Positions 1 to 64,000 of a DNA stretch of 64,000 nucleotides are shown piece by piece (the first letter of the stretch is position 1; each line of letters starts with the position of its first letter). The stretch spans positions 62,001-126,000 of the forward strand of contig JACQXM010000036.1 in assembly GCA_016208685.1 (NCBI GenBank). The letters run 5' to 3'. Position numbers and translations under genes: made by a program. The notes under the pieces were generated by a model. It worked only from the letters and a program-made list of their open reading frames with translations, was not told where the DNA came from and did not search any database. Source of the stretch: Planctomycetota bacterium. GTDB taxonomy: Bacteria; Planctomycetota; Phycisphaerae; UBA1845.

Positions 1-255
1 GGTGCTATCATCGAGCTTCCCGCATTCAACCGCATCGTCAAGGAGCACGTGCTCGAGGCCTTGGACCATCGCAACCTGAACCTTGAATGTCCGGAATTCG
101 CGGCCACCAACCCCACCGTGGAGAACATCGCGCGGGCGATTTTTGAGCGGCTGCTGCCGGCTTTCCCCCCGGGGCGACTGGCGGGTGTGCGGGTGTGGGA
201 AACGGCGAAGACCTACGCCGAGTACGGCGGCGACGAGTCGATGCCGGCGGGTTGA
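1..255 (+). CDS. queD: 6-carboxytetrahydropterin synthase (QueD/PTPS family), 3' end
   Basis: The gene enters from the left edge already open, so its start lies outside the window. The visible 84 residues match the C-terminal half of the QueD/6-pyruvoyl-tetrahydropterin synthase family. The landmark is LDHRNLN near the start (family pattern LDH..LN), followed by the P-T-x-E-N helix, and then a VWET strand ending in the usual glutamate. QueD converts 7,8-dihydroneopterin triphosphate to 6-carboxytetrahydropterin in the queuosine/7-deazaguanine pathway. No other queuosine gene is visible here. The converging gene on the other strand begins about 95 bases after the stop. Confidence 0.85.
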   Translation, partial: GAIIELPAFNRIVKEHVLEALDHRNLNLECPEFAATNPTVENIARAIFERLLPAFPPGRLAGVRVWETAKTYAEYGGDESMPAG

Positions 256-350
256 GTGGTTCGCGTGGTTGGTGCCTCTCGGTGTCACCTCGCGGAGTTG
301 GTTCAACGCGCCGCGCCGCGGCGTGCCGTTGCGCGAGCGGGAACGCGGCC

Positions 351-1964
351 TTAATCCACGGCGGCGGCGAGCAGCGTGATGTCGTCGCTCTGCGGAGCGC
401 CGGCCGCGAAATCGGCCACCTCGCGGCGGATCTGCCGGACCAGCGCCTGGGCGTTCAGCGGCGCATCCCCATGAAGCAAGGCGCGCAGCCGCTCCGATCC
501 GAACCACTCATTTTGCGGGTTCATGGCCTCCACGATGCCGTCGGTGTACCCCAGCGCCAGGTAGGGCGGCGGCCCGAGCTGCCGGGCGGTGCATGCGTAC
601 TCGGCTTCCGCCGCGGCGCCCAGGGGCAGGCCGGGGTCGAGCACGAGCTCCTCCGGCGCCGACTGCCCGGGGCGGAGAACGAGCGGCGGGAAGTGCCCGG
701 CCGTGGCACAGCGGATCTCGTGCGCCCGCGGATCCAGCAGCATGAGCAGGCAGGTGATGAACTTCGCGGCGTCGGTGTTGTGGAAGATGAGACGGTTCCA
801 CCGTGAAAGCAGGGCGGCGGGGTCGTCGCTTTCATGGATGGTGACGCGGACGGCGGCTTGGAGATTGGCCATCAGCAGGGCGGCGGCCATGCCCTTGCCG
901 GTGACATCGGCGATCAAGCACCAGACGCGGCCGTCCCGCGCCTCGATCACGTCGTAATAATCGCCGCTCACCGACTGCCCGGGGTCGTTCACCGCGGCGA
1001 TTCTGAGCCCCGGGCGGTTGGGCAAGGCCGCGGGCAGCAGACCGGTCTGGATGGTCCGTGCCATGTCGATGTCATGGCTGAGGCGGATCATGCGTTTCTG
1101 CTCGTCCAGAAGGCGGCAGTTGATGAGTCCAATGGCAAGCTGCTGCGCGATTCCGGCGAGGAAGTCTATGTCTTCGTTGGTGTAGGAAACGGAGGAGCGG
1201 ACGCGGTCACCGTAGATGATCCCCAGCACTTGCTCCCGGTGGATGAGCGGCACGCAGAGCGCCGAGCGGATGCCGTGCTGCACCATGCTCACGGTGGGGT
1301 CGGCCGCCCCGCCCTCGCCCTCCACGAACATCGCCCGCTCCCCGTGCTCCAGGGCGCGGCTGAGCAGGGTGCGGCTGATGGTCAGCTCGCCTCTCGGGCC
1401 TTGCAGGTTGCGCACCACCGGCCAGTCCACCGCCCGCTGGTTGACGCGGCGGACGCCGATGGCCCCGCGCTCGAAATGCAGCATCTCGAAGCAGATGTTC
1501 ATCCCGTCCTCGAGGAGCTGGTCCTGACCCTGGAGGGTCGTGAGGCGTTCCCCCAGCTCGTAGATCATCTTAAGGCGCTGGCGGGAAAGGTTCAGTTCTT
1601 TGTCGCGCGTGGCGTAGCGCGTGGTGTGGCTGGTGGCCGGATCATCGGCGATGCGCACCGCGGTCGCGGACGTGGTCGCCGTCTCCCGGAAGACGAGAAG
1701 CGTCGAGCCGATGAGCACCTGGTCCCCATGCTTGAGCAGGCGCGACTTGGTGGGCACTTCGTTCACCAGCGTGCCGTTCTTGCTCTCTAGGTCCTCGACC
1801 ACGAAGCCGTAGGGTGTGGGGGCGATGCGCGCGTGGCGGCGTGAACTGCTGGGATCATCCAGGGGCAGATCGCAGGCCGCGTCCCGACCCACTACCAGCG
1901 CGTTGCCCGCCAGCAGGTGGTGCGACACGGTCCCGTTGGCATGCGTGATGACGAGTTCGGCCAT
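351..1964 (-). CDS. FHA-GAF-PP2C (SpoIIE-type) serine phosphatase
   Basis: A 537-residue cytoplasmic signalling protein. Residues 1-100 form an FHA domain (VVGRDAACD, SSRRHARI, SKNGTLVN), which binds phosphothreonine. About 140-290 form a GAF domain reached through a helical linker. About 320-537 form a PP2C/SpoIIE phosphatase with SGDYYD, DVTGKGMAAAL, GYTDGI and SDDITLL, the metal-binding aspartates of the RsbU/SpoIIE class. I chose the ATG that begins MAELVITH because the FHA fold starts at once; the 82 codons upstream look like non-coding translation. It probably reads a kinase-derived phosphosignal and dephosphorylates an anti-sigma-antagonist-like partner, but no such partner is adjacent. 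Confidence 0.88.
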   Translation of the reverse strand: MAELVITHANGTVSHHLLAGNALVVGRDAACDLPLDDPSSSRRHARIAPTPYGFVVEDLESKNGTLVNEVPTKSRLLKHGDQVLIGSTLLVFRETATTSATAVRIADDPATSHTTRYATRDKELNLSRQRLKMIYELGERLTTLQGQDQLLEDGMNICFEMLHFERGAIGVRRVNQRAVDWPVVRNLQGPRGELTISRTLLSRALEHGERAMFVEGEGGAADPTVSMVQHGIRSALCVPLIHREQVLGIIYGDRVRSSVSYTNEDIDFLAGIAQQLAIGLINCRLLDEQKRMIRLSHDIDMARTIQTGLLPAALPNRPGLRIAAVNDPGQSVSGDYYDVIEARDGRVWCLIADVTGKGMAAALLMANLQAAVRVTIHESDDPAALLSRWNRLIFHNTDAAKFITCLLMLLDPRAHEIRCATAGHFPPLVLRPGQSAPEELVLDPGLPLGAAAEAEYACTARQLGPPPYLALGYTDGIVEAMNPQNEWFGSERLRALLHGDAPLNAQALVRQIRREVADFAAGAPQSDDITLLAAAVD

Positions 1965-2312
1965 ACCGTGACGCCGGGACGATCCACGTGTCGCCCGCCA
2001 ATCGCCGCTCGATGATAGCGGGAGCCGGTTCGACCCGGTAGCGCCAACCGGCGCTTCCCGGACGGGCGGACTGGTGGCGGCAGCATGGGTAGACCTGTCA
2101 CCTGTTCTACGTGCGCAACTCATCGCCGCGCGACTCGCGCCGGGGTCACAGGCGAGCGGGAAAAACGGCGCGGGATGGCGCAGGACCGCGCACGGGCCAG
2201 GGGCGGACACCTATCAGCCAGTGGCGCAAAGCGGCCTACGCGATGTAGCACCGGCATCCTGCCCGTGAAAACATGGACTGGAAGCCCATGCCACGAGTTC
2301 TGCCACAGGCTG
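1965..2312. other. Intergenic stretch, mostly a mobile repeat
   Basis: About 350 bases without a credible gene. The right-hand third is one copy of the 102-bp interspersed element described separately. The remainder is the upstream region of the FHA-PP2C gene; open frames through it have no recognisable composition. No promoter could be assigned with confidence. Confidence 0.5.
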
Positions 2313-2316
2313 CTAT
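2211..2316 (+). repeat. Interspersed MITE/REP-like element, copy A1
   Basis: A 98-bp core flanked by a 4-bp direct repeat CTAT (2211-2214 and 2313-2316). The core begins CAGCCAGTGG and ends CCACAGGCTG, imperfect terminal inverted repeats. It carries two internal hairpins: one around GGCATCCTGCC preceded by GTAGC, and one around GACTGGAAGCCC. Closely related to the copies near 24.2, 32.3 and 53.1 kb. The right-hand CTAT contains the stop codon of the MazG-like gene, so the element sits exactly against that gene's end. Confidence 0.8.
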
Positions 2317-2606
2317 GGTTTGGCGTCGCAGGTGCAGACCAGGCGGCCGCAGCCGGGGCAGCCGTCGCCGTACTTGGCGGCCATGGCCGCGGTCAGGTCC
2401 ACGTCGTTGATATTGGCGAGCGTGATGAGCCAGGCGAGTACGTCGGCGAACTCCTCACACTTCTCCTGGTGCGATCCCTCACGCAGGGCCGACGCCAGTT
2501 CGCCGATCTCTTCGCACAGCCACAGGAAGGTCGCGGGAGAGCCGCGCTCGCGGTCCTTGGCGCTGTACATCTTCTCAATCAAGGCCTGAAGCTCGGCGAG
2601 TGTCAT
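2313..2606 (-). CDS. MazG-like nucleotide pyrophosphohydrolase
   Basis: A 97-residue all-alpha NTP pyrophosphohydrolase of the MazG/RS21-C6 type. These enzymes hydrolyse (non-canonical) NTPs to NMP plus pyrophosphate. The metal-binding glutamates are in LCEEIGEL (about residues 30-37), with the second helix pair in CEEFADVLAWL (about 50-60). The tail has a CPGC...CTC cysteine cluster that could bind zinc. It is a short single-domain version of the family. The stop codon TAG overlaps the direct repeat of the neighbouring mobile element. It follows the PH-domain gene on the same strand by about 130 bases. Confidence 0.82.
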   Translation of the reverse strand: MTLAELQALIEKMYSAKDRERGSPATFLWLCEEIGELASALREGSHQEKCEEFADVLAWLITLANINDVDLTAAMAAKYGDGCPGCGRLVCTCDAKP

Positions 2607-2733
2607 CGGGGTCGCATCCGTGAAAGCAGCGCTGGGCGGAACGCAGATCGCCGGCCCGAGTCTACCGGAACCCCGGAGTCGGACAAGCGGGCGCTACGGC
2701 GTCGGGGTCAAGCGGCCGCAACCGCGGCCAGGG

Positions 2734-3300
2734 TCACGTCGACAGCCCGTTGGCCCAATGGGAGTGGTCGATGGCGGACTCGATGGCGCGACGAATTCGG
2801 GTGTGAACCTCGTCCGGGCTGGTGATCGACCGCCACGCGGGCGGCGACTGCGCCGGATGCTCGGACACGAAGGTGATGGTTCCCAGGCCCACCAGCCGTT
2901 CCACGTGCGGCCGGGAAAGATACGTGTTTCGCACGTCCAACAACAAACAGGATGAAATGCGCGGCGCGCGTACGCCCTGGATGTTCATGATTCGGCGGTT
3001 GGTCAGCACGTACCACGTGGGCACCCAGCGCACCACGGCGATCCCCAGCCGCGCCAGGCCGATCAACAGTACCAGTTGCGTGGTGAGGGCGAGGGACAGG
3101 CCGGGAAGCGGCCGCTCCAGGCGCGTTAGCGCTAGCGCTGTAACGCACGCCGCCGCCAGCCACGCCGCCGACTCAAACACCGGCCGCCACATCGAGGGCT
3201 TAATCGCCAGCAGCACGAGTTCCCCACCGTCCACCACGCCGCCGGGCAGTTCGGCCCACAGCGCGTCCGCCCGCGCCGCGCGCGAGGGCACGTCGGACAT
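2734..3300 (-). CDS. PH-domain (bPH2/YdbS-like) membrane protein
   Basis: About 188 residues. Two adjacent hydrophobic segments (AAWLAAACVTALAL and ALTTQLVLLIGLARLGIAVV, about residues 40-85) precede a beta-rich C-terminal domain starting WVPTWYVLTNRRIMNIQGV. That is the signature of the bacterial PH (YdbS/bPH2) family, anchored in the inner membrane with the PH domain in the cytoplasm. The molecular role of the family is poorly known. I placed the start at MSDVPSRA because the preceding 76 codons look like random GC-rich translation; a start at ATG 3405 is also possible. Confidence 0.7.
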   Translation of the reverse strand: MSDVPSRAARADALWAELPGGVVDGGELVLLAIKPSMWRPVFESAAWLAAACVTALALTRLERPLPGLSLALTTQLVLLIGLARLGIAVVRWVPTWYVLTNRRIMNIQGVRAPRISSCLLLDVRNTYLSRPHVERLVGLGTITFVSEHPAQSPPAWRSITSPDEVHTRIRRAIESAIDHSHWANGLST

Positions 3301-3600
3301 GGTGGCGGCCGCCAGCGCTGCCGGAAGTCCGGCGGCGGTGCCGGGCCGCGCCGCCGGCGGCATAGGCGGCGTTCGACGGGCGACGGCGGTCACAAGACCC
3401 AACATGGCTGGTGCTCGCTGGTTCCACCCGGGCCTGCGGGCTCGGCCCGACATGCCCGGTGATACCGATAAGATCATCGACCGCTGCGGCGCTACAGTTG
3501 CGTTGGATGCCGGCGACGCGTCGCCCACGCACGGCCAATGCTGGAAACGCCGGCGCCAGGCCGACGAAACGCGCGCCGCCCGCGGTTGCCGGCCGCGCCG
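3301..3600. other. Intergenic or uncertain 5' extension
   Basis: About 300 bases between nadA and the PH-domain gene. An open frame continuing upstream of the PH gene crosses it, but its proline/arginine/alanine-rich translation gives no reason to treat it as coding. No RNA gene or clear terminator was seen. Confidence 0.4.
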
Positions 3601-4713
3601 CTATCGGATCGCCACCGGGCGCGGCGAGACGTTCGCCAGCATGCGCTCAAGGGCAATCACAGCGAGCTTCTTCGTCTCGCGGTCCACGCGTATCTGGTTG
3701 ACGACCCGGCCTGCCACTAGTTCGTCAAGGGTCCAGAGCAGGTGTTTCAGATCGATGCGGTACATCGTGGTACAAAGGCACTGGATTCCCGCCAGGGAAC
3801 GGATCGTTTTGTCGGGCATCTCGTTCATCAATCGATCCACGAGGTGAATCTCCGTTCCCACCGCCCACTTGCTGCCCGGGGCGGATTCACGCACCGTGCG
3901 GATGATGAACTCGGTGCTGCCCGCCAGGTCGGCCTTCTGCACCACTTCCCAGGTGCACTCCGGGTGCACGAGAATCTTGAACTCCGGGTCCAGGCGGCGG
4001 ATTTCATCGCACTGCGCAGTGGTGAAGAGGCCGTGGACGCTGCAATGCCCCTTCCACAGGAAGACCCTCGACACCGCGACCCGCGGCGCCGACAGACCGC
4101 CGTGCGCTCGCCGCGGATCGTAGACAACCATCGCATCCAGCGGAATCCCCATGGCAAAGGCGGTGTTGCGCCCCAGGTGCTGATCGGGCAGGAAGATGAC
4201 CTTCTCTCCCTGGCGGAACGACCATTCCAGTATGGCCCGGGCGTTGCTGCTGGTGCAGCACGCGCCGCCGTGGCCGCCGCAAAACGCCTTGATCGCCGCC
4301 GAGGAGTTGACGTAGGTGATGGGCACGAGGTCCGCACCGCACTCTTCAACGAGAAACGCCCAGGCCTCCTCAAGCTGGTCGAGGTCCGCCATGTCCGCCA
4401 TGCTGCAGCCGGCGGAAAGATCGGGCAGGATCACCTTGACGCGGTCGTCGGTGAGGATGTCCGCGGACTCGGCCATGAAGTGCACGCCGCAGAACACGAT
4501 GAACTCCGCGTCCCTCTGCTGCGCGCCGATCTGCGAGAGCTTCAGACTGTCCCCGGTGAAGTCGGCGAAGCGGATGACGTCGTGCTGCTGGTAGTGGTGC
4601 CCGAGGATCACCAGCCGCGAGCCAAGCTCCTGCTTGCGCAGGGCGATCGCCTGGCACATCTCCTCGTCGGTCAGCGCCGAGTACTTGGGCGGCAATGGCG
4701 GTTGAAAAAGCAC
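3601..4713 (-). CDS. nadA: Quinolinate synthase NadA
   Basis: A 370-residue [4Fe-4S] enzyme that condenses iminoaspartate with dihydroxyacetone phosphate to quinolinate, the second step of de novo NAD synthesis. Family landmarks include GHHYQ near the N-terminus and FCGVHFMAE. The three cluster cysteines fit the AGCSMAD, GGACCTSSNA and CLCTTMYR segments. HPEC and PDQHLGRN, also typical, are present. The GTG that begins VLFQPPLPP is chosen because NadA proteins usually start at this motif and it lies about 45 bases downstream of a good promoter; an in-frame GTG 48 bases upstream is the alternative. No nadB or nadC is nearby. Confidence 0.95.
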   Translation of the reverse strand: MLFQPPLPPKYSALTDEEMCQAIALRKQELGSRLVILGHHYQQHDVIRFADFTGDSLKLSQIGAQQRDAEFIVFCGVHFMAESADILTDDRVKVILPDLSAGCSMADMADLDQLEEAWAFLVEECGADLVPITYVNSSAAIKAFCGGHGGACCTSSNARAILEWSFRQGEKVIFLPDQHLGRNTAFAMGIPLDAMVVYDPRRAHGGLSAPRVAVSRVFLWKGHCSVHGLFTTAQCDEIRRLDPEFKILVHPECTWEVVQKADLAGSTEFIIRTVRESAPGSKWAVGTEIHLVDRLMNEMPDKTIRSLAGIQCLCTTMYRIDLKHLLWTLDELVAGRVVNQIRVDRETKKLAVIALERMLANVSPRPVAIR

Positions 4714-4766
4714 CGTCCGGCTACTCCTGCCCTCGGCTCCTATCGGATGCCGTGCTTCCACCCTAT

Positions 4767-4795
4767 ATTATAGGATACGCGCCGGCGGGGGCCAA
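4767..4795 (-). promoter_or_regulatory. Sigma-70-like promoter for nadA
   Basis: On the minus strand a perfect -10 TATAAT is preceded after 17 bases by TTGGCC (4 of 6 to the -35 consensus). The -10 is embedded in the short palindrome CTATATTATAG, a rare A+T patch in this GC-rich region. It lies about 50 bases upstream of the chosen nadA start. Confidence 0.55.
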
Positions 4796-4917
4796 ACGCC
4801 CCGTTGGGGCGGTCGTGGGAGCGGGCGGATGCAGGATCGGTGCCGTAGCGGGCAGGGCGCGGCCCCGACGCGAACCGCAACCGCGGCGCAGGGGCAAGCG
4901 CTGCCGGATGAGAGGTC

Positions 4918-5420
4918 ATGAGTAAGCCGAGAATCGCCGTCGTCTTCGGGAGCGACTCCGACTGGGCGGTCATGGAGTCCTGCGTCCGCCAGGTTCGAGA
5001 GTTCGGAGAGCCGGTGTTCGTGGAAGTGATGAGCGCCCACCGCAACCCGGACCGAGTGCAGGAGTTCGCTCGTGGCGCCGAGGGTAGCGGGATCGAAGTC
5101 ATCATCGCCGCCGCGGGAATGTCCAATGCCCTGGCGGGGGCCGTCGCCGCCCACACCTGCCTGCCGGTGATCGGCGTGCCGTTGGTTTCCGGCTCCCTGC
5201 AAGGGCTCGACGCCCTGCTCTCCACGGTGCAGATGCCTCCCGGCATTCCCGTGGCCGCCGTCAGCGTCGGCGACGCGGGTGCCAAGAACGCGGCACTGCT
5301 GGCCATCCAGATCATCGCCCGCCATGATCCGCGCCTCGCCGAGGCCTACCGCACCTTCAAGGCCAAACAGGCCGCCACCGTCGCCGCCAGGAACAAGGCA
5401 CTCCAGGAACGCCTCGCCCC

Positions 5421-5424
<4 letters not shown>
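4918..5424 (+). CDS. purE: N5-carboxyaminoimidazole ribonucleotide mutase PurE
   Basis: A 168-residue PurE of the class I (bacterial) type, which moves the carboxyl group of N5-CAIR to give CAIR in purine synthesis. The N-terminal loop VFGSDSDW, the SAHRNP loop with the catalytic histidine and the GxxNA(A)LLA helix are visible. The loop that normally reads AGGAAHLPG is AAAGMSNALAG here, a moderate departure. The purK partner is not adjacent. The stop TGA overlaps the ATG of mtnA by four bases, so translation of the two is probably coupled. Confidence 0.93.
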
Positions 5425-6650
<1,226 letters not shown>

Positions 6651-6667
6651 GGGAGCGGGCGGAAGCA

Positions 6668-6709
6668 GAATGGTGAATGCGGAATGCTGAATGCTGAATG
6701 CGGAACTCA
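6668..6709 (+). repeat. Tandem heptamer array (GAATGCN)
   Basis: Six consecutive heptamers related to GAATGCT/GAATGCG, the last degenerate and ending at the ATG of the nitrilase gene. The array occupies the ribosome-binding region of that gene, so no normal Shine-Dalgarno exists there. Such AT-richer heptamers stand out against the surrounding composition. Confidence 0.7.
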
Positions 6710-7731
6710 TGAAAACCGCCCTCGCCCAACTTGCCCCGGTGTTTTTGGATCGCGACGCGACCATCGCCAAAGTGGTCGAGGCCGTGCGCCAGGCGGCGCG
6801 GCAGGGCTGCGAGCTCGTCGCCTTCGGTGAGTCGCTGGTGCCCGCGTACCCGATCTGGCTTTCGCGCACGGATGGCGCGCGATTCAACTCCCCGGACCAG
6901 AAACGCCTCCACGCCCTTTACGTGGACCAGGCCGTGGTCATCGGCACCCGCGGGGATCTATGCGGCGGCGCCGGGCGTGAACCGGCCGGGTCCGCAATCG
7001 GAACTGAACCCGGCGGGCACCTGGCTCCGGTTTGCCGCGCCGCACGCGACAGTGGTATCGCGGTCATCATGGGCGTGGCAGAACGAGCACTGGACCGCGG
7101 CGGGCACACCCTCTACTGCTCACGCGTATTCATCGAAGGCCGCGGCGAGCGCGCCGGCCGCATCGGCTCCGTGCACCGCAAGCTCATGCCAACGTACGAG
7201 GAGCGGCTCGCGTGGGGCATCGGCGACGGCGCCGGGCTGGTGACGCACCGCGTCGGGCCGTTTACCGTCGGCGCCTTGAACTGCTGGGAGAACTGGCTGC
7301 CGTCGGCACGAATGGCGCTCTACGCCGCCGGCGAGGATGTGCACGTGATGCTCTGGCCGGGGTCGGTCGGCTTGACGCAGGACATCACCCGTTTCGTGGC
7401 CATGGAATCGCGGTCGTTTGTTCTCTCGGCGTCGGCGATTCTGCGTGCCGAGGACATTCCCGCCGATGTCCCGGAGCGTGCCCGCATGGTCGGGGACGCG
7501 GCCCTGCTGTACGACGGCGGATCATGCGTGGCGGGACCGGACGGGCAGTGGATCGTCGAGCCGGTCGCCGGGCGTGAGGACCTGATCATTGTCGAACTCG
7601 ATCCGGCGCGGGTACGGGAAGAGCGGCAGAACTTCGACCCCGCCGGGCACTACGCCCGTCCTGATGTGCTCCGGCTCACCGTGGACCGCCGGCCACAGGC
7701 CGCGGCCGACTGGCTGGACGCGGAGGCGTAA
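6709..7731 (+). CDS. Nitrilase (carbon-nitrogen hydrolase family)
   Basis: A 340-residue cytoplasmic nitrilase-superfamily enzyme. The catalytic triad is visible: glutamate in AFGESLVP, lysine in HRKLMPTYEERL and cysteine in LNCWENWLP. The length and the CWEN motif favour a true nitrilase (nitrile to acid plus ammonia) over an amidase; the substrate cannot be read. The start MKTALAQLAP is chosen because homologues begin here and the six codons upstream lie in the heptamer array. It follows mtnA on the same strand. Confidence 0.88.
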   Translation: MKTALAQLAPVFLDRDATIAKVVEAVRQAARQGCELVAFGESLVPAYPIWLSRTDGARFNSPDQKRLHALYVDQAVVIGTRGDLCGGAGREPAGSAIGTEPGGHLAPVCRAARDSGIAVIMGVAERALDRGGHTLYCSRVFIEGRGERAGRIGSVHRKLMPTYEERLAWGIGDGAGLVTHRVGPFTVGALNCWENWLPSARMALYAAGEDVHVMLWPGSVGLTQDITRFVAMESRSFVLSASAILRAEDIPADVPERARMVGDAALLYDGGSCVAGPDGQWIVEPVAGREDLIIVELDPARVREERQNFDPAGHYARPDVLRLTVDRRPQAAADWLDAEA

Positions 7732-7754
7732 ACCGACATCCGAACCGGCGCCGC

Positions 7755-8153
7755 TTACGGCGCGTTGCACAGTACGGGGATGGGCTTCCCCTGCTGATCG
7801 ACGGCCACGAAGACCACTTCTGCTTCGGTGACCTTCACCACGCACTCCGGTTCCAACCGCCGGCGGGCGCAAACGCGCACACGAATGGTGAGCGACGTCC
7901 GGCCGATCCGCGAGGTATCTGCGTAAAGGCTGAGCACGTCGCCGACGAACACCGGTTCATGGAACTCGACCTCGTGCATGGAGACGGTGACGTAGCGATG
8001 GTGCGCCTGGCGAACCGCCTCCACGAACGCCGCCTGGTCGATCAGTGAGAGGATGACTCCGCCGAAGATCGTGCCCTCGGCGTTGGTATCGCGGGGCATC
8101 ATCACCACACGGATCGCCGGCTCGTTGCTGGGTGGTTTCGGTTGTTGGGGCAT
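7755..8153 (-). CDS. Acyl-CoA thioesterase (hotdog fold, YciA/BACH-like)
   Basis: A 132-residue single hotdog domain. The diagnostic stretch MPRDTNAEGTIFGG contains the catalytic-region asparagine and aspartate of YciA-type thioesterases, followed by the long helix LSLIDQAAFVEA. The C-terminal strand EAEVVFVAVD is typical. It hydrolyses acyl-CoA to free acid and CoA; chain-length preference is not visible. It ends 23 bases from the converging nitrilase gene and begins 9 bases after the glycosyltransferase stop, so it is probably the second gene of a pair. Confidence 0.88.
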   Translation of the reverse strand: MPQQPKPPSNEPAIRVVMMPRDTNAEGTIFGGVILSLIDQAAFVEAVRQAHHRYVTVSMHEVEFHEPVFVGDVLSLYADTSRIGRTSLTIRVRVCARRRLEPECVVKVTEAEVVFVAVDQQGKPIPVLCNAP

Positions 8154-8162
8154 GAGCGCTGG

Positions 8163-8945
8163 TTACTCCTTCACGGCAAGGGCTACCAGGATCGTGGCCG
8201 CCGCGAGCGCGGCGAGTATGGCCGGCCAGTACGCCCAAGGGAAGCGGTAGCGGTAGAGGCGCGCCAGGTGTTTCGCGTAGAGCCACTGCTGCCGCAAACT
8301 GAACTTGCTTTCTCCGGCGGCCCGGGTGGCAAACTGGAAGGGGACCTCCGCCGGACGGCGGCAACGGCCTTTGACGTAGAGCTCCAGGGCAATTTTGTAG
8401 CCCACGGGGTCCAGCCGATCCGCGTGCGCCCAGGTGCTACGGCGCAGGGCGAAGAAGCCGGACATGGGGTCGGAAAGCGGGGCCAGGGGCCGGGCGAGCC
8501 CGGTTGCGAGGCGGCTGGCGAGCCGCCGCCCAAGCGGCCAGTCCCGGGGCAGGCTGCCGCGATCCCGATAGCGGGTGGCGATGACGAAGTCGCACGACTC
8601 GTCGTCGAGGTGCCCGAGCAGGGCGGGGATCAACTCCGGCGGATGCTGCAAATCGGCGTCCAGCACCACGAAGCGGTCGTACCTCGCCTCCTGGAATCCA
8701 CGCAGGACCGCGCCGGAAAGCCCGCGCTCGCCGCGGCGGATCACCAGCCGCAACGGAAAGGTTTCCTGGAGGCGGCGGACAACCGCCTCCGTTTCATCCC
8801 GCGAGTCATCGTCGACGATAATCAGTTCGGCCTCGATACCCGCCTCCCGCAAGGCACGAAACGCGCGTTCGACCAGCGGTTGGATGTTGGGTCCCTCGCG
8901 ATAGGTGGGCACGATGACGGATGCAGCCGGAGGGGCGGGGGGCAT
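8163..8945 (-). CDS. Polyprenol-phosphate mannosyltransferase-like glycosyltransferase (GT2)
   Basis: A 260-residue GT-A glycosyltransferase of the dolichol/polyprenol-phosphate mannose synthase type. Motifs in order are SVIVPTYREGPNI, ELIIVDDDSRDET, a DADLQHPPE metal site and DPMSGFFALRR, followed by the KFSLRQQWLYAKHLARLYRYR segment that DPM1-like enzymes use near the membrane. One hydrophobic helix (WPAILAALAAATILVALAV) closes the protein, so it is likely an inner-membrane enzyme transferring a sugar from a nucleotide donor to a lipid phosphate. The start MPPAPPAAS is chosen; the 63 codons upstream are not family-like. Confidence 0.88.
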   Translation of the reverse strand: MPPAPPAASVIVPTYREGPNIQPLVERAFRALREAGIEAELIIVDDDSRDETEAVVRRLQETFPLRLVIRRGERGLSGAVLRGFQEARYDRFVVLDADLQHPPELIPALLGHLDDESCDFVIATRYRDRGSLPRDWPLGRRLASRLATGLARPLAPLSDPMSGFFALRRSTWAHADRLDPVGYKIALELYVKGRCRRPAEVPFQFATRAAGESKFSLRQQWLYAKHLARLYRYRFPWAYWPAILAALAAATILVALAVKE

Positions 8946-9182
8946 GTAAAAGATGTTAACGACGGGCCGCCGCCAGGCAACGGCGAACCGTTTGACACCC
9001 AGGGAAGGCGTGAGTACATACGCATGTGTCTTTGGCGCGAGTTCCGGAGGGGCGTGATGAACCGCGCGGCAGCGCCCCTGCCACTCTGGCGACATCGAAA
9101 AGCAGGCGCAGTGGTTCGCGGTTGGCCGGCGCATCCCGGGGGCAGTTAGGCGCTCCGGACGGCCACGACCGAGGGCGAACGC

Positions 9183-9992
9183 ATGATCTCAGCACTGGGC
9201 GGCAGGACGATCGCATCCGTGTCGGCCATGGGCCAGCTCTCGCTGTTCGTATGGCAGATGCTGCGCTGGCTGGTCGTAGGCGTGCCGCAATGGCGCACCT
9301 GGAGGCGGACCATGCCGCTCTTCTACGAAGTCGGCAACCGCACGCTGCCCGTGATCCTCGTCACCGGGACGTTCGTGGGACTGGTGCTGGCCGTGCAGAG
9401 CTACGACCAACTCCGAGCCGCCGGTTTTGAACAGCGGATGGGCGTGCTTCTCTCCATCACCCTGGTGCAGGAACTGGGGCCGGTGCTCGCGGGCGTGATG
9501 CTCGCGGGCCGGGTTGGCGGCGCGCTGACCGCAGAGTTGGGGACCATGCGGGTGACGGAACAGATCGCAGCTTTGCAGGTGATGGGCGCCGACCCCATCC
9601 GCCAGCTTGTGGTGCCCCGGTTTCTCGCGTGCCTGCTCCTGGCGCCGCTGCTGACGTTTTTCTGCGACGTGGCCGGTTCGCTGGCAGGCTGGTTCGTCGC
9701 GGTGCGGCTGAAGGGCATCCCCTCGGGGCCCTACTGGTATTACATCCGCGATGCCATCGAAACCTGGGACGTAGGCGTGGGGTTTGCCAAGAGTCTGGTG
9801 TTCGGGGCCGCCATCGCGATCATCGCGTGTTACAAGGGATTCACCTGCCGGACGGGGGCGGAAGGCGTCGGGCAGGCGTGCACGGAGTCGTTCGTCATCA
9901 GCTTCATCGTGATCCTGATGACGGACTTCTTCCTGGGTACGTTCCTCTCGGGTCTGTACCGCGGCATCTACGGGTTCAAGTCGCTGGTCTGA
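9183..9992 (+). CDS. mlaE: MlaE-family ABC transporter permease
   Basis: A 269-residue inner-membrane permease of the MlaE (phospholipid/intermembrane transport) family. The conserved cytoplasmic stretch VQELGPVLAGVMLAGRVGGA followed by ELGTMRVTEQIAAL is unmistakable, flanked by about five hydrophobic helices. With the next two genes it forms the MlaFED core that moves phospholipid between inner and outer membranes. Its TGA shares bases with the ATG of mlaF, indicating a coupled operon. Confidence 0.95.
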   Translation: MISALGGRTIASVSAMGQLSLFVWQMLRWLVVGVPQWRTWRRTMPLFYEVGNRTLPVILVTGTFVGLVLAVQSYDQLRAAGFEQRMGVLLSITLVQELGPVLAGVMLAGRVGGALTAELGTMRVTEQIAALQVMGADPIRQLVVPRFLACLLLAPLLTFFCDVAGSLAGWFVAVRLKGIPSGPYWYYIRDAIETWDVGVGFAKSLVFGAAIAIIACYKGFTCRTGAEGVGQACTESFVISFIVILMTDFFLGTFLSGLYRGIYGFKSLV

Positions 9993-10816
9993 TGATGAGC
10001 GCGCCGATGGTCTCCGCAGGTTCCCGCGCCGGAAGCGGCAACGAAGCCGTGGTCCGCCTGGTGGACGTGCACAAGCGCTTCGACGAACTGGTGGTGCTTT
10101 CCGGCGTGGACCTCATGCTGCGTGCCGGCGAGACTACCGTGGTCATCGGGGAGTCCGGCTCGGGCAAGAGCGTGCTGCTCAAGCACATCGTGCGCCTGCT
10201 GCGGCCCGATCGCGGCGAGGTCTATTTCCATGACCAGCGCATCGACAACCTCACGGAGCGCGCGCTGGTTCCCATCCGCCCCCGCTTCGGGTTCCTCTTT
10301 CAGCTCAGCGCCCTTTTTGACTCCATGACCGTGGGGCAGAACGTGGGCTTCCCCGTCGCCGAACATACCCGCCTGAGCCGCAAGCAGGTCGATGAGATCG
10401 TGGCCCGCAAACTGGCGATGGTGGGGCTGGACGGCATCCAGTCGAAGTGGCCGGCGGAGCTCTCCGGCGGGCAGAAGAAGCGCGTGGCGCTCGCCCGCGC
10501 CATCGCGCTGGAGCCGGAACTGATTCTCTACGACGAGCCCACCACCGGCCTCGATCCCCCGCGCGCCGACGTCATCAACGAACTCATCCTCAAGCTCAAG
10601 CGCGAACTGTCGGTGACCAGCGTGGTGGTGACGCACGACATGTCCAGCGCTCTGAAGGTGGGGGACCGCATCATCATGCTGTACCAGGGGAAGTTCATCT
10701 TTGACGGCACGCCGGAGTCGATCATGCGCTGCGACAACCCCCTGGTGCGCAGCTTCGTCGAGGGACGCTGCTCCGAGGAACTGCTGCAGGCACTTCACGA
10801 AAAGGGCGAGGCATGA
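9992..10816 (+). CDS. mlaF: MlaF-family ABC transporter ATP-binding protein
   Basis: A 274-residue ATPase of the Mla transporter. The Walker A (GESGSGKS), Q-loop (LFQLSALFDSMTV, with the F-D-S-M signature of MlaF), signature loop (ELSGGQKKRVALARAI), Walker B (LILYDEPTTGLDP) and H-loop (VVVTHDM) are all present. Two adjacent ATGs are possible starts; the first overlaps the mlaE stop. It powers the MlaE permease, and its stop overlaps the ATG of the MlaD gene. Confidence 0.95.
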   Translation: MMSAPMVSAGSRAGSGNEAVVRLVDVHKRFDELVVLSGVDLMLRAGETTVVIGESGSGKSVLLKHIVRLLRPDRGEVYFHDQRIDNLTERALVPIRPRFGFLFQLSALFDSMTVGQNVGFPVAEHTRLSRKQVDEIVARKLAMVGLDGIQSKWPAELSGGQKKRVALARAIALEPELILYDEPTTGLDPPRADVINELILKLKRELSVTSVVVTHDMSSALKVGDRIIMLYQGKFIFDGTPESIMRCDNPLVRSFVEGRCSEELLQALHEKGEA

Positions 10817-11931
10817 AGGAATACACACGCAACCTCATGGTGGGGACGTTCGTGGTCGCCGGGCTGGGCGCCCTGGCGCTGCTCATGATGTGGTTCGGCG
10901 AAACGCCCACCTGGCTGGGGGGAAGCGAGTGGACCCTGCGCATCACCGGCGTACGCGAGCTGCGCGGCGTGGGCGCCGGCAGCCCGGTGAGCATGAACGG
11001 CGTCGAGATCGGCCGGGTTCTGAACCTGGAGTTTGAGGACCTCAGCCGCCCAGACCAGGGTGTGGCGATTGTGGCGCGGCTCAAGAACCTCTATTCCGTG
11101 CCCTCCGGAGCCATCGCCCGGGTGTACGGTGCGACATTGGGCTTCGGCACGGGACGCATCGAGATCGTTCTCGTTCCCGGCGGCAGCGTGGAACCGCTGG
11201 CCAGGGAGAGCGCGAGCATCCGCGGTGAAATGCGGAGCATCGTCGGAGAAATCGTAACCAAGGAAATGCTCGACGACCTGCAGCGGACCATCACCCACAT
11301 CGGCAACCTCACCGCGGAATGGACTCCGGTGGGGACGCATCTGGCCAAGCTGCTGGAGCAGCGCCCGACCGCTGTGGTGGACCGTCCGGACGCCGCGGAG
11401 CGCGGCATGGTGGCAAACCTCTCCACGGTCGTGGAGCGCATCGACCGCCTTGTGGCCGAATTCAACGAGGTGCTGGGCGACGATGCGGTGCAGGAGGACG
11501 TCAAAACCGCTGTACGCGACCTTCGGGGCGCCGTGGAGGAACTGAAAGCCACCACCACGCTCTGGAAGACGGAAAGCCAGAAAGTCGCGAACAACCTCAA
11601 CGGAGCTATCGATCGCACCGAGGAGAACCTCGAGAGTTCGTTCCGGAACCTCAACACCGTTCTGGAGCATCTCGACGATAGCGCCAAGCAGGTTACGATC
11701 GTGCTGGAGCAGATCGCGCAGGGAAAGGGCACCGCCGGCATGCTTGTCCGCGACGAGCGGCTCTACGAGGCCGCGGTGCTGGCGCTGCAACGCTTCGCGG
11801 ACGCGGTGGGAACGGCGGGTCGGATCCTCGGCAAGGTGGAAGACCAGGGGTACGTGGAGATCGGCCTTACCCCCGCCGGCATCATCCGCAAGAAATACCC
11901 GGTCGGTCCCGCGGCCAACCAGGCGCAATAG
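10813..11931 (+). CDS. mlaD: MlaD/MCE-domain substrate-binding protein
   Basis: A 372-residue protein with one N-terminal membrane helix (NLMVGTFVVAGLGALALLMMWFG), then an MCE domain (about residues 35-125: GVRELRGVGAGSPVSMNGVEIGRV, YGATLGFGTGRIEIVL). A long helical region follows (about 140-320). It is longer than E. coli MlaD because of this helical extension, a layout common in planctomycete and other MCE proteins that may build a tunnel across the periplasm. No mlaC, mlaB or mlaA genes follow, so periplasmic partners must lie elsewhere. Confidence 0.92.
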   Translation: MKEYTRNLMVGTFVVAGLGALALLMMWFGETPTWLGGSEWTLRITGVRELRGVGAGSPVSMNGVEIGRVLNLEFEDLSRPDQGVAIVARLKNLYSVPSGAIARVYGATLGFGTGRIEIVLVPGGSVEPLARESASIRGEMRSIVGEIVTKEMLDDLQRTITHIGNLTAEWTPVGTHLAKLLEQRPTAVVDRPDAAERGMVANLSTVVERIDRLVAEFNEVLGDDAVQEDVKTAVRDLRGAVEELKATTTLWKTESQKVANNLNGAIDRTEENLESSFRNLNTVLEHLDDSAKQVTIVLEQIAQGKGTAGMLVRDERLYEAAVLALQRFADAVGTAGRILGKVEDQGYVEIGLTPAGIIRKKYPVGPAANQAQ

Positions 11932-12212
11932 GAACGACGAAACTCGGCCGGGGCACCTCGATCAGCCGGCGCGATCGGCGCCGCACGCAGCGCCGCGGCG
12001 GCCACCCGCGACAACGGCCCGCGACACCTCCGTTCCGGCACGCTGCCCGGTGATGGTGCCTGAGCCGCTTGGCGCGGTTGGATTCTGCCCCTCGGCGCGG
12101 ATACACTTTCAGGTCCCGGTGAGCGGTTAAGGGCGCGGCCGGATGGGTGCGTCCTCTGGCCCGCGCCGCGGGGTTTTCGTTGATCGCGACCCGGCGGAAT
12201 CTGTGTTCGAAA

Positions 12213-13436
12213 ATGTTGTGGAACCCCACGCTTAAGCCGCGACTGCGCCCCGTGGAACCGTTCCGCCACTCGGGCGATGGGAGCGGAACCGACGGCGCGA
12301 CGATCGGGCTGCGCGACCCCAGCGGCATCTCCGAAGTCAGCCTGACGCTCTCACCCGCGGCGCTCCACGTGCTGTCGCTCATGGACGGAGAGCACACCTG
12401 CGAGGAAATCCGCGCCAAGTTCCACGCGGCGTCGGGCCGGCCGCTGAGCATCGAAACGCTCACCAGCATTCTGCACCACCTGGAGCAGGCGCGCTTCCTC
12501 GAAGGCGCGGCGTTCGAAGACCATTATCGCTCGCTGCTCGCCGAGTATCGGCGGCGCGGGGTGCGCGACATGCCGCACGCCGAGGCCCTGGGGATCGTCG
12601 CCGGTGACGGCCGCCTCTTCGACGAGATGCTCGAGCAGGTCCCGGAACCCTTCGCCGGCGGGCGCGTCTGCGGGCTGGTCGCGCCGCACCTGGACTACCC
12701 CCGCGGCCGCCCCTGTTATGCCCGGGCGTACGCCGCCCTGCGGCATCGCCCTGCACCCCGGCGAGTTGTGATCCTGGGCACCAACCACTTCGGCCGGTCC
12801 ACCTCGGCGGTGGCGACGGCCAACGACTTCGCCACGCCCCTGGGCCGAACGCAGACGGATGTTCCATTTCTCGAACGGCTGGAAGGAGCCTGCGGCGATC
12901 TGCGCGCTTTCGAGTTCGATCACGTGCGTGAACACTCCGTGGAGCTGCAACTGGCGTGGTTGCAGCATCTGTACGGCGCCGATGCCTTCCACGTAGTGGC
13001 CGTGCTCTGCCCCGACCCCTGCGGTCCGACGGGCACGGCTCCCGCCGACGCCCGGGGGACCGACCTCGCCGAATTCGCGCTGGCGCTGGGACGGGCGATT
13101 CACGAGGACCCGACAGACACGCTGCTGGTCGCGGGCGCGGACCTCAGCCACGTCGGCGCCAACTTCGGCGACGAACGGCTCCTGGACGCGGCGTTTCTTC
13201 AGGAGGTCCGCGGTCGCGACCAGCAGGCCCTGCGACGGTTGCTCGACGCCGGTCCCGAGGCGTTTCGGGCTGCCGTCGCCGAGCAGAATAACCCTACGCG
13301 GGTGTGCAGCGCCGGATGCATGTTTACCTTGGCAACCGCGTTGCAGGGATCCAAGCCCACGCTGCTGGGATACCACCAGGCGGTCGACCGGCCTACCCAG
13401 ACGTGCGTCACGTGCGCCGCCGTCGTCTACACCTGA
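12213..13436 (+). CDS. Memo-like AmmeMemoRadiSam protein B with N-terminal helical domain
   Basis: A 407-residue protein. The C-terminal two thirds are a Memo domain (related to extradiol dioxygenases), with PHLDYPRG, LGTNHFG, EHSVELQLAWLQHLYG, VAGADLSHVG and CSAGCMF matching the metal-site histidines and the cysteine of the family. The first 110 residues form a separate helical module (SPAALHVLSLMDGEHTCEEI) resembling a PqqD/winged-helix unit. Usual AmmeMemoRadiSam partners (AMMECR1 and a radical SAM protein) are absent here. The ATG at MLWNPTLKP is preferred; an upstream in-frame start would add 22 residues. Confidence 0.85.
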   Translation: MLWNPTLKPRLRPVEPFRHSGDGSGTDGATIGLRDPSGISEVSLTLSPAALHVLSLMDGEHTCEEIRAKFHAASGRPLSIETLTSILHHLEQARFLEGAAFEDHYRSLLAEYRRRGVRDMPHAEALGIVAGDGRLFDEMLEQVPEPFAGGRVCGLVAPHLDYPRGRPCYARAYAALRHRPAPRRVVILGTNHFGRSTSAVATANDFATPLGRTQTDVPFLERLEGACGDLRAFEFDHVREHSVELQLAWLQHLYGADAFHVVAVLCPDPCGPTGTAPADARGTDLAEFALALGRAIHEDPTDTLLVAGADLSHVGANFGDERLLDAAFLQEVRGRDQQALRRLLDAGPEAFRAAVAEQNNPTRVCSAGCMFTLATALQGSKPTLLGYHQAVDRPTQTCVTCAAVVYT

Positions 13437-13693
13437 CACGCCTGCGAACGATCCGGCGCCGCCGCCATCGACGCCGGACCGCACCCGCCATGTCGCGCCG
13501 GAGTATCAGCGGCGAGAAGGCAGGCCAAACAGCGGCGTATAGATGCCACCTTCGGCGACCGCCCGACCCTTTCCCGGGAACAGCCGTCCAACGCCGGCGT
13601 TGGTCCCGCGCGGCAACCGGCGTACGGAACAACGGGCCGCGCCTTTCGCCGCACTGGTTCGCCGCCCGGTCCTGCGATTATGCTCTTCCTACG

Positions 13694-14755
13694 ATGAGCG
13701 GACCTCCGCTGACGCAACGGATCATGAGCGGTCAAGCCGGCGCCTGGTCCGCACCGGTGCGCGCCGTGCTCGGCGGGGTCGAGTGGCTCTACGCCTCCGC
13801 CGTCGCCCTGCGCAACCGCCGCTACGACCGCGGCGCCCCTACCGTGCGTCTGGCAGTTCCCGTCATCAGCGTGGGGAACATCACCGCCGGAGGAACCGGC
13901 AAAACCCCGGTGGTCATCGCGCTGGTGCGGCGGCTGGAGCGCCTCGGCCGCTCGCCGGCGGTGGTTGCGCGCGGCTATGCGGCCGCCCCGGACGGCGCCA
14001 ACGACGAAGAACGGCTCATCCGCAAGCACTGCCCGGCAGTGGTTTACGTCGCCGATGCCGACCGTGCCCGCGCCGCGCGGGCGGCGCACGAGCGACACGG
14101 CGCGGACGTCGTGGTCCTCGACGACGGATTCCAGCATCGGCGCCTGGCGCGCGACCTCGATATCGTCGTCCTCGACGCCACCTGTCCCTTCGGGTTCGAG
14201 CGGCTGCTGCCGCGCGGCCTTCTTCGCGAATCGCCCCGCGGCCTGCGGCGGGCGCATGTCATCGTGGTGTCACGCTGGGATCAGGCATCGCTCCAGGAAC
14301 GGCAGGCCATCGAAACCCGCGTGGCGCGCCTCGCGCCGCAGGCCGCCGTGCTCCACGCCCGTCATCAGGTCATCGCCGTGGAGGGGCTCGACGGCCGCGA
14401 CGTGATGCCCCGCCTGGCCGGCGCCCGCGCGGTTGCCTTTGCCGGGATCGGCAATTTCCCCGCGTTTCTCACCACCATCCGTTCCCTGGGCGTCACCGTG
14501 GTCGGCGAGCGCCGCTGGCGCGACCACTACCGATACACCGCCCGTGACATCGACGCCCTCAGGCGCCGCGGCGCCTTTCCGCCGCACGATCTGCTCCTCA
14601 CCACGGAGAAGGACGGCGTAAAGATCGCGGCACTGCACGACACCGACCTCGCGTCCATCGCCGTCGTGCGGGTCGCGGTCGATTTTCTGGGCGAGGAGGG
14701 TACAATCCTGGACGGCCTCCTGGAAAAAAGCCTTGGTCCGCGGAAGCGCTCATGA
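13694..14755 (+). CDS. lpxK: Tetraacyldisaccharide 4'-kinase LpxK
   Basis: A 353-residue inner-membrane-associated kinase that phosphorylates the 4' position of lipid A disaccharide. Motifs include VISVGNITAGGTGKTP (P-loop, about residues 55-70), VVARGY, VLDDGFQHRRLARDLDIVVLD, LLPRGLLRE and the C-terminal LLTTEKDGVK. Its presence implies lipid A and therefore an outer membrane. The open frame runs about 390 bases further upstream, but the P-loop spacing and the ATG at MSGPPLTQR indicate the true start. The stop overlaps the next gene by four bases (ATGA). Confidence 0.94.
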   Translation: MSGPPLTQRIMSGQAGAWSAPVRAVLGGVEWLYASAVALRNRRYDRGAPTVRLAVPVISVGNITAGGTGKTPVVIALVRRLERLGRSPAVVARGYAAAPDGANDEERLIRKHCPAVVYVADADRARAARAAHERHGADVVVLDDGFQHRRLARDLDIVVLDATCPFGFERLLPRGLLRESPRGLRRAHVIVVSRWDQASLQERQAIETRVARLAPQAAVLHARHQVIAVEGLDGRDVMPRLAGARAVAFAGIGNFPAFLTTIRSLGVTVVGERRWRDHYRYTARDIDALRRRGAFPPHDLLLTTEKDGVKIAALHDTDLASIAVVRVAVDFLGEEGTILDGLLEKSLGPRKRS

Positions 14756-15723
14756 CCCGCCGCTACCAGCCCATCGACGCCGCACGGCTCCGCACCTACA
14801 GCATCCGCCAGCGTCGCCATAAGGCGGCAAGCCCCGCGGCTGCCCTGCTGCCGGAAGCGGGCGCCTCGGCGTCCGATCTGATCGCCTCGCTGCCACGCTA
14901 CCTGGGGGCCGAGGCGTTTCGTCAGGTGGTGGCGGCCATCGTCGCCGCGGTGCGTAACGACCGGCCCGTGGTCGCCGCCTTCGGGGCCCACGTGATCAAG
15001 GTCGGCTGCGGGCCCATCCTCGTGGATCTGATGCGCCGCGGGGTTATTAAGGCCGTCGCCGCTAACGGCGCCTGCGCCATTCACGACGTGGAGCTTGCGC
15101 TCTTCGGCGAAACCAGCGAGGAGGTGGCCGACACCATTCGCGACGGCAGCTTCGGCATGGTGGCCGAGACGCTGGAGTTCTTCGACGCCGCGGCGGCCCT
15201 GGCTCAACGCCACGCCATCGGCCTGGGTGCCGCCGTGGGGCGCCTGCTCGTGGAGCGCCGTGCCCCGCATCTCGGGCAGAGCGTCTTCGCCACGGCGTGG
15301 GAGCATTTACTGCCGGCATGCGTGCACGTGGCCCTGGGCACGGACACGGTGCACGTTTCCGCGGGCGCGGACGGCGCAGCCTGGGGGGCGGCGTCACTGC
15401 TGGATTTCCGCCTGGTTTGCGACGTGGTGCGCGACCTGGGTGCCGTGGGTGCGTCATCGGTGGGCGGCGTGTGGCTGAACGTTGGTTCGGCAGTTCTGTT
15501 GCCGGAGGTGTTTCTGAAGGCGGTGTCCGTGGCGCGAAACCTGGGGGCGAACCTGGATTGCATGACCACCGCCAATTTCGATATGATCCGCCATTACCGT
15601 CCGCGGCAGAACGTGATCGGCCGGCCAGTGTCGCCGGGGCGCGGACACGACATCGCCGGGCACCACGAGATCATGCTGCCGCTGTTGCGTTGCGCGGTGC
15701 TGGAGGCACTGGCTGGAACCTGA
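14752..15723 (+). CDS. Deoxyhypusine-synthase-like protein
   Basis: A 323-residue protein without a firm function. The stretches PVVAAFGAHVIKVGCGPILVD, ANGACAIHDVELALFGETSE, VHVALGTDTVH and NVGSAVLLPEVFLKAVSVARN fit a bacterial family that I recall as distantly related to deoxyhypusine synthase (NAD-binding Rossmann-like). Bacteria lack eIF5A, so a spermidine-dependent or other NAD-dependent reaction on an unknown substrate is possible. Four-base overlap with lpxK and a 3-base gap to the phosphatase gene place it in the same operon, hinting at an envelope-related role. The family link is from memory and not proven. Confidence 0.6.
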   Translation: MTRRYQPIDAARLRTYSIRQRRHKAASPAAALLPEAGASASDLIASLPRYLGAEAFRQVVAAIVAAVRNDRPVVAAFGAHVIKVGCGPILVDLMRRGVIKAVAANGACAIHDVELALFGETSEEVADTIRDGSFGMVAETLEFFDAAAALAQRHAIGLGAAVGRLLVERRAPHLGQSVFATAWEHLLPACVHVALGTDTVHVSAGADGAAWGAASLLDFRLVCDVVRDLGAVGASSVGGVWLNVGSAVLLPEVFLKAVSVARNLGANLDCMTTANFDMIRHYRPRQNVIGRPVSPGRGHDIAGHHEIMLPLLRCAVLEALAGT

Positions 15724-15726
15724 GTG

Positions 15727-16647
15727 ATGAAGCCACCGGCGGTGTTTCTCGATCGCGATGGGACCATCATCGAAGACCGAGGGTACCTTGCCGACCCCGG
15801 CGACGTGCGCCTGCTGCCCGGCGCCGCCGACGCCCTGCGCCGGCTTTCCGCAAGGGGCTTCCACCTGGTGGTGGTGTCCAACCAATCCGGGGTCGCACGC
15901 GGCATCTTCGATGAAAGCCGTCTGGCGGATGTGCACGCGCGGCTGGAATCGCTGCTGGCGGCCGAAGGCGTGCGCCTCGACGCCGCCTACTACTGTCCGT
16001 ACCTGGACGGCCCCGAGGCGGTGGTGGAGCGCTACCGCCGCGACAGCGAGCTGCGCAAGCCCCGCCCCGGCATGCTCCTCCAGGCGGCGCGGGAACTAGG
16101 TCTGGACCTGTCGCAATCATGGATGGTGGGCAACTCGCCGAGCGACGTTGAGGCCGGCCGCCGCGCCGGATGCCGCACCATTCTGCTGCACACCAACGGC
16201 TCTCCCACACCTGCCGCGGCCGCCACCTTCCTCGCGCGCGGCGTCGAAGAGGCAGCGGACCTGGTGGAGCGGAGCCTGGCGTCCGCCTCGCCGACGTCAT
16301 CCGACACGGCCGGCGCTACCGCCGCGGCCGGTGTGAACGCCGCGCCCGAGCCCGCGGAAACCTCGCCGCCCGGTCCCGGCGCACCGGCGGCGCCGGATGC
16401 GGTGGTGGGAATGCTGGAGCGGATTCACGAACAACTGGATCGCGCCAGTCGCCCGCAACGTCAACAGGATTTTTCGCTGTTGCGGCTCTTCGCGGCTCTG
16501 TTGCAGATGCTCGCCGTGGTGGTGGCGCTGTGGGGGATGCTCGGGTTGTTCGACGGAGAGAACGCCGCGGCGACGGCGCGCTTCACGCTCGGCTGTTTTC
16601 TACAAGGCGCGGCCCTCACCGCGTTCGCGCTGGACCGCTGGCGTTGA
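15727..16647 (+). CDS. GmhB-like HAD phosphatase with C-terminal membrane extension
   Basis: A 306-residue protein. Residues 1-185 are a HisB-N/GmhB-type HAD phosphatase: FLDRDGTII (nucleophile and acid aspartates), VVSNQSGVARG, the zinc-loop region CPYLDGPEA, KPRPGML and MVGNSPSDVEAGRRAGC. GmhB removes phosphate from heptose 1,7-bisphosphate for LPS core sugars, which suits the LpxK neighbour. The rest is an alanine/proline-rich linker and two hydrophobic segments (LLQMLAVVVALWGMLGLF, FTLGCFLQGAALTAFAL), an unusual addition that would anchor the enzyme in the inner membrane. A GTG one codon upstream is an alternative start. Confidence 0.85.
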   Translation: MKPPAVFLDRDGTIIEDRGYLADPGDVRLLPGAADALRRLSARGFHLVVVSNQSGVARGIFDESRLADVHARLESLLAAEGVRLDAAYYCPYLDGPEAVVERYRRDSELRKPRPGMLLQAARELGLDLSQSWMVGNSPSDVEAGRRAGCRTILLHTNGSPTPAAAATFLARGVEEAADLVERSLASASPTSSDTAGATAAAGVNAAPEPAETSPPGPGAPAAPDAVVGMLERIHEQLDRASRPQRQQDFSLLRLFAALLQMLAVVVALWGMLGLFDGENAAATARFTLGCFLQGAALTAFALDRWR

Positions 16648-16652
16648 GTCGT

Positions 16653-17705
16653 TCAAACGAAGCGCACGCGCTGTCCCCCGCGCTGCACCTGCCCCAGTAC
16701 GAAGGGGTGCTCGCCCGCCCGCTGTAGCGTCTGCATCACGCCGCCCGCGAACCGCGGGGCCACCACGAACACGAAGCCGACGCCCATGTTGAAGACTTTG
16801 AACATCTCCGCGCGGCTCGTACCCAGGCGGCGAAGGAAGTCGAAGATGGGCGGCGGCGTCCAGGCGGAGCGGCGGATCACGGCGTCACAGTTCGGCGGTA
16901 GCACGCGAGCGATGTTCTCCCGCAGCCCGCCGCCGGTGATGTGCGCCATGGCGCGCACCACGCGTTTGACGGTGTAGGTTCTCAGCACCGCCTGCACCGC
17001 GCGCACGTAGATGCGCGTGGGGCGCAGCAGCGCCTCGCCCAGCGGTTCGCCCAGTTCCGCATAGTACGTGTTCAGCCGGCAGCGCGCCTGGGCGATGAGC
17101 TTGCGCACCAGACTGTAGCCGTTGGAGTGCACGCCGCTGGAGGGAAGGGCGATGAGCTGGTCCCCGACCGCCACGCGCGAGCCGTCGATGACCCGGCGCG
17201 GCTCCACCACACCCACGGCAAAGCCCGCCAGGTCCAGATCGCCGCGGCGATAGAGGTCCGGCATCTCCGCGGTCTCTCCGCCCAGCAGGGCGCAACCCGC
17301 CTCGCGACACCCGGCCGCGATGCCCTCGACGACGGCCAGCAGTCGTTCCGGGTCCAGCTTGTGCACGGCAAGGTAGTCGAGAAAGAACAGCGGCTCGGCG
17401 CCGCAGGTGATCAGGTCGTTGACGTTCATCGCCACCAGGTCGATGCCGATGGTTGACAATCGGTCCATCTCCACGGCGATGAGCACCTTGGTGCCCACGC
17501 CGTCGGTGCAGCCCACCAGCAGCGGCTTGCGATAGTCACGACGAAAGAGGTCCTCCTCGAAGTCCAGCGCGTAGAGCCCGGCGAATCCGCCGTGGCGATG
17601 CTTCGGCACGCGCGGCCCGTAGGTGCTCTGCATGGCGCGCTTGATGGCCTCCACCCAGCGGGTGTTGGCGTCTATGTTTACGCCGCTTTGTTTGTAGGTG
17701 ATCAC
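16653..17705 (-). CDS. purM: Phosphoribosylformylglycinamidine cyclo-ligase PurM
   Basis: A 350-residue AIR synthetase, which closes FGAM to aminoimidazole ribonucleotide using ATP in purine synthesis. It begins TYKQSGVNIDAN and has VGCTDGVGTK, the ALLGGETAEMP loop, LPSSGVHSNGYSLVRK and MAHITGGGLRENI, all canonical. The start is GTG. It converges on the GmhB-like gene with a 5-base gap and is monocistronic as far as can be seen. purE lies 11 kb away in the same window, so purine genes are dispersed. Confidence 0.95.
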   Translation of the reverse strand: MITYKQSGVNIDANTRWVEAIKRAMQSTYGPRVPKHRHGGFAGLYALDFEEDLFRRDYRKPLLVGCTDGVGTKVLIAVEMDRLSTIGIDLVAMNVNDLITCGAEPLFFLDYLAVHKLDPERLLAVVEGIAAGCREAGCALLGGETAEMPDLYRRGDLDLAGFAVGVVEPRRVIDGSRVAVGDQLIALPSSGVHSNGYSLVRKLIAQARCRLNTYYAELGEPLGEALLRPTRIYVRAVQAVLRTYTVKRVVRAMAHITGGGLRENIARVLPPNCDAVIRRSAWTPPPIFDFLRRLGTSRAEMFKVFNMGVGFVFVVAPRFAGGVMQTLQRAGEHPFVLGQVQRGGQRVRFV

Positions 17706-18135
17706 GCCGTCGTACGTTTCCTTTCAGTGTCCCGGCGGATGGAAGCCGCCGGCCGCATCCGAGCCGGAACCCGGAAGGTAACCCGCCTTGCGTTGGAACG
17801 AAAGCGATGCAGCGATAGCGGGGGAGGACGGGGTGCCGTGGCGGTTCCGGCAGTTTGCCGATCGACCCCACCGGGGGTCGGAGGCTGTCGCCACGGGTGG
17901 AGCGCAGTCCGTCGTAGGGCGGAATCGTGAGAGCAACGGAGCGAACCGTGCGCCCTCGCGCGTGCTTGGGTGACCACTCCGTGGCGGCCGGGCGCAGCGC
18001 CAACCCCGCCGACCCCGGCGCGGCCGAGCCGCCCCCGGCGCCGGCTGACCCAACCCCGGTTCCACCCCGCGCCGCGTAACCAATCTCGCTCTGGACACCC
18101 GCCGATAGATCACTACTTCGGAGAACGAACAGACC
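17706..18135. other. Gene-free upstream region of purM
   Basis: About 430 bases between divergent genes. Open frames on both strands have arginine/proline-rich translations with no family resemblance. No repeat copy, RNA gene or convincing promoter was recognised; a purM regulatory site could be here but I cannot point to one. Confidence 0.4.
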
Positions 18136-18324
18136 ATGAGCGGCTGGGCGATGCTCGTATGGAGTGCGGTCTGCCTGGCCGGCGTCCTGCTGTTTCTGCG
18201 CACCGTGGCGGGCGAACTCGACGCCGTCGAGCTGGGGTTGCGCATCCTGGAGGAGCGCGAACGCCGCGAGCTGCGGAAGCGCCAGGAAGCCGCCCCGATG
18301 GCACGCGCGCAGGAGGCGGCATGA
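18136..18324 (+). CDS. Small single-pass membrane protein
   Basis: A 62-residue protein with one N-terminal hydrophobic helix (AMLVWSAVCLAGVLLFL) and a highly charged C-terminal helix rich in E/R/K (LRILEERERRELRKRQEA) that could form a coiled coil in the cytoplasm. No family recognised. The ATG sits about 140 bases before the next membrane/coiled-coil gene on the same strand, so the two may be co-expressed. It could be spurious given its size, but composition and topology look protein-like. Confidence 0.5.
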   Translation: MSGWAMLVWSAVCLAGVLLFLRTVAGELDAVELGLRILEERERRELRKRQEAAPMARAQEAA

Positions 18325-18461
18325 CCCGCCCCCAGTTCCTGGAACCCGATACTCATTCCCACGTAGGCCCCGCCGCCTTCCTGACGCGCGGGAACCGCGG
18401 TTGACGTGACACCTTGGTCGACTACGATGCTGGTGCGACCCACTCAGCGCAGGAGTTGAAA

Positions 18462-19475
18462 ATGTCCGCGGCTCCCGGCCGGTTCCCTCAGCTTCGTTGG
18501 CTGCACGGTGGCGTGTGCGGCGCGGCCGCGCTTGCCGCCGTCGTCCTCATCATCCTCGGCTTCACCGCCGATGACGGCGCCGGGAAATGGATGGTCATCG
18601 CCGGTGGATTCGGCCTCTTCGCCTCGCTGATGATGCTCACCCTGATGCCCCTGCTTGCGAAACTGGAGGCAACCGGTGCCCGGCAGCTAGGCGAACTGCG
18701 CGATTTGCAGGAACTGGTGCGGAAGCAGCTCGCCGGTCTGGCCGTGATTTCGGAGAACACCCGCATTTCCGACGCCGCCAAGTCGCTCGCCCATCGCGAA
18801 CAGGAGCTCGACGCGCTACGCGCGGCGATCCGCGACGACCTCCGCAAACACAAGTGGGAGGCGGCGCTGAACCTCATCGACGAAGTGGAACGCCGCTTCG
18901 GCTACCGGCAGGAAGCCGAGTCCATGCGCGAGGAAGTTGACGACGCTCGCCGCGAGGCCATTCAGGCCAAGCTCTCCCAGGCCGCCGAGATCATTGAGCG
19001 TCATTTCGCGGCCCACGAATGGGATCGGGCCCAGAAGGAACTGGACCGGCTGGTCAACGCCCTGCCCACCGACGCCAAAGTGATCCGCCTGCAAGAGCGC
19101 ATGAAGATGCTCAAGGAGCAGCACAAGCAAGAGCTCAAGTCGGCTTGGGACGAGGCCGTGCGCCGCAGCGACACCGACCACGCCATCGACGTGCTCCGCG
19201 AGCTCGACCAGTACCTGTCCCCCGCCGAAGCCCAGGAGCTTCAGAGTTCGGCGCGCAATGTCTTCAAGGAGAAGCTCCTTCAGCTCGGGGTCAGCTTCCG
19301 CTTCGCGGTCACCGAGAAGCGCTGGCAGGACGCACTGATGACGGGACTGGAACTGGTTCGCGATTTCCCCAATGCCCGCATGGCGAGCGAAGTGCGCGAA
19401 GCTCTGGACACCCTTCGCGAACGGGCTCGCGTGGCTGCCTCCGAATCAGTCGAGCCCGAGACCGCCCGCCGCTGA
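18462..19475 (+). CDS. Membrane-anchored coiled-coil/TPR-like protein
   Basis: A 337-residue protein. Two hydrophobic helices near the N-terminus (CGAAALAAVVLIILGF and VIAGGFGLFASLMMLTLMPLL) are followed by about 260 residues of charged alpha-helix. The helical part contains repeated E-W-D/A-L units (HKWEAALNLIDEVERRF, AHEWDRAQKELDRLVNALP, KRWQDALMTGLELVRDFP) resembling degenerate tetratricopeptide pairs. Probably an inner-membrane scaffold facing the cytoplasm. Function unknown. The ATG at MSAAPGRFPQ is chosen over an upstream start that adds 16 non-conserved-looking residues. Confidence 0.65.
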   Translation: MSAAPGRFPQLRWLHGGVCGAAALAAVVLIILGFTADDGAGKWMVIAGGFGLFASLMMLTLMPLLAKLEATGARQLGELRDLQELVRKQLAGLAVISENTRISDAAKSLAHREQELDALRAAIRDDLRKHKWEAALNLIDEVERRFGYRQEAESMREEVDDARREAIQAKLSQAAEIIERHFAAHEWDRAQKELDRLVNALPTDAKVIRLQERMKMLKEQHKQELKSAWDEAVRRSDTDHAIDVLRELDQYLSPAEAQELQSSARNVFKEKLLQLGVSFRFAVTEKRWQDALMTGLELVRDFPNARMASEVREALDTLRERARVAASESVEPETARR

Positions 19476-19499
19476 CCCGCCCTGGCCGGCAACCCGGTC

Positions 19500-20501
19500 C
19501 TATTCGGGTCGCAGCGGCCGAGTCATCAGCGCTTCGATGGCCTCCTGTGGGCTGCATCCCTCGAAAAGCACCGAAGCCACCGCCGCTACGATAGGCATCT
19601 CCACATGATGCTGCCGCGCCAGCGCCAGCACGGCGCGCGTCGTGGGAATCCCCTCGATGACCGACGGCGTCGAGGCGATCACCTCCGACGCGACCGCCCC
19701 GCGCCCGATGCGCTCCCCGGCGCTGCGGTTACGTCCGATCCGCGAAACACAGGTGGTGAACAGGTCGCCGACGCCCGCCAGGCCGCGGAAGGTGTCCGGT
19801 GAGGCCCCGAGCGCCATGCCCAGGCGGGCGATCTCCGCCAGACCGCGGGTAAGCAACGCCGCCTTGGCGTTGTCCCCCGCCGCGATTCCGTCACAGATGC
19901 CCGCAGCAATGGCGATGACGTTCTTGACCGCGCCGGCGAGTTCCACGCCCACCAGGTCGCCGCTGGCGTACACCCGAAAGTAGTTGCTGCTGAAGGCGAC
20001 TTGCACCAGCTCGGCGATGTCTGGCACGCTGGCGGCGGCCACCACGCTCGCGGGCTTCTTCGCCGCCACTTCCGGTGCAATACAGGGGCCGGAAAGACAC
20101 CCCAGCGGAACGTCGCCCACGCAATCGCGCAGCACGTCCGTGGGACGCAGCAGCGTTTCCAGCTCCAGACCCTTGGCAACACTCACCAGGGGGACGGTGC
20201 GCGGTACACAGCGAGCCAGCCGCGTCCACACCGCGCGCATGTGCTGCACGGGAACCGCGGAGATAACCACCGCCGGGTCCTCGAAGGCGCGGGCAGGTTC
20301 GTGTTGCACCGTCAAGGCACCGGGGAAGCGGTAGCCGGGAAGATAGCGGCGGTTCTCACGGTCGGCGCACAGTGTTTCAACGTGCTGCGGCGAGGCTCCC
20401 CAGAGCGTCACCCGCGCCCCGCGCTCCGCGAGCATCAGCGCGCAGAGCGTACCCATCGCTCCATCGCCGACGATCGTCGCGCGTGCCACGCGCGCAGACA
20501 T
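19500..20501 (-). CDS. gpsA: Glycerol-3-phosphate dehydrogenase [NAD(P)+] GpsA
   Basis: A 333-residue cytoplasmic enzyme reducing dihydroxyacetone phosphate to sn-glycerol-3-phosphate for phospholipid synthesis. Visible motifs: N-terminal nucleotide loop VGDGAMGTLCA (usually GxGxxG; here the first glycine pair reads GDG), VSVAKGLE, LSGPCIAPEVA, the catalytic lysine in ELAGAVKNVIAIAAGI, and LAGVGDLFTTC followed by SRNR-like SRIGRNRSAG. Last gene of a likely minus-strand run: GH3-like, SH3 protein, small lipoprotein, gpsA, with only 9 bases between the last two. Confidence 0.94.
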   Translation of the reverse strand: MSARVARATIVGDGAMGTLCALMLAERGARVTLWGASPQHVETLCADRENRRYLPGYRFPGALTVQHEPARAFEDPAVVISAVPVQHMRAVWTRLARCVPRTVPLVSVAKGLELETLLRPTDVLRDCVGDVPLGCLSGPCIAPEVAAKKPASVVAAASVPDIAELVQVAFSSNYFRVYASGDLVGVELAGAVKNVIAIAAGICDGIAAGDNAKAALLTRGLAEIARLGMALGASPDTFRGLAGVGDLFTTCVSRIGRNRSAGERIGRGAVASEVIASTPSVIEGIPTTRAVLALARQHHVEMPIVAAVASVLFEGCSPQEAIEALMTRPLRPE

Positions 20502-20510
20502 GCGTGAGTC

Positions 20511-20690
20511 CTAGGGAACGACGTTGAACGCCCCGAACACGACCCCCTGAACGAAGTTCGAGAGCACTTGAGTGCTTACGCCGGCGACCAGTGAATTGAG
20601 GTCCAGCGTACATCCGCTCACCTGAAACAGCAGTCCCGCGGAGAGCAGGGGCAGGATGCGCCGCCGCGCCGCGATCCAACGCTTCATCAT
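20511..20690 (-). CDS. Small lipoprotein
   Basis: A 59-residue product beginning MMKRWIAARRRI. It shows a textbook lipoprotein signal: a basic n-region, hydrophobic LPLLSAGLLFQ, and a lipobox V-S-G-C with the cysteine at residue 27. The mature part is about 33 residues, ending FGAFNVVP. I recall short planctomycete lipoproteins with a similar ending, but no function is known. It lies 9 bases before gpsA and 33 bases after the SH3 gene on the same strand, so it is easily missed but well placed in a tight gene run. Confidence 0.65.
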   Translation of the reverse strand: MMKRWIAARRRILPLLSAGLLFQVSGCTLDLNSLVAGVSTQVLSNFVQGVVFGAFNVVP

Positions 20691-20723
20691 GGCATGCTCC
20701 AGGGCGGCGTCTCGCCGCCGCGA

Positions 20724-22124
20724 TCAGGGCTGGCCCGCAGAACCGTCCGGAGATTCGCCGGACGTCAATTCGACTACTTCGCTGACTACGTAAATCGGCA
20801 CCGGGTCGATGGCGCCTTCCTGGGGTCGCTTGCTCGAAGCGCGGACGCCGACAAAGCGACCCAGGTAGTCGTCCAAATCCATCTCCACAGTCAGCGGGAC
20901 CTCGATGTACGCAATGGTCCGGCCGCCGGTGGCCGGATCCACCACCCGATACCGCCGCGGCAACGAACCCGCGGGGTACAAAGCGCTGTCGCGCAGCACC
21001 CCTTGTACGTCGAACCCGGGCGGCGGGGGCGGCGGCGCGATGGGAATCCGCGCCCGCGCCGCGAAAAACTCCTGCCGCTGTCGCTCCGCATCCTCGTCGA
21101 GTTTCCGAAGGTTGATGGCCGTGCCCAGAATATCCTGCATATCGTTGATCTGGCCCACGCGGCCCAGCGCGTAGCGTTTCGCCACGTCGTCCCCGCTCTG
21201 CTCCGCCAGAGTGCGGTAACCGGCGAGGAGCTCGGCGAACTGCCGCTCATGCAGCGGCTTGGTGAGCTCGACTTCCAGGGCCGATTCCAGCGCCTGGAGC
21301 TGCCGGGCGTGATGGGTCGCCGGAATCGCGGCAAGCGGAGACGTCGAAGGAATGATCGAGGCGGCCATAAGCGGTCGCCCCCCGCTCTCCGCGCTGCCCG
21401 AACCGTCGCGGCGGCCCCCGGCGGCCGCGTCGCCCGCGGCATCGCCGGCGGACACAGAAGGAGAGCTTTCCCCGGTAGTGTCGCGCCCCCCCGTTTCGCC
21501 GTCTGCGAGCCGGTCACCGACCGGTTTGTCGTTCGCGCCGGGAGCGGCGGAGTCGATGCCTTCCGCGCCGACGGCGGCACTCCGCCCCGACGAAGCTCCG
21601 GCCGTCGCGTCATCCGTTCCGGACGAACGCTCCACGTAGGCGCGGTTGACCCATAGCGTGGCGCCGGGCGGCGGCAAGATGCGCAGGAACCCGTCCGGAT
21701 TGCTGCCCATGATGCTGACTTCGGCGCCCTTCTGGAGCATCGTCTGCACTGTGTACTTGTTGCTGTTGAGCAGCGAACCGGCGCGCACGCGCACGTTGTC
21801 GCCGTTCACCACGCCCGATTGGTTGTCCACGGTATCCACAAAGTCGCCGGAGATGAGGCTGAAGGTCCCCAGCGGAGGCAGAATTTCCAGCCATTCCCCG
21901 CGCTCGCCCACCACGTCCACGCGATCGCCGGCCTTTAGTTTGCAGATCGTGTAGTGGTTCAGGCTGTCGCCGCTGCGAACGTAGACATCGTTCGCCACGA
22001 TCTCGCCGTGGAACAGCACCGGCCTCACGGGGCTGTCCCCCAGCGCCGACGACCCACCGCCCACGGCGAGCAGCAGCGTGGCGACCCATCCCTCAACGCG
22101 GTTCACTCTTCGTACTTCTGACAT
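20724..22124 (-). CDS. Exported protein with two bacterial SH3 domains
   Basis: A 466-residue protein. A signal peptide (about residues 1-29, hydrophobic WVATLLLAVGGGSSALG) is followed by two SH3b domains at about 38-100 and 103-165 (NDVYVRSGDSLNHYTICKL and GDNVRVRAGSLLNSNKYTVQ, each with a WLEILPP/FLRILPP strand). Then come a low-complexity Ser/Gly/Asp-rich linker to about 300 and a helical C-terminal part. Periplasmic; SH3b domains usually bind cell-wall peptide or protein ligands, but no enzyme domain is visible. The ATG at MSEVRRVNR is chosen because it gives the signal peptide. Confidence 0.75.
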   Translation of the reverse strand: MSEVRRVNRVEGWVATLLLAVGGGSSALGDSPVRPVLFHGEIVANDVYVRSGDSLNHYTICKLKAGDRVDVVGERGEWLEILPPLGTFSLISGDFVDTVDNQSGVVNGDNVRVRAGSLLNSNKYTVQTMLQKGAEVSIMGSNPDGFLRILPPPGATLWVNRAYVERSSGTDDATAGASSGRSAAVGAEGIDSAAPGANDKPVGDRLADGETGGRDTTGESSPSVSAGDAAGDAAAGGRRDGSGSAESGGRPLMAASIIPSTSPLAAIPATHHARQLQALESALEVELTKPLHERQFAELLAGYRTLAEQSGDDVAKRYALGRVGQINDMQDILGTAINLRKLDEDAERQRQEFFAARARIPIAPPPPPPGFDVQGVLRDSALYPAGSLPRRYRVVDPATGGRTIAYIEVPLTVEMDLDDYLGRFVGVRASSKRPQEGAIDPVPIYVVSEVVELTSGESPDGSAGQP

Positions 22125-22209
22125 GAAGCGCCGTCCTTCCGTGGCTGACACGACTCTTCCTATTCCCCCTATTCCCGCACCAATACCGCTATTGTCCAAA
22201 GTACCGCCG

Positions 22210-24009
22210 CTAGCGTTTGGTGTCAATCGGTTCTTCGACGGTCGGCGCGGCGGTCGGTGCCGGCCGCACCGGCAACGCAACCGCGGCGGCAGGCACCGAC
22301 CGCGCCGCCGCCACGCCGGCCGCTCGCCCCTCCCCACTCATGACCGTGCCCAGGAGCGCTTCGTCGTCGCCGGGGTTGGTGAGCAGGCACTGCGGCTTGT
22401 AGTGCTCATGTGACGTGCCGCGGCGCGCCACGCGTTCCGCCTCCACCCGTGCCAGCGTCCCGGAGGGTAGCACGCTCAACACTACGTCGCCGAGCCGCCC
22501 GGAGGACCGCTTACAGGCATACTCCACGTTCAAGGCGCGCAGGCCCCGGTCCATGGCGCCTGAAAGCTCCTGCGGCGGCGGTACGTCGGATTCGATATGC
22601 AGACGATAATACGGCGGCTCCGCCCACGCCGGTGCCAGGACAAAGCCCCGGTATTCCACGGCTCGCGCGCGGCACGCCTGGTCGAACGCCGCCACGGCCT
22701 GCCACTCCGTCAGTTTCTCCCCTGTAATTGAGCTTACGTACTTGCCGCGGTGCAGGAACTCAATGATCGGCGCCTGTCCCTCGAAGCCGTGGACGCGAAT
22801 GTAGTCCCCCAGGTCGTAACGATACAGCCCCGATGAGGTGGTCATCACCACGCGGTACTCGCCGCCTTCCACCAGCTCATGGCAACGGTGAACCACGGAG
22901 GCGTCCGTCGCTACGGCATCGCCTTCGACGAACTCGAAGAAGCTGCCGCCCACGTCGAGAATGCCTGCCGGGGTGCCGTCGGTCACCGGAATCGACACCC
23001 GGCCCTCCGTCGCGAGGAGCCCTATGTCGCGCACCGGCACGTCGCCGAAGTAGTGCGGAAAGTCGCGCAAGTGAAGCCCCATGCTGCCCCCCGTCCAATT
23101 GGCAAGGAAGGACACCGTCCAATAGTGCTTCGGCAGCAGCGCTCCGTGCCGGTTCGCCAGTGCCGTAAGCCGGCGCGCCGCGGCGCGGTTGGGGCGCAGG
23201 CGCGCGGCGAGCTGCCGCCGGACGGCCTCCGGAATCTCCCCGGGGGGTGTTAGCGTTCCGTCGTGGAGATCACGCACCAGGCGTTCAGCATGCTGTTCCG
23301 CGGCCCGTGCCAGCTTGAGCTGCGTGGCGGGGCTGGGCGTGACCATCCAGCCGACGTCGCTGGGCACGGCGAATCGCATGATGGCGTAATACCGCGCCGC
23401 GCTGTCGCTGATCCGCGCCGTTTCCGGCGGAACCACGTAGAGCTTGCGCACGATGCGCTTCTGCGTCGCAGTGAGCAATCCCGAGATCGCCCCGCAGGGT
23501 ACGCCCAGCTCGGTGTAGTGCTCGTCCATGCGCGACACGACCTGAGCGATCGAGCGCAGCCACGCCCCAGGGTGGTCCATGAGCGCCTTGAACCCGAAGG
23601 CATTCCACCCGCGGCGATAGTCGCGCAGGAATGCCGGAGTCACCGGGACATACTTGGGGCGATCCGTGCTGCCGCTGGTGATGGCGAACATGAGCACGCG
23701 CTGCAACGGGCCGAACAGCGCCCGCAAGTCGCCGGCCATCACGCGTTCGACGTAAGGCCGGTGGCCCTCGTAGGTCTGCACCGGCACCCGGCGGGCGAAA
23801 TCCCGGTAGGTGCGAATCCGCGCGAAACCGTGCTCCCGCCCGAAATCGCTGTCGGCGTTGCGCGTGATGATGTTGCGCAGCGAGTGCTTCTGCGTGCGCC
23901 GCGCGGCGTGCGCCGCGCGCAGGAGCTTGTGGAACTGCCAATGGGCGTGCTTTCCTCCCAGAAACGCAAAGAGGCGGTCCAGTTGTGACGTTCGTAGCGT
24001 TTCCGGCAT
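22210..24009 (-). CDS. GH3-family acyl-adenylating enzyme
   Basis: A 599-residue member of the GH3 (auxin-responsive) superfamily of acyl-acid-amido synthetases. The phosphate-binding loop FAITSGSTDRPKYVPVT (about residues 110-126), GLLATEGRVSIPV, and TTSSGLYRYDLGDYIRVHGF with the ATP-binding aspartate are family signatures. SITGEKLTEWQ belongs to the mobile C-terminal subdomain. Plant GH3 proteins adenylate carboxylates and join them to amino acids; the bacterial substrate is unknown. The C-terminal 40 residues are an alanine/proline-rich tail absent from most relatives. It starts a minus-strand run leading to gpsA. Confidence 0.85.
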   Translation of the reverse strand: MPETLRTSQLDRLFAFLGGKHAHWQFHKLLRAAHAARRTQKHSLRNIITRNADSDFGREHGFARIRTYRDFARRVPVQTYEGHRPYVERVMAGDLRALFGPLQRVLMFAITSGSTDRPKYVPVTPAFLRDYRRGWNAFGFKALMDHPGAWLRSIAQVVSRMDEHYTELGVPCGAISGLLTATQKRIVRKLYVVPPETARISDSAARYYAIMRFAVPSDVGWMVTPSPATQLKLARAAEQHAERLVRDLHDGTLTPPGEIPEAVRRQLAARLRPNRAAARRLTALANRHGALLPKHYWTVSFLANWTGGSMGLHLRDFPHYFGDVPVRDIGLLATEGRVSIPVTDGTPAGILDVGGSFFEFVEGDAVATDASVVHRCHELVEGGEYRVVMTTSSGLYRYDLGDYIRVHGFEGQAPIIEFLHRGKYVSSITGEKLTEWQAVAAFDQACRARAVEYRGFVLAPAWAEPPYYRLHIESDVPPPQELSGAMDRGLRALNVEYACKRSSGRLGDVVLSVLPSGTLARVEAERVARRGTSHEHYKPQCLLTNPGDDEALLGTVMSGEGRAAGVAAARSVPAAAVALPVRPAPTAAPTVEEPIDTKR

Positions 24010-24150
24010 GTGGCCAAATCCCGACGGCATGCGTCGGCCCCTGGGCCGGGCCGCCGCGCCAGGACGCCAACCTGCTCCACCATCGTGCGCACTTCGGCGC
24101 GGCCCAAACAGGGCCGCGTCCGTCCGCCCTTCACGTCACGTAGCGGCGTC

Positions 24151-24245
24151 CGGCAGCCTGTGGCAAAACTCGTGGCATGGGCTTCCAGCCCATGGTTTCA
24201 CGGGCAGGATGCCCGTGCTACATCGCGTAGGTCGCCTTTCGCCGC
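24151..24245 (-). repeat. Interspersed MITE/REP-like element, copy A2 (inverted)
   Basis: Reverse-complement copy of the element found near 2.2, 32.3 and 53.1 kb. Reading the plus strand, it starts CAGCCTGTGGCAAAACTCG, passes both hairpins (ATGGGCTTCCAGCCCAT and ACGGGCAGGATGCCCGT) and reaches GCTACATCGCGTAGG. The far end has decayed and no direct repeat is evident. Confidence 0.75.
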
Positions 24246-24790
24246 GCACCGCCGCGCCGGGACGCCGCCTCTGACTGAATATGCCCGCCGCCCCGCCGCG
24301 CCTTCAGACGCCCTTGCTTCGGACACCCCGCCGTTCCGCGCGTCGGGTCGGGGCGTCCAAACCGGCGTTCGGGGAGTACTACCCCTTTTCGTCACGCCCG
24401 GCAACGGGGAATCGTCGGTTGAGCATGCAGAGGCGGTGATGGTCCCGGGCGGAGTTCGCGGGTGCGTCTCGGCAGCAGGGGCGCGATAGCCCCGTAGGGT
24501 CGGAATCGGCCCGAAGGCGGTTTGCGGATGTGACCGAAGGCAACGCTACCGCGGCGGTCGCGCGCGGGGCAGACGTAACCGGCGCGGCGGCAAGAATCAA
24601 AAACGAGAAGGGTCCCGGCGGGCGATTGCGGCGCCTCCCGTGGATGCATCGTCACCTGGAGGAGTGGACGTGTGGCATGCCCCACGCTTGCGTGGCCATG
24701 CTTGGGACGGAGCGGACGTGTGACGGGTGCCATGGCCAAGCGCAGCGCCGCCATGACGATTTCGGGGCGCAGAGCTACGAAGGCACGTGG

Positions 24791-24840
24791 GAACAGTGCC
24801 GCGACCGGCAGACAGAGCCGCGACCGTGAGGGAGCGGGCC
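24791..24840 (+). repeat. Interspersed repeat family B, double copy
   Basis: A partial copy AACAGTGCCGCGACCG is followed directly by a fuller copy ACAGAGCCGCGACCGTGAGG continuing GAGCGGGC. Same core as the two copies in and after mtnA. Confidence 0.65.
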
Positions 24841-24969
24841 TCGATCGCGACGTAGCAATGCAGCGATGTAGCGACGCCCGATCCGTACCGCGACAGGATG
24901 GAGCGGTCGGCTTGCGGCGCTCGGTGGCACGCGCGGTGCTGCGGGCGCGGGAGTCACCTGCCGGATTCG

Positions 24970-26664
24970 TCACGGGCCGTCGCGGAGGCGGCGCGGCGCC
25001 GCAGCGCGCGACCGCCCGAAGCGGACCTTCGCGGCCGCGCCTAGCGCGAGGGCTAAGATCATGATGCCCCACTGCGACGCGGCGGGGATGGCCACGGCAC
25101 AGCCGGGGGCGAAGATCGCGTCGTCGGCGCCCGGGCATTGGTCGGTGCAGTCGGGCACGGAGTCGCCGTCGGCGTCCGCGGTGTCGCTCGCGCCGCAGCC
25201 GCAGACGCCGGGGTCGAGCTTCGCGGGATCACCGGGGCATTCGTCGCCGCACAGCGCGTCGGTGCCGTCGGAGTCGGCGTCACCTTCGCAGGGGTCGGGT
25301 GAATTCAGGACTGTACCGTTTTGGGCGGCGCAACAGAGAGGGTCAAGGATCTGGCACTGCCGGGTGGGCAGGCAGCAGGGCTGCGGGGTCGTGCACGCGC
25401 CGTCGGGAACGAACGTGCCGCCCGCGTTGGTGCAGGTGGGATCGAAGGCCGCGGCACAGCCGCCGCCGATGAGGCAGCAGATGCCCGGGATCCCCAGGGT
25501 GTATTCCACGACGTTTTGCGCCATGCCGTCGTTGAACGTGAAGCGCGTGGTAGCGCCGATCGGCATGGGCCGGTCGAGGACGATTTCGAGGTCTTCGGGG
25601 TTGCCGTTGTCCCGCCGCCGCGTGGCGATGACCTGCGGCACTGCTGCCGGGTCGACCTGTCGCCTGGGCGCTTCGTCGCCGCCCGCTCCCGGCCACGCGG
25701 GCGCCAAGCCGCGGCTCACCGGTGCCCCCTGTTCCCCGCTCCCTGTTCCCTGTTCCCTCGCTTCCGCCTGCGCGTCGCCCGCCCGGGCTTCGTGCCTTCG
25801 TGCCTTCGTGCCTTCGTGCCTGAATCCGCCTTCGTCGGTTCCACGCTTCGTCGCTTCGTCGCTCCCACTGAGCACTTCCACCGTGATGTCATCGATGTAG
25901 GCGTAGTTCGGCGAGTCATAGGTGACGAGAAAGCGATCGAGATTGGGATAGGCCAGCGGATCCAGCACCCCCGCCGGCGGGTCGGTGGCGATGATCTGCT
26001 CGCCAGAGCCGATGGTGCCGGAACGGAAATAGTCCCAGGCGTTTGTGACCACCGCAGGTCGCTGGATGCAGCCGCCGCCTCCGCCGAACTCGACGTAATC
26101 CGACCCCGGAGAGCCGGGGCCGAGAGGCTCGATGAACACCCGCCCGTCCACGGCAACGTGAAATGTCAGTCCGTCGGGGCTCTCGAAACGGTAGGTGTGG
26201 AACTCGTTGAGGGCCAGCCCGGTGATGTACTGCCCGCCTTCGATGCTGTTGGCGCTATCGCCATACATCTCCACCACCTCGTCCGTCGAGCGGTAACTGA
26301 GAATCACGAAGGCGTCGCAGCCGAAGAACTGCGCCGCCGCCAGTGGGTGGTCGGATCGGAAGCGCCACTCGATCCAGAGTGACCCAGGCGAGGGGGCTGG
26401 AGCACGAGTAATGAAGTACGCGTAAACCGCGAGGTTCCCGTTTGTCCAACGAAGAACCAGGTTTCCTGTCTCTAGCGAAGCCGAGCAGGCCAGTTCGCAG
26501 GCGTTCGCCGTCAACCAGCCCGCCGACGGATCGTACGGCAACACGTCGCCGTCGTAGCGGTGCAGCACGCCGTCCGCCCGGGCGGACGGGATGGCGCTCA
26601 CGGCCGCCAGGGCGGCGCCCAGGCCGAACGCAATGAAAGCCCGGTTTCGTATGGGTACCTTCAT
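24970..26664 (-). CDS. Exported protein with IPTL-CTERM-like tail and calcium-type repeats
   Basis: A 564-residue secreted or surface protein. A signal peptide (AFIAFGLGAALAAVSAIPSARA) precedes a beta-rich, probably lectin/glucanase-like region (about residues 35-255). Around residues 265-320 the sequence turns into Glu/Arg/Gly-rich low complexity encoded by short tandem DNA repeats. A Cys-rich part follows, with D-x-D-x-D-G units (DADSDGTDALCGDECPGD, DADGDSVPDCTDQCPGADD) of the thrombospondin type 3 kind. The end is IPAASQWGIMILALALGAAAKVRF plus basic residues, matching the IPTL-CTERM sorting-tail layout (P-x-x-S-x-W-G, one helix, basic end). The ligand is unknown. Confidence 0.72.
   Translation of the reverse strand: MKVPIRNRAFIAFGLGAALAAVSAIPSARADGVLHRYDGDVLPYDPSAGWLTANACELACSASLETGNLVLRWTNGNLAVYAYFITRAPAPSPGSLWIEWRFRSDHPLAAAQFFGCDAFVILSYRSTDEVVEMYGDSANSIEGGQYITGLALNEFHTYRFESPDGLTFHVAVDGRVFIEPLGPGSPGSDYVEFGGGGGCIQRPAVVTNAWDYFRSGTIGSGEQIIATDPPAGVLDPLAYPNLDRFLVTYDSPNYAYIDDITVEVLSGSDEATKRGTDEGGFRHEGTKARRHEARAGDAQAEAREQGTGSGEQGAPVSRGLAPAWPGAGGDEAPRRQVDPAAVPQVIATRRRDNGNPEDLEIVLDRPMPIGATTRFTFNDGMAQNVVEYTLGIPGICCLIGGGCAAAFDPTCTNAGGTFVPDGACTTPQPCCLPTRQCQILDPLCCAAQNGTVLNSPDPCEGDADSDGTDALCGDECPGDPAKLDPGVCGCGASDTADADGDSVPDCTDQCPGADDAIFAPGCAVAIPAASQWGIMILALALGAAAKVRFGRSRAAAPRRLRDGP
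25725..25868. repeat. Cluster of short tandem repeats inside the IPTL-CTERM gene
   Basis: Three unrelated microsatellite-like arrays lie within 140 bases: heptamers of the CCCTGTT type (about 25725-25759), four perfect copies of the octamer CTTCGTGC (25788-25819), and repeats of CGCTTCGT (about 25853-25868). All are read in frame, encoding the R-H-E-G-T-K-A-type and E-Q-G-T-G-type segments of the exported protein. Confidence 0.75.
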
Positions 26665-27191
26665 ACCAAGCATCTTAACAAATGGCCGCGAGGATTTCCA
26701 CTTGCGCAGTACCGGAATTCGCGCGCGGTCGGGTCAGACGGGCTTGGGCGCCGGTGCGGTGGTCGAGGCGGATGGCAGTCGGGCCGCGAACTCGCGCGCG
26801 GGTGTTCCGTCCATCGCGCAGCGATGGGTGGGGACGCGATGATCGTGTGCAGAAGACCCATCGGCGCTGCTGGAGCATCCCGCCCAACGCGGATCGTTCG
26901 ACAAGCAGGAAGTGATGAACACCCGGGGTCATGACCGCTCCGGCGCTCGATCCTCGTGACCCCGCCCCTTGCTACCGCAAAGGACGGGCCACCCCCCGTG
27001 TAACCGTTCGGTCCGCGTCCTACCGTATGCCAGTGCTGACACAACAGTGGCACCCGCGCTGGCCCATCCTATGGTGGAACGCTCTCATTCGCAGGTGATC
27101 TCGCAGCCCGATCCTCGTGACCCCGCCCTTTGCTACCGCAAAGGACGGGCCGCCCCCGTACACCACTGCTGACACAGCAGTGGCACCCCGC
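26665..27191. repeat. Intergenic hairpin-repeat pair (family E)
   Basis: Two direct copies of a compound repeat at about 26947-26995 and 27111-27160. They share GATCCTCGTGACCCCGCCC and then a hairpin CCTTTGC-TACC-GCAAAGG (perfect in copy 2). Each is followed about 15-40 bases later by a second hairpin, best seen as CCACTGCTG-ACA-CAGCAGTGG near 27163-27187. No gene is supported between 26665 and 27191. These resemble REP-type palindromic units. Confidence 0.6.
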
Positions 27192-27488
27192 GAGTGCTTT
27201 GCGGGCAACGTCGGACTTATCCGCGTGGGCGTGGAATGCACGCTCGACGGGCACTGCGACGACGGCAATCAATGCACGAGTGACGCATGTACGGCAGGCA
27301 CGTGCACGCACATGAACCTGCCGAACGGCACGCTGTGCGACGACGGCCTGTTCTGCACCAAAACCGACAAGTGCAACGGCAGCGGAGTGTGCGTCGGCGG
27401 TTACAAGACGCCCTGCACGGGCACGGACCATTGCTGCGAGAACGAGGACGTCTGCAAGCCGGAGGAGCTACCCTGCGAGCTGGAATAG
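27192..27488 (+). pseudogene. Cys-rich extracellular protein remnant (3' end)
   Basis: About 98 residues with a clear cysteine pattern: CTLDGHCDDGNQCTSDAC, CDDGLFCTKTDKC, CVGG, then CTGTDHCCENEDVC. D-G-N-x-C-T-x-D-x-C is a disulphide-rich repeat seen in large secreted proteins of planctomycetes and myxobacteria. There is no signal peptide or start of its own; upstream the frame runs into repeat DNA. I read it as the C-terminal scrap of a larger secreted protein whose 5' part was lost, though a short protein starting in the repeat cannot be excluded. Confidence 0.5.
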
Positions 27489-27875
27489 TCGCGGCCGGGG
27501 CGAACGACCGCGCGCCATGGCCCGCTTCCTGACGTGCGCGGCTGCGTTTGGCGGTGGCGGCAGGGGCCGGGCGCACCCGGCCACCGGCTTGCGTTCAAGG
27601 CCCGCCTCGGCCCCGAAGGGTCCGGGCTTGCTTCGCCACCGGTGGGGCGGTACGGGACGGCCAGCGTCACCGGAGCACGCCACTTAAGGTACGAATAATG
27701 CGCAGTCACTTTGCGCCGCTCGCGTGATGCCCTTTTTTGAACGCTCCAGAGGCCCTTTTCCGATAATATCTTTTGCCGTGCGCGGCATACCTGACTAGAC
27801 TTGATCGAACTTTGGTCGAACGAGGTGACGAGCGGACGACCCCGGAGGTCGCCGGTTTTTGGAGACACGGGTGTG
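27489..27875. other. Intergenic region upstream of the Hc1-like gene
   Basis: About 390 bases without a gene. The right half is unusually A+T-rich around 27730-27780 (TTGAAC, 19 bases, GATAAT), a weak promoter candidate for the Hc1-like gene. A small GC hairpin followed by five T's lies just before that gene and is listed separately. Confidence 0.4.
27837..27860 (+). terminator. Possible attenuator/terminator hairpin before the Hc1-like gene
   Basis: CGACC-CCGGA-GGTCG forms a 5-bp stem, followed by CCGG and five T's. It is within the putative leader, about 16 bases before the ATG. The stem is short and the T run modest, so this is tentative. Confidence 0.3.
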
Positions 27876-28055
27876 ATGCAGGAATATGAACGCCTGAAGC
27901 AACTGGTGGAGGAGGCGGGCGAGGACGTGCGCAAGGCGACGGGCGGCAACAAGGCCGCCGGGACCCGGGTCCGCAAGGCCATGCAGCAGATCAAGGATGC
28001 TGCCCAGACGGTCCGCAAGAAGGTGCTCGAAGTCCGCACCGAGCAGACCGTCTAA
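27876..28055 (+). CDS. Hc1-type histone-like DNA-binding protein
   Basis: A 59-residue basic helical protein. The stretch GGNKAAGTRVRKAMQQIKDAA closely follows the Hc1/histone-H1-like family (GNKAAGTRARKALM...LK), preceded by a short acidic helix YERLKQLVEEAGEDVRK. Members bind DNA non-specifically and compact the nucleoid in chlamydiae; in planctomycetes and other bacteria small versions are common with unclear roles. The ATG at MQEYERLK gives the family-like length; 25 additional codons are open upstream. Confidence 0.75.
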   Translation: MQEYERLKQLVEEAGEDVRKATGGNKAAGTRVRKAMQQIKDAAQTVRKKVLEVRTEQTV

Positions 28056-28139
28056 CACCGCCCGATCGCGACCGGAACCCGAACCCCGCGGTAGGATCAT
28101 GCGCGCCGGCATGGCGCGCACACCCGGAACGTCCCGCCC

Positions 28140-28616
28140 ATGCCCCCGCCCTTGCTCATCGACCTTGCCGGGGTGGACCTGGCGGCGACCTGCCTGAGCC
28201 AGCGCGACATCTACGAGATACTCCCGCATCGCTACGAGTTCATGCTTCTGGACGGCGCGTGCGTAGTGGACCGCGAGCGCCGCCAGGCGGTTGTGTACCG
28301 GGAGGTTCGTGAATCGGACTGGTGGGTCCGGGGCCACATTCCCGGCCGGCCGCTGCTACCCGGCGTCCTCATGCTGGAGATGGCCGGTCAGGCGGCGGCG
28401 GTGCTGGCGAAGCTCTGCGGCGGCTACGAGGGGTTCATCGGCTACGGCGGGGTGGACCAGTGCAAATTCCGGGACGCCATCACGCCTCCGGCGCGGCTGT
28501 ACGTGCTGGCGGCCGGGCTGGAGCAGCGCTCGCGGCGGATCGTCTGCCAGACCCAGGGCGTCTCCGACGGCAAGCTCATCTTCGAGGCGATCATCACCGG
28601 CGTGGTCATGCGTTAA
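28140..28616 (+). CDS. FabZ-like 3-hydroxyacyl-ACP dehydratase (hotdog)
   Basis: A 158-residue hotdog protein of the FabZ/FabA family. ILPHRYEFMLLD is the N-terminal strand and helix start. GHIPGRPLLPGVLMLEMAGQAA holds the catalytic histidine and the glutamate of the central helix (FabZ: GHFPG..PGV...EAMAQ). It would dehydrate 3-hydroxyacyl-ACP to trans-2-enoyl-ACP, or act as a related dehydratase in lipid modification. No other fatty-acid genes lie beside it, so a specialised paralogue is possible. It begins about 85 bases after the Hc1-like gene. Confidence 0.85.
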   Translation: MPPPLLIDLAGVDLAATCLSQRDIYEILPHRYEFMLLDGACVVDRERRQAVVYREVRESDWWVRGHIPGRPLLPGVLMLEMAGQAAAVLAKLCGGYEGFIGYGGVDQCKFRDAITPPARLYVLAAGLEQRSRRIVCQTQGVSDGKLIFEAIITGVVMR

Positions 28617-28891
28617 GCGGCTCGGTGCGTTTCCAGGCCCCCGCGCGCAGGACAACGCAGCTTCCGAACACAGGCTGTAAGGCAGGGTAGGCCTGAGTGC
28701 GGCGGGCTCGGCTCGTGCGCCCGGGGATGCCCACGCGGCGGGTTGACCGTGGGAAACGCTGCCGCCGGGCGTTGGGTTTCCGACGCTCCCATCCGAGGCG
28801 ATGAGCCCCCCCTTCGGCGGGCGCGAGCGCCGGCCGCGAGGAGTGCCCGCTAGGGGTTACGCGTGGTGGTCGCAACGCGCTCCCCGCCCCG

Positions 28892-30244
28892 TCACACGCG
28901 CGTGGCGTTCGGCTCACCGTTGGCGGCCCGGACGGGCTTGCCGCAGTGGGGGCAGCTTGCCGCCAGCAGGCGCGCCCAGCGCTGCGCCAGCACGTGCTCG
29001 CGGCGCTGGAGTTCATCGTTCCGGCGCGCGATCTCGCCCTCCCGGCGCACCAGATCGGCGCTGGAGGTGGTTAGCTTATCCTGCTCCGCCTGGATGCGCG
29101 CCAGTTGCGCGGCCAGCTCTCGTTCGCGCTGCGTGATTTGTTCGTGGTAGCGGGTCAGGTCGTGGAGCTGTCCGCGGAGCGCCGCGTCCTTGGCATCGAG
29201 CTCGGCCTCGCGGGCGTGGATGTCGGCATCCTGGCGGTTGAGCTTCTGAGCATCGGCGCGAAGCCGCTGTTGCCAGCGGTTGAGCCGATCCCAGGAATCG
29301 GCGATGTTCCGCTGCATGGCGGTTAGCTCGGCTTCGATGTGCGCCAGTGCGTCGACGGGGTCCTGCCCCTCCTCCACCAGGCGGGCGGACAGGGCGGCGC
29401 GATCCGGCAGTGCCGGCGGTTCCGAGGCCACGTCGTTGGCGCCTCCATCGCCGCTCTTGGCCGGGTCCGTTGCCACCGGTGCTTCCGGCGCCGCCGACGG
29501 AGGTACGATCCCGGCGCCCGAGGGCGGGCTTGGGAGTTCGACGCAGGGGGCGTCGATGCCCCCCACGGCAAGCATGCACGGACCGATGCCTACGCGGTCC
29601 CCGGGCCCCAGCGCCGCCAGTGAGCAGGGCGCACCGTTGATCCCAATGCCCGTGCGACTCCCGAGGTCGAAGATACCGGCGCCGTCGGCGAAACGAAACA
29701 GCAGCGCGTGGCGAGTGGAAACGTCGACATGATCGAGGCGGATGGCGGCCTCGGCGTGCCGGCCGATGAGCGCCACGGCGTTTTCGATGCGCCAACTGGT
29801 GTCCGTGAACTCCAGGCGAACCAGCAGTGGCTTGGCAAACCGCGTCGGCTCGACGTACTGCAAACCGCACGCGGAATCTTCTTTGTCAGACTCGGGGAAG
29901 CGTATCGCCACCTGGATGCGCGTGCCGCCCACGGTAATCACGTCACCGTCGTGCAGTTCCACCAGATCGGCACGGTCCTTGTTGCGGAGAGTGCCGCTGG
30001 AAGTGTGCAGGTCCTTCAGGAGGACGTCGCGTCAGGTGTTGACGATAACGCAGTGCGCGTTGCTGACGTCGCGGTCGTGCAGCACGATGTGGGCCGGGCG
30101 CGTGGACCCGATCAGCGTGACCGGACGGCGAATGTTCCAGGTTTTCTGGCTTGCGGAACCGACGCCCGCGGTGATGCGTACGAAGGGCGCCGTGGCAGGC
30201 AGTTCAAGTTCGTGGCGGTCGATCGGCAGGGTGGTGTCGCTCAT
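28892..30244 (-). pseudogene. Tandem-FHA coiled-coil protein interrupted by an in-frame TGA
   Basis: Translating from ATG (MSDTTLPIDRH) gives an FHA domain start (TLIGSTRPAHIVLHDRDVSN followed by AHCVIV). A single TGA at 30032-30034 then interrupts it, and the same frame continues DVLLKDLHTSSGTL, exactly the next FHA strands. Beyond it come a second FHA-like domain (ALIGRHAEAAIRLDHVDVST, DLGSRTGIGING) and a linker, then a long charged coiled coil ending in a CPHCGKPV zinc-ribbon-like motif. Without the stop the protein would be about 450 residues. The TGA could arise from a CGA arginine codon by one C-to-T change. It is a recent nonsense mutation, a sequencing error, or a readthrough site. 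GTG 29962 could restart a truncated product. Confidence 0.8.
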
Positions 30245-30686
30245 GCATGCTTCCCCCAAGGGGCAAATGCCGGATGCGGCGCCAGCCGCGGGCTTCGACC
30301 CCGCACCAGAGCTTGCGGACCGATCCGGAATCGCCTTCACAGCACGGACACGCCGCCGGGCACCGGGTCGGTGCTCGGCAAGCGGGATCTACGACCTTTC
30401 AACGCCTGCGCATGCACGCCGACGGCGCGATCGGGTTTCCTGGCGAGGATAGAGGCGAACCCCCGTCGAGTGCGACGCAGTTGAAAAGCCGGAGCGCCTG
30501 GGCTTATCCATTTTAAACCCTACAATTGCGGCGGCGCTCCCGGCAAATACCGCCCGGATTTGCGGCGCACCGCGTGGCGGTGTACGCGGTGCGAAGTTCG
30601 GGCGTCCGAGAAGGAGTAGGCACGGCGCGGACGGCACGGCGGCCGCGCGGCCCGGCAAGCGCCTTCAAGAAACGGATTCGACCGGG
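30245..30686. other. Divergent intergenic region between the FHA gene and surE
   Basis: About 440 bases with no supported gene. It includes an A+T-richer patch near 30508-30527 (TTTTAAACCC, TACAAT) that could belong to the surE promoter, but a matching -35 element at normal spacing was not found. Confidence 0.35.
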
Positions 30687-31427
30687 ATGCACGAAGCTAG
30701 GATCATCGTTCTTACCAATGACGACGGCATGGATGCGCCGGGGCTGAACGCAGCGTACGACGCAGTACGGGAGATGGGGCGGGTGGTGGTGGCGGCCCCG
30801 TGTTCCGAGCGTTCCGCGTGCAGTCATGCAATCACCCTGCGGCGCCCTATAACCGTAGAGCGCGTGTCCCACGCCCAATATGGCGAGGCGTTCGTGGTTG
30901 ATGGGACGCCGGCCGACTGCGTGCGTCTGGCCTGCGCGCAACTGGCGGGCGGCCCCGTGGACCTCGTGGTCTCAGGTATTAACTGTGGTGCCAATGCCGG
31001 CATCGACGTGTTCTATTCCGGCACCATCGCGGCGGCGCGCGAAGCGGCGATTCTGGGCATCCGCGGCATCGCGGTGTCTCAGGCGATCCGGGGCGCGGCG
31101 ACGGCCGATTGGGACGCTGCCACTCGGGTCGCGACCCGGCTGGTCGCCGAGTTGGAAGCCGAGCCGCTGCCGGCGCCAGGGTTCTGGAGCGTCAACCTGC
31201 CCATGCCCATCCCCGCCGACTTCGCCAGCCACGTGCACCGAGTGCCCGTCGCGTCTCACCCGTTGCCGCTGGAGTTCCATCGCGCCACGCAGAACAACGG
31301 GCGCGTCATGCAATTCACCTACGCCGCGGCGTACTGGCGGCGCGAAGAAGACGGACCGAACGACTACACGGTTCTGCGCGACGGCGGGATCGCGGTTTCC
31401 GCGGTGCCGCTCTATGGTCGGTTCTAG
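30687..31427 (+). CDS. surE: 5'/3'-nucleotidase SurE
   Basis: A 246-residue SurE phosphatase acting on nucleoside 5'- and 3'-monophosphates (and polyphosphate in some species). VLTNDDGMDAPG carries the metal-binding aspartate pair, PCSERSACSHAIT the serine loop, VDGTPADCVRLA and VSGINCGANAG the asparagine metal ligand, and YSGTIAAAREA the phosphate loop. No pcm or nlpD neighbour, which often accompany surE in proteobacteria. Monocistronic here. Confidence 0.95.
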   Translation: MHEARIIVLTNDDGMDAPGLNAAYDAVREMGRVVVAAPCSERSACSHAITLRRPITVERVSHAQYGEAFVVDGTPADCVRLACAQLAGGPVDLVVSGINCGANAGIDVFYSGTIAAAREAAILGIRGIAVSQAIRGAATADWDAATRVATRLVAELEAEPLPAPGFWSVNLPMPIPADFASHVHRVPVASHPLPLEFHRATQNNGRVMQFTYAAAYWRREEDGPNDYTVLRDGGIAVSAVPLYGRF

Positions 31428-31539
31428 GTCGCGGCTGCCGGGAGCACCGTGGCGACATTCCGATTCCGTCACTTCCGGGCCGGCGTGGAACCCCTTGGCC
31501 CGGGTGGCGGGTCTCCCGCGCGGCCGGCGCGAGCAGCGG

Positions 31540-31986
31540 TCACCCCCTGGAATCGAGCGGGACGAGAAGCGAAAGGTGGTGCGCTGCGTGCACGCAGTGC
31601 AGGCGGTCCCATTCGGCACGCGACATTCGCCCGAAAAGAGGGTGGGGCTTCAGTCGGCCTCGATGCCCCAGGTAACGCTCGATTGCCCGGCGCAGCTCCG
31701 CGCGCGCTTGGGGTTGATCTACGTCGGCGGGCGGCGTGAGCGCAGGATCGACCGTGGCGCCGCGCGGAATGCCCTTGGTGAAGGCGTGTGCGAGCATCCG
31801 ACGACGGAAGAACCAGCGCTTGAAGCGATGCCGGCCCATGTTGAAGCCTTCGATGGACCCGTCGAAGCTGTCGGCCAAGTGCTTGCAGGCCTGCGCCAGC
31901 GTCCAATTGCCCAGGGAGCGGTGTGGACTCGCGGCGAGGCGATCGACTTCCGGGATGATGTCCGAGACGGAGGCGATTTCGCGCAT
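31540..31986 (-). CDS. DUF1569 (DinB/YfiT-like) family protein
   Basis: A 148-residue helical protein. LGNWTLAQACKHLADSFDGSI and HPLFGRMSRAEWDRLHCVHAAHHL fit DUF1569, a member of the DinB-like four-helix-bundle superfamily in which histidines at these places can bind a metal. Function unknown; related bundles act in thiol-dependent detoxification. The ATG at MREIASVSD is chosen as the first start that fits the domain. Confidence 0.75.
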   Translation of the reverse strand: MREIASVSDIIPEVDRLAASPHRSLGNWTLAQACKHLADSFDGSIEGFNMGRHRFKRWFFRRRMLAHAFTKGIPRGATVDPALTPPADVDQPQARAELRRAIERYLGHRGRLKPHPLFGRMSRAEWDRLHCVHAAHHLSLLVPLDSRG

Positions 31987-32180
31987 GGCACGGCGTACTA
32001 TCCAGGCAATGACCGCAGCCTGGCAAGGGGGACCGTCGCTGCCTGTTTCGGTGCATGGATGAATGTTGTGTGAAAACACGGTCGCCGGCGCCCGGGCACG
32101 GTCCTGGCCGAGGTTCCCGCAGCCGCTTGCGGCGATCCGCGGTATAATCAAACCGCGCGGCGAGCGGGAGGTGCACAGTA

Positions 32181-33509
32181 GTGGGCCGGCGGATTTGGGA
32201 CCAAGGCGCCAATCGGGGTGCGCGTAGCCCGGAGGCTATCGTACTCCGGGCACGATCTGCCCGCCCGGGCTTCGAGGCCGCCGCGCCGGCGTATCGTTGC
32301 CTAGCAGCCCGTGTCGCAAAGCGGCCTACGCGATGTAGCACGGGCGTCCTGCCCGTGAAAGCATGGGCTGGAAGCCCATGCCACGAGTTCTGCCACAGGC
32401 TGCTAGTACTGGGCATGGTCGCCCTCGCTGTCCTCGCAGTTTCTGCCGGCGTCGCGCGGGCCCAGCTCGCCCGGAAGTACGAACTTCCTGACCTCAAAGC
32501 GATGGAGGAGGCGTTCGTCCGCCTCGCGGCGCAGGTGCGGCCGAGCGTCGTGGCCCTGAACACCTACCGGGTCCGCGACCCGGCGGCGGCGCGGGCGGCG
32601 CAGATTCCCATCAAGATCAGCCAGGGCTCCGGCCTCATCATGGACGCCGAAGGGTACATCGCGACCAATCGCCACGTCCTGGAAGACGCGAATTACTTCG
32701 TCGCCCTGCTACATGACGGCCGGCGGTTCGACGCCACGGTGCGGCAAACGGATCTGCGCAGCGACCTGGCGGTACTCAAGATCGACGCGGAGGGTTTGGT
32801 GCCCGTCCGCTGGGGAGACCTGGCGTCCGTCAAGGTTGGGCAGTGGGCCATGGCCTGCGGAAACCCCTTCGGGCTGGCGCTCGACAACGGATCTCCGTCC
32901 GTGACCGTAGGCACCGTCAGCGCGCTGGGCCGCGAGATGACCCGGCGTTTGCAGGTGGATCCGCTGGTGCAGTATTACGGCAACCTCATCGAAACCTCGT
33001 CGCCCGTGAATCCCGGCAGCAGCGGAGGGCCGCTGTTCAACGTGGACGGCGAGGTCATCGGCATCGTGACCGCCATCGAGACCCGTTCCGGCGTAAACGA
33101 GGGCGTCGGATTTGCCATCCCTGTCGATCGGAACACGCGGCACATCCTCGAGACGCTCAAGACGGGCGAAAAAGTGCGCTACGGGTACCTGGGAGTCACG
33201 GTGGAGAACGTGGATCCGCCGGCGTCCAGGCGCGTGGCAGACACCGGCTCGGCGCGCGGGGTGCGCATTACCGTAGTGGACCCGGCCGACGGACCGGCCG
33301 CCAAGGCTGAGCTCCGCCCCGGGGACGTCATCCTCGACATCGGCGGCACGCCCATCGACGACGCGGACCAGCTCATTCGGGTCATCAGCTTTCTGCCCGT
33401 CGGCTCTCAGGTTGACATAACGTACACGCGCCGACAGGTGAAGCGCCGAACGACGGCCGTGCTGGGAGATCGGCATGAAATGCTGCGCATTGAGTCGCCG
33501 GACCGCTGA
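32181..33509 (+). CDS. HtrA/DegP-like serine protease with PDZ domain
   Basis: A trypsin-like exported protease, up to 442 residues. The hydrophobic signal segment is GMVALAVLAVSAGVARA, followed by the mature start near QLARKYELPD. The catalytic triad is in IATNRHVLE (His), TDLRSDLAVLKI (Asp) and NPGSSGGPLF (Ser); a single PDZ domain occupies the C-terminal 100 residues (GVRITVVDPADGPAAKAELRPGD). It should degrade or chaperone misfolded envelope proteins. GTG 32181 has an upstream GGGAGG nine bases away and is chosen. ATG 32415 would give a bare signal peptide lacking basic residues. Codons 42-75 are encoded by a mobile element inserted in frame. Confidence 0.88.
   Translation: MGRRIWDQGANRGARSPEAIVLRARSARPGFEAAAPAYRCLAARVAKRPTRCSTGVLPVKAWAGSPCHEFCHRLLVLGMVALAVLAVSAGVARAQLARKYELPDLKAMEEAFVRLAAQVRPSVVALNTYRVRDPAAARAAQIPIKISQGSGLIMDAEGYIATNRHVLEDANYFVALLHDGRRFDATVRQTDLRSDLAVLKIDAEGLVPVRWGDLASVKVGQWAMACGNPFGLALDNGSPSVTVGTVSALGREMTRRLQVDPLVQYYGNLIETSSPVNPGSSGGPLFNVDGEVIGIVTAIETRSGVNEGVGFAIPVDRNTRHILETLKTGEKVRYGYLGVTVENVDPPASRRVADTGSARGVRITVVDPADGPAAKAELRPGDVILDIGGTPIDDADQLIRVISFLPVGSQVDITYTRRQVKRRTTAVLGDRHEMLRIESPDR
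32301..32406 (+). repeat. Interspersed MITE/REP-like element, copy A3, inside the protease gene
   Basis: A 98-bp core flanked by CTAG direct repeats (32301-32304 and 32403-32406). Terminal inverted repeats read CTAGCAGCCCGTG on the left and, from the right end inwards, CTAGCAGCCTGTGGCAG. Internal hairpins are CGGGCGTCCTGCCCG and ATGGGCTGGAAGCCCAT. Net addition relative to an empty CTAG site is 102 bp, 34 codons, so the host frame is unbroken. Confidence 0.85.
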
Positions 33510-33608
33510 CGCACCAGTCAGGAACTTGGCGGGAACCGTGTCCCGGCAACCGAGACAGTCCCGTGGCTGCGAACGTCGCGACGGCGCTGGCACGCGCGAG
33601 GTTCGCCG

Positions 33609-34283
33609 GTGAAAGTTCCCGCGTCGCCGCACCGATGGCGAGTGACTCCCCGCCAGGCGGTGGCCGTGCAGCGACGGCTCGCGGATCGCGTCGTCGCGCA
33701 GGGCTCGCTTCCCGAGCTCGGGCTCGTGGCCGGCGGCGACCTTGCGTTTCTTCCGGGGGGAAAGGAGTGCGTCGCCGGGGTAGTCGTTTGGGACGTTCCC
33801 CGGGGCTCGGTGTTCGAACAGCAGGTCGTTCGCTGTCCGGTGCGGTTCCCGTACGTGCCGGGGTTGCTTTCCTTCCGCGAGGCACCGGCTCTGCTCGCCG
33901 CCCTGCGGAAGCTGCGAGCAACGCCTGACCTGTTCCTCTTCGATGGGCAGGGATACGCCCACCCCCGCCGGTTCGGCCTTGCCTGTCACCTGGGCGTGCT
34001 CCTGGATCGCCCCGCTGTAGGTTGCGCCAAGAGTCTGCTGCTGGGAACGCATGCCACGCTGTCGCCGCGCCGTGGAGCCGCAGCGCCATTGATGGACGGC
34101 GAGGAGTGCGTGGGAATGGCGGTCCGCACGCGCGAGGCAGTCAAGCCGGTGTTTGTGAGCGTGGGCCACCGGGTGTCGCTTGAGGCGGCGGTCGCGGCAA
34201 CGCTGGCCTGTTGCACCCGTTACCGCATTCCGGAACCGACCCGACTGGCGGACCAGCTCGTGACCCGTGAACGTGGAAAGTAG
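33609..34283 (+). CDS. nfi: Endonuclease V
   Basis: A 224-residue deoxyinosine-specific endonuclease that nicks DNA one phosphodiester 3' of deaminated adenine. The metal-site aspartate sits in VAGGDLAF. PYVPGLLSFREAP and FLFDGQGYAHPRRFGLACHLGV are the most conserved segments (Y/PGLL wedge, D-G-x-G-x-x-HPR). VGCAKSLL contains the usual VxKxxL-type lysine, and SVGHRVSLEAA the C-terminal helix. Start GTG at VKVPASPHRW gives normal length. It stands alone between the protease and a lipoprotein gene. Confidence 0.9.
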   Translation: MKVPASPHRWRVTPRQAVAVQRRLADRVVAQGSLPELGLVAGGDLAFLPGGKECVAGVVVWDVPRGSVFEQQVVRCPVRFPYVPGLLSFREAPALLAALRKLRATPDLFLFDGQGYAHPRRFGLACHLGVLLDRPAVGCAKSLLLGTHATLSPRRGAAAPLMDGEECVGMAVRTREAVKPVFVSVGHRVSLEAAVAATLACCTRYRIPEPTRLADQLVTRERGK

Positions 34284-34360
34284 CGCAACCGGATTACCGA
34301 CGTTAGTGACCGGAAGTCGGGTCTCGACGCCGGGCGGAATTGGCCGATGATCTACCAGCC

Positions 34361-35953
34361 ATGAGGACTCTGAAGGACCAACTTCCGATTTCAGCGCGGA
34401 TGGGCCGGCCGGCAGCGCGCCGATGGACGCCGGCCGCGCCGCCCAGCCAACCAATTGCCACCGGGTCGCCGGGGCGAGGGTGCGCGGGCAAACGTAGCGC
34501 GGCTGGCGCCGGTCGCGTGCTACCGATAGTGCTACTCGCTGCGTGTTGGGGCTTCGCTTGCGTTCCCGTGCGCAGCGGCGGCGTCATCGGCCCTGGCAGT
34601 GCGGACGATCTCCGCGTGGTCGCGAGCACGGAGTCACCGAACGTGCTGGTCGGGGCCGCGGTCAGCCTAACAGCGGAGGGATCCGGTGGAAGCCGGCCCT
34701 ACCAGTTCCGCTGGGACGTGAACGGTGGACCGGCAGTCGTTGACCTCGACGACGTCACCTCGGCCACGTTGATAACGCCGGAACTCACCACGCCGGGGCG
34801 ATACGTCTTCCGCGTGACGGTCACCGATGCCGAGGGCCGTGTTGAAACGGACTTCATTGCCGTGCAGGTCGGCGAAGCAGTAACCGTGTCCCTCCGTGCC
34901 GACCCCGCGGAGGTATTCGAGGGCGACGTGGTCACGCTGACGGCCGAGGCGACCGGCGAGGGTGGGCCCTTCTCCTTCGCCTGGGACTTGCAGAGCGGCC
35001 CGGTCGAACTCGACCTTTCCGATGCCACGGGCTCGGAACTCACGCCCGAACCTCTAACCGCCGCCGGGGCATACGTGTTCCGCGTGACGGTGACGGATGC
35101 GCAAGGGTTCAGCAGTGACGCGACCACTACGGTCACCGTGCAGGAGGCCGTTACCGTCGACCTGCCCGCGCTCGCCGTGGTCGGCGAGGCCGCGGAACTG
35201 ACCGCGGCGCTGGATACGCCGGCGGCGGATGTAACCGTGCGCTGGGAGGTCATCGAGGGAGAGGGCACGATCGAGGATGACGCATCGCTGACATCGCGGC
35301 TGACCGCGACATCCGGTACTTCGCTTAAGATTCGGCTCACGCTCACCGTACCGTCGGCCGGGGGGGACGCCCAAGTCACTCGCGAGGCGGACGTGATCGT
35401 CATCAACGATGCCCAACCACGGGTGACGGTCCAAACCAACTTCGGCGCCTTTACCCTGGAGCTAAACGCGGGCGCCGCGCCGCGGCACACTGCGAACTTC
35501 CTGCGCTATGTCGACGAGATGTTCTACGACGGCCTGCTCTTCCACCGCAACGCCTGCCAGGACGACCCGCAAACCGGTGCGTGCGTACCGTTCGTACTCC
35601 AGGGCGGCGGGTACGAGCGCATCGACGGTGAGCTGACGAAGCGGGAACCGACGCACGATCCCGTCACGACGGAGACGAACAACGGTCTGAGCAACTCAGA
35701 GCGCTACACCGTTTCGCTGGCGCTTTCCGGCGGCGATCCGAATTCCGGCACGAGCCAGTTCTTCATCAACCTGGGAGACAACCGCTTTCTGGATGTGCAG
35801 GGATTCACGGTGTTCGGCACGGTTGTCGTGGGCCGGGACATCGTGGACGCCATCGTAGCCATGGAACGCACCGACAACCCCGTCATTCCCGGCGAGGTAT
35901 CGCTTCCCGCGGAAGACGTTATCATGGAGCAAGTGCGGCGCGAGGGTTCGTAG
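34361..35953 (+). CDS. Lipoprotein with Ig/PKD-like domains and cyclophilin PPIase domain
   Basis: About 530 residues. After a long basic N-terminal stretch comes a lipoprotein-type signal (VLPIVLLAACWGFAC, cysteine of L-A-A-C or G-F-A-C). Two PKD/Ig-like beta domains follow (each ending Y-V-F-R-V-T-V-T-D-A), then a third degenerate one. The C-terminal 165 residues are a cyclophilin-type peptidyl-prolyl isomerase: TNFGAFTLELNAGAAPRHTA, FYDGLLFHRN, VLQGGGY, GTSQFFINL, FTVFGTVVVG. The FHRN/QGGGY core is retained, so catalysis is plausible. It would act at the envelope on folding of exported proteins. Start uncertain: TTG 34340, ATG 34361 or ATG 34400. Confidence 0.82.
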   Translation: MRTLKDQLPISARMGRPAARRWTPAAPPSQPIATGSPGRGCAGKRSAAGAGRVLPIVLLAACWGFACVPVRSGGVIGPGSADDLRVVASTESPNVLVGAAVSLTAEGSGGSRPYQFRWDVNGGPAVVDLDDVTSATLITPELTTPGRYVFRVTVTDAEGRVETDFIAVQVGEAVTVSLRADPAEVFEGDVVTLTAEATGEGGPFSFAWDLQSGPVELDLSDATGSELTPEPLTAAGAYVFRVTVTDAQGFSSDATTTVTVQEAVTVDLPALAVVGEAAELTAALDTPAADVTVRWEVIEGEGTIEDDASLTSRLTATSGTSLKIRLTLTVPSAGGDAQVTREADVIVINDAQPRVTVQTNFGAFTLELNAGAAPRHTANFLRYVDEMFYDGLLFHRNACQDDPQTGACVPFVLQGGGYERIDGELTKREPTHDPVTTETNNGLSNSERYTVSLALSGGDPNSGTSQFFINLGDNRFLDVQGFTVFGTVVVGRDIVDAIVAMERTDNPVIPGEVSLPAEDVIMEQVRREGS

Positions 35954-35996
35954 TGGGCGATCGACCCGCCGGCCCGACGCCGACCAGCGAGGAACC

Positions 35997-37110
35997 ATGG
36001 CCATCGAAAACGTCACCACCGCCCTTCAGGACCTTTCGGCCCGGATCGTAGCCATCCGGGACTCGCTTTGACCTCCCCGCCAAAGTAGAGGCCCTCGCCG
36101 GCGTGGAGCGGGAGATGGCCGCCCCCAACTTCTGGGACAACCCCGAGACCGCTCGGCAGACCGTGCAACGGCTCAAGTCGCTCAAGGCGGTCGTGGATCC
36201 CTTGCGCCGTCTTATCGCCAAATGCGACGAATGCCGCGCTATGGAGGAGCTTCTGGCGGAAGCGGACGATCCCGAAGTGCGCCAGGAGCTCGAGGCCGGC
36301 GTGGTGTCCTTGAACCGGGACGTCGATCACGTCGAGCTTCTCACGTTGCTCTCCGGGCCCAACGACGCGCGGCACTGCTACTTCAGCATCCAGGCGGGCA
36401 CCGGCGGCGACGACGCCTGCGACTGGGCGGAGATGCTCCTGCGCATGTACTTGCGTTACTTCGAGCGCAACGAGTTCGAGGTGGAAGAGCTCTCCATGCG
36501 CTACGGCGAGAACGCCGGCATCCAGTCGTGCAGCTTCCTGGTGAAGGCACCCTATGCATTCGGGTATCTGTCGTGCGAGGTGGGCGTGCACCGGCTGGTG
36601 CGCATCTCGCCGTTCAGCGCGCAGGGCAAACGCGAGACCAGCTTCGCGGCCGTCGATGCCCAGCCGGAACTCGACGACGTGGACATCGACATCGACTGGG
36701 ACAAGGACGTTCGCGAGGACACCTATCGCGCCGGCGGCAAGGGCGGCCAGCACGTCAACAAGACCTCGTCCGCGGTTCGCCTGACGCACCTGGCGACGGG
36801 GCTGGTGGCGCAGTGCCAGAACGAGCGGTCGCAGCACAAGAACCGTGCCACGGCACGTAAGATGCTGCTGGCAAGGCTGTACCAGGTGGAGCAGGCCAAG
36901 CGGGACAGCGAACTCGCCAAGGTCTACAGCGAAAAAGGGCAGATCGGCTGGGGAAACGCCATACGCAGCTACTTCCTCTACCCCGAGCAACGCGTGAAGG
37001 ATGCACGAACCGGTGAGGTTACCTCGAACACCCAGGGCGTCCTCGATGGCGACATCCAGGCGTTCATTGACGCGGAGCTCCGCCGGCGTGCGGCAGCGCG
37101 TCATAAGTAG
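35997..37110 (+). CDS. prfB: Peptide chain release factor 2, with programmed +1 frameshift
   Basis: Release factor 2 terminates translation at UGA and UAA. The first frame runs ATG (MAIENVTTALQD) for 24 codons to CTT TGA; reading shifts +1 at CTTTGAC and continues DLPAKVEALAG in the second frame to the end, giving about 370 residues, normal for RF2. The stop-recognition tripeptide SPF is in RISPFSAQ and the catalytic GGQ in GGKGGQHVNKTSSAVRLTH. The frameshift autoregulates RF2: low RF2 lets ribosomes pause at UGA and slip. An annotation starting at 36103 would miss 35 N-terminal residues. Confidence 0.95.
36066..36072 (+). promoter_or_regulatory. Programmed +1 frameshift site CTTTGAC in prfB
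   Basis: CTT TGA C is the canonical RF2 recoding site: the peptidyl-tRNA on CUU slips to UUU while UGA is slowly read. The upstream bases CCGGGA at about six bases give only a weak Shine-Dalgarno-like stimulator compared with the AGGGGG of E. coli. Confidence 0.9.
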
Positions 37111-37264
37111 GTCCACCGCTATCCGGGCACGGCAGACGTTGCTTCAGGTTGTTGCCCACCGGCGCGAAAGGTACATTGATCCCACCGTGCCGAGTGTTTA
37201 TCCCGATTCCGCTGGGAGACGCGGGCACGTTCACGGTAGGTTCCGGTCGGTGGAGGACAGAATC

Positions 37265-37498
37265 ATGGCCAAGTCGGGACCCCAGAAGCGTTCACTGGCA
37301 CAGGTTCGTGCGGAGTACGATCAGAAGCTGATGAGCATCGACGGCGTCGTGGGCGTCGGCGAAGGCGAGGACGACCGCGGCCCGTTCATCAAGGTGTACG
37401 TCGCGCGGAAGACAAGCAGCTTGATGCGCCAGATTCCCTCGCAGATCAACGGCTACGGCGTTGACGTGGAAGTTACGGGCGAGTTCGACGCCTTGTAG
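37265..37498 (+). CDS. Small conserved-looking protein of unknown function
   Basis: A 77-residue protein, MAKSGPQKRS at the start. Its core (SIDGVVGVGEGEDDRGPFIKVYVARK) resembles the short V-V-G-V-G...I-x-V-Y-V modules found alone and as propeptide-like regions of secreted proteases, where they fold as a small alpha/beta unit. No signal peptide. Function unknown. It follows prfB by about 150 bases; an in-frame overlap with the prfB 3' end is only a longer open frame without meaning. Confidence 0.6.
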   Translation: MAKSGPQKRSLAQVRAEYDQKLMSIDGVVGVGEGEDDRGPFIKVYVARKTSSLMRQIPSQINGYGVDVEVTGEFDAL

Positions 37499-37619
37499 GC
37501 GCGCGCCCGGTCGGCGTCCGCCGGACGCGGACCGGCGTTTGGCCTCTTGTCGCGCAACATGCGCGCAGCTTGCGCCGAAGGCGGATTTCGCCATTCGACA
37601 TTCGCGGCCGCAGGCCGTC

Positions 37620-38663
37620 TTAAAACAACAGCCCCTGGTCGGCCGCAACTACCTGGCTTTTCCCCTCGAAGGGCAGGTTCAGGTGCTCATACGCGGGCCG
37701 CGTCGCTTGGCGACCCTGGCGTGTGCGGATGACGAACCCGATCTGTAGCAGATACGGCTCGACCATGTCCTCCAGCGTATCGCGCTCCTGGCCCATGGTG
37801 GCGGCGAGCGCCTCGATGCCCGCCGGTCCCCCGCCGTAGACCTTGATGAGCGCCGTCAGGAACGCCCGGTCCAGCTCGTCGAGCCCCAGCTCGTCTACCT
37901 GCTGAATATCCAGGGCGTCACGGACCACATCCGGCGCCAGAACGCCGTCAGCGCGGACCTGGGCGTAATCTCGAACACGCTTGAGCAGGCGGTTGGCGAC
38001 CCGCGGCGTGCCCCGGCTGCGCAGGGCGATGATCTCCAGCGCCCCGGATCGGGCGGTGAGCGCGAGCTTGCCCGCTGAGCGACGGAGGATCGTCGTGAGT
38101 TCGTCCGGCGTGTAGAAGTCGAAATGGTACGAATGCCCGAAGCGATCGCGAAGCGCCCCGCTGAGCAGTCCGGCCCGGGTCGTGGCCCCGATCAGCGTGA
38201 ACTGCCGTAGCGCGAAGTTCACCACTCGCCCGCTCAGGCCGCCTTCGATGGTGAAATCCACCCGGAAGTCCTCCATCGCCGGATAGAGGAACTCCTCGAC
38301 CACGGTGGGCAGGCGGTGGATCTCGTCGATGAAGAGCACGTCGCCCGTTTCCAGGTTGGTGAGCAGCGCCATGAGGTCCGCCTGCTTGGCCAGCGATGGA
38401 CCCGAGGTGAGCCGCGGCGGCTTGCCCGTCATCTCCCTTGCTATCACGTTGGCCAGTGTGGTCTTGCCCAGGCCGGGCGGACCGTCGAGAAGCAGATGCT
38501 CCAGCGGTTCACGGCGCTGTCGCGCCGCCTGCATGGCGATCTCCAGCTTCTCCAGCACGGCTCGCTGGCCGATCATCTCGGCTATGCTCTGCGGGCGCAG
38601 GGCGAAATCCACGGACTCATCGCCCGTGTTCGTCTGTCCGGAAATCAATCGGTCTCGCGCCAT
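37620..38663 (-). CDS. ruvB: Holliday junction branch-migration ATPase RuvB
   Basis: A 347-residue AAA+ motor that drives branch migration with RuvA and RuvC. Walker A GPPGLGKTT, Walker B VLFIDEIHRL, sensor 1 LIGATTRAG, the arginine-finger-region FGHSYHFDFYT and SRGTPRVANRLLKRVRDYAQV of the winged-helix domain are all typical. The ATG at MARDRLISG is chosen; 27 further codons upstream are not conserved-looking. ruvA and ruvC are not in the window. The gene ends close to the converging small gene at 37.5 kb. Confidence 0.95.
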   Translation of the reverse strand: MARDRLISGQTNTGDESVDFALRPQSIAEMIGQRAVLEKLEIAMQAARQRREPLEHLLLDGPPGLGKTTLANVIAREMTGKPPRLTSGPSLAKQADLMALLTNLETGDVLFIDEIHRLPTVVEEFLYPAMEDFRVDFTIEGGLSGRVVNFALRQFTLIGATTRAGLLSGALRDRFGHSYHFDFYTPDELTTILRRSAGKLALTARSGALEIIALRSRGTPRVANRLLKRVRDYAQVRADGVLAPDVVRDALDIQQVDELGLDELDRAFLTALIKVYGGGPAGIEALAATMGQERDTLEDMVEPYLLQIGFVIRTRQGRQATRPAYEHLNLPFEGKSQVVAADQGLLF

Positions 38664-39079
38664 GCTGTGTGTCGCGACGCAGCGCCGTCCGCTCGTCCGC
38701 GCGCTGCGGTGCTTCCGAACCGCGCTGCGTGCCGGCCACCACACCGGTCGGAAACTGAGGCGGGCGGCGTCAGGCTGGGGGAATCATATCTTCGGGCGGG
38801 CGTTAGGCCACTCTCGCCGGTCCCGTCCTCACCGGAGCGCGGACGAAACGCAGCGGCGCCGGCGGTCCGGTCGGTCGCGCGGGCAGTGGGGAAGACGGAC
38901 TGGATCCGGACTTCGGAATTGCGAATCAGGAATTCCTGGGCTGCCGGCGTCAGCCAGTGGGGTTCCCGGGCTCCTGGGGACCGACCCCCCAGCCGGTCAT
39001 TTCCGCTCGGGCGCGGCCACACTATACTCATGGACGAACTGGAATCCGGGCCCTACAAGGCAACCAAGGGTGATCGACC
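38664..39079. other. Divergent intergenic region, ruvB/Clp-N gene
   Basis: About 415 bases. Several long open frames cross it, but their translations are Arg/Pro/Ser-rich and resemble no family. No repeat copy or RNA gene was recognised. Confidence 0.4.
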
Positions 39080-39796
39080 ATGCACGAACGCTTCTCCGAC
39101 CGGGCGCGGCACGCGATGGCGCTGGCGAATCGCGAGGCCGCCAAGTTGAACCACGACTACCTTGCCCCCGGGCACCTGATGCTCGGCCTGATCGCCGAAG
39201 GCGAGTGCGTAGCCACCGCGGCCCTGCGCCTGCTGGAGGTTGATCTGGAGAAAGTGCGCTTGGAGGTCGCCTCGCGCATGGACAAGGGTACGGGCAACGG
39301 GACCATTGGCCGCCGAGCGCAAACGCAGGAGCTCAAGGACGTCATCGCCCTGGCCATATCCGAGGCGCGCAAGTACGAGCACCGCTACGTGGGCACGGAG
39401 CATCTGATTCTCGCCCTCGTCGCCCAGGCGGACTCCATACCTTCGAAAGTGTTGCGGGCCCAAGGCCTGAAGATCGAGAGCTTGCGCGAGCGGGCCCTGG
39501 GCCTTCTGCAGTCGGCGATCGACGCGGGGCACGACCTGGCACACTCCCGGCACGGCGACTTCGAGTGGGTGCATCAACAGGAACTGGCGAAGGCGTTTCG
39601 CTCCCCGAAGTTCTGGCACACCATGATCCTGGCCGTCGACGCCGCGAATCGCCTGGGGGCGGGCGAGATCGAGCCGCCGCACCTGCTGCTCGCACTGCTG
39701 CGCGACGAGCCGAACGGACTCGCTGCGCTGCTGGCGCGAAAGGGAGTTACGGTGGACTGGCTCCGCGAGCAGCTCGGCGCCGCCGCGCCGGCGTGA
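39080..39796 (+). CDS. Stand-alone Clp N-terminal domain protein
   Basis: A 238-residue protein made only of Clp N-type helical repeats. The first pair spans residues 1-145 (FSDRARHAMALANREAAKLN, YLAPGHLMLGLI, then ELKDVIALAISEARKYEHRY, VGTEHLILALV). A third, more diverged half-repeat covers about 155-235 (FHT-like ILAVDAANRLGAGEIEPPHLLLALL). No AAA+ module follows. In ClpA/B/C this domain binds substrates or adaptors; an isolated copy may act as an adaptor or ClpS-like modulator. Followed by an intergenic gap and converging ribD. Confidence 0.82.
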   Translation: MHERFSDRARHAMALANREAAKLNHDYLAPGHLMLGLIAEGECVATAALRLLEVDLEKVRLEVASRMDKGTGNGTIGRRAQTQELKDVIALAISEARKYEHRYVGTEHLILALVAQADSIPSKVLRAQGLKIESLRERALGLLQSAIDAGHDLAHSRHGDFEWVHQQELAKAFRSPKFWHTMILAVDAANRLGAGEIEPPHLLLALLRDEPNGLAALLARKGVTVDWLREQLGAAAPA

Positions 39797-39931
39797 AGCC
39801 GCGGCTCCGCATAAGGGTCGCGGCACCGTTTCCGCATGTCGCGGTAATCACTTCGCACGGACGCAGCGTTGGCCTCCCCAACCTGAAGCGATGGGGCACC
39901 CGGGGTCATGCTTTTGCGTGGCGAGGGGCGT

Positions 39932-41068
39932 TTACTCCGGGACCGCCGGCGGGTCGGTAAGCCGAAGGCGGTAGAGGACATCGTCGCCGCAGCGCTGTGA
40001 TTGGATTCTCCGCGGGCGCGCGGCGTCGCGCATGCGTTGAGCCGTCCGGCCGGTGACGGAATAGCGGTCCTCGCGCCCGCCCAGGAACAGCGGCGCCACG
40101 AACACCAGCGCCTCGTCCACCAGCCCGGCATCCAGGAACGCCCGCAGCAGCGTCGGCCCCCCCTCCACGAGCAGGTTTGTCACGTCACTGTCGGCCAGGT
40201 CGCTGAGCATCGCGGCCAGGTCGATGCGTTCCTGCCGCACGTTGGCGGCAACCACCTCGACGCCGCGGCGAACCAGCCGCCGTGCCTTGTCGGACGCGGC
40301 GCGCCGCGGCGAGGTGATGACCTGGGTGGGGAAGTCACGCGCCGTGCGCACCAGTCGCGCCCGCTCCGGGATGCGAAGCCGACCATCCAATACCACGCGC
40401 AGCGCCACGCGGCGCACCGGTACGTTACGGGCGGTAAGTAGTGGATCATCGGCGAGCACGGTGCCCGAGCCCACCAGGATGGCGTCCACGCGGGCGCGCA
40501 ACTGGTGGACCCGCCGCCGCGCCGCCTCGCCGGAGATCCAGCGTGAATCCCCACCCGTCGCCGCCAACCGACCGTCGAGGCTCTGCGCCCACTTGGCAAT
40601 GACGTAGGGGCGCCGCAGCAGGTGACGTGTGGTGAACGGTGCCAGGAGCTCCGCAGCCGCAACACCACCGACGCCAACGTCCACGGCGATGCCGGCCGCA
40701 CGCAGGCGGCGCAGGCCCTCGCCGCAGACCAGCGGATAGGGGTCGCGAAGGGCAACCACGACTCGCGCGACGCGAGCCGCGATCAGCGCATCCACGCATG
40801 GCGGAGTTTTGCCGTGGTGACAACAGGGTTCAAGGGAGACGTAGACGGTGGCACCTTCGGGGCTGGATTGGCAGGTCCGCAAAGCGGCCACCTCGGCGTG
40901 GGGGCCGCCGAAGCGACGGTGGCAGCCCTCACCGATGACCCGTCCGTTCTTAACCACCACGCAGCCCACCAGGGGATTGGGCTCCACACGCCCGGCGCCC
41001 TTACGTGCCAGCCAGATGGCACGCTCCATGAATCGCAGGTCCTGCTCGGCGGGTGCGGGGTTGGACAT
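39932..41068 (-). CDS. ribD: Riboflavin biosynthesis protein RibD (deaminase-reductase)
   Basis: A 378-residue bifunctional enzyme of riboflavin synthesis. N-terminal deaminase: PNPLVGCVVVKNGRVIGEG, the zinc site GGPHAEVAAL and EPCCHHGKTPPC. C-terminal reductase from about residue 150: IAKWAQSLDGRLAA, SRWISGEAARRRVHQLRARVD, ILVGSGTVLADDPLLTAR, LLVEGGPTLLRAF. It converts diaminohydroxyphosphoribosyl-aminopyrimidine to the reduced pyrimidinedione. Other rib genes are not adjacent. It precedes nothing on the same strand within 130 bases; lspA follows upstream in the same orientation. Confidence 0.94.
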   Translation of the reverse strand: MSNPAPAEQDLRFMERAIWLARKGAGRVEPNPLVGCVVVKNGRVIGEGCHRRFGGPHAEVAALRTCQSSPEGATVYVSLEPCCHHGKTPPCVDALIAARVARVVVALRDPYPLVCGEGLRRLRAAGIAVDVGVGGVAAAELLAPFTTRHLLRRPYVIAKWAQSLDGRLAATGGDSRWISGEAARRRVHQLRARVDAILVGSGTVLADDPLLTARNVPVRRVALRVVLDGRLRIPERARLVRTARDFPTQVITSPRRAASDKARRLVRRGVEVVAANVRQERIDLAAMLSDLADSDVTNLLVEGGPTLLRAFLDAGLVDEALVFVAPLFLGGREDRYSVTGRTAQRMRDAARPRRIQSQRCGDDVLYRLRLTDPPAVPE

Positions 41069-41164
41069 GTGCGGCTCGATCCGGCTGCCACGCGTCTCGG
41101 GGGACGCGCCCTCGGTGCAACCATAACCGCGGCGGCGGGCAGCACCAAGTGCGGTTCGCTGCAG

Positions 41165-41911
41165 CTACGCCGTGGCGTCTTCCGACTCGCCGGGCTTGCG
41201 TTCCAGCCAGGAGGCGAAGAGCAGCACGCACACGCCGCACACCAGAGCGCTGTCGGCGATGTTGAACACCCAGGGCCAGATGTCCCTGCCCCCCACGCGC
41301 GGCAGCCACGCGGGAAAGGAGGGGGTGAACTTGATGAAGTCGCGGACCACGCCCTGGCGTGTCACGACGACCTCGTCGCTCGGATAGCTGCGCGGGCGCG
41401 TGCCCTCGGGCCAGTCTCCCACGCGGACCTTGTCCTCTCCTTCCGTGTTGACCAGCGTGCCGATCATCGTGGTCTCGAGGCCGCCGGCGCGGTTGGTGCG
41501 CACCACGTCCGCCTTCATGAACGCCCGGTCGTAGAGGTTCCCCAGCGCCCCGGCCAGGACCAGGGCAAGTGCCACATGTGTGATACGTTGGGAAGGGGCG
41601 CTGCGCGCGAAGAGGTAGAACACGAACCCCAGGGCGAAGAGCGAAGCGGCGAGGAACAGCTCCACGTAGCCGGAGAAGGAGCCGAATACCGCCCCGTCGT
41701 TGAGCGAACGGCGGAGCAGCAACCATCCGCCGATCAGGGGCCGCTCCTCGTCCGGGCGCAGCGTGGCGAAGGCCCAGCGTTTGCTCAGCAAGTCGGCGGC
41801 GACGGCACCGACCGCGACGATCCAGAACCGAAGGTGGGACGGTACGTGGCTCAGCGCGGCGGCGGGAGGCGACCGATGGGAATGGGAATCAACGCCCGGC
41901 GCGGGCAGCAT
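41165..41911 (-). CDS. lspA: Signal peptidase II LspA with periplasmic-loop insertion
   Basis: A 248-residue inner-membrane aspartyl protease that removes signal peptides from prolipoproteins. Four hydrophobic helices; DLLSKRW, NDGAVFG, GALGNLYDRAF (first catalytic aspartate), VRDFIKF and NIADSALVCG (second catalytic aspartate) are present. It is about 80 residues longer than E. coli LspA. A ~50-residue hydrophilic insertion (MKADVVRTNRAGGLETT onwards) separates GNLYDR from VRDFIKF, and another short loop follows. A nearby need for LspA is clear from the lipoproteins in this window. It begins 14 bases after the DksA-like gene, so the pair is an operon. Confidence 0.92.
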   Translation of the reverse strand: MLPAPGVDSHSHRSPPAAALSHVPSHLRFWIVAVGAVAADLLSKRWAFATLRPDEERPLIGGWLLLRRSLNDGAVFGSFSGYVELFLAASLFALGFVFYLFARSAPSQRITHVALALVLAGALGNLYDRAFMKADVVRTNRAGGLETTMIGTLVNTEGEDKVRVGDWPEGTRPRSYPSDEVVVTRQGVVRDFIKFTPSFPAWLPRVGGRDIWPWVFNIADSALVCGVCVLLFASWLERKPGESEDATA

Positions 41912-41925
41912 GGCCTTGGCCCCGT

Positions 41926-42699
41926 TCAGGTCGCGCGGCCTTCTTCACGCGCCCGGGCGTATTCGATGCAGTATTTGGCCCAGGGCTTGGCCCGCAGACG
42001 CGCGAGCCCGATGGGCTTGTTGGTGCCCAGGCAAATCCCGTAGGTCTTGTCTTCGATGCGCGCCAGCGCTTCGTCGATCTCCCGCAGGCGCTCCTGTTCG
42101 TTGGCCAGCAGGCCGATGGTAAACTCCTGCTCCCAGTTGTCGCTGCCTAAGTCCGCCATGTGGATGGGCATCGAGGAATGGTCGCCGGACCCGGGGCCCT
42201 TGCGGTTGACCACTTCGCTCGCCAGGTGCGACACGTCCCCGACGATCTCCGCCCGCTTTCTCAGCAGCAGATCCTTGAACTCCTGCAATTGTCTCGCGGT
42301 GAGGAACGTCTTGCGGATGGGCTCGCTCTCTTTGAACTGCACGGGATCCTGCGAGGTCGCGGAGGCAGCCCCCAGCGGCAACCTGGGCGCTTGAGCAAGG
42401 GCACGGGTCGCCGGCTTGGAGTTGCTGTTGGTGGCCGCGGCCGTCTGCCGGGAGACGGCCTCCACCGTGGCCGGTGTGGCCGCAGGCCGCGGTTTCGCCG
42501 CGCCACCACGGGCAGCACGAGCTTCCGGCGGCTTCCCACTGCCGCGCGGCTTCGGCGCCTGTGCGCGTGCCGGCTTGGCGGCGACGCGGGCGGCGGGCTT
42601 ACGCGGTTTGGAGCTGGTCTTGCTTTTCGGTTTCTTCGCCAACGGCTTACTCGCCTTCACCGGCGCCGCCCGGTTCGCTTCTAACCTCTTGTCAGACAA
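41926..42699 (-). CDS. DksA/TraR-family protein with degenerate zinc finger
   Basis: A 257-residue protein. Residues 1-110 are a Lys/Pro/Ala-rich, probably disordered and nucleic-acid-binding tail. From about 130 comes a DksA-like coiled coil (LLLRKRAEIVGDVSHLASEV, a D-x-x-x-D-like tip region) and the globular part IEDKTYGICLGTNKPIGLARL ending WAKYCIEYAR. DksA normally has a C4 zinc finger (C-x-x-C...C-x-x-C); here only one cysteine of each pair remains. The fold and family are clear but zinc binding is doubtful. Likely an RNA-polymerase secondary-channel regulator. The start is TTG, 27 bases downstream of a good promoter. Confidence 0.82.
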   Translation of the reverse strand: MSDKRLEANRAAPVKASKPLAKKPKSKTSSKPRKPAARVAAKPARAQAPKPRGSGKPPEARAARGGAAKPRPAATPATVEAVSRQTAAATNSNSKPATRALAQAPRLPLGAASATSQDPVQFKESEPIRKTFLTARQLQEFKDLLLRKRAEIVGDVSHLASEVVNRKGPGSGDHSSMPIHMADLGSDNWEQEFTIGLLANEQERLREIDEALARIEDKTYGICLGTNKPIGLARLRAKPWAKYCIEYARAREEGRAT

Positions 42700-42725
42700 A
42701 GAGTAATGATTCTACGAAACGTCAC

Positions 42726-42754
42726 AGTATAGGACGGCGTCGGCTGCATGTCAA
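42726..42754 (-). promoter_or_regulatory. Sigma-70 promoter of the DksA-like/lspA operon
   Basis: On the minus strand TTGACA (perfect -35) is separated by 17 bases from TATACT (5 of 6). The start codon is about 27 bases beyond the -10. The best promoter match in the window. Confidence 0.7.
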
Positions 42755-43050
42755 GGGACAATGCGCTTGCCCAAAACCGCGAACCATAGTCAGCACGGCG
42801 CGCGGGCGGCATCCCCGGCCGCCGATTCCCAGACCCTCGTCGTCGCCGCAGCGCTCCCGTCGCCCCACGAGCACCGCTCAAAGCGGGGCTCGTTGCGACA
42901 CCGTTGTGCCGCTTATACGTCGCATGCCGAGCCCAGGTTTCACGGTTGGAGATTTTCGAATCGGCGCCGTGGGCGGCGCTGGACGACGACTTTGCTTTCC
43001 GGCGTAATAGAGCGCTCGATCCGCTTCCTTCTGGCCTACGGAGTTCGACG
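42755..43050. other. Intergenic remainder between divergent genes
   Basis: About 300 bases beyond the DksA-operon promoter and before the small membrane-anchored gene. Nothing recognisable apart from that promoter; open frames are compositional. Confidence 0.35.
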
Positions 43051-43479
43051 ATGAAGACGCTCTTCAAGCTCATCGTGGCGCTCGGCATCCTCCTGACGCT
43101 CGCGTATTACCTGGGGGGCGTGCGCGGCTTCGACGCGTCGCAGCAGGGGCGCGACGCCCGCGCGGCGATTGGTCCCGGCATGTCGTGGCAGCAGGTGTTC
43201 GCGGCCACCCGGGAGCCCAAGAAGTATCGTGCCATCCTCAAGGAGACCAAGAAGGTGGGCGGGCAGACGCAGGAGTTCCTGGTGCCGGGTCCGGAGAACA
43301 AGTTCCGCCGCGAGGCGCTGGCGGCGAGGTTGGCGGAGAATAGCTTACCCCACGGCTTCCTCTGCACCTTCCGCTACTCGGAGTCCGTGGCCTTCACCGT
43401 AACCTTCGACGGAGGCGGAAACGTGGTGGCTGTCGAAGACGCGGCGACCATGGCGGATTTGCTGCAAACGAGCGAGTGA
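43051..43479 (+). CDS. Membrane-anchored protein of unknown function
   Basis: A 142-residue protein with an uncleaved or signal-type N-terminal helix (LIVALGILLTLAYYLGGV) and a soluble domain of about 110 residues. GPGMSWQQVFAATREPKKYR looks like the G-M-s-x-x-x-V...G-x-P turn of SmpA/BamE-like small periplasmic domains. PHGFLCTFRYSESVAFTVTF gives a beta-hairpin pair. I recall similar uncharacterised planctomycete proteins, but no function. Probably periplasmic and tethered. Confidence 0.65.
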   Translation: MKTLFKLIVALGILLTLAYYLGGVRGFDASQQGRDARAAIGPGMSWQQVFAATREPKKYRAILKETKKVGGQTQEFLVPGPENKFRREALAARLAENSLPHGFLCTFRYSESVAFTVTFDGGGNVVAVEDAATMADLLQTSE

Positions 43480-43612
43480 CGCACTCTATCACTGCCGACT
43501 GCTTTGGCTCTGGTACACAGCACACTACGGTCCGGGCAGGGTGTGCTTCCGCCGCGGCGCATCGCGTCGGTGCGCGCGGGACAGGTTCCGCTCGTTACTC
43601 GTCACGAGTCGG

Positions 43613-44539
43613 CTATTGCGCAGGATACGGGAGCCAGCCCATCGGCGATTGGAAATCAAGCTCCCAAAGCGCATTCACGTACTTCGCCGCGCCGTCCTCG
43701 TCGGGGAACAGGCTCCACCGGTTTATGTTCATCCTATTCAGCCACTTTAAGCAACCGATGCGGTCCTGATTCGGGATGATCACCTTGTGTACAACGGTGC
43801 TGCGCAGTTCATCGCTCCGCGCGGGGAAGCCTTTCCACTTCATCCTGACGAAGTCCTCCAAAGAACTTCCGGACGGCATTCCGAGAAAGACCGTGGCCTG
43901 GCTGTCCTGCCGGAACCCAACGTGCGTTCTAGGCACTACAAACCTAGGAGTTGGGAACGCGAAGCCCTCGGCCGTTGCGAAAGCAGCGTTGAGATGCTCC
44001 GCCTCACACTCTGTCGTAGCGGGGCGTGCCATGTTCGACAGGAACGCCGAGTGCAGGGCGAACACCGCGCGCTGTTCCGGCTCGCCGAACTCGCCGTCGT
44101 TCCGTCGGCACTCTTTCTCCTCCATGGCGAAAAAAAGCGCAATATAGGGTGAGTAGGTCCAGTCCAACAAGGGTGTCGCGAGGCCGTGCTGCTGTGCGTA
44201 AGCCCACCACTCCTCCGGAGAGAAATCAGGCGCGGCCGGACCACGGGCGCGCCGAGCGGCCTCCTGGAACGCGCGCAGGTGGATGTCCCTGCACGCTGGG
44301 GGGACCCGGAACGCCGAAGGCACCCCCCCGCCGGTGTTCTTCCGGGTTGGGAACCGCTTTTCCAGCCGGTCTATCGTCGAAATAAGCGGCCAACCTACAT
44401 CCGCCTGCCCGCGGAAGACGTGAACCTCGTCTTCTGAATACCCGTCTTTCACGAACTTGTCGAACTGCTCCCACGACTCCAGCGTCCACTGGCAAACCCC
44501 ACGGTCGAAGGAGTCGGGCTTTACCGGCGAAGGCGTCAC
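43613..44539 (-). CDS. FRG-domain protein, third gene of an MNT-HEPN-FRG operon
   Basis: A 308-residue protein of the FRG family, named for the conserved F/Y-R-G motif: VFRGQADVGWPLISTIDR (about residues 40-57), then WWAYAQQHGLATPLLDWTYS, PYIALFFA, which is the most diagnostic FRG block. FRG proteins are common in mobile and defence contexts, but their biochemistry is unclear. The start GTG overlaps the hepT stop (GTGA), so it is translated from the same message as the toxin-antitoxin pair. No hydrophobic segment. Confidence 0.82.
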   Translation of the reverse strand: MTPSPVKPDSFDRGVCQWTLESWEQFDKFVKDGYSEDEVHVFRGQADVGWPLISTIDRLEKRFPTRKNTGGGVPSAFRVPPACRDIHLRAFQEAARRARGPAAPDFSPEEWWAYAQQHGLATPLLDWTYSPYIALFFAMEEKECRRNDGEFGEPEQRAVFALHSAFLSNMARPATTECEAEHLNAAFATAEGFAFPTPRFVVPRTHVGFRQDSQATVFLGMPSGSSLEDFVRMKWKGFPARSDELRSTVVHKVIIPNQDRIGCLKWLNRMNINRWSLFPDEDGAAKYVNALWELDFQSPMGWLPYPAQ

Positions 44540-44889
44540 GGCTCGCGCGTTTCCTCCTGCAGAAGTTGTCCAACTTGACGGCGCAGCACGGGGAGCTGCG
44601 CACGCACGACCTTCCACACCCGCTCGTCCTCGATGAGATCGTAACCGTGGATCAGCGCGTTACGCAGGGCGACGATACGCGGGACCTCACCAATGCGTGC
44701 CGCCAACGTTGGGTCAAGCCTCGAAACCTTATTGACCGCCTCCCCGATGATCTCCAGGTTCCGTTCGATCGCCTGGCGCAGTTGGCGATCCTCGCGGTAT
44801 TCCTCGAGCGTTCGATCGTGCGCTAGTTCGGCGATGAACGACGCGGCGTCCAGCACGTCCTCCAGCAGCTTGAGCAGCTTAGGCTGCAT
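44536..44889 (-). CDS. hepT: HepT-like HEPN-domain RNase toxin
   Basis: A 117-residue four-helix HEPN protein. The R-x4-6-H motif is RNALIHGY (about residues 84-91) with the tyrosine that the MntA partner AMPylates in characterised systems. The helix AIERNLEIIGEAVNKVS is also typical. HepT cleaves RNA when free. Its ATG lies inside the end of the MNT gene (11-base overlap), and its TGA overlaps the FRG gene start, so all three are tightly coupled. Confidence 0.9.
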   Translation of the reverse strand: MQPKLLKLLEDVLDAASFIAELAHDRTLEEYREDRQLRQAIERNLEIIGEAVNKVSRLDPTLAARIGEVPRIVALRNALIHGYDLIEDERVWKVVRAQLPVLRRQVGQLLQEETREP

Positions 44890-45190
44890 ACAGGAGTGTC
44901 CTGGTCCGCTCGACCTCGCGCAGGAAACGAGGGTTCTTGACGGCTCCGGCCATGACCAGGTCGACACGTCGGCCCAGCAGTGTCTCGAGGTCGGCCTTCA
45001 GGTCGAAATACTCGCCCAACCACGGCCCGAGATCGTGGTCTGCTCGGTACGTTACGAGGAAATCAACGTCGCTTCTCGACTCGTCGAACCCGCCCGCCGC
45101 CGCGGAGCCGAACACCTCGAGCCGGGCGACGCGGTATTCCCGGCACAGTTCCTCGATCGCCAGTCGGTTCTTTTCGATCAGCGCGATCAT
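44879..45190 (-). CDS. mntA: MntA-like minimal nucleotidyltransferase antitoxin
   Basis: A 103-residue nucleotidyltransferase. VFGSAAAGGFDESRSDVDFLV shows the G-S...D-x-D active site; a third acidic residue is likely in VDLVMAGAV. In studied MntA-HepT modules this enzyme adds AMP to HepT to silence it. The ATG at MIALIEKN is chosen. It is the first gene of the MNT-HEPN-FRG operon, preceded by a palindrome next to a -10-like box. Confidence 0.88.
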   Translation of the reverse strand: MIALIEKNRLAIEELCREYRVARLEVFGSAAAGGFDESRSDVDFLVTYRADHDLGPWLGEYFDLKADLETLLGRRVDLVMAGAVKNPRFLREVERTRTLLYAA

Positions 45191-45222
45191 GCTCGCTCTA
45201 CCTTGTCGCCGACTTTCGGTCG

Positions 45223-45242
45223 ATTGTACCGCCACTTGGCGG
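45223..45242 (-). promoter_or_regulatory. -10 box plus palindromic operator candidate upstream of mntA
   Basis: On the minus strand TACAAT (5 of 6 to -10) abuts a perfect palindrome with arms CCGCCA and TGGCGG (2-base spacer). The palindrome occupies the -10/-35 spacer, an ideal position for autorepression by the toxin-antitoxin complex. A -35 element is poor (TTGTGC at short spacing). Confidence 0.45.
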
Positions 45243-45277
45243 CACAACCCAGGCGGGACCCGCCGGCGTTCCTTACG

Positions 45278-46888
45278 TTACATCCGGAACACTCCCACTT
45301 TCCGTTCCGGGAACGGCGCATTGAGCGACGCCGCGATCGCCAGCCCCAGCACCATGCGCGTATCCGCCGGGTCGATGATGCCATCGTCCCAGAGCCGTGC
45401 CGTGCTGTAGTAGGCGCTGCTCTCGAGGGCGTATTTCTCCAGCGTCGGGCGCTTGAACTCCGCCTCCTCTTCCGGCGACATCGGCCCGCCGCCCGTGGCC
45501 GCGAGTTGATCCTTCTTCACGGTGAGCAGCACGTTCGCCGCCTGCTCGCCGCCCATCACCGCGATCCGCGCGTTGGGCCACATCCACAGAAAGCGCGGCT
45601 GGTACGCCCGCCCGCACATGCCGTAGTTCCCCGCGCCGTAAGAGCCGCCGATGATCACCGTGAACTTCGGCACCGCGGCGTTGGCGACCGCCGCCACCAT
45701 CTTGGCGCCGTCCTTGGCGATCCCGCCCGCCTCGTACTGTCGGCCCACCATGAAGCCGGTAATGTTCTGAAGAAAGACCAGCGGCACGCGGCGCTGGCTG
45801 CACATCTCCGCGAAGTGCGCCGCCTTGAGCGCGCTCTCAGAGAACAGCACGCCGTTGTTGGCCAGGATGCCGACCGGATATCCCCAGATGTGCGCGAAAC
45901 CCGTCGCCAGGCTGGTCCCGTACAAAGCCTTGAATTCGTGGAATCGACTGCCGTCCACGATGCGCGCGATCACCTCGCGCACGTCGTACGGCTTGCGGAT
46001 GTCCTTCTGGATGATGCCGTAGATTTCCGCTGGGTCGTACGCCGGTTCCTCAGGCGGGACGGTACGTAGCGGCATCCGTGCGCCGTGGTTGAGGTGCTCG
46101 ACGATGTGGCGGGCGATGGCGAGGGCATCTTCGTCGTTGGCGGCGTAGTGGTCCGCCACGCCGGAGGTGCGACAGTGAACGTCCGCGCCGCCCAGCTCTT
46201 CCGCGGAAACTTCCTCGCCCGTCGCCGCCTTCACCAGCGGCGGACCGCCCAGAAAGATCGTGCCCTGCCGGCGGACGATCACCGTCTCGTCACTCATCGC
46301 CGGTACGTAGGCCCCGCCCGCTGTACAGGAACCCATCACCACGGCGATCTGCGGAATCCCTTTCGCCGACATCCGCGCCTGGTTGTAGAAGATGCGCCCG
46401 AAGTGGTCGCGGTCGGGGAACACCTCGGCCTGGAGAGGCAGATAGGCCCCGCCGGAGTCCACCAGGTAGATGCAGGGCAGGTGGTTCTCCTCCGCGACTT
46501 CCTGGGCTCGCAGGTGCTTCTTGACCGTGAGCGGGTAGTAGCTGCCGCCTTTGACTGTGGCGTCGTTGGCGACGATGAGGCACTCGCGGTCGCGCACGCG
46601 GCCGATACCGGTCACGATGCCGGCGGCCGGCGCCTCCCCGTCGTAAAGGTCCCAGGCGGCGAGGGGGCTGAGCTCCAGGAAGGGGCTGTCTGGATCGATC
46701 AGCCGGTCCAGGCGTTCGCGGACGAACAGCTTGCCCCGCTTGCGGTGTTTCTCGATGGCCGCCGCACCGCCACCCAGTCGTACGCGGCCGGTGCGCTCGC
46801 GAAGTTCGGAGAGCAGGCCTTCCAGGAATGCCCGGTTGGCCTGGAACTCGGCCGACGCGGAATCCACTCGCGTTGGGATGACGTCCAT
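45278..46888 (-). CDS. Acyl-CoA carboxylase carboxyltransferase beta subunit
   Basis: A 536-residue biotin-dependent carboxyltransferase of the propionyl-/methylcrotonyl-CoA carboxylase beta family. Features are [19 protein letters not shown], the oxyanion glycines in [16 protein letters not shown] and [14 protein letters not shown], and [14 protein letters not shown]. Also present are [19 protein letters not shown] and the [11 protein letters not shown] loop with [15 protein letters not shown]. The [10 protein letters not shown] and E-A-G-G-I details favour methylcrotonyl-CoA carboxylase (leucine breakdown). No biotin-carboxylase/biotin-carrier subunit is adjacent. Confidence 0.92.
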
Positions 46889-47092
46889 GCGCTCCTGGCT
46901 CCACCGGTTACAGAAACGGAATCGCCGTCGATGGTCCGAACCTCAAGGCCGGGCATGGTAGCGACGCAGTCACCGCGGGGCTAGGCGGCCGCGTTGCGTC
47001 TGGGAGCCGAATCGCGGATCATGACTGCCGCGCGGGCTGCGGCCGCGGCCCATCAGCGGGCACGGCCGGCGGCGCGGCGCGACGACATAGCG

Positions 47093-47100
47093 AAGGAGGA
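47093..47100 (+). promoter_or_regulatory. Strong Shine-Dalgarno of the superoxide dismutase gene
   Basis: AAGGAGGA, six bases before the ATG, in a genome where most starts lack such a site; suggests high translation. Confidence 0.7.
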
Positions 47101-47106
47101 TCGACG

Positions 47107-47841
47107 ATGGCGAGCCGACGTGAGTTCCTGGGCGGACTGACGGCCCTGGGTGGGGTGTACTTGTTGGGCCCGAGCTACGGCAAGGCCGGTGACCCGGCGA
47201 CCGGCGTGTGTTCCTCCGGCGGCGGGTTCAACCCGCCCGCGGAGTACGAGCTGCCACCGCTACCGTACCCGCCGGACGCGCTGGAGCCGCACATCGACAA
47301 GCAGACGATGGAGGTGCATCACGGCAAGCACCACGCGGCGTACGCCAAGGGGCTCAACGCGGCGATTAAGGGGCTGGCGGACGCTCGGGCGTCGGGCAAC
47401 TTCGACAACGTGCAACAGCTTTCCCGGCTGCTCGCCTTCCACGCCGGCGGTTACTTCAACCACATCGTATTCTGGCACAACATGGCCCCGGCGGGCAAGG
47501 GCGGCGGGGGCGAACCCTCGGGAGCCCTGGCCGAGCAGATCAAGAAGGACTTCGGAGACTTCGGCAAGTTCCAGGCGCATTTCAGCGCCGCGGCGGCCGC
47601 GGTGGAGGGCAACGGCTGGGGCATTCTCGCGTATCACCCGGCGCTCCAGCGGCTGACGGTGATGACCATGATGAACCAACAGGACCTCGCCCCCATTGCC
47701 GCGGTGCCGCTGCTGATGTGCGACGTATGGGAGCACGCCTACTACCTGAAGTATCAGAACAAGCGCGCGGACTACATCAAGGCCTGGTGGAACGTGGTCA
47801 ACTGGAAGGACGTCGAAATCCGCTTCGCGACCGTGGCGTAG
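47107..47841 (+). CDS. Exported Fe/Mn superoxide dismutase with Tat-type signal
   Basis: A 244-residue SOD. The N-terminus SRREFLGGLTALGGVYLLG is a twin-arginine signal. The mature enzyme has ELPPLPYPPDALEPHI, MEVHHGKHHAAYAKGLN (first metal histidine and its neighbour), YFNHIVFWHNM (second histidine) and LLMCDVWEHAYYLKYQNKR (aspartate and last histidine). FWHNMAP and the W-E-H-A-Y segments are typical of the Fe/Mn family; the metal cannot be decided. Tat export of a folded metalloenzyme to the periplasm fits defence against external superoxide. Probably monocistronic. Confidence 0.92.
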   Translation: MASRREFLGGLTALGGVYLLGPSYGKAGDPATGVCSSGGGFNPPAEYELPPLPYPPDALEPHIDKQTMEVHHGKHHAAYAKGLNAAIKGLADARASGNFDNVQQLSRLLAFHAGGYFNHIVFWHNMAPAGKGGGGEPSGALAEQIKKDFGDFGKFQAHFSAAAAAVEGNGWGILAYHPALQRLTVMTMMNQQDLAPIAAVPLLMCDVWEHAYYLKYQNKRADYIKAWWNVVNWKDVEIRFATVA

Positions 47842-48093
47842 GGAACTATCGCCCGTTCTGGGAAGTGGAGCCGCGGTCGTGGCGGGAGCTCAGAGTGCGC
47901 CGCGATTCGAATCGGAGGTCCCGCAACAACGGAGCCGTGCATGAACTTGGACCCTCGCCGTTCCCGTGCGTGGTCCGCCGCGGCGTGAGCACGCCGCTCC
48001 CGGTAACCACAGCCCCGGGTAGAAGCGCGCGACAGCCAGGCACCCGCGGTGACGCCGCCCCGGACGGTCGAAACTGACTTCAGACAGGTCTGG

Positions 48094-49278
48094 TCAGTGG
48101 CCGCAACCTGTCGCCGCACGCTGCTTGCGCAAAGCAAGTGTGCCCGCCAGTAGCGTGAGTAGAGTCATAGCTACGACGCCCCACTGGGACAAAGTAGGAA
48201 CGCATTCGCTATTCACACACGCCCCTCTGCAATCCTCCGGGCAATCGCAGCAGGTCTCACCGCCATTGCACGCCCCGTCGCCACAAGTTGGCCCACGTTC
48301 GACGATTCCAGCCCACGGCAAACCGGCCGGACCCGCGGATGAAGGGTTTCCTAAGTCGTTCCATTGTGCACCGCCGCCAGGTGTTCCACCACGGAGGTGA
48401 GCGCTGTCCTCTCCATTGCCGGGTGTGCCAACGTTGTCGGGCTGACCGGACTGCCAGTTGGTGAAGGTTACGGTATCCCCACCTACCCAACGCCATGAAC
48501 CCTCAGACCCGCCGTCCGTGAAGCCTATCCACCGGTTTGTACCGAAGGTGGCTACGATCCAGTTGTTCTCCGCCTGATCGTTGATGGCGACCAGATGTCC
48601 GCATTGTGAAACCGCTTCTGCCTCGGCATCCTGCCAGTCAGGCTGGTCAGGATTGGCGCCCTCGTCGTCGTACCCATAGTAAAGCAGAGTCGTCAACCGG
48701 TACTGGTGGCCATTCGTAGGATTGGTCACCCACGGAGCGCCACCGCGCTCTATAATGCCGCGCCACGGCAAGCCGGCCGGGCCCGCGGAGGAAGGGTTTC
48801 CCAGGTCGTTCCATTGTGCACCACCGCCGGGTGTTCCGGCACGCAAATGGGCGCTGTCCTCGCCATTGCCCGGAGTGCCGAAGTTGTCCGGCTGACCGGA
48901 CTGCCAGTTGGTGTAAGTTACGGGCTCGCCGCTGATCCAGTGCCAGCTTCCCTCGGAGCCGTCATCCGTGAAGCCTATCCAGCGGTCCGTACCGAAGGTG
49001 GCGACGATCCAGTCGTTCTCCGCCTGATCGTTGATCGTAACCAAGTGCCCACATTGCGCGACCGCCTCGGCCTCGGCGTCAAGCCAATCCGGCTGATCCG
49101 GATTGGGTCCGTCATCGTCGTATCCGTAATAGAGCTGGTCGGTGAGCTTGTATTGGTGGCCATTCGCCTGGTTTGTGATCCACGCGTCCCCAGACACAGG
49201 CGCCCCCGACGCCACTACGAGCAGAATCACTTCGAGGAATGGGCGAGTTGTCCCCGCGGACCAGGAATCGTGGTTCAT
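48094..49278 (-). CDS. Secreted tandem C-type lectin protein with IPTL-CTERM tail
   Basis: A 394-residue protein. After a signal peptide come two C-type-lectin-like domains of about 145 residues (about 30-175 and 178-325). Their sequences are nearly duplicated: each has NGHQY, DWxDAEAEAV.QCGHLV, RWIGFTD.GSEGSW.W, NWQSGQPDN and SAHLR.GTPGGGAQWNDL. A Cys-rich hinge (CGDGACNGGETCCDCPEDC) leads to VPTLSQWGVVAMTLLTLLAGTLALRKQR, a clear IPTL-CTERM sorting signal. Likely exported and then anchored or processed by an exosortase-like system. AGGAG lies five bases before the ATG. Confidence 0.85.
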   Translation of the reverse strand: MNHDSWSAGTTRPFLEVILLVVASGAPVSGDAWITNQANGHQYKLTDQLYYGYDDDGPNPDQPDWLDAEAEAVAQCGHLVTINDQAENDWIVATFGTDRWIGFTDDGSEGSWHWISGEPVTYTNWQSGQPDNFGTPGNGEDSAHLRAGTPGGGAQWNDLGNPSSAGPAGLPWRGIIERGGAPWVTNPTNGHQYRLTTLLYYGYDDEGANPDQPDWQDAEAEAVSQCGHLVAINDQAENNWIVATFGTNRWIGFTDGGSEGSWRWVGGDTVTFTNWQSGQPDNVGTPGNGEDSAHLRGGTPGGGAQWNDLGNPSSAGPAGLPWAGIVERGPTCGDGACNGGETCCDCPEDCRGACVNSECVPTLSQWGVVAMTLLTLLAGTLALRKQRAATGCGH

Positions 49279-49283
49279 CTGTT

Positions 49284-49288
49284 CTCCT
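49284..49288 (-). promoter_or_regulatory. Shine-Dalgarno AGGAG of the lectin gene
   Basis: On the minus strand AGGAG lies five bases before the ATG at 49278 and decides between that start and the longer open frame. Confidence 0.6.
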
Positions 49289-49726
49289 TTCGATCGGACG
49301 CACGGACGGGTGGGCGCTGCCAACGCTGGAAACAGCCTACCATGACTCGCCACTTTGTTCAAGCCTTTCTGCGCGGTCGTGCGAGATGGCGGCAAGTTCA
49401 GCACGAATGTAACGGACCTGTCGCGCATTCGGAGCGCCCTGCCGGCTGAGTGTCAATTGCAGCAACTGGGGGCCAGGGCCTCGGGCGCTGCGGCATGGTT
49501 GAGGTCAACGGCACCCGCGGTCGGAAGCTGATAGGGGCCAGCCGGAACTCAGGAGATCAAGGGGAAAAACGGTAAACGGTTACGATGCGACACGCCCCCA
49601 TTTTACAGATTCCGAGAAGATCAACCGTTACATGGAAACGGTAGCTACGGCATCGAAGTTGTCGATCCGTGATTCCGGTGTCAGAAAGGCGTGCGCAGCG
49701 GATTCCAGGGACTGGAGGAGCTCGTA
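49289..49726. other. Gene-free region upstream of the lectin gene
   Basis: About 440 bases, less GC-rich than its surroundings. Contains short related motifs (GTAAACGGTTACG near 49572 and AACCGTTACATGG near 49623) that could be binding sites, but no gene. It marks the left border of the region with uncharacterised genes. Confidence 0.35.
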
Positions 49727-50893
49727 TTATTCAGCAAGCCCAGCCTGGTAGAGTCGGCGAATCAAGCTCGGTTTGCCCGCATGGTGCTCACGGAGATTCC
49801 GGAGCCGCTGGTCGAACTCGCCGGTGCGATTCGCGATGGCCGCGGCGTCCTTCAGATCGGACAGCAGCTCGACGGCGCGGTCATATCCCGTCGGCGTGCG
49901 CTTTGTGATCCAGGTTACGACCTGCTTCCAGACGGCGTCGGCCCGCGATGCTACGTCTTGCAGATGGTCCCTCCGGGCTTGGGCCTCCGCACGGGCCTGA
50001 CGCTCGCGTTCTTTTTCTGCCAGATTGGCAAGGTGACGCTGCTTCGCGCGGGATCGCTGTTGCCAGGCATCTGAGATTTGCGCGACCGTTCGGCGCGCCG
50101 GCGAGTCTTCATCGAAGCGCCCCGTCTGGTGACCTTGAGCCGCATTCCTGAAACTCCTCACCAAGCTTCGGCGTGGATTCGGCTCGTCGCCCTGCGCGAT
50201 TCTCAGCAGCAGGTCGTCCTTCTCGGCAACGGCAAGCGAGCCGATCCACTTCTTCAAGGCGCCGGCAGACGGTTCATTGGCCGCGCGCGTCCCGCTCCGT
50301 TCCGCGGCGACGTCGATAAGCTCGGTATCGATTCCGAGGAAGTCCACCAGCGCCTGGAGCGGGGCGGACAGGTCCTTCATGCCCGCCGGGACCGGTGGCT
50401 CCGTGGCGCCCTCCGGCAGAGTCTCGATCTCGATTCCACAGAGCCAAGCCAGATAGAGGCACCGCGAGTCGCCGTCGAGCAGGTCCCCACGCAGTGGTAT
50501 CAGCGAGGCTAACCACCCTGATCCGTCGTCCCACCCTTCCCATTCGCCGGGCTCATCGTCACGGCCGAACTCGAGCAGAACGCAGTCTTCCTTCTGTCGC
50601 AGCGAAACGTAGTCTCCATCGCAGTACGGCGCGGCACGGGCGGCGTCGAACGAAGCATGAGGCAGACGAAGCATGAACCGGCGGGACCCCCAGTTCGCGG
50701 CATAGAGGAAAACGTCAAAGCACCGCTCCATCAGCTTGACCGGGTCTCCGCGGAAATTCCCCCAGTTGTACACATTCACAAAGCTCGTCGTGGTGATCTG
50801 GGCGCGTGTGGAGAGCCCCCGCAACCATCGCATGTCGTCCTCGGACAGTGGCCGGTCAATGGCTTGGAACCCGTAATACTGGTACTCGCTCAC
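49727..50893 (-). CDS. Uncharacterised protein (SEYQYYGFQAIDRPL family)
   Basis: A 388-residue soluble protein starting with GTG. The N-terminal 150 residues form a conserved-looking globular part (SEYQYYGFQAIDRPLSEDDM, TSFVNVYNWGNFRGDP, YAANWGSRRFMLRLP), acidic and rich in aromatic residues. The C-terminal 230 residues are helical and charged, with a long coiled coil (AKQRHLANLAEKERERQARAE). I recall this N-terminus from unannotated proteins in several phyla, often beside SWIM-domain or helicase genes, but cannot name a function. Twelve bases separate it from the next gene upstream, so they form an operon. Confidence 0.7.
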   Translation of the reverse strand: MSEYQYYGFQAIDRPLSEDDMRWLRGLSTRAQITTTSFVNVYNWGNFRGDPVKLMERCFDVFLYAANWGSRRFMLRLPHASFDAARAAPYCDGDYVSLRQKEDCVLLEFGRDDEPGEWEGWDDGSGWLASLIPLRGDLLDGDSRCLYLAWLCGIEIETLPEGATEPPVPAGMKDLSAPLQALVDFLGIDTELIDVAAERSGTRAANEPSAGALKKWIGSLAVAEKDDLLLRIAQGDEPNPRRSLVRSFRNAAQGHQTGRFDEDSPARRTVAQISDAWQQRSRAKQRHLANLAEKERERQARAEAQARRDHLQDVASRADAVWKQVVTWITKRTPTGYDRAVELLSDLKDAAAIANRTGEFDQRLRNLREHHAGKPSLIRRLYQAGLAE

Positions 50894-50905
50894 GTTTCGT
50901 CTCCT

Positions 50906-51250
50906 TCACCCGCAGACAGCCCATCGACGGTAGGCTTCGATCCACTCCGCGCCGGCCGGCGGTGGCGCCGGAAGCGGTAGGTCGCAAATTGGAATCCGCT
51001 GTCGTTGCTTGCCTCGGACGCAGACGGCGACAATCTCCTCGCGCTCGGTCAGCTCGACGCCCGTCACCTCGACATCTATACCCAGAACCACGGTGGCAAA
51101 GGGAACCTCCAGGTGATCCTCGATCATGGTGAAGAGGCCGGTGACCGCTTCCGATTCGTTGGAGCAATCCACGGTCGCGTCCGCGATGAGCGCATCGAAC
51201 CGTCTCTTGCTCAACCTGGGCCGCCTTTTTCTCTTGAGCCTTTCAGGCAT
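50906..51250 (-). CDS. Small protein labelled calcium-binding in related genomes
   Basis: A 114-residue protein. A basic start (MPERLKRKRRPRLSKRRFD) leads to SNESEAVTGLFTMIEDHLEVPF, ATVVLGIDVEVTGVELTERE and a proline-rich end IPICDLPLPAPPPAGAEWIEAYRRW. From memory, relatives carry the loose label calcium-binding protein; no EF-hand loop is visible here, so that name should be distrusted. Acts with the 388-residue partner by proximity. The open frame upstream of the ATG is another gene's shadow. Confidence 0.7.
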   Translation of the reverse strand: MPERLKRKRRPRLSKRRFDALIADATVDCSNESEAVTGLFTMIEDHLEVPFATVVLGIDVEVTGVELTEREEIVAVCVRGKQRQRIPICDLPLPAPPPAGAEWIEAYRRWAVCG

Positions 51251-51431
51251 TCGCCTTCTCCATGCCCGGCTCAGCCGACATCCTCGAGGAGACGCGATGC
51301 GGCTACCGCGGTGACCTGCTCGTGTAACGGGAAGGTCTTGTCGCCGGCGTGTATGAGGAATGCCCTTTGAAGCCGTAGCGAGTTCGATCCGGCTCGGACC
51401 GCTCTGCGCTTTCGCGACGCTTCGCCAGGTC
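51251..51431. other. Possible C-terminal remnant of a lost gene
   Basis: On the minus strand one frame ends with LRLQRAFLIHAGDKTFPLHE, then QVTAVAASRLLEDVG, and a stop at 51271-51273, a protein-like stretch just 20 bases before the next gene. It has no start of its own. It may be the tail of a truncated first gene of the operon. I do not recognise the family. Confidence 0.3.
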
Positions 51432-52343
51432 TCAACTCCCCTCGTACGCTTGCACGAGCAGCGACTTGGCCTTCTCGAAGTCGGCCAAGTTGCGGATGGT
51501 GATCTCCAAGTCTCCGGTGCCATAATGGCCGATGTTGGAAACATCGCGGGTGAAACCGTCTTCCAGCGCAGCAGTCGCCGGGTCGAGCTTGGCGAAGACG
51601 TTGATTTTTTTGTCCTGTGTCCGGACCTCGATGCACGCGAAGTTCTTGATGCGTTTGAAGGCAAGGTAGTACTTGAGCGTTTTCATCTGCACGTCGTCGC
51701 CCAGAGCCAGCAAGAAGGCCTTGATCGCCTCAAACCGGTCCTTGAGTTCCCCGCTGAGTTGTTCGAGCGTCTTTGAGATCGTCTTGGGCGTGGCCGTGCC
51801 GGCGGGCGCCGAAGGGCCCTCCTCATCGGAGAGGCTCGCCGTAACTGCATTGACGAGATCGAGGAGCACCAGACCGTCGCCGTATCGACGGTAGCGAATC
51901 AGTTCGATGTTACGGTTGATCTGCTGGACGGCGTGTCCGTCGTAGCGCGTGAAGTCGCCGGCGATGCAGACGAGTCGCGGGCCGGTCCACTCGATCTCGT
52001 TGGGTGCGTCTTTGCCGAGCTTCTCTTCGACCAACAACTTGAAATCGGCCTTGTGGTCGAGAAGCCAATCCAGATAAAACAGGCCCTGATTGATGACGTT
52101 CTCGTTGGTCGCTCGCTTGTATTCGATGATGACGGGGCAACGGTTCTCGTCTAATCCCAGTGTGTCGATGCGGCCGCCATGGGTCTTGCCGGTCGTGTAC
52201 TCCGTGGCCAGAAAGCGGACGCCGAGGAAGGTTTCGAGGTGCCGCTCAATGAGGTCTTGAAGAGATTTCTCGACGGCGACGGACTGACCGTCTAGCTCGG
52301 TGACGGCGTTGTCGGATACGCGGAAGAGCCTGATGTCGCTCAC
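51432..52343 (-). CDS. NucS/DUF91-like nuclease domain with DUF5655 C-terminal domain
   Basis: A 303-residue protein starting GTG. Residues 25-120 form a PD-(D/E)xK-like nuclease core: LIERHLETFLGVRFLATEYT, GGRIDTLGLDENRCPVIIEYKR (catalytic D and E-x-K), NQGLFYLDWLLDHKADF. After a linker, residues 195-303 match DUF5655 (EQLSGELKDRFEAIKAFL, KNFACIEVRTQDKKINVFAKL, DVSNIGHYGTGDLEITIRN). Such proteins occur in defence and mobile contexts and as orphan predicted nucleases. Target unknown; no methylase is adjacent to suggest restriction. Confidence 0.8.
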   Translation of the reverse strand: MSDIRLFRVSDNAVTELDGQSVAVEKSLQDLIERHLETFLGVRFLATEYTTGKTHGGRIDTLGLDENRCPVIIEYKRATNENVINQGLFYLDWLLDHKADFKLLVEEKLGKDAPNEIEWTGPRLVCIAGDFTRYDGHAVQQINRNIELIRYRRYGDGLVLLDLVNAVTASLSDEEGPSAPAGTATPKTISKTLEQLSGELKDRFEAIKAFLLALGDDVQMKTLKYYLAFKRIKNFACIEVRTQDKKINVFAKLDPATAALEDGFTRDVSNIGHYGTGDLEITIRNLADFEKAKSLLVQAYEGS

Positions 52344-52457
52344 TCGATGTCCTCCTGATGCGGGGCAGCCCCTTGCGTCGCCGGAGTGTCTACAGCAGCG
52401 GTCGCCACCGAACCAGCGTTTCTCGCCGTTGTGGCTGTCCGCCGCGTGCGCTCGGCG

Positions 52458-52760
52458 CTACTTCTTTTCCCCGCCTCCCGGTGATAGTTCAGCCGAACCC
52501 GTCCACTTCCCGGGTCGGCGCTGAACCTCGTCGATGACCACGAGTCCCTTAAGATCAACCAGAGCTAACTTGGCGTCGGAAAGACGAGCCAGATCCGGCG
52601 GATCCTCCAAGTCAAACCGTTCGCCGGAGGACTTAGCCCGCTTCAGTATCTCCAGGGCCAGCGTCGTCTTCCCCACCTGCCGAGCTTCCAGGATGGCTAC
52701 GATGGGAAACTGTCGGAGCAGTCGGAAAACGGCGGCCAGATGTCGCTCTCGCGGTATCAT
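52458..52760 (-). pseudogene. Truncated AAA ATPase (DUF4143 family) fragment
   Basis: About 100 residues beginning MIPRERHLAAVFRLLRQFPI, with a P-loop EARQVGKTTLA (usual G-x-R-x-x-G-K-T) and Walker B-like LVVIDEVQRRP. The DUF4143 ATPases with this start are about 380-400 residues; here the homology stops right after RRP and runs into unrelated GKWTGSAELSPGGGEKK. The rest of the gene is missing, so this is a deletion remnant. Confidence 0.75.
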
Positions 52761-53063
52761 GGCGTCAGATCATATTGGAAAAGTCGGAGTCTGTCTCCGA
52801 GATTCCACGGCACGCCGAAGTCCTTCTTGCCCGGGCTGTTCGCGTCAGCCTGCCGGAGTCCGCGCATCGGTGGATGCCGCGCAACGCTCTGCCATTTAAG
52901 CTACCGCCGGCGATAGGCCGTCCCGACCGGAGGGTAGTAGGTTCAAGCTGAAAGGTTCGACGGTGTCACCGCCGCCGAATGGGCGGCCCTCCGAGAGAGG
53001 GGACGCCGGGCCGGCCGTAACTTGCTCTCGACGATTCCGGCGCCTGCGTCAACCCGGACTTCC

Positions 53064-53165
53064 CCAGCAGCCCATGGCAAAAGTCGAGGATCGGGCGTGG
53101 CACGGGCATCCTGCCCGTGGAGGCATAGGCTGGAAGCTCATGCTACGCATTTCGCCACGGACTAC
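53064..53165 (+). repeat. Interspersed MITE/REP-like element, copy A4 (diverged)
   Basis: Same order of parts as copy A3: left end CAGCAGCCCATGGCAAAA, hairpin CACGGGCATCCTGCCCGTG, second hairpin with two mismatches (ATAGGCTGGAAGCTCAT followed by GCTACG), right end CGCCACGG. GTAGC heads flank both hairpins when each is read outwards, like a REP doublet. Older than the other copies. Confidence 0.65.
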
Positions 53166-53302
53166 TCGGGGGTCGGGCTCGTCGCGTTAATGGCGGAGTT
53201 TCCTCCGTGGATCAGAGGCGGCCGTTCCGCGAGCCTCGAGGAGCGTGCACGTCAGCGTTGCGCGCTGTTGAGTCGACCGGCCGGTTTTTTTCCTGGAGGG
53301 GG

Positions 53303-53331
53303 TTGACCGGCTCGCCGCGCGCTATTATAGT
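53303..53331 (+). promoter_or_regulatory. Sigma-70 promoter of padR, likely leaderless transcript
   Basis: TTGACC (5 of 6), 17 bases, TATAGT (5 of 6). The ATG of padR begins eight bases after the -10, about where transcription should start. The palindrome TAGTACTA overlaps the -10 and could be an autoregulatory site. Confidence 0.6.
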
Positions 53332-53339
53332 ACTAGAAT

Positions 53340-53891
53340 ATGAAGGAGCTGACCCAGGCCGAACTGCTGCTGCTGGGGCTGGTCGCCGAGATGCCCCGCC
53401 ACGGCTACCAGCTCGACCAGGTGATCCAGCAGCGCGGCATGCGTGAATGGACGCAGATCGGCTTTTCCTCCATCTACTTCGTGCTGGGCAGGCTTCAGAA
53501 GCTGGGCTTGGTCGGGGCGAAGCGGCCGGGGGGAGCGAGCGCCGGTGCGAAGTCCCGGAAGATCTATTCCATTACGTCGGCCGGGCGGCGGGAACTTGCG
53601 GCACAGACGATCGCCGCGCTGCGTGAGGTGCGGCCGGTTCACTCCTCGGTTCTGCTGGGGATGATCAACTGGCCGGTACTCGGGCGCGGGCAGGCGCTTA
53701 CGGCCCTGGAGACGCGGCGTTCCGCCATCGCGGCGGAGCGGGCGCGGCTCAGTGCCATTCAGATCGAGCAGCAGCCGCTGCCGGATTACGTGGAAGCGTT
53801 GTTTGAGTACTCGCTCGGCCAGTTGCGCGCCGAGGCGGAGTGGGTCTCGCGCACACTCGACTACATGGCCACCAAGCCTTGGCTCGAATGA
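53340..53891 (+). CDS. PadR-family transcriptional regulator
   Basis: A 183-residue winged-helix repressor. ELLLLGLVAEMPRHGYQLDQVI, then SSIYFVLGRLQKLGLVG and RKIYSITSAGRREL, are the PadR DNA-binding domain; the C-terminal 90 residues form the dimerisation helices of the Vir-type (AINWPVL-like segment MINWPVLGRGQ). It probably controls itself and the GyrI-like gene with which its stop overlaps. Inducer unknown; PadR proteins often answer to phenolics or drugs. Confidence 0.9.
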   Translation: MKELTQAELLLLGLVAEMPRHGYQLDQVIQQRGMREWTQIGFSSIYFVLGRLQKLGLVGAKRPGGASAGAKSRKIYSITSAGRRELAAQTIAALREVRPVHSSVLLGMINWPVLGRGQALTALETRRSAIAAERARLSAIQIEQQPLPDYVEALFEYSLGQLRAEAEWVSRTLDYMATKPWLE

Positions 53892-53902
53892 AGGAGATGG
53901 CG

Positions 53903-54520
53903 ATGAAAGATGCGGACATGAAGGCCAGACTCAAGGAGCTGTACCTGCCGCCGGCGACGGAGTTCGTGCTGGTGGACGTGCCGGAGATGCGCTACCTGAT
54001 GGTCGACGGACGGGGGGCCGCGGACCGCACGGCGCTGGACCATGCCGTCAAGTGGCTGTTCACGGTCATCCACCCCATCAAGCGCGTCGCGCGGGAGCGC
54101 ATGGGGAAGAACTTCGTGGAGCCGCCGCTGGAAGGCCTGTGGTGGGCGGACGACGTGCAGGACTTCATCTGCGGGAACCGGGACAAGCTCAAGTGGCGGA
54201 TGATGATCGTTTACGAGCCGGACTGGCTGACGGAGGAGATGTTCGAGGACGGCGTGGCGGCGGCTAAGACACGGCTGGGCGAGCCGCCCGATGGGCTGCG
54301 GATCGAAAGCTACCACGAAGGGCTGAGCGCGCAGATCATGCACGTCGGCCCGCCCAGCGAGGAGGGGCCCACCGTCGCCCGGCTGCACCAGGAGTTCCTG
54401 CCTGCCAACGGGCTACTCCCGCACGGGCACCACCATGAGATCTACCTGACCGACCCCAACCGCACGGAGCCGGAGAAGATGAGAACAGTATTGCGCCAGC
54501 CGGTGCGGCGAAGCGGGTGA
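53903..54520 (+). CDS. GyrI-like small-molecule-binding domain protein
   Basis: A 205-residue SOUL/GyrI-type (BmrR C-terminal-like) protein. It contains VDVPEMRYLMVDGRG, DHAVKWLFTVIHPIKRVARERMGKNF, EGLWWADD and the paired C-terminal half AQIMHVGPPSEEGPTVARLH, ending HHEIYLTDPNRTEPEKMRTVLRQPV. This single-domain class with the EGLWWAD motif is often encoded next to PadR or AraC regulators and has been linked to ligand or drug sequestration or hydrolysis. The start ATG 53903 is preferred because AAGGAG lies six bases upstream; ATG 53888 overlaps the padR stop. Confidence 0.85.
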   Translation: MKDADMKARLKELYLPPATEFVLVDVPEMRYLMVDGRGAADRTALDHAVKWLFTVIHPIKRVARERMGKNFVEPPLEGLWWADDVQDFICGNRDKLKWRMMIVYEPDWLTEEMFEDGVAAAKTRLGEPPDGLRIESYHEGLSAQIMHVGPPSEEGPTVARLHQEFLPANGLLPHGHHHEIYLTDPNRTEPEKMRTVLRQPVRRSG

Positions 54521-54820
54521 GTGGACGCGCGACAGGGAACACGGCCTACAACGATCCGTCGGTGCGCACCGCGACAGGAATTCCGCGCCTGGGGCGATGG
54601 GGCCGGAAACAGCAGGTCGCTCGCCTTCGGCAATAGGGCGGGGCGAATCCTGCCGAACTCGATCTGAACGGAATCCAGGTGGTTGACGCCGTTGGACGGA
54701 TCGGGATCGACCACGGGGCTGAGCATATGCCCGGCTTGGCCGCGTTGCGTTGGTCGAATAGGATCACTCGCGTTGCGCGCCAAGCGCAATGTTAGGTTCC
54801 GGCTCTGCGGAGGATAGCGC
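54521..54820. other. Intergenic region before the restriction-modification genes
   Basis: About 300 bases with no intact gene. A minus-strand frame gives a moderately protein-like stretch (VVDPDPSNGVNHLDSVQIEF) without start or family, perhaps a gene remnant. It marks the change to lower-GC sequence. Confidence 0.35.
54809..54814 (+). promoter_or_regulatory. Shine-Dalgarno of the methyltransferase gene
   Basis: GGAGGA six bases before the GTG start codon, which settles the start of the methyltransferase. Confidence 0.6.
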
Positions 54821-56119
54821 GTGCTGCTCAAGGGCGCCCAGCTGAACTTGTTTCCCGAACTTGATGCGGCGCCTCAGGTGCGCGATGCGGGCTCATCTAC
54901 TTTCATTGACAACATGCGCCTCCCGGTGCACCGCTGGCTCCGATTCAGCGCAGGCTTCTCCGGGGCATGGGCGCAACACATGATCGAGAGCGCTAGAACC
55001 AGGGGTGTCACGCGGGTCGTTGACCCGTTTACCGGATCAGGCACGACCCTGATAGCCGCTGAGAACGCAGGTGTGGATTGCTACGGGGTCGAGGCCCACC
55101 CGTTCGTCTACAAAGTGGCGCGGGCTAAGCTGGCTCGCCGCTCGAACAGCGATGCCTTTCGCGAAGTCTGCAGGATGATCCGCGCGAGCGCGGGTCGGCG
55201 CACGCCCGAACTCGATAACTACCCGAAACTCATCCGCGAGTGCTACACCGATGAATCGCTGGGCGAACTGGACTGCCTCCGCGCGGCGATCCAAGCGATT
55301 GACGATGGCTCGGAACCTGCTCAGCTGGCTTGGCTGACGCTGGTGGGGATCCTACGGCGTTGTTCGTGCGTCGGAACTGCTCAATGGCAGTACGTGCTCC
55401 CCAAGAAGTCCAAGAAGTCGCCCGTGCGGCCGTACTGCGCATTCGATGACCTCAGTCGCACGATCCTCGTCGACATGGTCGCTTCGTCCGATGTCGTCGG
55501 CCCCGCAGCCAATCTGCTTCTGGCCGATGCCCGCGACTGCACGGGTGTGCCGGACGGTTTCGCCACTCTCGTCGTGACGTCGCCGCCGTACCCAAACAAC
55601 TATGACTACGCGGATGCAACGAGGTTGGAAATGTGCTTTTTTCAGGAAATCCGCGGATGGGGCGATCTTCAATCAACCGTCCGCCGCCATCTTGTTCGCT
55701 CTTGTACGCAGCATGTCCCGGAACGGGCCGTCGATCTTCACTCGGTGCTATCCGATCCGATCCTGGAGCCAATCCGAGCCGATTTGACGCCAGTCTGCGA
55801 AGAACTGGGCAGGGTCCGGCTTTCAAGAGGAGGCAAAAAAACCTACCACCTCATGGTCGCGTGCTACTTCTACGACTTAGCCCGCGTGTGGGCCGCACTT
55901 CGGCGAGTCTGCGATAGTCCCAGTCAGGTCTGCTTCGTGGTTGGTGATTCCGCGCCCTACGGCGTTTACGTGCCAGTCATTGACTGGCTCGGGCGGTTGG
56001 CTGTTGCGTCCGGCTTCGACTCCTACAGGTTCGAACGTACGCGTGATCGAAACGTCAAGTGGAAGAATCGCAAGCACCGCGTTCCGCTTTGCGAGGGGCG
56101 ACTGTGGGTCGAGGGTTGA
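54821..56119 (+). CDS. Site-specific DNA methyltransferase (TSPPY type)
   Basis: A 432-residue SAM-dependent DNA amino-methyltransferase. Motif I is VVDPFTGSGTTLIAAENAG (about residues 66-84) and the catalytic motif IV is TSPPYPNNYDYADATRLE (about 246-263), so the order is the circularly permuted beta/gamma-like N4-cytosine or N6-adenine class; TSPPY is most common in N4-cytosine enzymes. A target-recognition region probably lies between (about 95-240) and in the C-terminal third. Base composition is visibly lower in GC than the neighbours, suggesting acquisition. The partner gene follows by 10 bases. Confidence 0.88.
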   Translation: MLLKGAQLNLFPELDAAPQVRDAGSSTFIDNMRLPVHRWLRFSAGFSGAWAQHMIESARTRGVTRVVDPFTGSGTTLIAAENAGVDCYGVEAHPFVYKVARAKLARRSNSDAFREVCRMIRASAGRRTPELDNYPKLIRECYTDESLGELDCLRAAIQAIDDGSEPAQLAWLTLVGILRRCSCVGTAQWQYVLPKKSKKSPVRPYCAFDDLSRTILVDMVASSDVVGPAANLLLADARDCTGVPDGFATLVVTSPPYPNNYDYADATRLEMCFFQEIRGWGDLQSTVRRHLVRSCTQHVPERAVDLHSVLSDPILEPIRADLTPVCEELGRVRLSRGGKKTYHLMVACYFYDLARVWAALRRVCDSPSQVCFVVGDSAPYGVYVPVIDWLGRLAVASGFDSYRFERTRDRNVKWKNRKHRVPLCEGRLWVEG

Positions 56120-56129
56120 AAGGCGCCAG

Positions 56130-56993
56130 ATGGCTCAATCACCTTCGCATCGCTTGGGACAGATCATCGGCGAGACGCTCGAATCTACGATCCGGCCGAT
56201 CCTGGAAGCTGTCGCCAAGAGGCACAGGCTGTACCTGGATTGCAAGAGCCCTCGCAAAGCGCGCGGCGGCAAACGCAAGGTCGTTTGGATAGATGGGAAG
56301 GGGAACACGCACGAACTGGACTATGTCATCGAGGCGGGCGGGAGCGATAAGACAACCGGTTTGCCCAAAGCGTTCATCGAAATTGCGTGGCGCCGGTACA
56401 CAAAGCACTCCCGTAACAAGGCGCAGGAAATCCAGGGCGCGATTGTCCCGCTCGCCGAGCGCTACGCCGATGCGCGCCCCTTCCTCGGTGTCATCTTGGC
56501 AGGCGTCTTCACTGAGGGTTCGCTCAACCAGCTCCGCTCGCACGGCTTCCAGGTCATCTACTTCCCGTACGGGAGCGTAGTTTCTGCCTTCGCCGAGGTC
56601 GGAATCGATGCCGCATTCGACGAGGACACTCCTGATTCGCATCTGAAGCGCAAGGTCGGGCAGTACAAGAAGTTGGTGTTGGCCCAGCGAGAGCGCATCG
56701 CCGCGTACTTACGTGACCGCCACAAGGCTGAACTGGACGCTTTCAGTGCAGCGCTGCATAGGACGCTGACCCGGAGTATCTGCACGGTCTACGTTCTTGC
56801 CCTTCATGGCGGCGTCCGGACACTCACCACCGTGGCGGACGCGATTGCTTTCATTGAGGCGTTCGACGAGATCACGCCACGTGGCCCGTTTTCTCGCTAT
56901 GAGGTCGGCGTACGCTACAGCAACGGTGATGAAGTTCGTGGGCAGTTCAACGACAAGGCAGCCGCGATTGCATTTCTGCGGTCGGTTCGGTAG
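56130..56993 (+). CDS. Probable restriction endonuclease partner
   Basis: A 287-residue protein beginning MAQSPSHRLGQIIGETLE. The segment ELDYVIEAGGSDKTTGLPKA, continuing FIEIAWRRYTKHSRNKAQEI, fits a PD-(D/E)xK-like core (aspartate in ELDYV, then E-x-A-W-R...K). FLGVILAGVFTEGSLNQL and HGFQVIYFPYGSVVSAFAEVG follow. I recall this family as uncharacterised proteins beside TSPPY methylases, so a type II restriction enzyme is the natural reading, but recognition site and activity are unknown. It shares the lower GC content of the methylase. The upstream open frame overlapping the methylase end is spurious. Confidence 0.75.
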   Translation: MAQSPSHRLGQIIGETLESTIRPILEAVAKRHRLYLDCKSPRKARGGKRKVVWIDGKGNTHELDYVIEAGGSDKTTGLPKAFIEIAWRRYTKHSRNKAQEIQGAIVPLAERYADARPFLGVILAGVFTEGSLNQLRSHGFQVIYFPYGSVVSAFAEVGIDAAFDEDTPDSHLKRKVGQYKKLVLAQRERIAAYLRDRHKAELDAFSAALHRTLTRSICTVYVLALHGGVRTLTTVADAIAFIEAFDEITPRGPFSRYEVGVRYSNGDEVRGQFNDKAAAIAFLRSVR

Positions 56994-57182
56994 CCGCCAG
57001 AAGAGACGGCGAAGGCACGGCTGGGCGAGCGGGCTCAACGGAGTGAGGATGCATGTAGCGCGGCGGCCCCGCCGGCAACCCAAGAACGGGGGCCGCGGCC
57101 CCCCCAACCACCAGGCGGCGCGGCCTTCGGACGTGACGTATGCGAAGGGCGTGTCCATCCACCGCCGCCCCGACGGGACGGT

Positions 57183-57720
57183 TCATCGACGATTCTGGAA
57201 CTCCGTAAACCAATTCTCGATGACGCCGATCGCCTGCGCGCCGTCGGTGTCCGCGGATCTGATGAACACCATGCTTTTGCCGTCCGCCGTGAGGTTGAAC
57301 CCGATGTAGGGATCGACGCCGAGTTTGGAACCGTCTAGCACGGCGCGGGGCGGCGTGAGCATCACCCGCGGCTCCGTCGTCAGTTCGACCTCGTAGACGG
57401 TGATGTCCGGCCCCACGAAGTACAGCCGCTTACCGTCCGGCGACCAGGCCGCGAACACGCCTTCCGCCGTGGAAACCTGCCACTTGCTCTGCCCATCGGG
57501 AAGCCGTGTAAGATACACCTTCGGAGCGCCGGATTCATCCGAAGTGTACGCCAGCCACAGCCCGTCCGGCGACAGCGCGGGTTGGTCCTCCGAGTGTGCT
57601 CCCTGAAGCAGCGCGGTCGGCTCGGCGGTCCCGGAAAGCGATGCTACATAGATGTCCCGACCCGTCTTCTCCACGGTGCGGACCTGGGCAACGGACTTCC
57701 ACTCCCGGTCCTGGGAAGGG
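57183..57720 (-). pseudogene. TolB-like beta-propeller C-terminal remnant
   Basis: The last 170 residues of a WD40/TolB-type propeller: DIYVASLSGTAEPTALLQGA, PALSPDGLWLAYTSDESGAPKVYL, AAWSPDGKRLYFVGPD and the terminal VIENWFTEFQ. In many bacteria exactly this end closes serine/threonine kinases with a TolB domain. Upstream of about 57720 the homology stops and there is no start codon context, so the 5' part, including any kinase domain, is lost. The lost boundary is next to the CHAT-STAND gene. Confidence 0.75.
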
Positions 57721-57891
57721 TATGCCCATCGGGAACAGCCGATCGGGCCCAGCGCCGCCACACGACGCCCCATGCGGTTCACCGGCGCAGCAAGCGCATA
57801 CAGCGATCCGATACCCTCCCGGCAATCATTGTGGCTATTGCTTGACAAAGCCGATGGCGCGGCCAACATACGTCCTGCGAGGCCCATTGCC

Positions 57892-60800
57892 GTGTATCAG
57901 GCTCCGGACTACAAGGACGTTCCGATCCTCCTCGTCGACGCAGTCGGCTTTTCGCAGCTCGAGACCGTCGAGCGAAAGCGGGCGTTGCTCGCGTCATTGC
58001 AGGACATTCTGCGCGCCGCGGCGAAGTTCTTCATGCCGTACGGCGATCCGTGGCAGAAGTGGCGACGTCACGGCACCGGCGACGGCTACTACTTCATCTT
58101 TGACGGCAGCTTGGGCCCGCAAGTGGCCCTGAAATACGCGCTGGACATTAAGACCCGCTGCTCTGAGTTCAATCGCGAAAGTGGCCGCGACATTGGCCTC
58201 CGCCTGCGCCAGTCCCTCGCCTTCGGCGACGTTGAACTGGTGGACGACCAGTTGCTCAGCGAAGCGTTCATCGAGGCCGAACGTTTCATCAGCAACGCCG
58301 CCTTCAAGCGGCATGCCGACCAAGCCGAGGACCCGGCGCCGGTAGTGGCCACTGAGCTCTTCCACTTCCAGTACGGTCGGGACCGTAAGCAAGAGCCAAA
58401 ACCGTTCGAACAACTCGAGGCGCTTACCTGGCGGCCGATCGCGTTCGCGGACAAGCACGGCAAGGCGTACCGCGGTTATTACCTGGGGGACGACTGGCGC
58501 GGCGAAGAGCCTGAAGCGCCGGCCGCCGCGCCCCCGGTCGAGCCCGCGTTTCGCATTCTCATTCTCGTGGCCCATAGCTCCGCCGGGCCATTACCGGAGG
58601 CGATCGATCTTCTCAATTGCGCGGTTGCCGATCTGAAGACCGCCGGGGTTTCGCTGGAGGTGCGTCTGAACCTCGCTTCGGTCAACGCGCTGCGACTCGA
58701 GGCGCAGGAGGGGTGCGACCTACTGATCTACTTCGGGCATGGAAACGACGTGGGGCAGTTGTTCTTCCTGGACGGCCCGGTGGACTACGCCGCGCTCTCG
58801 CCCCGCATCGGATTACAGAAGTTCTGGGAGGAATTGCCCGCCTGCCTTATCTTCGCTTGCCACGGGAAGAGTTTCGCGGAAGCGTTGCCGTGCCCCTGGA
58901 TTGCGTTCGGCGACACCATCCTGCGCGAGGCCCCCAAGGGCTTTCTGCATGCCTTCGCCGCGGCACTGAAGACCATGACCATCGACCAGGCGGTCAAGAA
59001 GGCCGCGGCGCATTGCCAACTGACGATGCAATCCAGCTTTGCCGCGGCGATCTGCCAATCTGCTTCCGCATTTCCGACGCGGCGCCTCCCGGCGGGCGAA
59101 GCTCGAGTGATTCAGCAGTCGCCGGCGACCTCAGGACGCTACGAGGTTGACTACGGGAACATCGAGCACGACGGAGCGGTATACCCGGAGCACGATCCGT
59201 TCGTGGGACGGGCCGCCGAGCTGGCTGAACTGGCGCGACTTCCTGACCCCGGCACGGAAGTTCCGGTCGTGCAGCGCTTCTGGGTGCACGGCGGCGCCGG
59301 GCTGGGCAAAAGCGCGCTGCTGCGGCAGCACGCGGTGTTCGTACGCGACACGGCTTTCCGGCCGGAGACCGAGCCGGTATGGCTGCTACACGCCTACTGT
59401 CAGAACTGCGTACTGCCGGGCGACGTGGAGAAGCTCCTCTGCGCCAAGGCCGCACGGTTGTACGGACTAACTCCTGCGCCGAGTGACCTGCGCGGCCTTA
59501 TGCGGGCTCTGCGACAAAGGCATGGCGCGCACGTCTGGCTTCTGGATGACCTCACGTACCTGCGCGATCCAAAGGGCGATCCGGAACAAGCCTATCGTCT
59601 GACGGGAGTACTCGCTGACCTGGCACGAGAGAACGGCGTTTTCATCCAGCTTTTGTTCAGCGCTCGTTTCGGTCCGCCCCAGGGCTGGCGGGCGATCGAG
59701 CTTACCCCGCTTAGTGACGCTGAGTCGCTGGAGCTGGGGGCACGGATCTGCCGGGAGGCGAAGCACGAGTTTACGCCCGCTGAGCAACTAGCGGCGCGGG
59801 AATTGCTCGCCCGGTGCGGACGATCCACGGCGCATTACAAACGTGCACTGCTCCTGGCCATGTTACGGATGACTACCATCGCGGAATACGCCGAGCAACT
59901 GGACGACCCCGGGTCGCTGGAGAACCTCAACGAGGACGAGTTCAGCGATCGGATGTTGCGGGGCGAGATCGCAGGCCTCGTTGACCTGGAGGCGCGGGAT
60001 GGTTTCGCCTACTCCGAGTTCTTTGGCCTCTACGAGCCGCTCATACTTCGCGTGGGCGATTTTTCCGAGTGCGAACTTCTCGAGTGGCTCGGGGAGCGGC
60101 TCTGCCCGGGACCTTCGACGATCGCGCGGGGCACGCGGCTTCGCAATGGGCTGACGCAGCTTACGCGTTTCGGATACCTCGCCGTCCGCAAGGACGATCG
60201 AGAGTTGCGCTTTTACATGCCCCCCAACCAGCGCCTGGCGTTTCGACGCATGGCCGCGTCGGCCCCGGACTTGCCGGCGGAGGTCCCATTCCGGGCGCCG
60301 AAGGCGCGGCTCTCGGCGGCTCTGGAGCGGCTCGCGAAGGGATCGCGGGACGCAATCACCGAGGTCCTGCAGCTTGAACGAGACTACTCCGGGCACATCC
60401 ACATCCCGGACGCCGCGGAAGCCGTGGTCGTGGGGATGCTCGTCCGAGCCGAATTGGCAGGCGCGTTAGCCGGGCTACACTTGGGACTCGCCGTCTACGA
60501 CGACGTCGTGCGGCGCTTCGGGGACCGGCCGGAAAGCGGCATCGCGGAGCTGGTGGCCAAGGGGCTGGTCAAGAAGGGAGCCGCGCTGGGGGCGCTGGAT
60601 CGGTTCGAGGAGGAGTTGGGGGTCTACGACGAGGTGGTGCGTCGCTTCGAGGACCGTCCCGAGAGCGGCATCGCGGGGACGGTGGCCGTGGCGCTGTTCA
60701 ACAAAGGGGTCAGGCTGGAGGCGCCGCTGGATCGGTTCGACGAGGCGTTGGGGGTCTACGACGAGGTAGTGCGTCGCTTCGGGGACCGTCCTGAGAGCGG

Positions 60801-61368
60801 CATCGCGGAGAGGGTGGCTAAGGCGCTGTTCAACAAGGGGGTCAGGCTGGGGGCGCTGGATCGGTTCGAGGAGGCGCTGGGGGTCTACGACGAGGTAGTG
60901 CGTCGGTTCGGGGACCGGCCGGAAAGCGGCATCGCGGAGCTGGTGGCCATGGCGCTGTTCAACAAGGGGGTCAGGCTGGGAGCGCTGGTTCGGTTCGAGG
61001 AGGAGCTGGGAGTCTACGACGACGTGGTGCGGCGCTTCGGGGACCGGCCGGAAAGCGGCATTGCGGAGCAGGTGGCCAAGGCGTTGTTCAACAAGGGGGG
61101 CAGGCTGGTGGCGCTGGATCGGTCCGAGGAGGCGCTGGGAGTCTACGACGACGTGGTGCGACGCTTCGGGGACCGGCCGGAGAGCGGCATCGCGGAGCGG
61201 GTGGCCAAGGCGATGTGCGGGCGGGTCTTAGCGCTAGTGGGCGCGGGCAAACGCCCGGAAGCAGAAACGGCCCTCACGGAAGCCGAGCGGTTCATCGCCG
61301 GGCGTCCGGAACCCGCGATCCGGGAACTCTTCGCTCAATTCCAGTCCGCACTTCGACAGGCTGAATGA
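57892..61368 (+). CDS. Nucleotide-cyclase-like / CHAT protease / STAND NTPase / TPR fusion
   Basis: A 1158-residue soluble protein (start GTG; ATG 57772 would add 40 residues that overlap the TolB remnant). Residues 9-165 resemble a class III nucleotide cyclase: ILLVDAVGFSQL (metal Asp 16) and HGTGDGYYFIFDG (metal Asp 64), with EAERF (Arg 131) where cyclases have N-x-A-x-R. Residues 219-400 are a CHAT caspase-like protease: YFGHGND (His 283) and IFACHGKSF (Cys 323). Residues 435-660 are a STAND NTPase: FVGR, GGAGLGKS, Walker B VWLLDD. About 680-800 looks winged-helix-like, and about 845-1140 holds six 43-residue TPR-like repeats. The plan is that of an NLR-like sensor: repeats sense, STAND switches, CHAT cuts. 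The adenine-selecting lysine position is His 60 and the transition-state Asn is absent, so cyclase activity or product may be unusual. Confidence 0.85.
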   Translation: MYQAPDYKDVPILLVDAVGFSQLETVERKRALLASLQDILRAAAKFFMPYGDPWQKWRRHGTGDGYYFIFDGSLGPQVALKYALDIKTRCSEFNRESGRDIGLRLRQSLAFGDVELVDDQLLSEAFIEAERFISNAAFKRHADQAEDPAPVVATELFHFQYGRDRKQEPKPFEQLEALTWRPIAFADKHGKAYRGYYLGDDWRGEEPEAPAAAPPVEPAFRILILVAHSSAGPLPEAIDLLNCAVADLKTAGVSLEVRLNLASVNALRLEAQEGCDLLIYFGHGNDVGQLFFLDGPVDYAALSPRIGLQKFWEELPACLIFACHGKSFAEALPCPWIAFGDTILREAPKGFLHAFAAALKTMTIDQAVKKAAAHCQLTMQSSFAAAICQSASAFPTRRLPAGEARVIQQSPATSGRYEVDYGNIEHDGAVYPEHDPFVGRAAELAELARLPDPGTEVPVVQRFWVHGGAGLGKSALLRQHAVFVRDTAFRPETEPVWLLHAYCQNCVLPGDVEKLLCAKAARLYGLTPAPSDLRGLMRALRQRHGAHVWLLDDLTYLRDPKGDPEQAYRLTGVLADLARENGVFIQLLFSARFGPPQGWRAIELTPLSDAESLELGARICREAKHEFTPAEQLAARELLARCGRSTAHYKRALLLAMLRMTTIAEYAEQLDDPGSLENLNEDEFSDRMLRGEIAGLVDLEARDGFAYSEFFGLYEPLILRVGDFSECELLEWLGERLCPGPSTIARGTRLRNGLTQLTRFGYLAVRKDDRELRFYMPPNQRLAFRRMAASAPDLPAEVPFRAPKARLSAALERLAKGSRDAITEVLQLERDYSGHIHIPDAAEAVVVGMLVRAELAGALAGLHLGLAVYDDVVRRFGDRPESGIAELVAKGLVKKGAALGALDRFEEELGVYDEVVRRFEDRPESGIAGTVAVALFNKGVRLEAPLDRFDEALGVYDEVVRRFGDRPESGIAERVAKALFNKGVRLGALDRFEEALGVYDEVVRRFGDRPESGIAELVAMALFNKGVRLGALVRFEEELGVYDDVVRRFGDRPESGIAEQVAKALFNKGGRLVALDRSEEALGVYDDVVRRFGDRPESGIAERVAKAMCGRVLALVGAGKRPEAETALTEAERFIAGRPEPAIRELFAQFQSALRQAE
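60478..61245 (+). repeat. Six tandem 129-bp TPR-like coding repeats
   Basis: Units beginning GTCTACGAC at 60493, 60622, 60754, 60883, 61012 and 61141, period 129 bp (one interval 132). Each encodes VYD-E/D-VVRRFGDRPESGIAE and a following helix VAKALFNKGVRLGALDRFEE. Near-identity at DNA level indicates recent duplication or gene conversion. Confidence 0.9.
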
Positions 61369-61705
61369 CGCACTGCGACTCCATGTCACGGCCCGATCGG
61401 GTACTCTCGCCCAGCACGTCGGTGATGTGCCGTAGACCTTCGCAACCAATCGGACGTTCGGCGCCGCGCCCACCGGGCCGCCGGCCGGCCGATCCTGGGC
61501 CGCGACCTCGTGCGCGAGGAGCGTCAACTCACCGGTAATCCCACAGAGGCCAAGCCGGCGCGGGCAGTCGTTCGTATTCACCTCGGGAAGGCATCCATCC
61601 TTCCCACGGCGCGGGCGGCCGATGCCCCCGTCTGGCTCCTGTCGCTCCTGGCCGGAATAATTCTCGGAACTGACAGGAGATGGGTCCGGCGGGCGTCTGT
61701 ATAGG
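61369..61705. other. Intergenic region between the CHAT-STAND gene and the sigma factor
   Basis: About 340 bases without a supported gene. An ECF-type promoter would be expected near its right end (ECF operons usually autoregulate); GGAATAATTC near 61652 (with AAC further on) is suggestive but not convincing. Confidence 0.35.
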
Positions 61706-61711
61706 GTGAGC

Positions 61712-62308
61712 ATGACGGTGGCGGTGACGGAAGGCTGGGAGATCGAGCGGCCCGTCGTGGAGGCGCTGCGTCGCGGCGACCGCCATGCGTTTGAGACGCT
61801 GGTGCGCACCTGCGACCGTTGGGTGCGGGGCGTCATCTTCGGCGTGCTGGGGAACGTGGACCGTGTGGACGACGTCGTGCAGCACACCTGGCTTTCCGTG
61901 TGGCAGCGGGCCGGCGAGCTGCGCGACGTGGACCGCTGGCGGGCATGGCTGTACCGCCTGGCGCGGAACGCTGCCCTGGACGCGGGGCGTGACATCGCCC
62001 GGCGTCGCCGGCACGAGCCGGGGCCTCCCGCGGACGATGTTCCCCGACCGGTGGAAACCGGAACCGGCGAGGCCGTCCTGCTGGCGGCGGAACAGCATCG
62101 CGACGTGATGCAGGCCGTCGCCGGCCTTCCGGCGCTGTACCGTGAACCGTTCGTGTTGCGACATCTGAACGGTTGGAGTTACCAGGAGATTGCCGACGTG
62201 ATGGACATGCCGGTGGATTCGGTGGAGACGCGCCTGGTGCGGGCGCGCCGCATGCTGCGCCAGGCGCTGCAACACCGGTTGGGGATGGACGATGCCGCCG
62301 CTGAATGA
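61712..62308 (+). CDS. ECF (sigma-E type) RNA polymerase sigma factor
   Basis: A 198-residue sigma-70 family factor with only regions 2 and 4. Region 2 runs from AFETLVRTCDRWVRGVIFGVL to DVVQHTWLSVWQRAG and WRAWLYRLARNAALDAGR; region 4 is LPALYREPFVLRHLNGWSYQEIADVMDMP followed by SVETRLVRARRMLRQAL. A GTG two codons upstream is an alternative start. It overlaps the next gene by 17 bases, the usual arrangement with an anti-sigma factor. Confidence 0.9.
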   Translation: MTVAVTEGWEIERPVVEALRRGDRHAFETLVRTCDRWVRGVIFGVLGNVDRVDDVVQHTWLSVWQRAGELRDVDRWRAWLYRLARNAALDAGRDIARRRRHEPGPPADDVPRPVETGTGEAVLLAAEQHRDVMQAVAGLPALYREPFVLRHLNGWSYQEIADVMDMPVDSVETRLVRARRMLRQALQHRLGMDDAAAE

Positions 62309-62954
62309 ACATCTGGAACGCCTGATCGTGCGCTATCTCGATGGGGAGTTGTCCCCGGGGGAAGTGCTGGAGTTGCAGCGCGAGGTGCTGCGGAACCCGC
62401 AGGCGCGACGGACCCTGGACGAGTATGAGCGCGCGGACGCCCTGGCGGCCGAAGCGCTGGGGCAGGTGTTCGGCGGTGAAGCGGCCCGGCCGCGGGTCGA
62501 AGTCCGGCCTTCGGCACCTTCGCCGCACCGGGCGATTGCCGCCTCCCCGATTCGGAGCCGGGCGCGGCGCGACCATCGCGGCTGGTGGCTGGTGCCGGGC
62601 GCTATCGCCGCGGCGCTGCTGGCCATGGTGGTGCCATTTCCTGGCAGTTTTCGCGGCGACGAAGCCGCCCGGGAGAAGCTCGCGGGCGGTGCGCCGCTGG
62701 TCGTCCACCCGGCCGGTCCTGGCGCGGTTCCACGCCACGGGCTGGAAGGGGCGTCCGGTCGTGCGGCGGTCCCGGTGCGGACCGTGGCCGACGGCGGTGC
62801 GAGCAGCCGGAGAATCTCGCGCGACACGGGTCGAGAGGTGATCGGCGTCATCGGGGATGACGGCAACCTCTACTGGATCGAGGTCGACCGCACGTGGACC
62901 ATCAAACAACCCCCGCGACAAACCGCGGATTCGCGGGGCGATGGAGCCTTGTAA
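62292..62954 (+). CDS. Membrane-anchored anti-sigma factor candidate
   Basis: A 220-residue protein. The N-terminal 60 residues form an anti-sigma-like helical bundle (LIVRYLDGELSPGEVLELQREV, RRTLDEYERADALAAEAL) but lack the H-x3-C-x2-C zinc motif. One membrane helix (LVPGAIAAALLAMVVPF, about residues 100-118) is followed by a periplasmic tail. Position and overlap with the sigma gene argue for holding that factor at the membrane. Family resemblance is weak. Confidence 0.65.
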   Translation: MPPLNEHLERLIVRYLDGELSPGEVLELQREVLRNPQARRTLDEYERADALAAEALGQVFGGEAARPRVEVRPSAPSPHRAIAASPIRSRARRDHRGWWLVPGAIAAALLAMVVPFPGSFRGDEAAREKLAGGAPLVVHPAGPGAVPRHGLEGASGRAAVPVRTVADGGASSRRISRDTGREVIGVIGDDGNLYWIEVDRTWTIKQPPRQTADSRGDGAL

Positions 62955-63082
62955 GGGCAGCAAAGCGAGATCGTCCGAGCCCGCCTCCGGCTTACGGCGC
63001 CATGTGATGCGTCGCGGGTAGCGCGGGGCGAACGACGATCGTACGACGAAAATCGAGGATTCTGACGAAAGGGAGTTTTGCA

Positions 63083-64000
63083 ATGAAGACGTTTGTGTGG
63101 GGCATGTTCCTGGCCTTCGTTCCGCCGAGCTTGCAGACCGTGCTTGCGGACGTGGGGAACGGGGAAGAGTGCGAGCGCAAGGTCATCGTGGTCGCCAAGG
63201 CGCTTGCCGGCGACGGAGCGGATGTTGCGGTCGCAGATGGTGCCGAGGGCGAGGGTGAGGTGCGTGTCATGGCGATCGTGGGCACCGGCGAGGGAGAGCC
63301 CGCGGCCGTAACCGCCACCGCCGACGGACGCAGCGAGCCGCACGTGGTGCGGGTCAAGCGCGTACTCGCGCCCGACGCGGAAGGCAAGGAGCGCGGCTGG
63401 CTCGGCGTGCTGGTGCAGCCCGTGCCCGAGGCGCTCGCGGCGCAACTGGAAACCGAGGGGCGGGGGCTGATGGTCGCCAATGTGACCAAGGACAGCCCGG
63501 CGGATCGCGCCGGCCTACAGGCGCACGACGTGATCGTCTCCGTGGCCGGGACGGAGATGAACGGCGGGGCTCAGCAGCTCGCCAGCCTCATTGGGGATAC
63601 CAAGCCGGGCGAGACGGTGGAGATTGTGCTGCTGCGGCAGGGCCAGGAGCAGACCCTAAAGGTGCAGCTCGGCTCGCGGGCGGACGCGGGTGCCATGGAA
63701 TGGAAGTTCGACACCGGCCCGCTGGGCGAGATCGAGGAGAAGGTTCGCACGCGCGGCAAGTTCCTGGGGCGCGGGCCCAACGGCGAGTGGACCATCACCG
63801 ACTTAGGCGACCTCGACGAGCTTGACGACCTGCCGGACAACATCCGCATGTTCCTCCCGCGCAGCGGCAGCCGTTCGGCGCAGGTGACGGTCAACAACAA
63901 CAGGAAGACGCTGCGCATCAACGTGGAGCGTGATGGAAGCGCGTTGGTCGTGGAACAGGAGGACGACGGCCCCATCACGGTTCGCCGGACGGACGCCGCG
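63083..64000 (+). CDS. Exported PDZ-domain protein, 5' part
   Basis: Open from ATG to the right edge (306 codons visible). The N-terminus MKTFVWGMFLAFVPPSLQTVLA is a signal peptide. A PDZ domain occupies about residues 110-200 (GWLGVLVQPVPEALAAQL, GLMVANVTKDSPADRAGLQA, HDVIVSVAGTEMNGG, KPGETVEIVLLRQGQ). No protease domain is visible so far. It follows the sigma/anti-sigma pair by about 130 bases and may be part of that envelope-stress unit, for example by sensing misfolded proteins. Confidence 0.78.
   Translation, partial: MKTFVWGMFLAFVPPSLQTVLADVGNGEECERKVIVVAKALAGDGADVAVADGAEGEGEVRVMAIVGTGEGEPAAVTATADGRSEPHVVRVKRVLAPDAEGKERGWLGVLVQPVPEALAAQLETEGRGLMVANVTKDSPADRAGLQAHDVIVSVAGTEMNGGAQQLASLIGDTKPGETVEIVLLRQGQEQTLKVQLGSRADAGAMEWKFDTGPLGEIEEKVRTRGKFLGRGPNGEWTITDLGDLDELDDLPDNIRMFLPRSGSRSAQVTVNNNRKTLRINVERDGSALVVEQEDDGPITVRRTDAA

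Follow-up and report, generated by a model that had tools for sequence, protein, structure and literature searches.

Given that the htrA-like gene shown above carries, within its first codons, a sequence repeated across the genome, we questioned what this sequence is, how the gene has remained readable around it, and from which start codon the protease is now made. The gene lies in a 64,000-nucleotide stretch of DNA (the window) on contig 13 of a 4.79-Mb planctomycete draft genome. The original prediction, made from the letters alone, was of an HtrA-like protease gene in which a mobile element had inserted in frame at a CTAG target, with a Shine-Dalgarno (SD)-preceded start before it and the signal-peptide core after it, and all of this is supported by the analysis below. 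The two CTAG copies and the 98 bp between them (copy A3, Table 1) likewise confirm the predicted net gain of 102 bp, or 34 codons. Because the 98-bp element and its 4-bp duplication together are divisible by three, and the htrA frame through them is free of stops, the gene stayed readable; its ORF remains open from GTG32181 (named, like the starts below, by position) to 33509. The family consensus, from which A3 differs by five substitutions, has one stop-free phase out of three whichever way it is read. With a prior of about 1 in 3, the open frame at A3 is therefore unremarkable on its own.

Table 1. Features of the htrA-like locus and further copies of the element. Positions refer to the window, except in the last two rows.
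Feature	Position	Strand	Basis or remark
TATAAT box, 38 bp ahead of GTG32181	32143..32148	+	one of four in the window, both strands
Shine-Dalgarno GGGAGGT of GTG32181	32166..32172	+	-11.6 kcal/mol with anti-SD
htrA-like gene, 442 aa from GTG32181	32181..33509	+	Trypsin_2 and PDZ domains, ORF
Coding stretch exceeding that of relatives by about 27 codons	32193..32300	+	single copy, length comparison
Left target duplication CTAG	32301..32304	.	sequence
98-bp MITE, copy A3	32305..32402	+	about 90 copies in genome, alignment
Left terminal inverted repeat	32305..32320	+	alignment of copies
GTAG-REP-like pair, opposed hairpins	32335..32384	+	matched, mostly as core only, in 14 of 59 relatives
In-frame GTG inside element, rival start, in hairpin arm	32355..32357	+	ORF list
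Right terminal inverted repeat	32387..32402	-	alignment of copies
Right target duplication CTAG	32403..32406	.	sequence
Predicted signal-peptide hydrophobic core and cleavage region (VLGMVALAVLAVSAGVARA)	32406..32462	+	translation, hydrophobicity
In-frame ATG, start raised against the original prediction	32415..32417	+	no SD, -2.5 kcal/mol
Other copy, CTAT/CTAT duplication (L004)	2215..2312	+	alignment of copies
Other copy, degraded left end (L029)	24154..24251	-	alignment of copies
Divergent copy	53066..53165	+	repeat and profile search
Pseudopilin, start and leader apparently within element copy	L142 (G000:C44:77215-78702), element 703-803
TPR protein, degenerate in-frame copy just ahead of hydrophobic leader core	L168 (G000:C27:56323-57824), element 702-799

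Searches of its own genome placed the element at no fewer than 40 sites by blastn (at least 40 copies) and in about 90 distinct places by profile search, whose 143 rows counted many copies on both strands. We fetched 90 copies (L001-L030, L133-L172 and L197-L216), 60 of them exactly 98 bp long; copies in register share the ends CAGCCCGTGGCGAAAA...TTTTGCCACAGGCTG, with terminal inverted repeats of CAGCCYGTGGCRAAA at both ends. TA was present at both flanks in 24 of 70 copies, and in 17 of these 24 the 4-bp flanks were identical (CTAG, CTAC, CTAT, CTAA, ATAG, GTAG or ATAA), compared with a mean of 3.2 expected by shuffling; 17 was reached in 0 of 10,000 shuffles. Adding the 20 weaker copies (n = 90) left both counts at 24 and 17, with identical flanks in 19 of 90 overall. 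The target duplication is thus 4 bp, NTAN, and every full-length insertion brings in 102 bp, an integral number of codons. Being short, without a transposase gene, present in many copies and equipped with terminal inverted repeats and a target duplication, the element is a true MITE. Two other repeats were noticed in the window: a tandem family at 60464-61345 that repeats every 129-132 bp (about 43 codons), its members 64-91% identical to a reference copy, and a 32-nt repeat, ACAGAGCCGCGACCGTAAGGGAGCGGGC, at 5857-5888, 6633-6664 and 24812-24843, similar to a stretch in another locus (L127).

As a single strand, A3 has a much more favourable predicted fold than shuffled sequences (z -5.0, DNA parameters). 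Its core (element positions 31-81) consists of two predicted opposed hairpins, the first led by GTAG, and in this layout it matches the GTAG-REP dimers portrayed in PMC3733652. Element matches were found in 14 of 59 relatives, mostly of the core alone, and about 67 of the roughly 91 listed matches outside the own genome start at positions 28-31, that is, at GTAG (counted by eye). The mobile frame is made up of the outer 30 and 17 bases. Among relatives, IS5-family ISs end in GAGCCTATCCCAAAAC after NTA, GAGGCTGTTTCAAAAC after CTAA, and similar sequences, and one in the own genome ends in GAGCCTCTAACAAAAC after CTAA; the element ends in CAGCCTGTGGCAAAAC after NTAN and matches the end of the own-genome IS in L127 at 12 of 16 positions. 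On account of these IS5-like ends, the transposase that mobilised the MITE was probably of the IS5 family. A parent IS with exact ends was not found in a DDE_Tnp_1 search of the own genome (6 matches), nor was any IS found there between paired element ends at IS spacing with at most one mismatch, in a draft that may miss ISs. Thirty loci from an IS5-type transposase search of 100 genomes, including this one, yielded only similar ends. An RNA function is not claimed for the element, since only 1 of 20 predicted pairs showed changes on both sides and Rfam gave no match.

The gene lies between surE upstream and an endonuclease V gene downstream, and its product has Trypsin_2 (1.7e-30) and PDZ_2 (5.6e-14) domains. 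Because it missed the curated NCBIfam cut-off for the Do family (252 bits against 416), we regard it from these matches as an HtrA-like (S1C) protease and do not file it as DegP/Do. The columns of the catalytic His, Asp and Ser motifs are invariant in 8 sequences (this one and 7 relatives), and the catalytic and PDZ parts look intact. The named relatives are Planctomycetota and Phycisphaerae metagenome genomes, whose orthologues are 43-62% identical and have start regions that could not be aligned; the element was not found at this site in any relative examined. Immediately ahead of the htrA promoter, the closest relative has a MITE-like inverted repeat of another kind, whose ends are GGCACTCCAACAAAAC (L032:1221-1318). 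The hydrophobicity maximum of the product falls directly after the element. Structure prediction was poor (mean pLDDT 59.9), and residues 1-75, all below 50, get no confident fold in the model. What the gene encodes is probably a pre-protein in which a long cytoplasmic tail comes before a normal export signal.

We assessed which start codon this pre-protein is likely to use. Three in-frame starts precede the protease domain: GTG32181, GTG32355 inside the element and ATG32415, reduced to the first and last when the element is removed. Pairing with the anti-SD was -11.6 kcal/mol for GTG32181 compared with -2.7 for GTG32355 and -2.5 for ATG32415. Among 4937 start-like triplets in the window, 0.14% pair as strongly as GTG32181, and 55% pair as well as GTG32355 or better. 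Across 36 relatives (33 after removal of duplicates), a start at -5 kcal/mol or stronger was present in 32 of 33; the strongest start lay 33-46 codons from a DLKALE-type anchor in 25 of 33 (median 42, range 22-99), and a TATAAT/C box lay within 90 bp of it, again in 25 of 33. The gap from box to start is 38 bp here, compared with 55-62 bp in most of the relatives that have a box. A search for DNA homology between this start region and that of the closest relative gave a score of 37 against a shuffle mean of 37.7, with 295 of 500 shuffles as good; the start region being unalignable beyond shuffles, homology of the start is argued from layout only.

From GTG32181, the anchor is 103 codons away, against the median of 42 in the 33 relatives. 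The MITE accounts for 34 of these 61 extra codons and leaves about 27 others. Removing it was predicted to restore a CTAG target and a shorter n-region: the single CTAG is indeed recovered, whereas the n-region would not become short, with 69 codons still separating start and anchor. The excess stretch is single-copy in the genome and includes a GTAG-led hairpin at 32224-32251; hairpin patterns built from the stretch gave 1 and 4 matches, the site itself included. A second insertion at 32178-32300 was considered and rejected, the best other repeat match being only 30 bp (E 0.003). Under the codon model, which was trained on 36 of the window's ORFs and also served for the survey of copies below, the 40 codons before the element scored -0.01 per codon and so gave no coding signal. 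It would be unusual for an n-region to span about 75 residues.

We also surveyed where copies of the family lie. Coding sequence in frame on both sides of the element was seen in 0 of 90 copies. Reconstructed empty sites fell inside a coding ORF, in any frame, in 3 of 90 cases compared with 100 of 258 CTAN sites in the window, and on the stop of such an ORF in 23 of 90 compared with 23 of 258; the control is rough, because it uses a single window and a simple coding model. About a quarter of the empty sites are thus on a stop codon, and the duplicated target therefore restores the stop. Coding-like ORFs stopped in the target-duplication flank in 32 of 90 copies, a count that includes a probably spurious antisense ORF at htrA (L001). 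The element family avoids gene interiors and favours stop codons, a pattern in which target preference is inseparable from selection after insertion. In 19 copies, a total of 20 ORFs cross the element without a stop and have a coding 3' part. The gene plainly begins after the element at triosephosphate isomerase (L167), a response regulator (L165) and quinolinate phosphoribosyltransferase (L153).

Two further copies are in frame at leaders, as at htrA, and all three directly precede a hydrophobic core or prepilin cleavage site. One is in a gene without a Pfam match (L142) whose product we take to be a pseudopilin from its LTLLEV leader. Its only starts near the distance seen in relatives, an ATG 19 codons from LTLLEV (-2.5 kcal/mol) and a GTG 17 codons away (-6.5), are both in the element; those upstream of it are 67-118 codons away. 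Judged from the sequence, the start codon of this pseudopilin may be supplied by the element. The other copy precedes the TPR protein (L168), which has several start candidates, all weak. It is possible, and we suggest it tentatively as less than an even chance, that the family repeatedly rewrites host leaders at these three genes, with the start and basic leader of the pseudopilin (MPVLHRVGRFSPRAAERAG before LTLLEV) supplied by the element. Leaders would then be soft spots where a MITE enters proteins and replaces native starts. Elsewhere, a partial element lies directly ahead of an ORF with a GGQ motif (SRSGGPGGQNVNKV; L215, G000:C63:75505-76948), presumably release-factor-like, the start of which may likewise lie in or ahead of the element.

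For the htrA-like gene, we think it probable, if by no means assured, that a MITE mobilised by an IS5-family transposase sits in the leader, that the start is still GTG32181, and that the insert is translated and near-neutral. The MITE would have entered a CTAG downstream of the start codon and ahead of the signal-peptide core, duplicating its 4-bp target, and the frame would have been kept by length and luck. Initiation would remain at the SD-preceded GTG32181, the translated element would form part of a cytoplasmic n-region that is long, basic and probably unstructured, and the unchanged hydrophobic core would export or anchor the protease. The insert would most likely be neutral or nearly so, because leaders tolerate such insertions and gene interiors do not. 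GTG32355 could instead be the working start, yielding MKAWAGSPCHEFCHRLLVLGMVALAVLAVSAGVARA and making the upstream ORF a leader RNA or decoy. Its leader would be of ancestral length (45 codons to the anchor against the relatives' median of 42), the codons upstream fail to score as coding, and the pseudopilin has starts at a family-typical distance only inside its element. However, GTG32355 has no SD and pairs no better than a typical triplet of the window as counted above, it lies within a hairpin arm, and a strong in-frame SD start stands upstream, which together make it an unlikely start.

Were translation to begin at ATG32415, the element would be 5' untranslated region, and its hairpins might influence mRNA stability or translation, a reading often favoured for REPs at N-termini. 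PMC3733652 argues that many NH2-terminal REPs are non-coding, and the element strand folds well beyond shuffles. This start, which the original prediction had itself raised, is nevertheless disfavoured by its missing SD and weak pairing, and by a leader without a basic n-region that would place it 25 codons from the anchor, closer than the 33-46 codons of 25 of 33 relatives; we hold its use to be improbable. Modelled opening energies of the upstream SD region were about equal with (19.2 kcal/mol) and without (18.8 kcal/mol) the element, which argues against such a regulatory role; no effect of the element on SD accessibility was seen. The original prediction also allowed that the element had been domesticated into coding sequence, its residues being selected for, for example, slowed export or altered localisation. 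An intact frame despite five substitutions and the two other leader insertions would fit this, but five substitutions seldom make a stop by chance and residues 1-75 have pLDDT values below 50 in what is a poor model overall. We found no evidence of selection on the inserted residues and no relative with the element at this site, and consider domestication very unlikely. That the sequence is a structural repeat or an assembly artefact is the least credible reading: nothing found speaks for it, its sharp 98-bp boundaries and some 90 sites on many contigs speak against it, and the target duplications refute it. Continued initiation at GTG32181 through a tolerated MITE is thus the reading we retain.

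In-frame MITEs and REPs are already known in other bacteria, as the papers cited below describe. To these the present case adds an example from a planctomycete, in which a MITE has entered coding sequence, together with a chimeric MITE that has a REP-dimer core, a rough measure of its insertion bias and, in a pseudopilin, a leader that the element may supply. Our literature search found no paper on an in-frame MITE in a signal peptide and none on an IS5-family MITE with a CTAG target site, which does not prove their absence in print. IS5-family ISs resemble the element in their GAGCCTNTNNCAAAAC-like ends after NTA and their TA-centred targets; the similar ones are presumably of the IS427-like group. 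The two differ in the first end base (G against C), and the exact ends were absent from the own genome and the 30 loci.

According to PMC3733652, the termini of GTAG REPs give TAG stops to flanking ORFs or contact stop codons. GTAG-REP dimers are like the element in having opposed hairpins, the first GTAG-led, and termini that provide TAG stops. REPs are not known to have terminal inverted repeats or a 4-bp target duplication, whereas here the REP pair lies inside a 98-bp unit that has both. ERIC, YPAL and the 107-bp Correia element are short, have TA-type ends and form in-frame fusions, and in Yersinia the predicted signal peptide of the exported protein YPO1552 is partly built by such an element (PMC2229807). 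Their ends, target and phylum are different, and unlike in those cases no new gene arises here; instead, the n-region is lengthened in a member of a known protease family. If the pseudopilin case is true, a conserved protein owes its start codon and leader to a transposon. The RPEs of Rickettsia, about 100-150 bp, occupy unrelated genes in frame and leave them readable (PMC10969869, PMC2229807). The element resembles them in this description. However, RPEs are frequent inside conserved proteins, whereas none of the 90 copies here has in-frame coding sequence on both sides and the tolerated sites are leaders. Across the 90 copies surveyed, the surviving insertions of this family are those at stop codons, in leaders or outside genes, and hardly any lie in gene interiors.

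Follow-up and report, generated by a model that had tools for sequence, protein, structure and literature searches.

A planctomycete protein with cyclase-like, CHAT, STAND and TPR-like modules: a candidate NLR-like immune receptor

Can a single bacterial protein hold both the protease output of an NLR-like receptor and the enzyme of a second-messenger system? The known outputs of bacterial NLRs are nucleases, proteases, TIRs and membrane effectors, and second-messenger immunity (CBASS, Pycsar, type III CRISPR) usually divides synthase and effector between separate proteins. A conserved chain in which one STAND switch bears both a cyclase and a caspase-like protease would unite these two approaches. 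The question is raised by a gene in a stretch of 64,000 nucleotides from a Planctomycetota bacterium (GCA_016208685.1 JACQXM010000036.1:62001-126000), hereafter the window, for which a preliminary description had proposed four modules with intact active-site residues in a defence-like context. These three points are supported; for the fusion of a cyclase with a caspase-type protease, of which the description knew no example, there is a partial precedent. We read the protein as an NLR-like STAND immune receptor with the cyclase and the CHAT protease as two N-terminal outputs, and give this reading a probability of about 0.58. What the sequences show is the order of the modules, catalytic residues that are intact, a combination kept in three phyla, and defence genes nearby. 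The features of the gene are as follows:

57892..61368, + strand: whole gene, 1158 aa, in the order cyclase-like, CHAT, STAND, TPR-like (open frame; start by alignment with homologue L028)
57913..58506, + strand: class III nucleotide cyclase-like domain with C-terminal extension, residues 8-205 (profiles; Foldseek on a low-confidence model)
57937..57939, + strand: Asp16, first metal-binding aspartate (invariant, 23/23)
58081..58083, + strand: Asp64 in HGTGDGY, second metal-binding aspartate (invariant, 23/23)
58282..58284, + strand: Arg131, equivalent of the transition-state arginine (invariant, 23/23); the Asn position four residues earlier is Ile127
58546..59091, + strand: CHAT caspase-like protease domain, residues 219-400 (AlphaFold pLDDT 84, pTM 0.85; Foldseek)
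58738..58740, + strand: His283 of the catalytic dyad, in GHG (10/10 CHAT-bearing members)
58858..58860, + strand: Cys323 of the catalytic dyad, in FAC[HY]G (10/10 CHAT-bearing members)
59182..60351, + strand: STAND/NACHT-type NTPase with C-terminal helical region, residues 431-820 (Pfam below cut-off; homologues above the NACHT cut-off)
59290..59313, + strand: Walker A, GGAGLGKS, with Lys473 (10/10)
59536..59550, + strand: Walker B, WLLDD (10/10, as L-E/D-D)
60493..61216, + strand: TPR-like tandem array, 129-bp (43-aa) unit x 5.6, putative sensor (Tandem Repeats Finder)

Translation from the GTG at 57892 to the stop ending at 61368 gives 1158 codons without an internal stop, which bears out the intact gene proposed for this interval. 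The same frame stays open upstream as far as 57652. Since a Chloroflexota homologue (L028) begins with an ATG in exactly the alignment column of GTG 57892, this GTG is the probable start, and the one chosen in the preliminary description is, by that alignment, probably right. D16, D64, H283, C323 and K473 likewise all lie at the positions it gave. Family models saw little of the protein: Pfam returned weak AAA_16/NACHT and TPR matches alone, NCBIfam and PADLOC matched nothing useful, and none of the three scans recognised a cyclase or a CHAT domain in it. As neither domain had a family match, the two were tested independently, and because both branches escape Pfam and PADLOC, such proteins are probably under-annotated. 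Among the window protein, L028 and a homologue from Magnetococcales (L029), identity is 45-55% in the cyclase domain, 40-45% in the CHAT domain and 28-44% in the STAND region, which makes the cyclase the best-conserved domain. Homologues in other phyla keep H283, C323, G325, K473 and the acidic residues of Walker B, which speaks against chance.

The AlphaFold model of the CHAT domain, built on a five-sequence alignment, found a SAVED-CHAT structure as its best Foldseek match (8tl0, E=4e-8), followed by caspases at E about 1e-5. With this caspase-like fold and with His283 and Cys323 in all ten members, the CHAT protease domain with a His-Cys dyad that had been described is supported. Four of the five CHAT-region sequences also gave a weak Peptidase_C25 match. 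The Pfam CHAT family (PF12770) gave no match to the window protein, and the PF12770 search of its own genome found another gene only; by predicted fold and dyad, the domain is a CHAT-like branch outside the Pfam model.

For the cyclase-like domain, a 23-sequence profile of residues 1-205 matched the class III cyclase 3mr7 in the PDB (E=1.9e-10) and Ma1120 (E=4.9e-5); its match to the uridylate cyclase 8jsz was marginal (E=0.75). An earlier five-row profile, built from weak homologues on Streptomyces plasmids where the 23-row profile comes from the true family, had also matched 3mr7 among the class III cyclases of the PDB (E=2.3e-7). The likeness between two further profiles, A11 and A7, was discounted, the window sequence being present in both. 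AlphaFold modelled the cyclase domain alone, from three sequences, poorly (pLDDT 48), so the fold assignment rests on sequence profiles and motif conservation; the top Foldseek matches of this model were adenylyl and guanylyl cyclases, which lends weak support. All 23 cyclase modules have D16, G63, D64, G65, R106, G112, R131 and F157, and chance resemblance of the region was rejected on this invariance and the profile matches in the PDB. Residues 9-165, for which a cyclase fold had been proposed, are thus a class III cyclase homologue by profile, and the homologues do keep both metal aspartates.

Whether the domain works as a cyclase is a further question. Residue 127, usually the transition-state Asn, is T, I, V or S across the 23 modules, and Arg131 is kept in all. 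Ile is also conserved at this Asn position in mycobacterial cyclase-like proteins (PMC4886424). Ma1120, with Ala there, is active, and restoring the Asn abolishes its activity (PMC4215837); a dead enzyme through loss of the Asn was rejected on this ground. Base-reading positions are known from characterised pyrimidine cyclases (PMC11224242), and the base-recognition-like positions of the window protein, by reading of the alignment, are L14, H60 and T62, which match neither the ATP set nor the known pyrimidine-cyclase sets. The missing Asn and these atypical residues speak for the main rival to a receptor with a working cyclase, namely that the cyclase-like domain regulates the CHAT protease through nucleotide binding or dimerisation, sensing a change in NTP or cyclic nucleotide, or holding the protease off or in register. 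So do its direct fusion to another effector and the catalytically inactive cNMP cyclases reported in some conflict systems (PMC7159879). A cyclic-nucleotide effector was also sought: PycTM is absent from the genomes of the window, L028, L029 and L030, ten Magnetococcia genomes hold no PycTM-type receptor, and no cyclic-nucleotide receptor, PycTM or PycTIR, is recognised among the genes neighbouring the window gene. This favours either the regulator or a direct coupling to CHAT. Inactive cyclase relatives, however, usually lose the metal aspartates and the arginine. Here all three residues are kept without exception in 23 divergent sequences, which represent two architectures, and loss of the Asn is tolerated in active Ma1120. 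We therefore consider a purely regulatory role somewhat unlikely; the conserved residues suggest that the cyclase domain of the window protein is probably active.

Between the N-terminal effector modules and the C-terminal repeats sits a P-loop NTPase with Walker A and B. In the window protein the Pfam matches to AAA_16 (E=4e-4) and NACHT (E=6e-4) both fall below cut-off; in the homologues L072 and L076 NACHT is above it. Together with the motifs in all ten members, this agrees with the STAND NTPase with intact Walker A/B described before. The TPR-like repeats noted before are also there: the array at the C-terminus has 88% matches over its 5.6 copies, and its best pairs of units are ~91% identical in DNA. 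Units so nearly identical suggest recent expansion or homogenisation. By analogy with STAND receptors, the repeats would act as the sensor.

Is this arrangement peculiar to one genome? A search of 392 genomes of the same phylum found one further true relative besides the window gene, a CHAT-STAND protein without the N-terminal cyclase domain in a Planctomycetota MAG (L031). A pattern scan of 84,980 species genomes gave four loci, L028 to L031. The whole cyclase-CHAT-STAND order is present in L028 (a Chloroflexota MAG) and L029 (a Magnetococcales MAG); L030, like L031, is CHAT-STAND without the cyclase and has N-terminal hydrophobic segments in its place. These counts are lower bounds: the scan relied on just two patterns of eight residues, and at least five members in Magnetococcia that came to light afterwards had escaped it, although the contents of the two genome sets may also differ. 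Among 48 genomes of the Magnetococcales class there are six full-length members (L029's own genome included), one CHAT-STAND protein without cyclase and ~16 places that match the cyclase module only; 301 Chloroflexota genomes gave two true matches. The same domain order, for which a homologue search had been suggested, is therefore shared by one Chloroflexota MAG and six genomes of Magnetococcia, and the cyclase-CHAT-STAND architecture is conserved in at least three phyla, with a patchy distribution. Since L030 and L031 lack the cyclase, it is not essential to every member. No relative and no sign of phage carriage came from the viral contigs scanned, and full-length tblastn against plasmids gave TPR matches only. 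In a tree of the 23 cyclase domains, CHAT-linked and CHAT-less sets are split by one change (88/88 support), and the group formed by the window protein and L028 (98/97) lies inside a well-supported CHAT-linked set of five members from three phyla. From this grouping, cyclase and CHAT seem to have moved as a unit.

The CHAT-less cyclase proteins of Magnetococcia are mostly cyclase-NACHT-FGE. Three of them (L060, L062 and L066) are followed downstream by a near-copy of the last part of the FGE-coding region. Of the 42 mismatches in these TR/VR pairs, 41 are at an A in the downstream copy, and a reverse transcriptase is encoded close by. Read from these sequences, the combination of TR/VR pair and reverse transcriptase is the signature of a diversity-generating retroelement (DGR) in at least three cyclase-NACHT-FGE proteins, and by analogy such pairs in sister proteins are as would be expected of recognition receptors. 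With cyclase-capped NACHT sensors that carry DGR-type variable repeats, the output of hypermutated sensors becomes a testable question.

The surroundings of the window gene had been called defence-like, and PADLOC does name three defence genes nearby:

54821..56119, + strand: type II DNA methyltransferase (PADLOC MTase_II, E=7e-136)
56130..56993, + strand: type II restriction enzyme (PADLOC REase_II, E=9e-66)
51432..52343, - strand: PDC-S18 phage-defence candidate, DUF5655 / NucS-like (PADLOC, E=3e-147; Pfam DUF5655)

The MTase_II and REase_II genes are the two immediately upstream of the window gene, on the same strand. Downstream lies an ECF sigma/anti-sigma-like pair, and the neighbouring ORFs scanned include no MoxR-vWA pair and no EACC1 gene. 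Mammalian soluble adenylyl cyclase has the general architecture cyclase-STAND-TPR. This shared build, the ECF sigma gene that comes after the window gene and the several homologues that lie among ordinary genes would all be compatible with a housekeeping or developmental signalling regulator of the soluble adenylyl cyclase kind in place of an immune receptor. Such a role sits poorly with the patchy occurrence (two true matches in ~390 same-phylum genomes, one of them the window's own, and 2/301 in Chloroflexota), and the swapping of N-terminal modules, the DGR-diversified sisters and the adjacent restriction-modification genes fit conflict systems; we regard it as very unlikely.

In Streptomyces, a related stand-alone cyclase is encoded immediately ahead of a STAND or TPR gene and adjoins a Crp/Fnr gene; two records, which nearly duplicate one another, also have the effector PycTM beside the cyclase. 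Because these stand-alone cyclases are accompanied by PycTM, a partner acting in trans is possible. CHAT and STAND would then form the core receptor, and the cyclase a diffusible-signal arm for a separate effector, Pycsar-like in trans. The joining of related cyclase, STAND/TPR gene and PycTM in the Streptomyces loci agrees with this, as do L030 and L031, in which the cyclase is missing; the lack of PycTM in the window's genome and of a recognised cyclic-nucleotide receptor adjoining the window gene leave the arrangement doubtful.

The receptor with two N-terminal outputs is favoured because the same architecture recurs in other phyla with invariant aspartates and arginine, the CHAT dyad and Walker A/B, and because of the DGR sister proteins, the Streptomyces PycTM loci and the restriction-modification pair and PDC-S18 nearby. 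Counting against it are the atypical L14/H60/T62, the lack of a PycTM-type receptor in the genomes searched, the absence of cyclase from L030 and L031, and a cyclase model of too low confidence to reveal how the active site is arranged. In the working that we infer, which covers triggering by phage, oligomerisation, the activity and coupling of the two enzymes and the death of the cell, the TPR-like repeats would detect a trigger, probably a phage protein, upon which the STAND module would bind or exchange NTP and oligomerise, bringing together the cyclase-like domains and the CHAT caspase-like proteases. Class III cyclases as a class work as head-to-tail dimers. The cyclase would then produce a cyclic mononucleotide, and the CHAT protease would cleave a cell target, leading to abortive infection. 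It is also conceivable, if unlikely, that the receptor is self-contained, the cyclic mononucleotide of the fused cyclase, possibly with an unusual base, directly gating CHAT in the same assembly. If so, gating would give a threshold or amplification step within one assembly, and the cyclase module would define a family of second-messenger synthases, as yet without a name, that provides bacterial NLRs, DGR-hypermutated ones included, with their output domain.

How does the window protein compare with known systems? A close precedent is a Gemmata massiliana protein with an N-terminal nucleotide cyclase, FGS, TRADD-N and a C-terminal caspase (PMC8195603). Like the window protein, it is a predicted conflict protein of a planctomycete and has a cyclase and a protease of the caspase superfamily on the same chain; compared by description only, it differs in its TRADD-N and FGS, in its C-terminal caspase and in that no STAND or TPR is named. 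In the lists of Kaur et al. (PMC7159879), cNMP cyclases and caspases are modules that can stand in for one another at the N-terminus in conflict systems. VMAP, iSTAND2 and EACC1-caspase systems share caspase, cNMP cyclase and STAND modules with the window protein (PMC7159879, PMC8195603), and the hydrophobic segments before CHAT in L030 are a further likeness to them; in EACC1 systems, however, the cyclase replaces the caspase, whereas the window protein carries both. Avs/bNACHT proteins have the same plan of N-terminal effector, central STAND NTPase and C-terminal sensor, possibly TPR (PMC10907252, PMC12169576), but the window protein has two N-terminal enzyme modules, one a cyclase, and the PADLOC Avs/bNACHT models gave no relevant match to it. 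DGR-diversified NACHT/CLec antigen sensors (PMC10907252) have a STAND switch and, at the C-terminus, a recognition domain that is hypervariable, a plan which the Magnetococcia sister proteins fit; no cyclase is named in that paper, and the window protein has TPR-like repeats and no FGE/CLec domain.

Pycsar (PycC with PycTM/PycTIR) shares the class III cyclase fold and the two metal aspartates (PMC11224242), which are 48 residues apart in the window protein and 44 in EaPycC and AnPycC (PMC11224242), and the related Streptomyces cyclase adjoins PycTM as in Pycsar. The window protein, by contrast, is fused to a protease and an NTPase, differs at the base-recognition positions and has no PycTM found with it. 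A Pycsar system proper was rejected, there being no PycTM in the window's genome and no match to the PADLOC PycC-type cyclase model. SAVED-CHAT (8tl0) is the closest solved CHAT fold and likewise a protease under nucleotide control; its activation runs through SAVED, which senses cyclic oligonucleotides, and where SAVED would be the window protein has a cyclase. The preliminary description knew of no system with cyclase and CHAT in one chain. The Gemmata protein is a partial precedent, with cyclase and caspase; the cyclase-CHAT-STAND-TPR order was not found reported in the open-licence literature. Already known, then, is the union of cyclase and caspase in one chain; new, within that literature, is the cyclase-CHAT-STAND(-TPR) architecture.

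The cyclase module of the window protein's family also occurs at the N-terminus of proteins with NACHT and FGE domains, encoded in three Magnetococcia loci:

L060: 1906-4974, cyclase-NACHT-FGE gene
L062: 969-4403, cyclase-NACHT-FGE gene
L066: 2143-5211, cyclase-NACHT-FGE gene

A reverse transcriptase is found near these genes, and the loci carry a template/variable repeat pair resembling that of a diversity-generating retroelement, with A in the template at 41 of 42 mismatches. These proteins are putative hypermutated sensors with the cyclase module as their N-terminal output.

Further proteins carry the module:

L076 (Magnetococcia): 204-4964, cyclase-CHAT-NACHT-TPR protein, 1587 aa, ending in an OLD/AbiEii-like AAA_21 ATPase
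L058: 2471-4300, short cyclase-module protein
L067: 2423-4096, short cyclase-module protein

In L076, a separate ORF that starts with MRLLIAVEGQTEERFV comes after the cyclase-CHAT-NACHT-TPR gene. The shorter proteins (~560-610 aa) share the N-terminal module, and their C-terminal regions match no recognised domain.

Two other features were recorded, in the Planctomycetota relative L031, whose CHAT-STAND gene lacks the cyclase, and in the window:

L031: 4144-6865, two ORFs directly 5' of the CHAT-STAND gene, one of them caspase-like (MAKTDWAIVMGVSKYPALGDLDGAERDASEF..., containing AGHG)
Window: 51432-52343, minus strand, phage-defence candidate PDC-S18 (strong PADLOC match; DUF5655 and NucS-like domains)

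A related stand-alone cyclase is encoded on Streptomyces plasmids:

L025: 2459-8618, cyclase ORF, TPR/STAND gene, PycTM and Crp/Fnr gene
L033: 4459-12068, same set

In both, the cyclase ORF overlaps the start of the large TPR/STAND gene and adjoins the Pycsar effector PycTM and the Crp/Fnr gene; these loci may represent a STAND-controlled Pycsar system.
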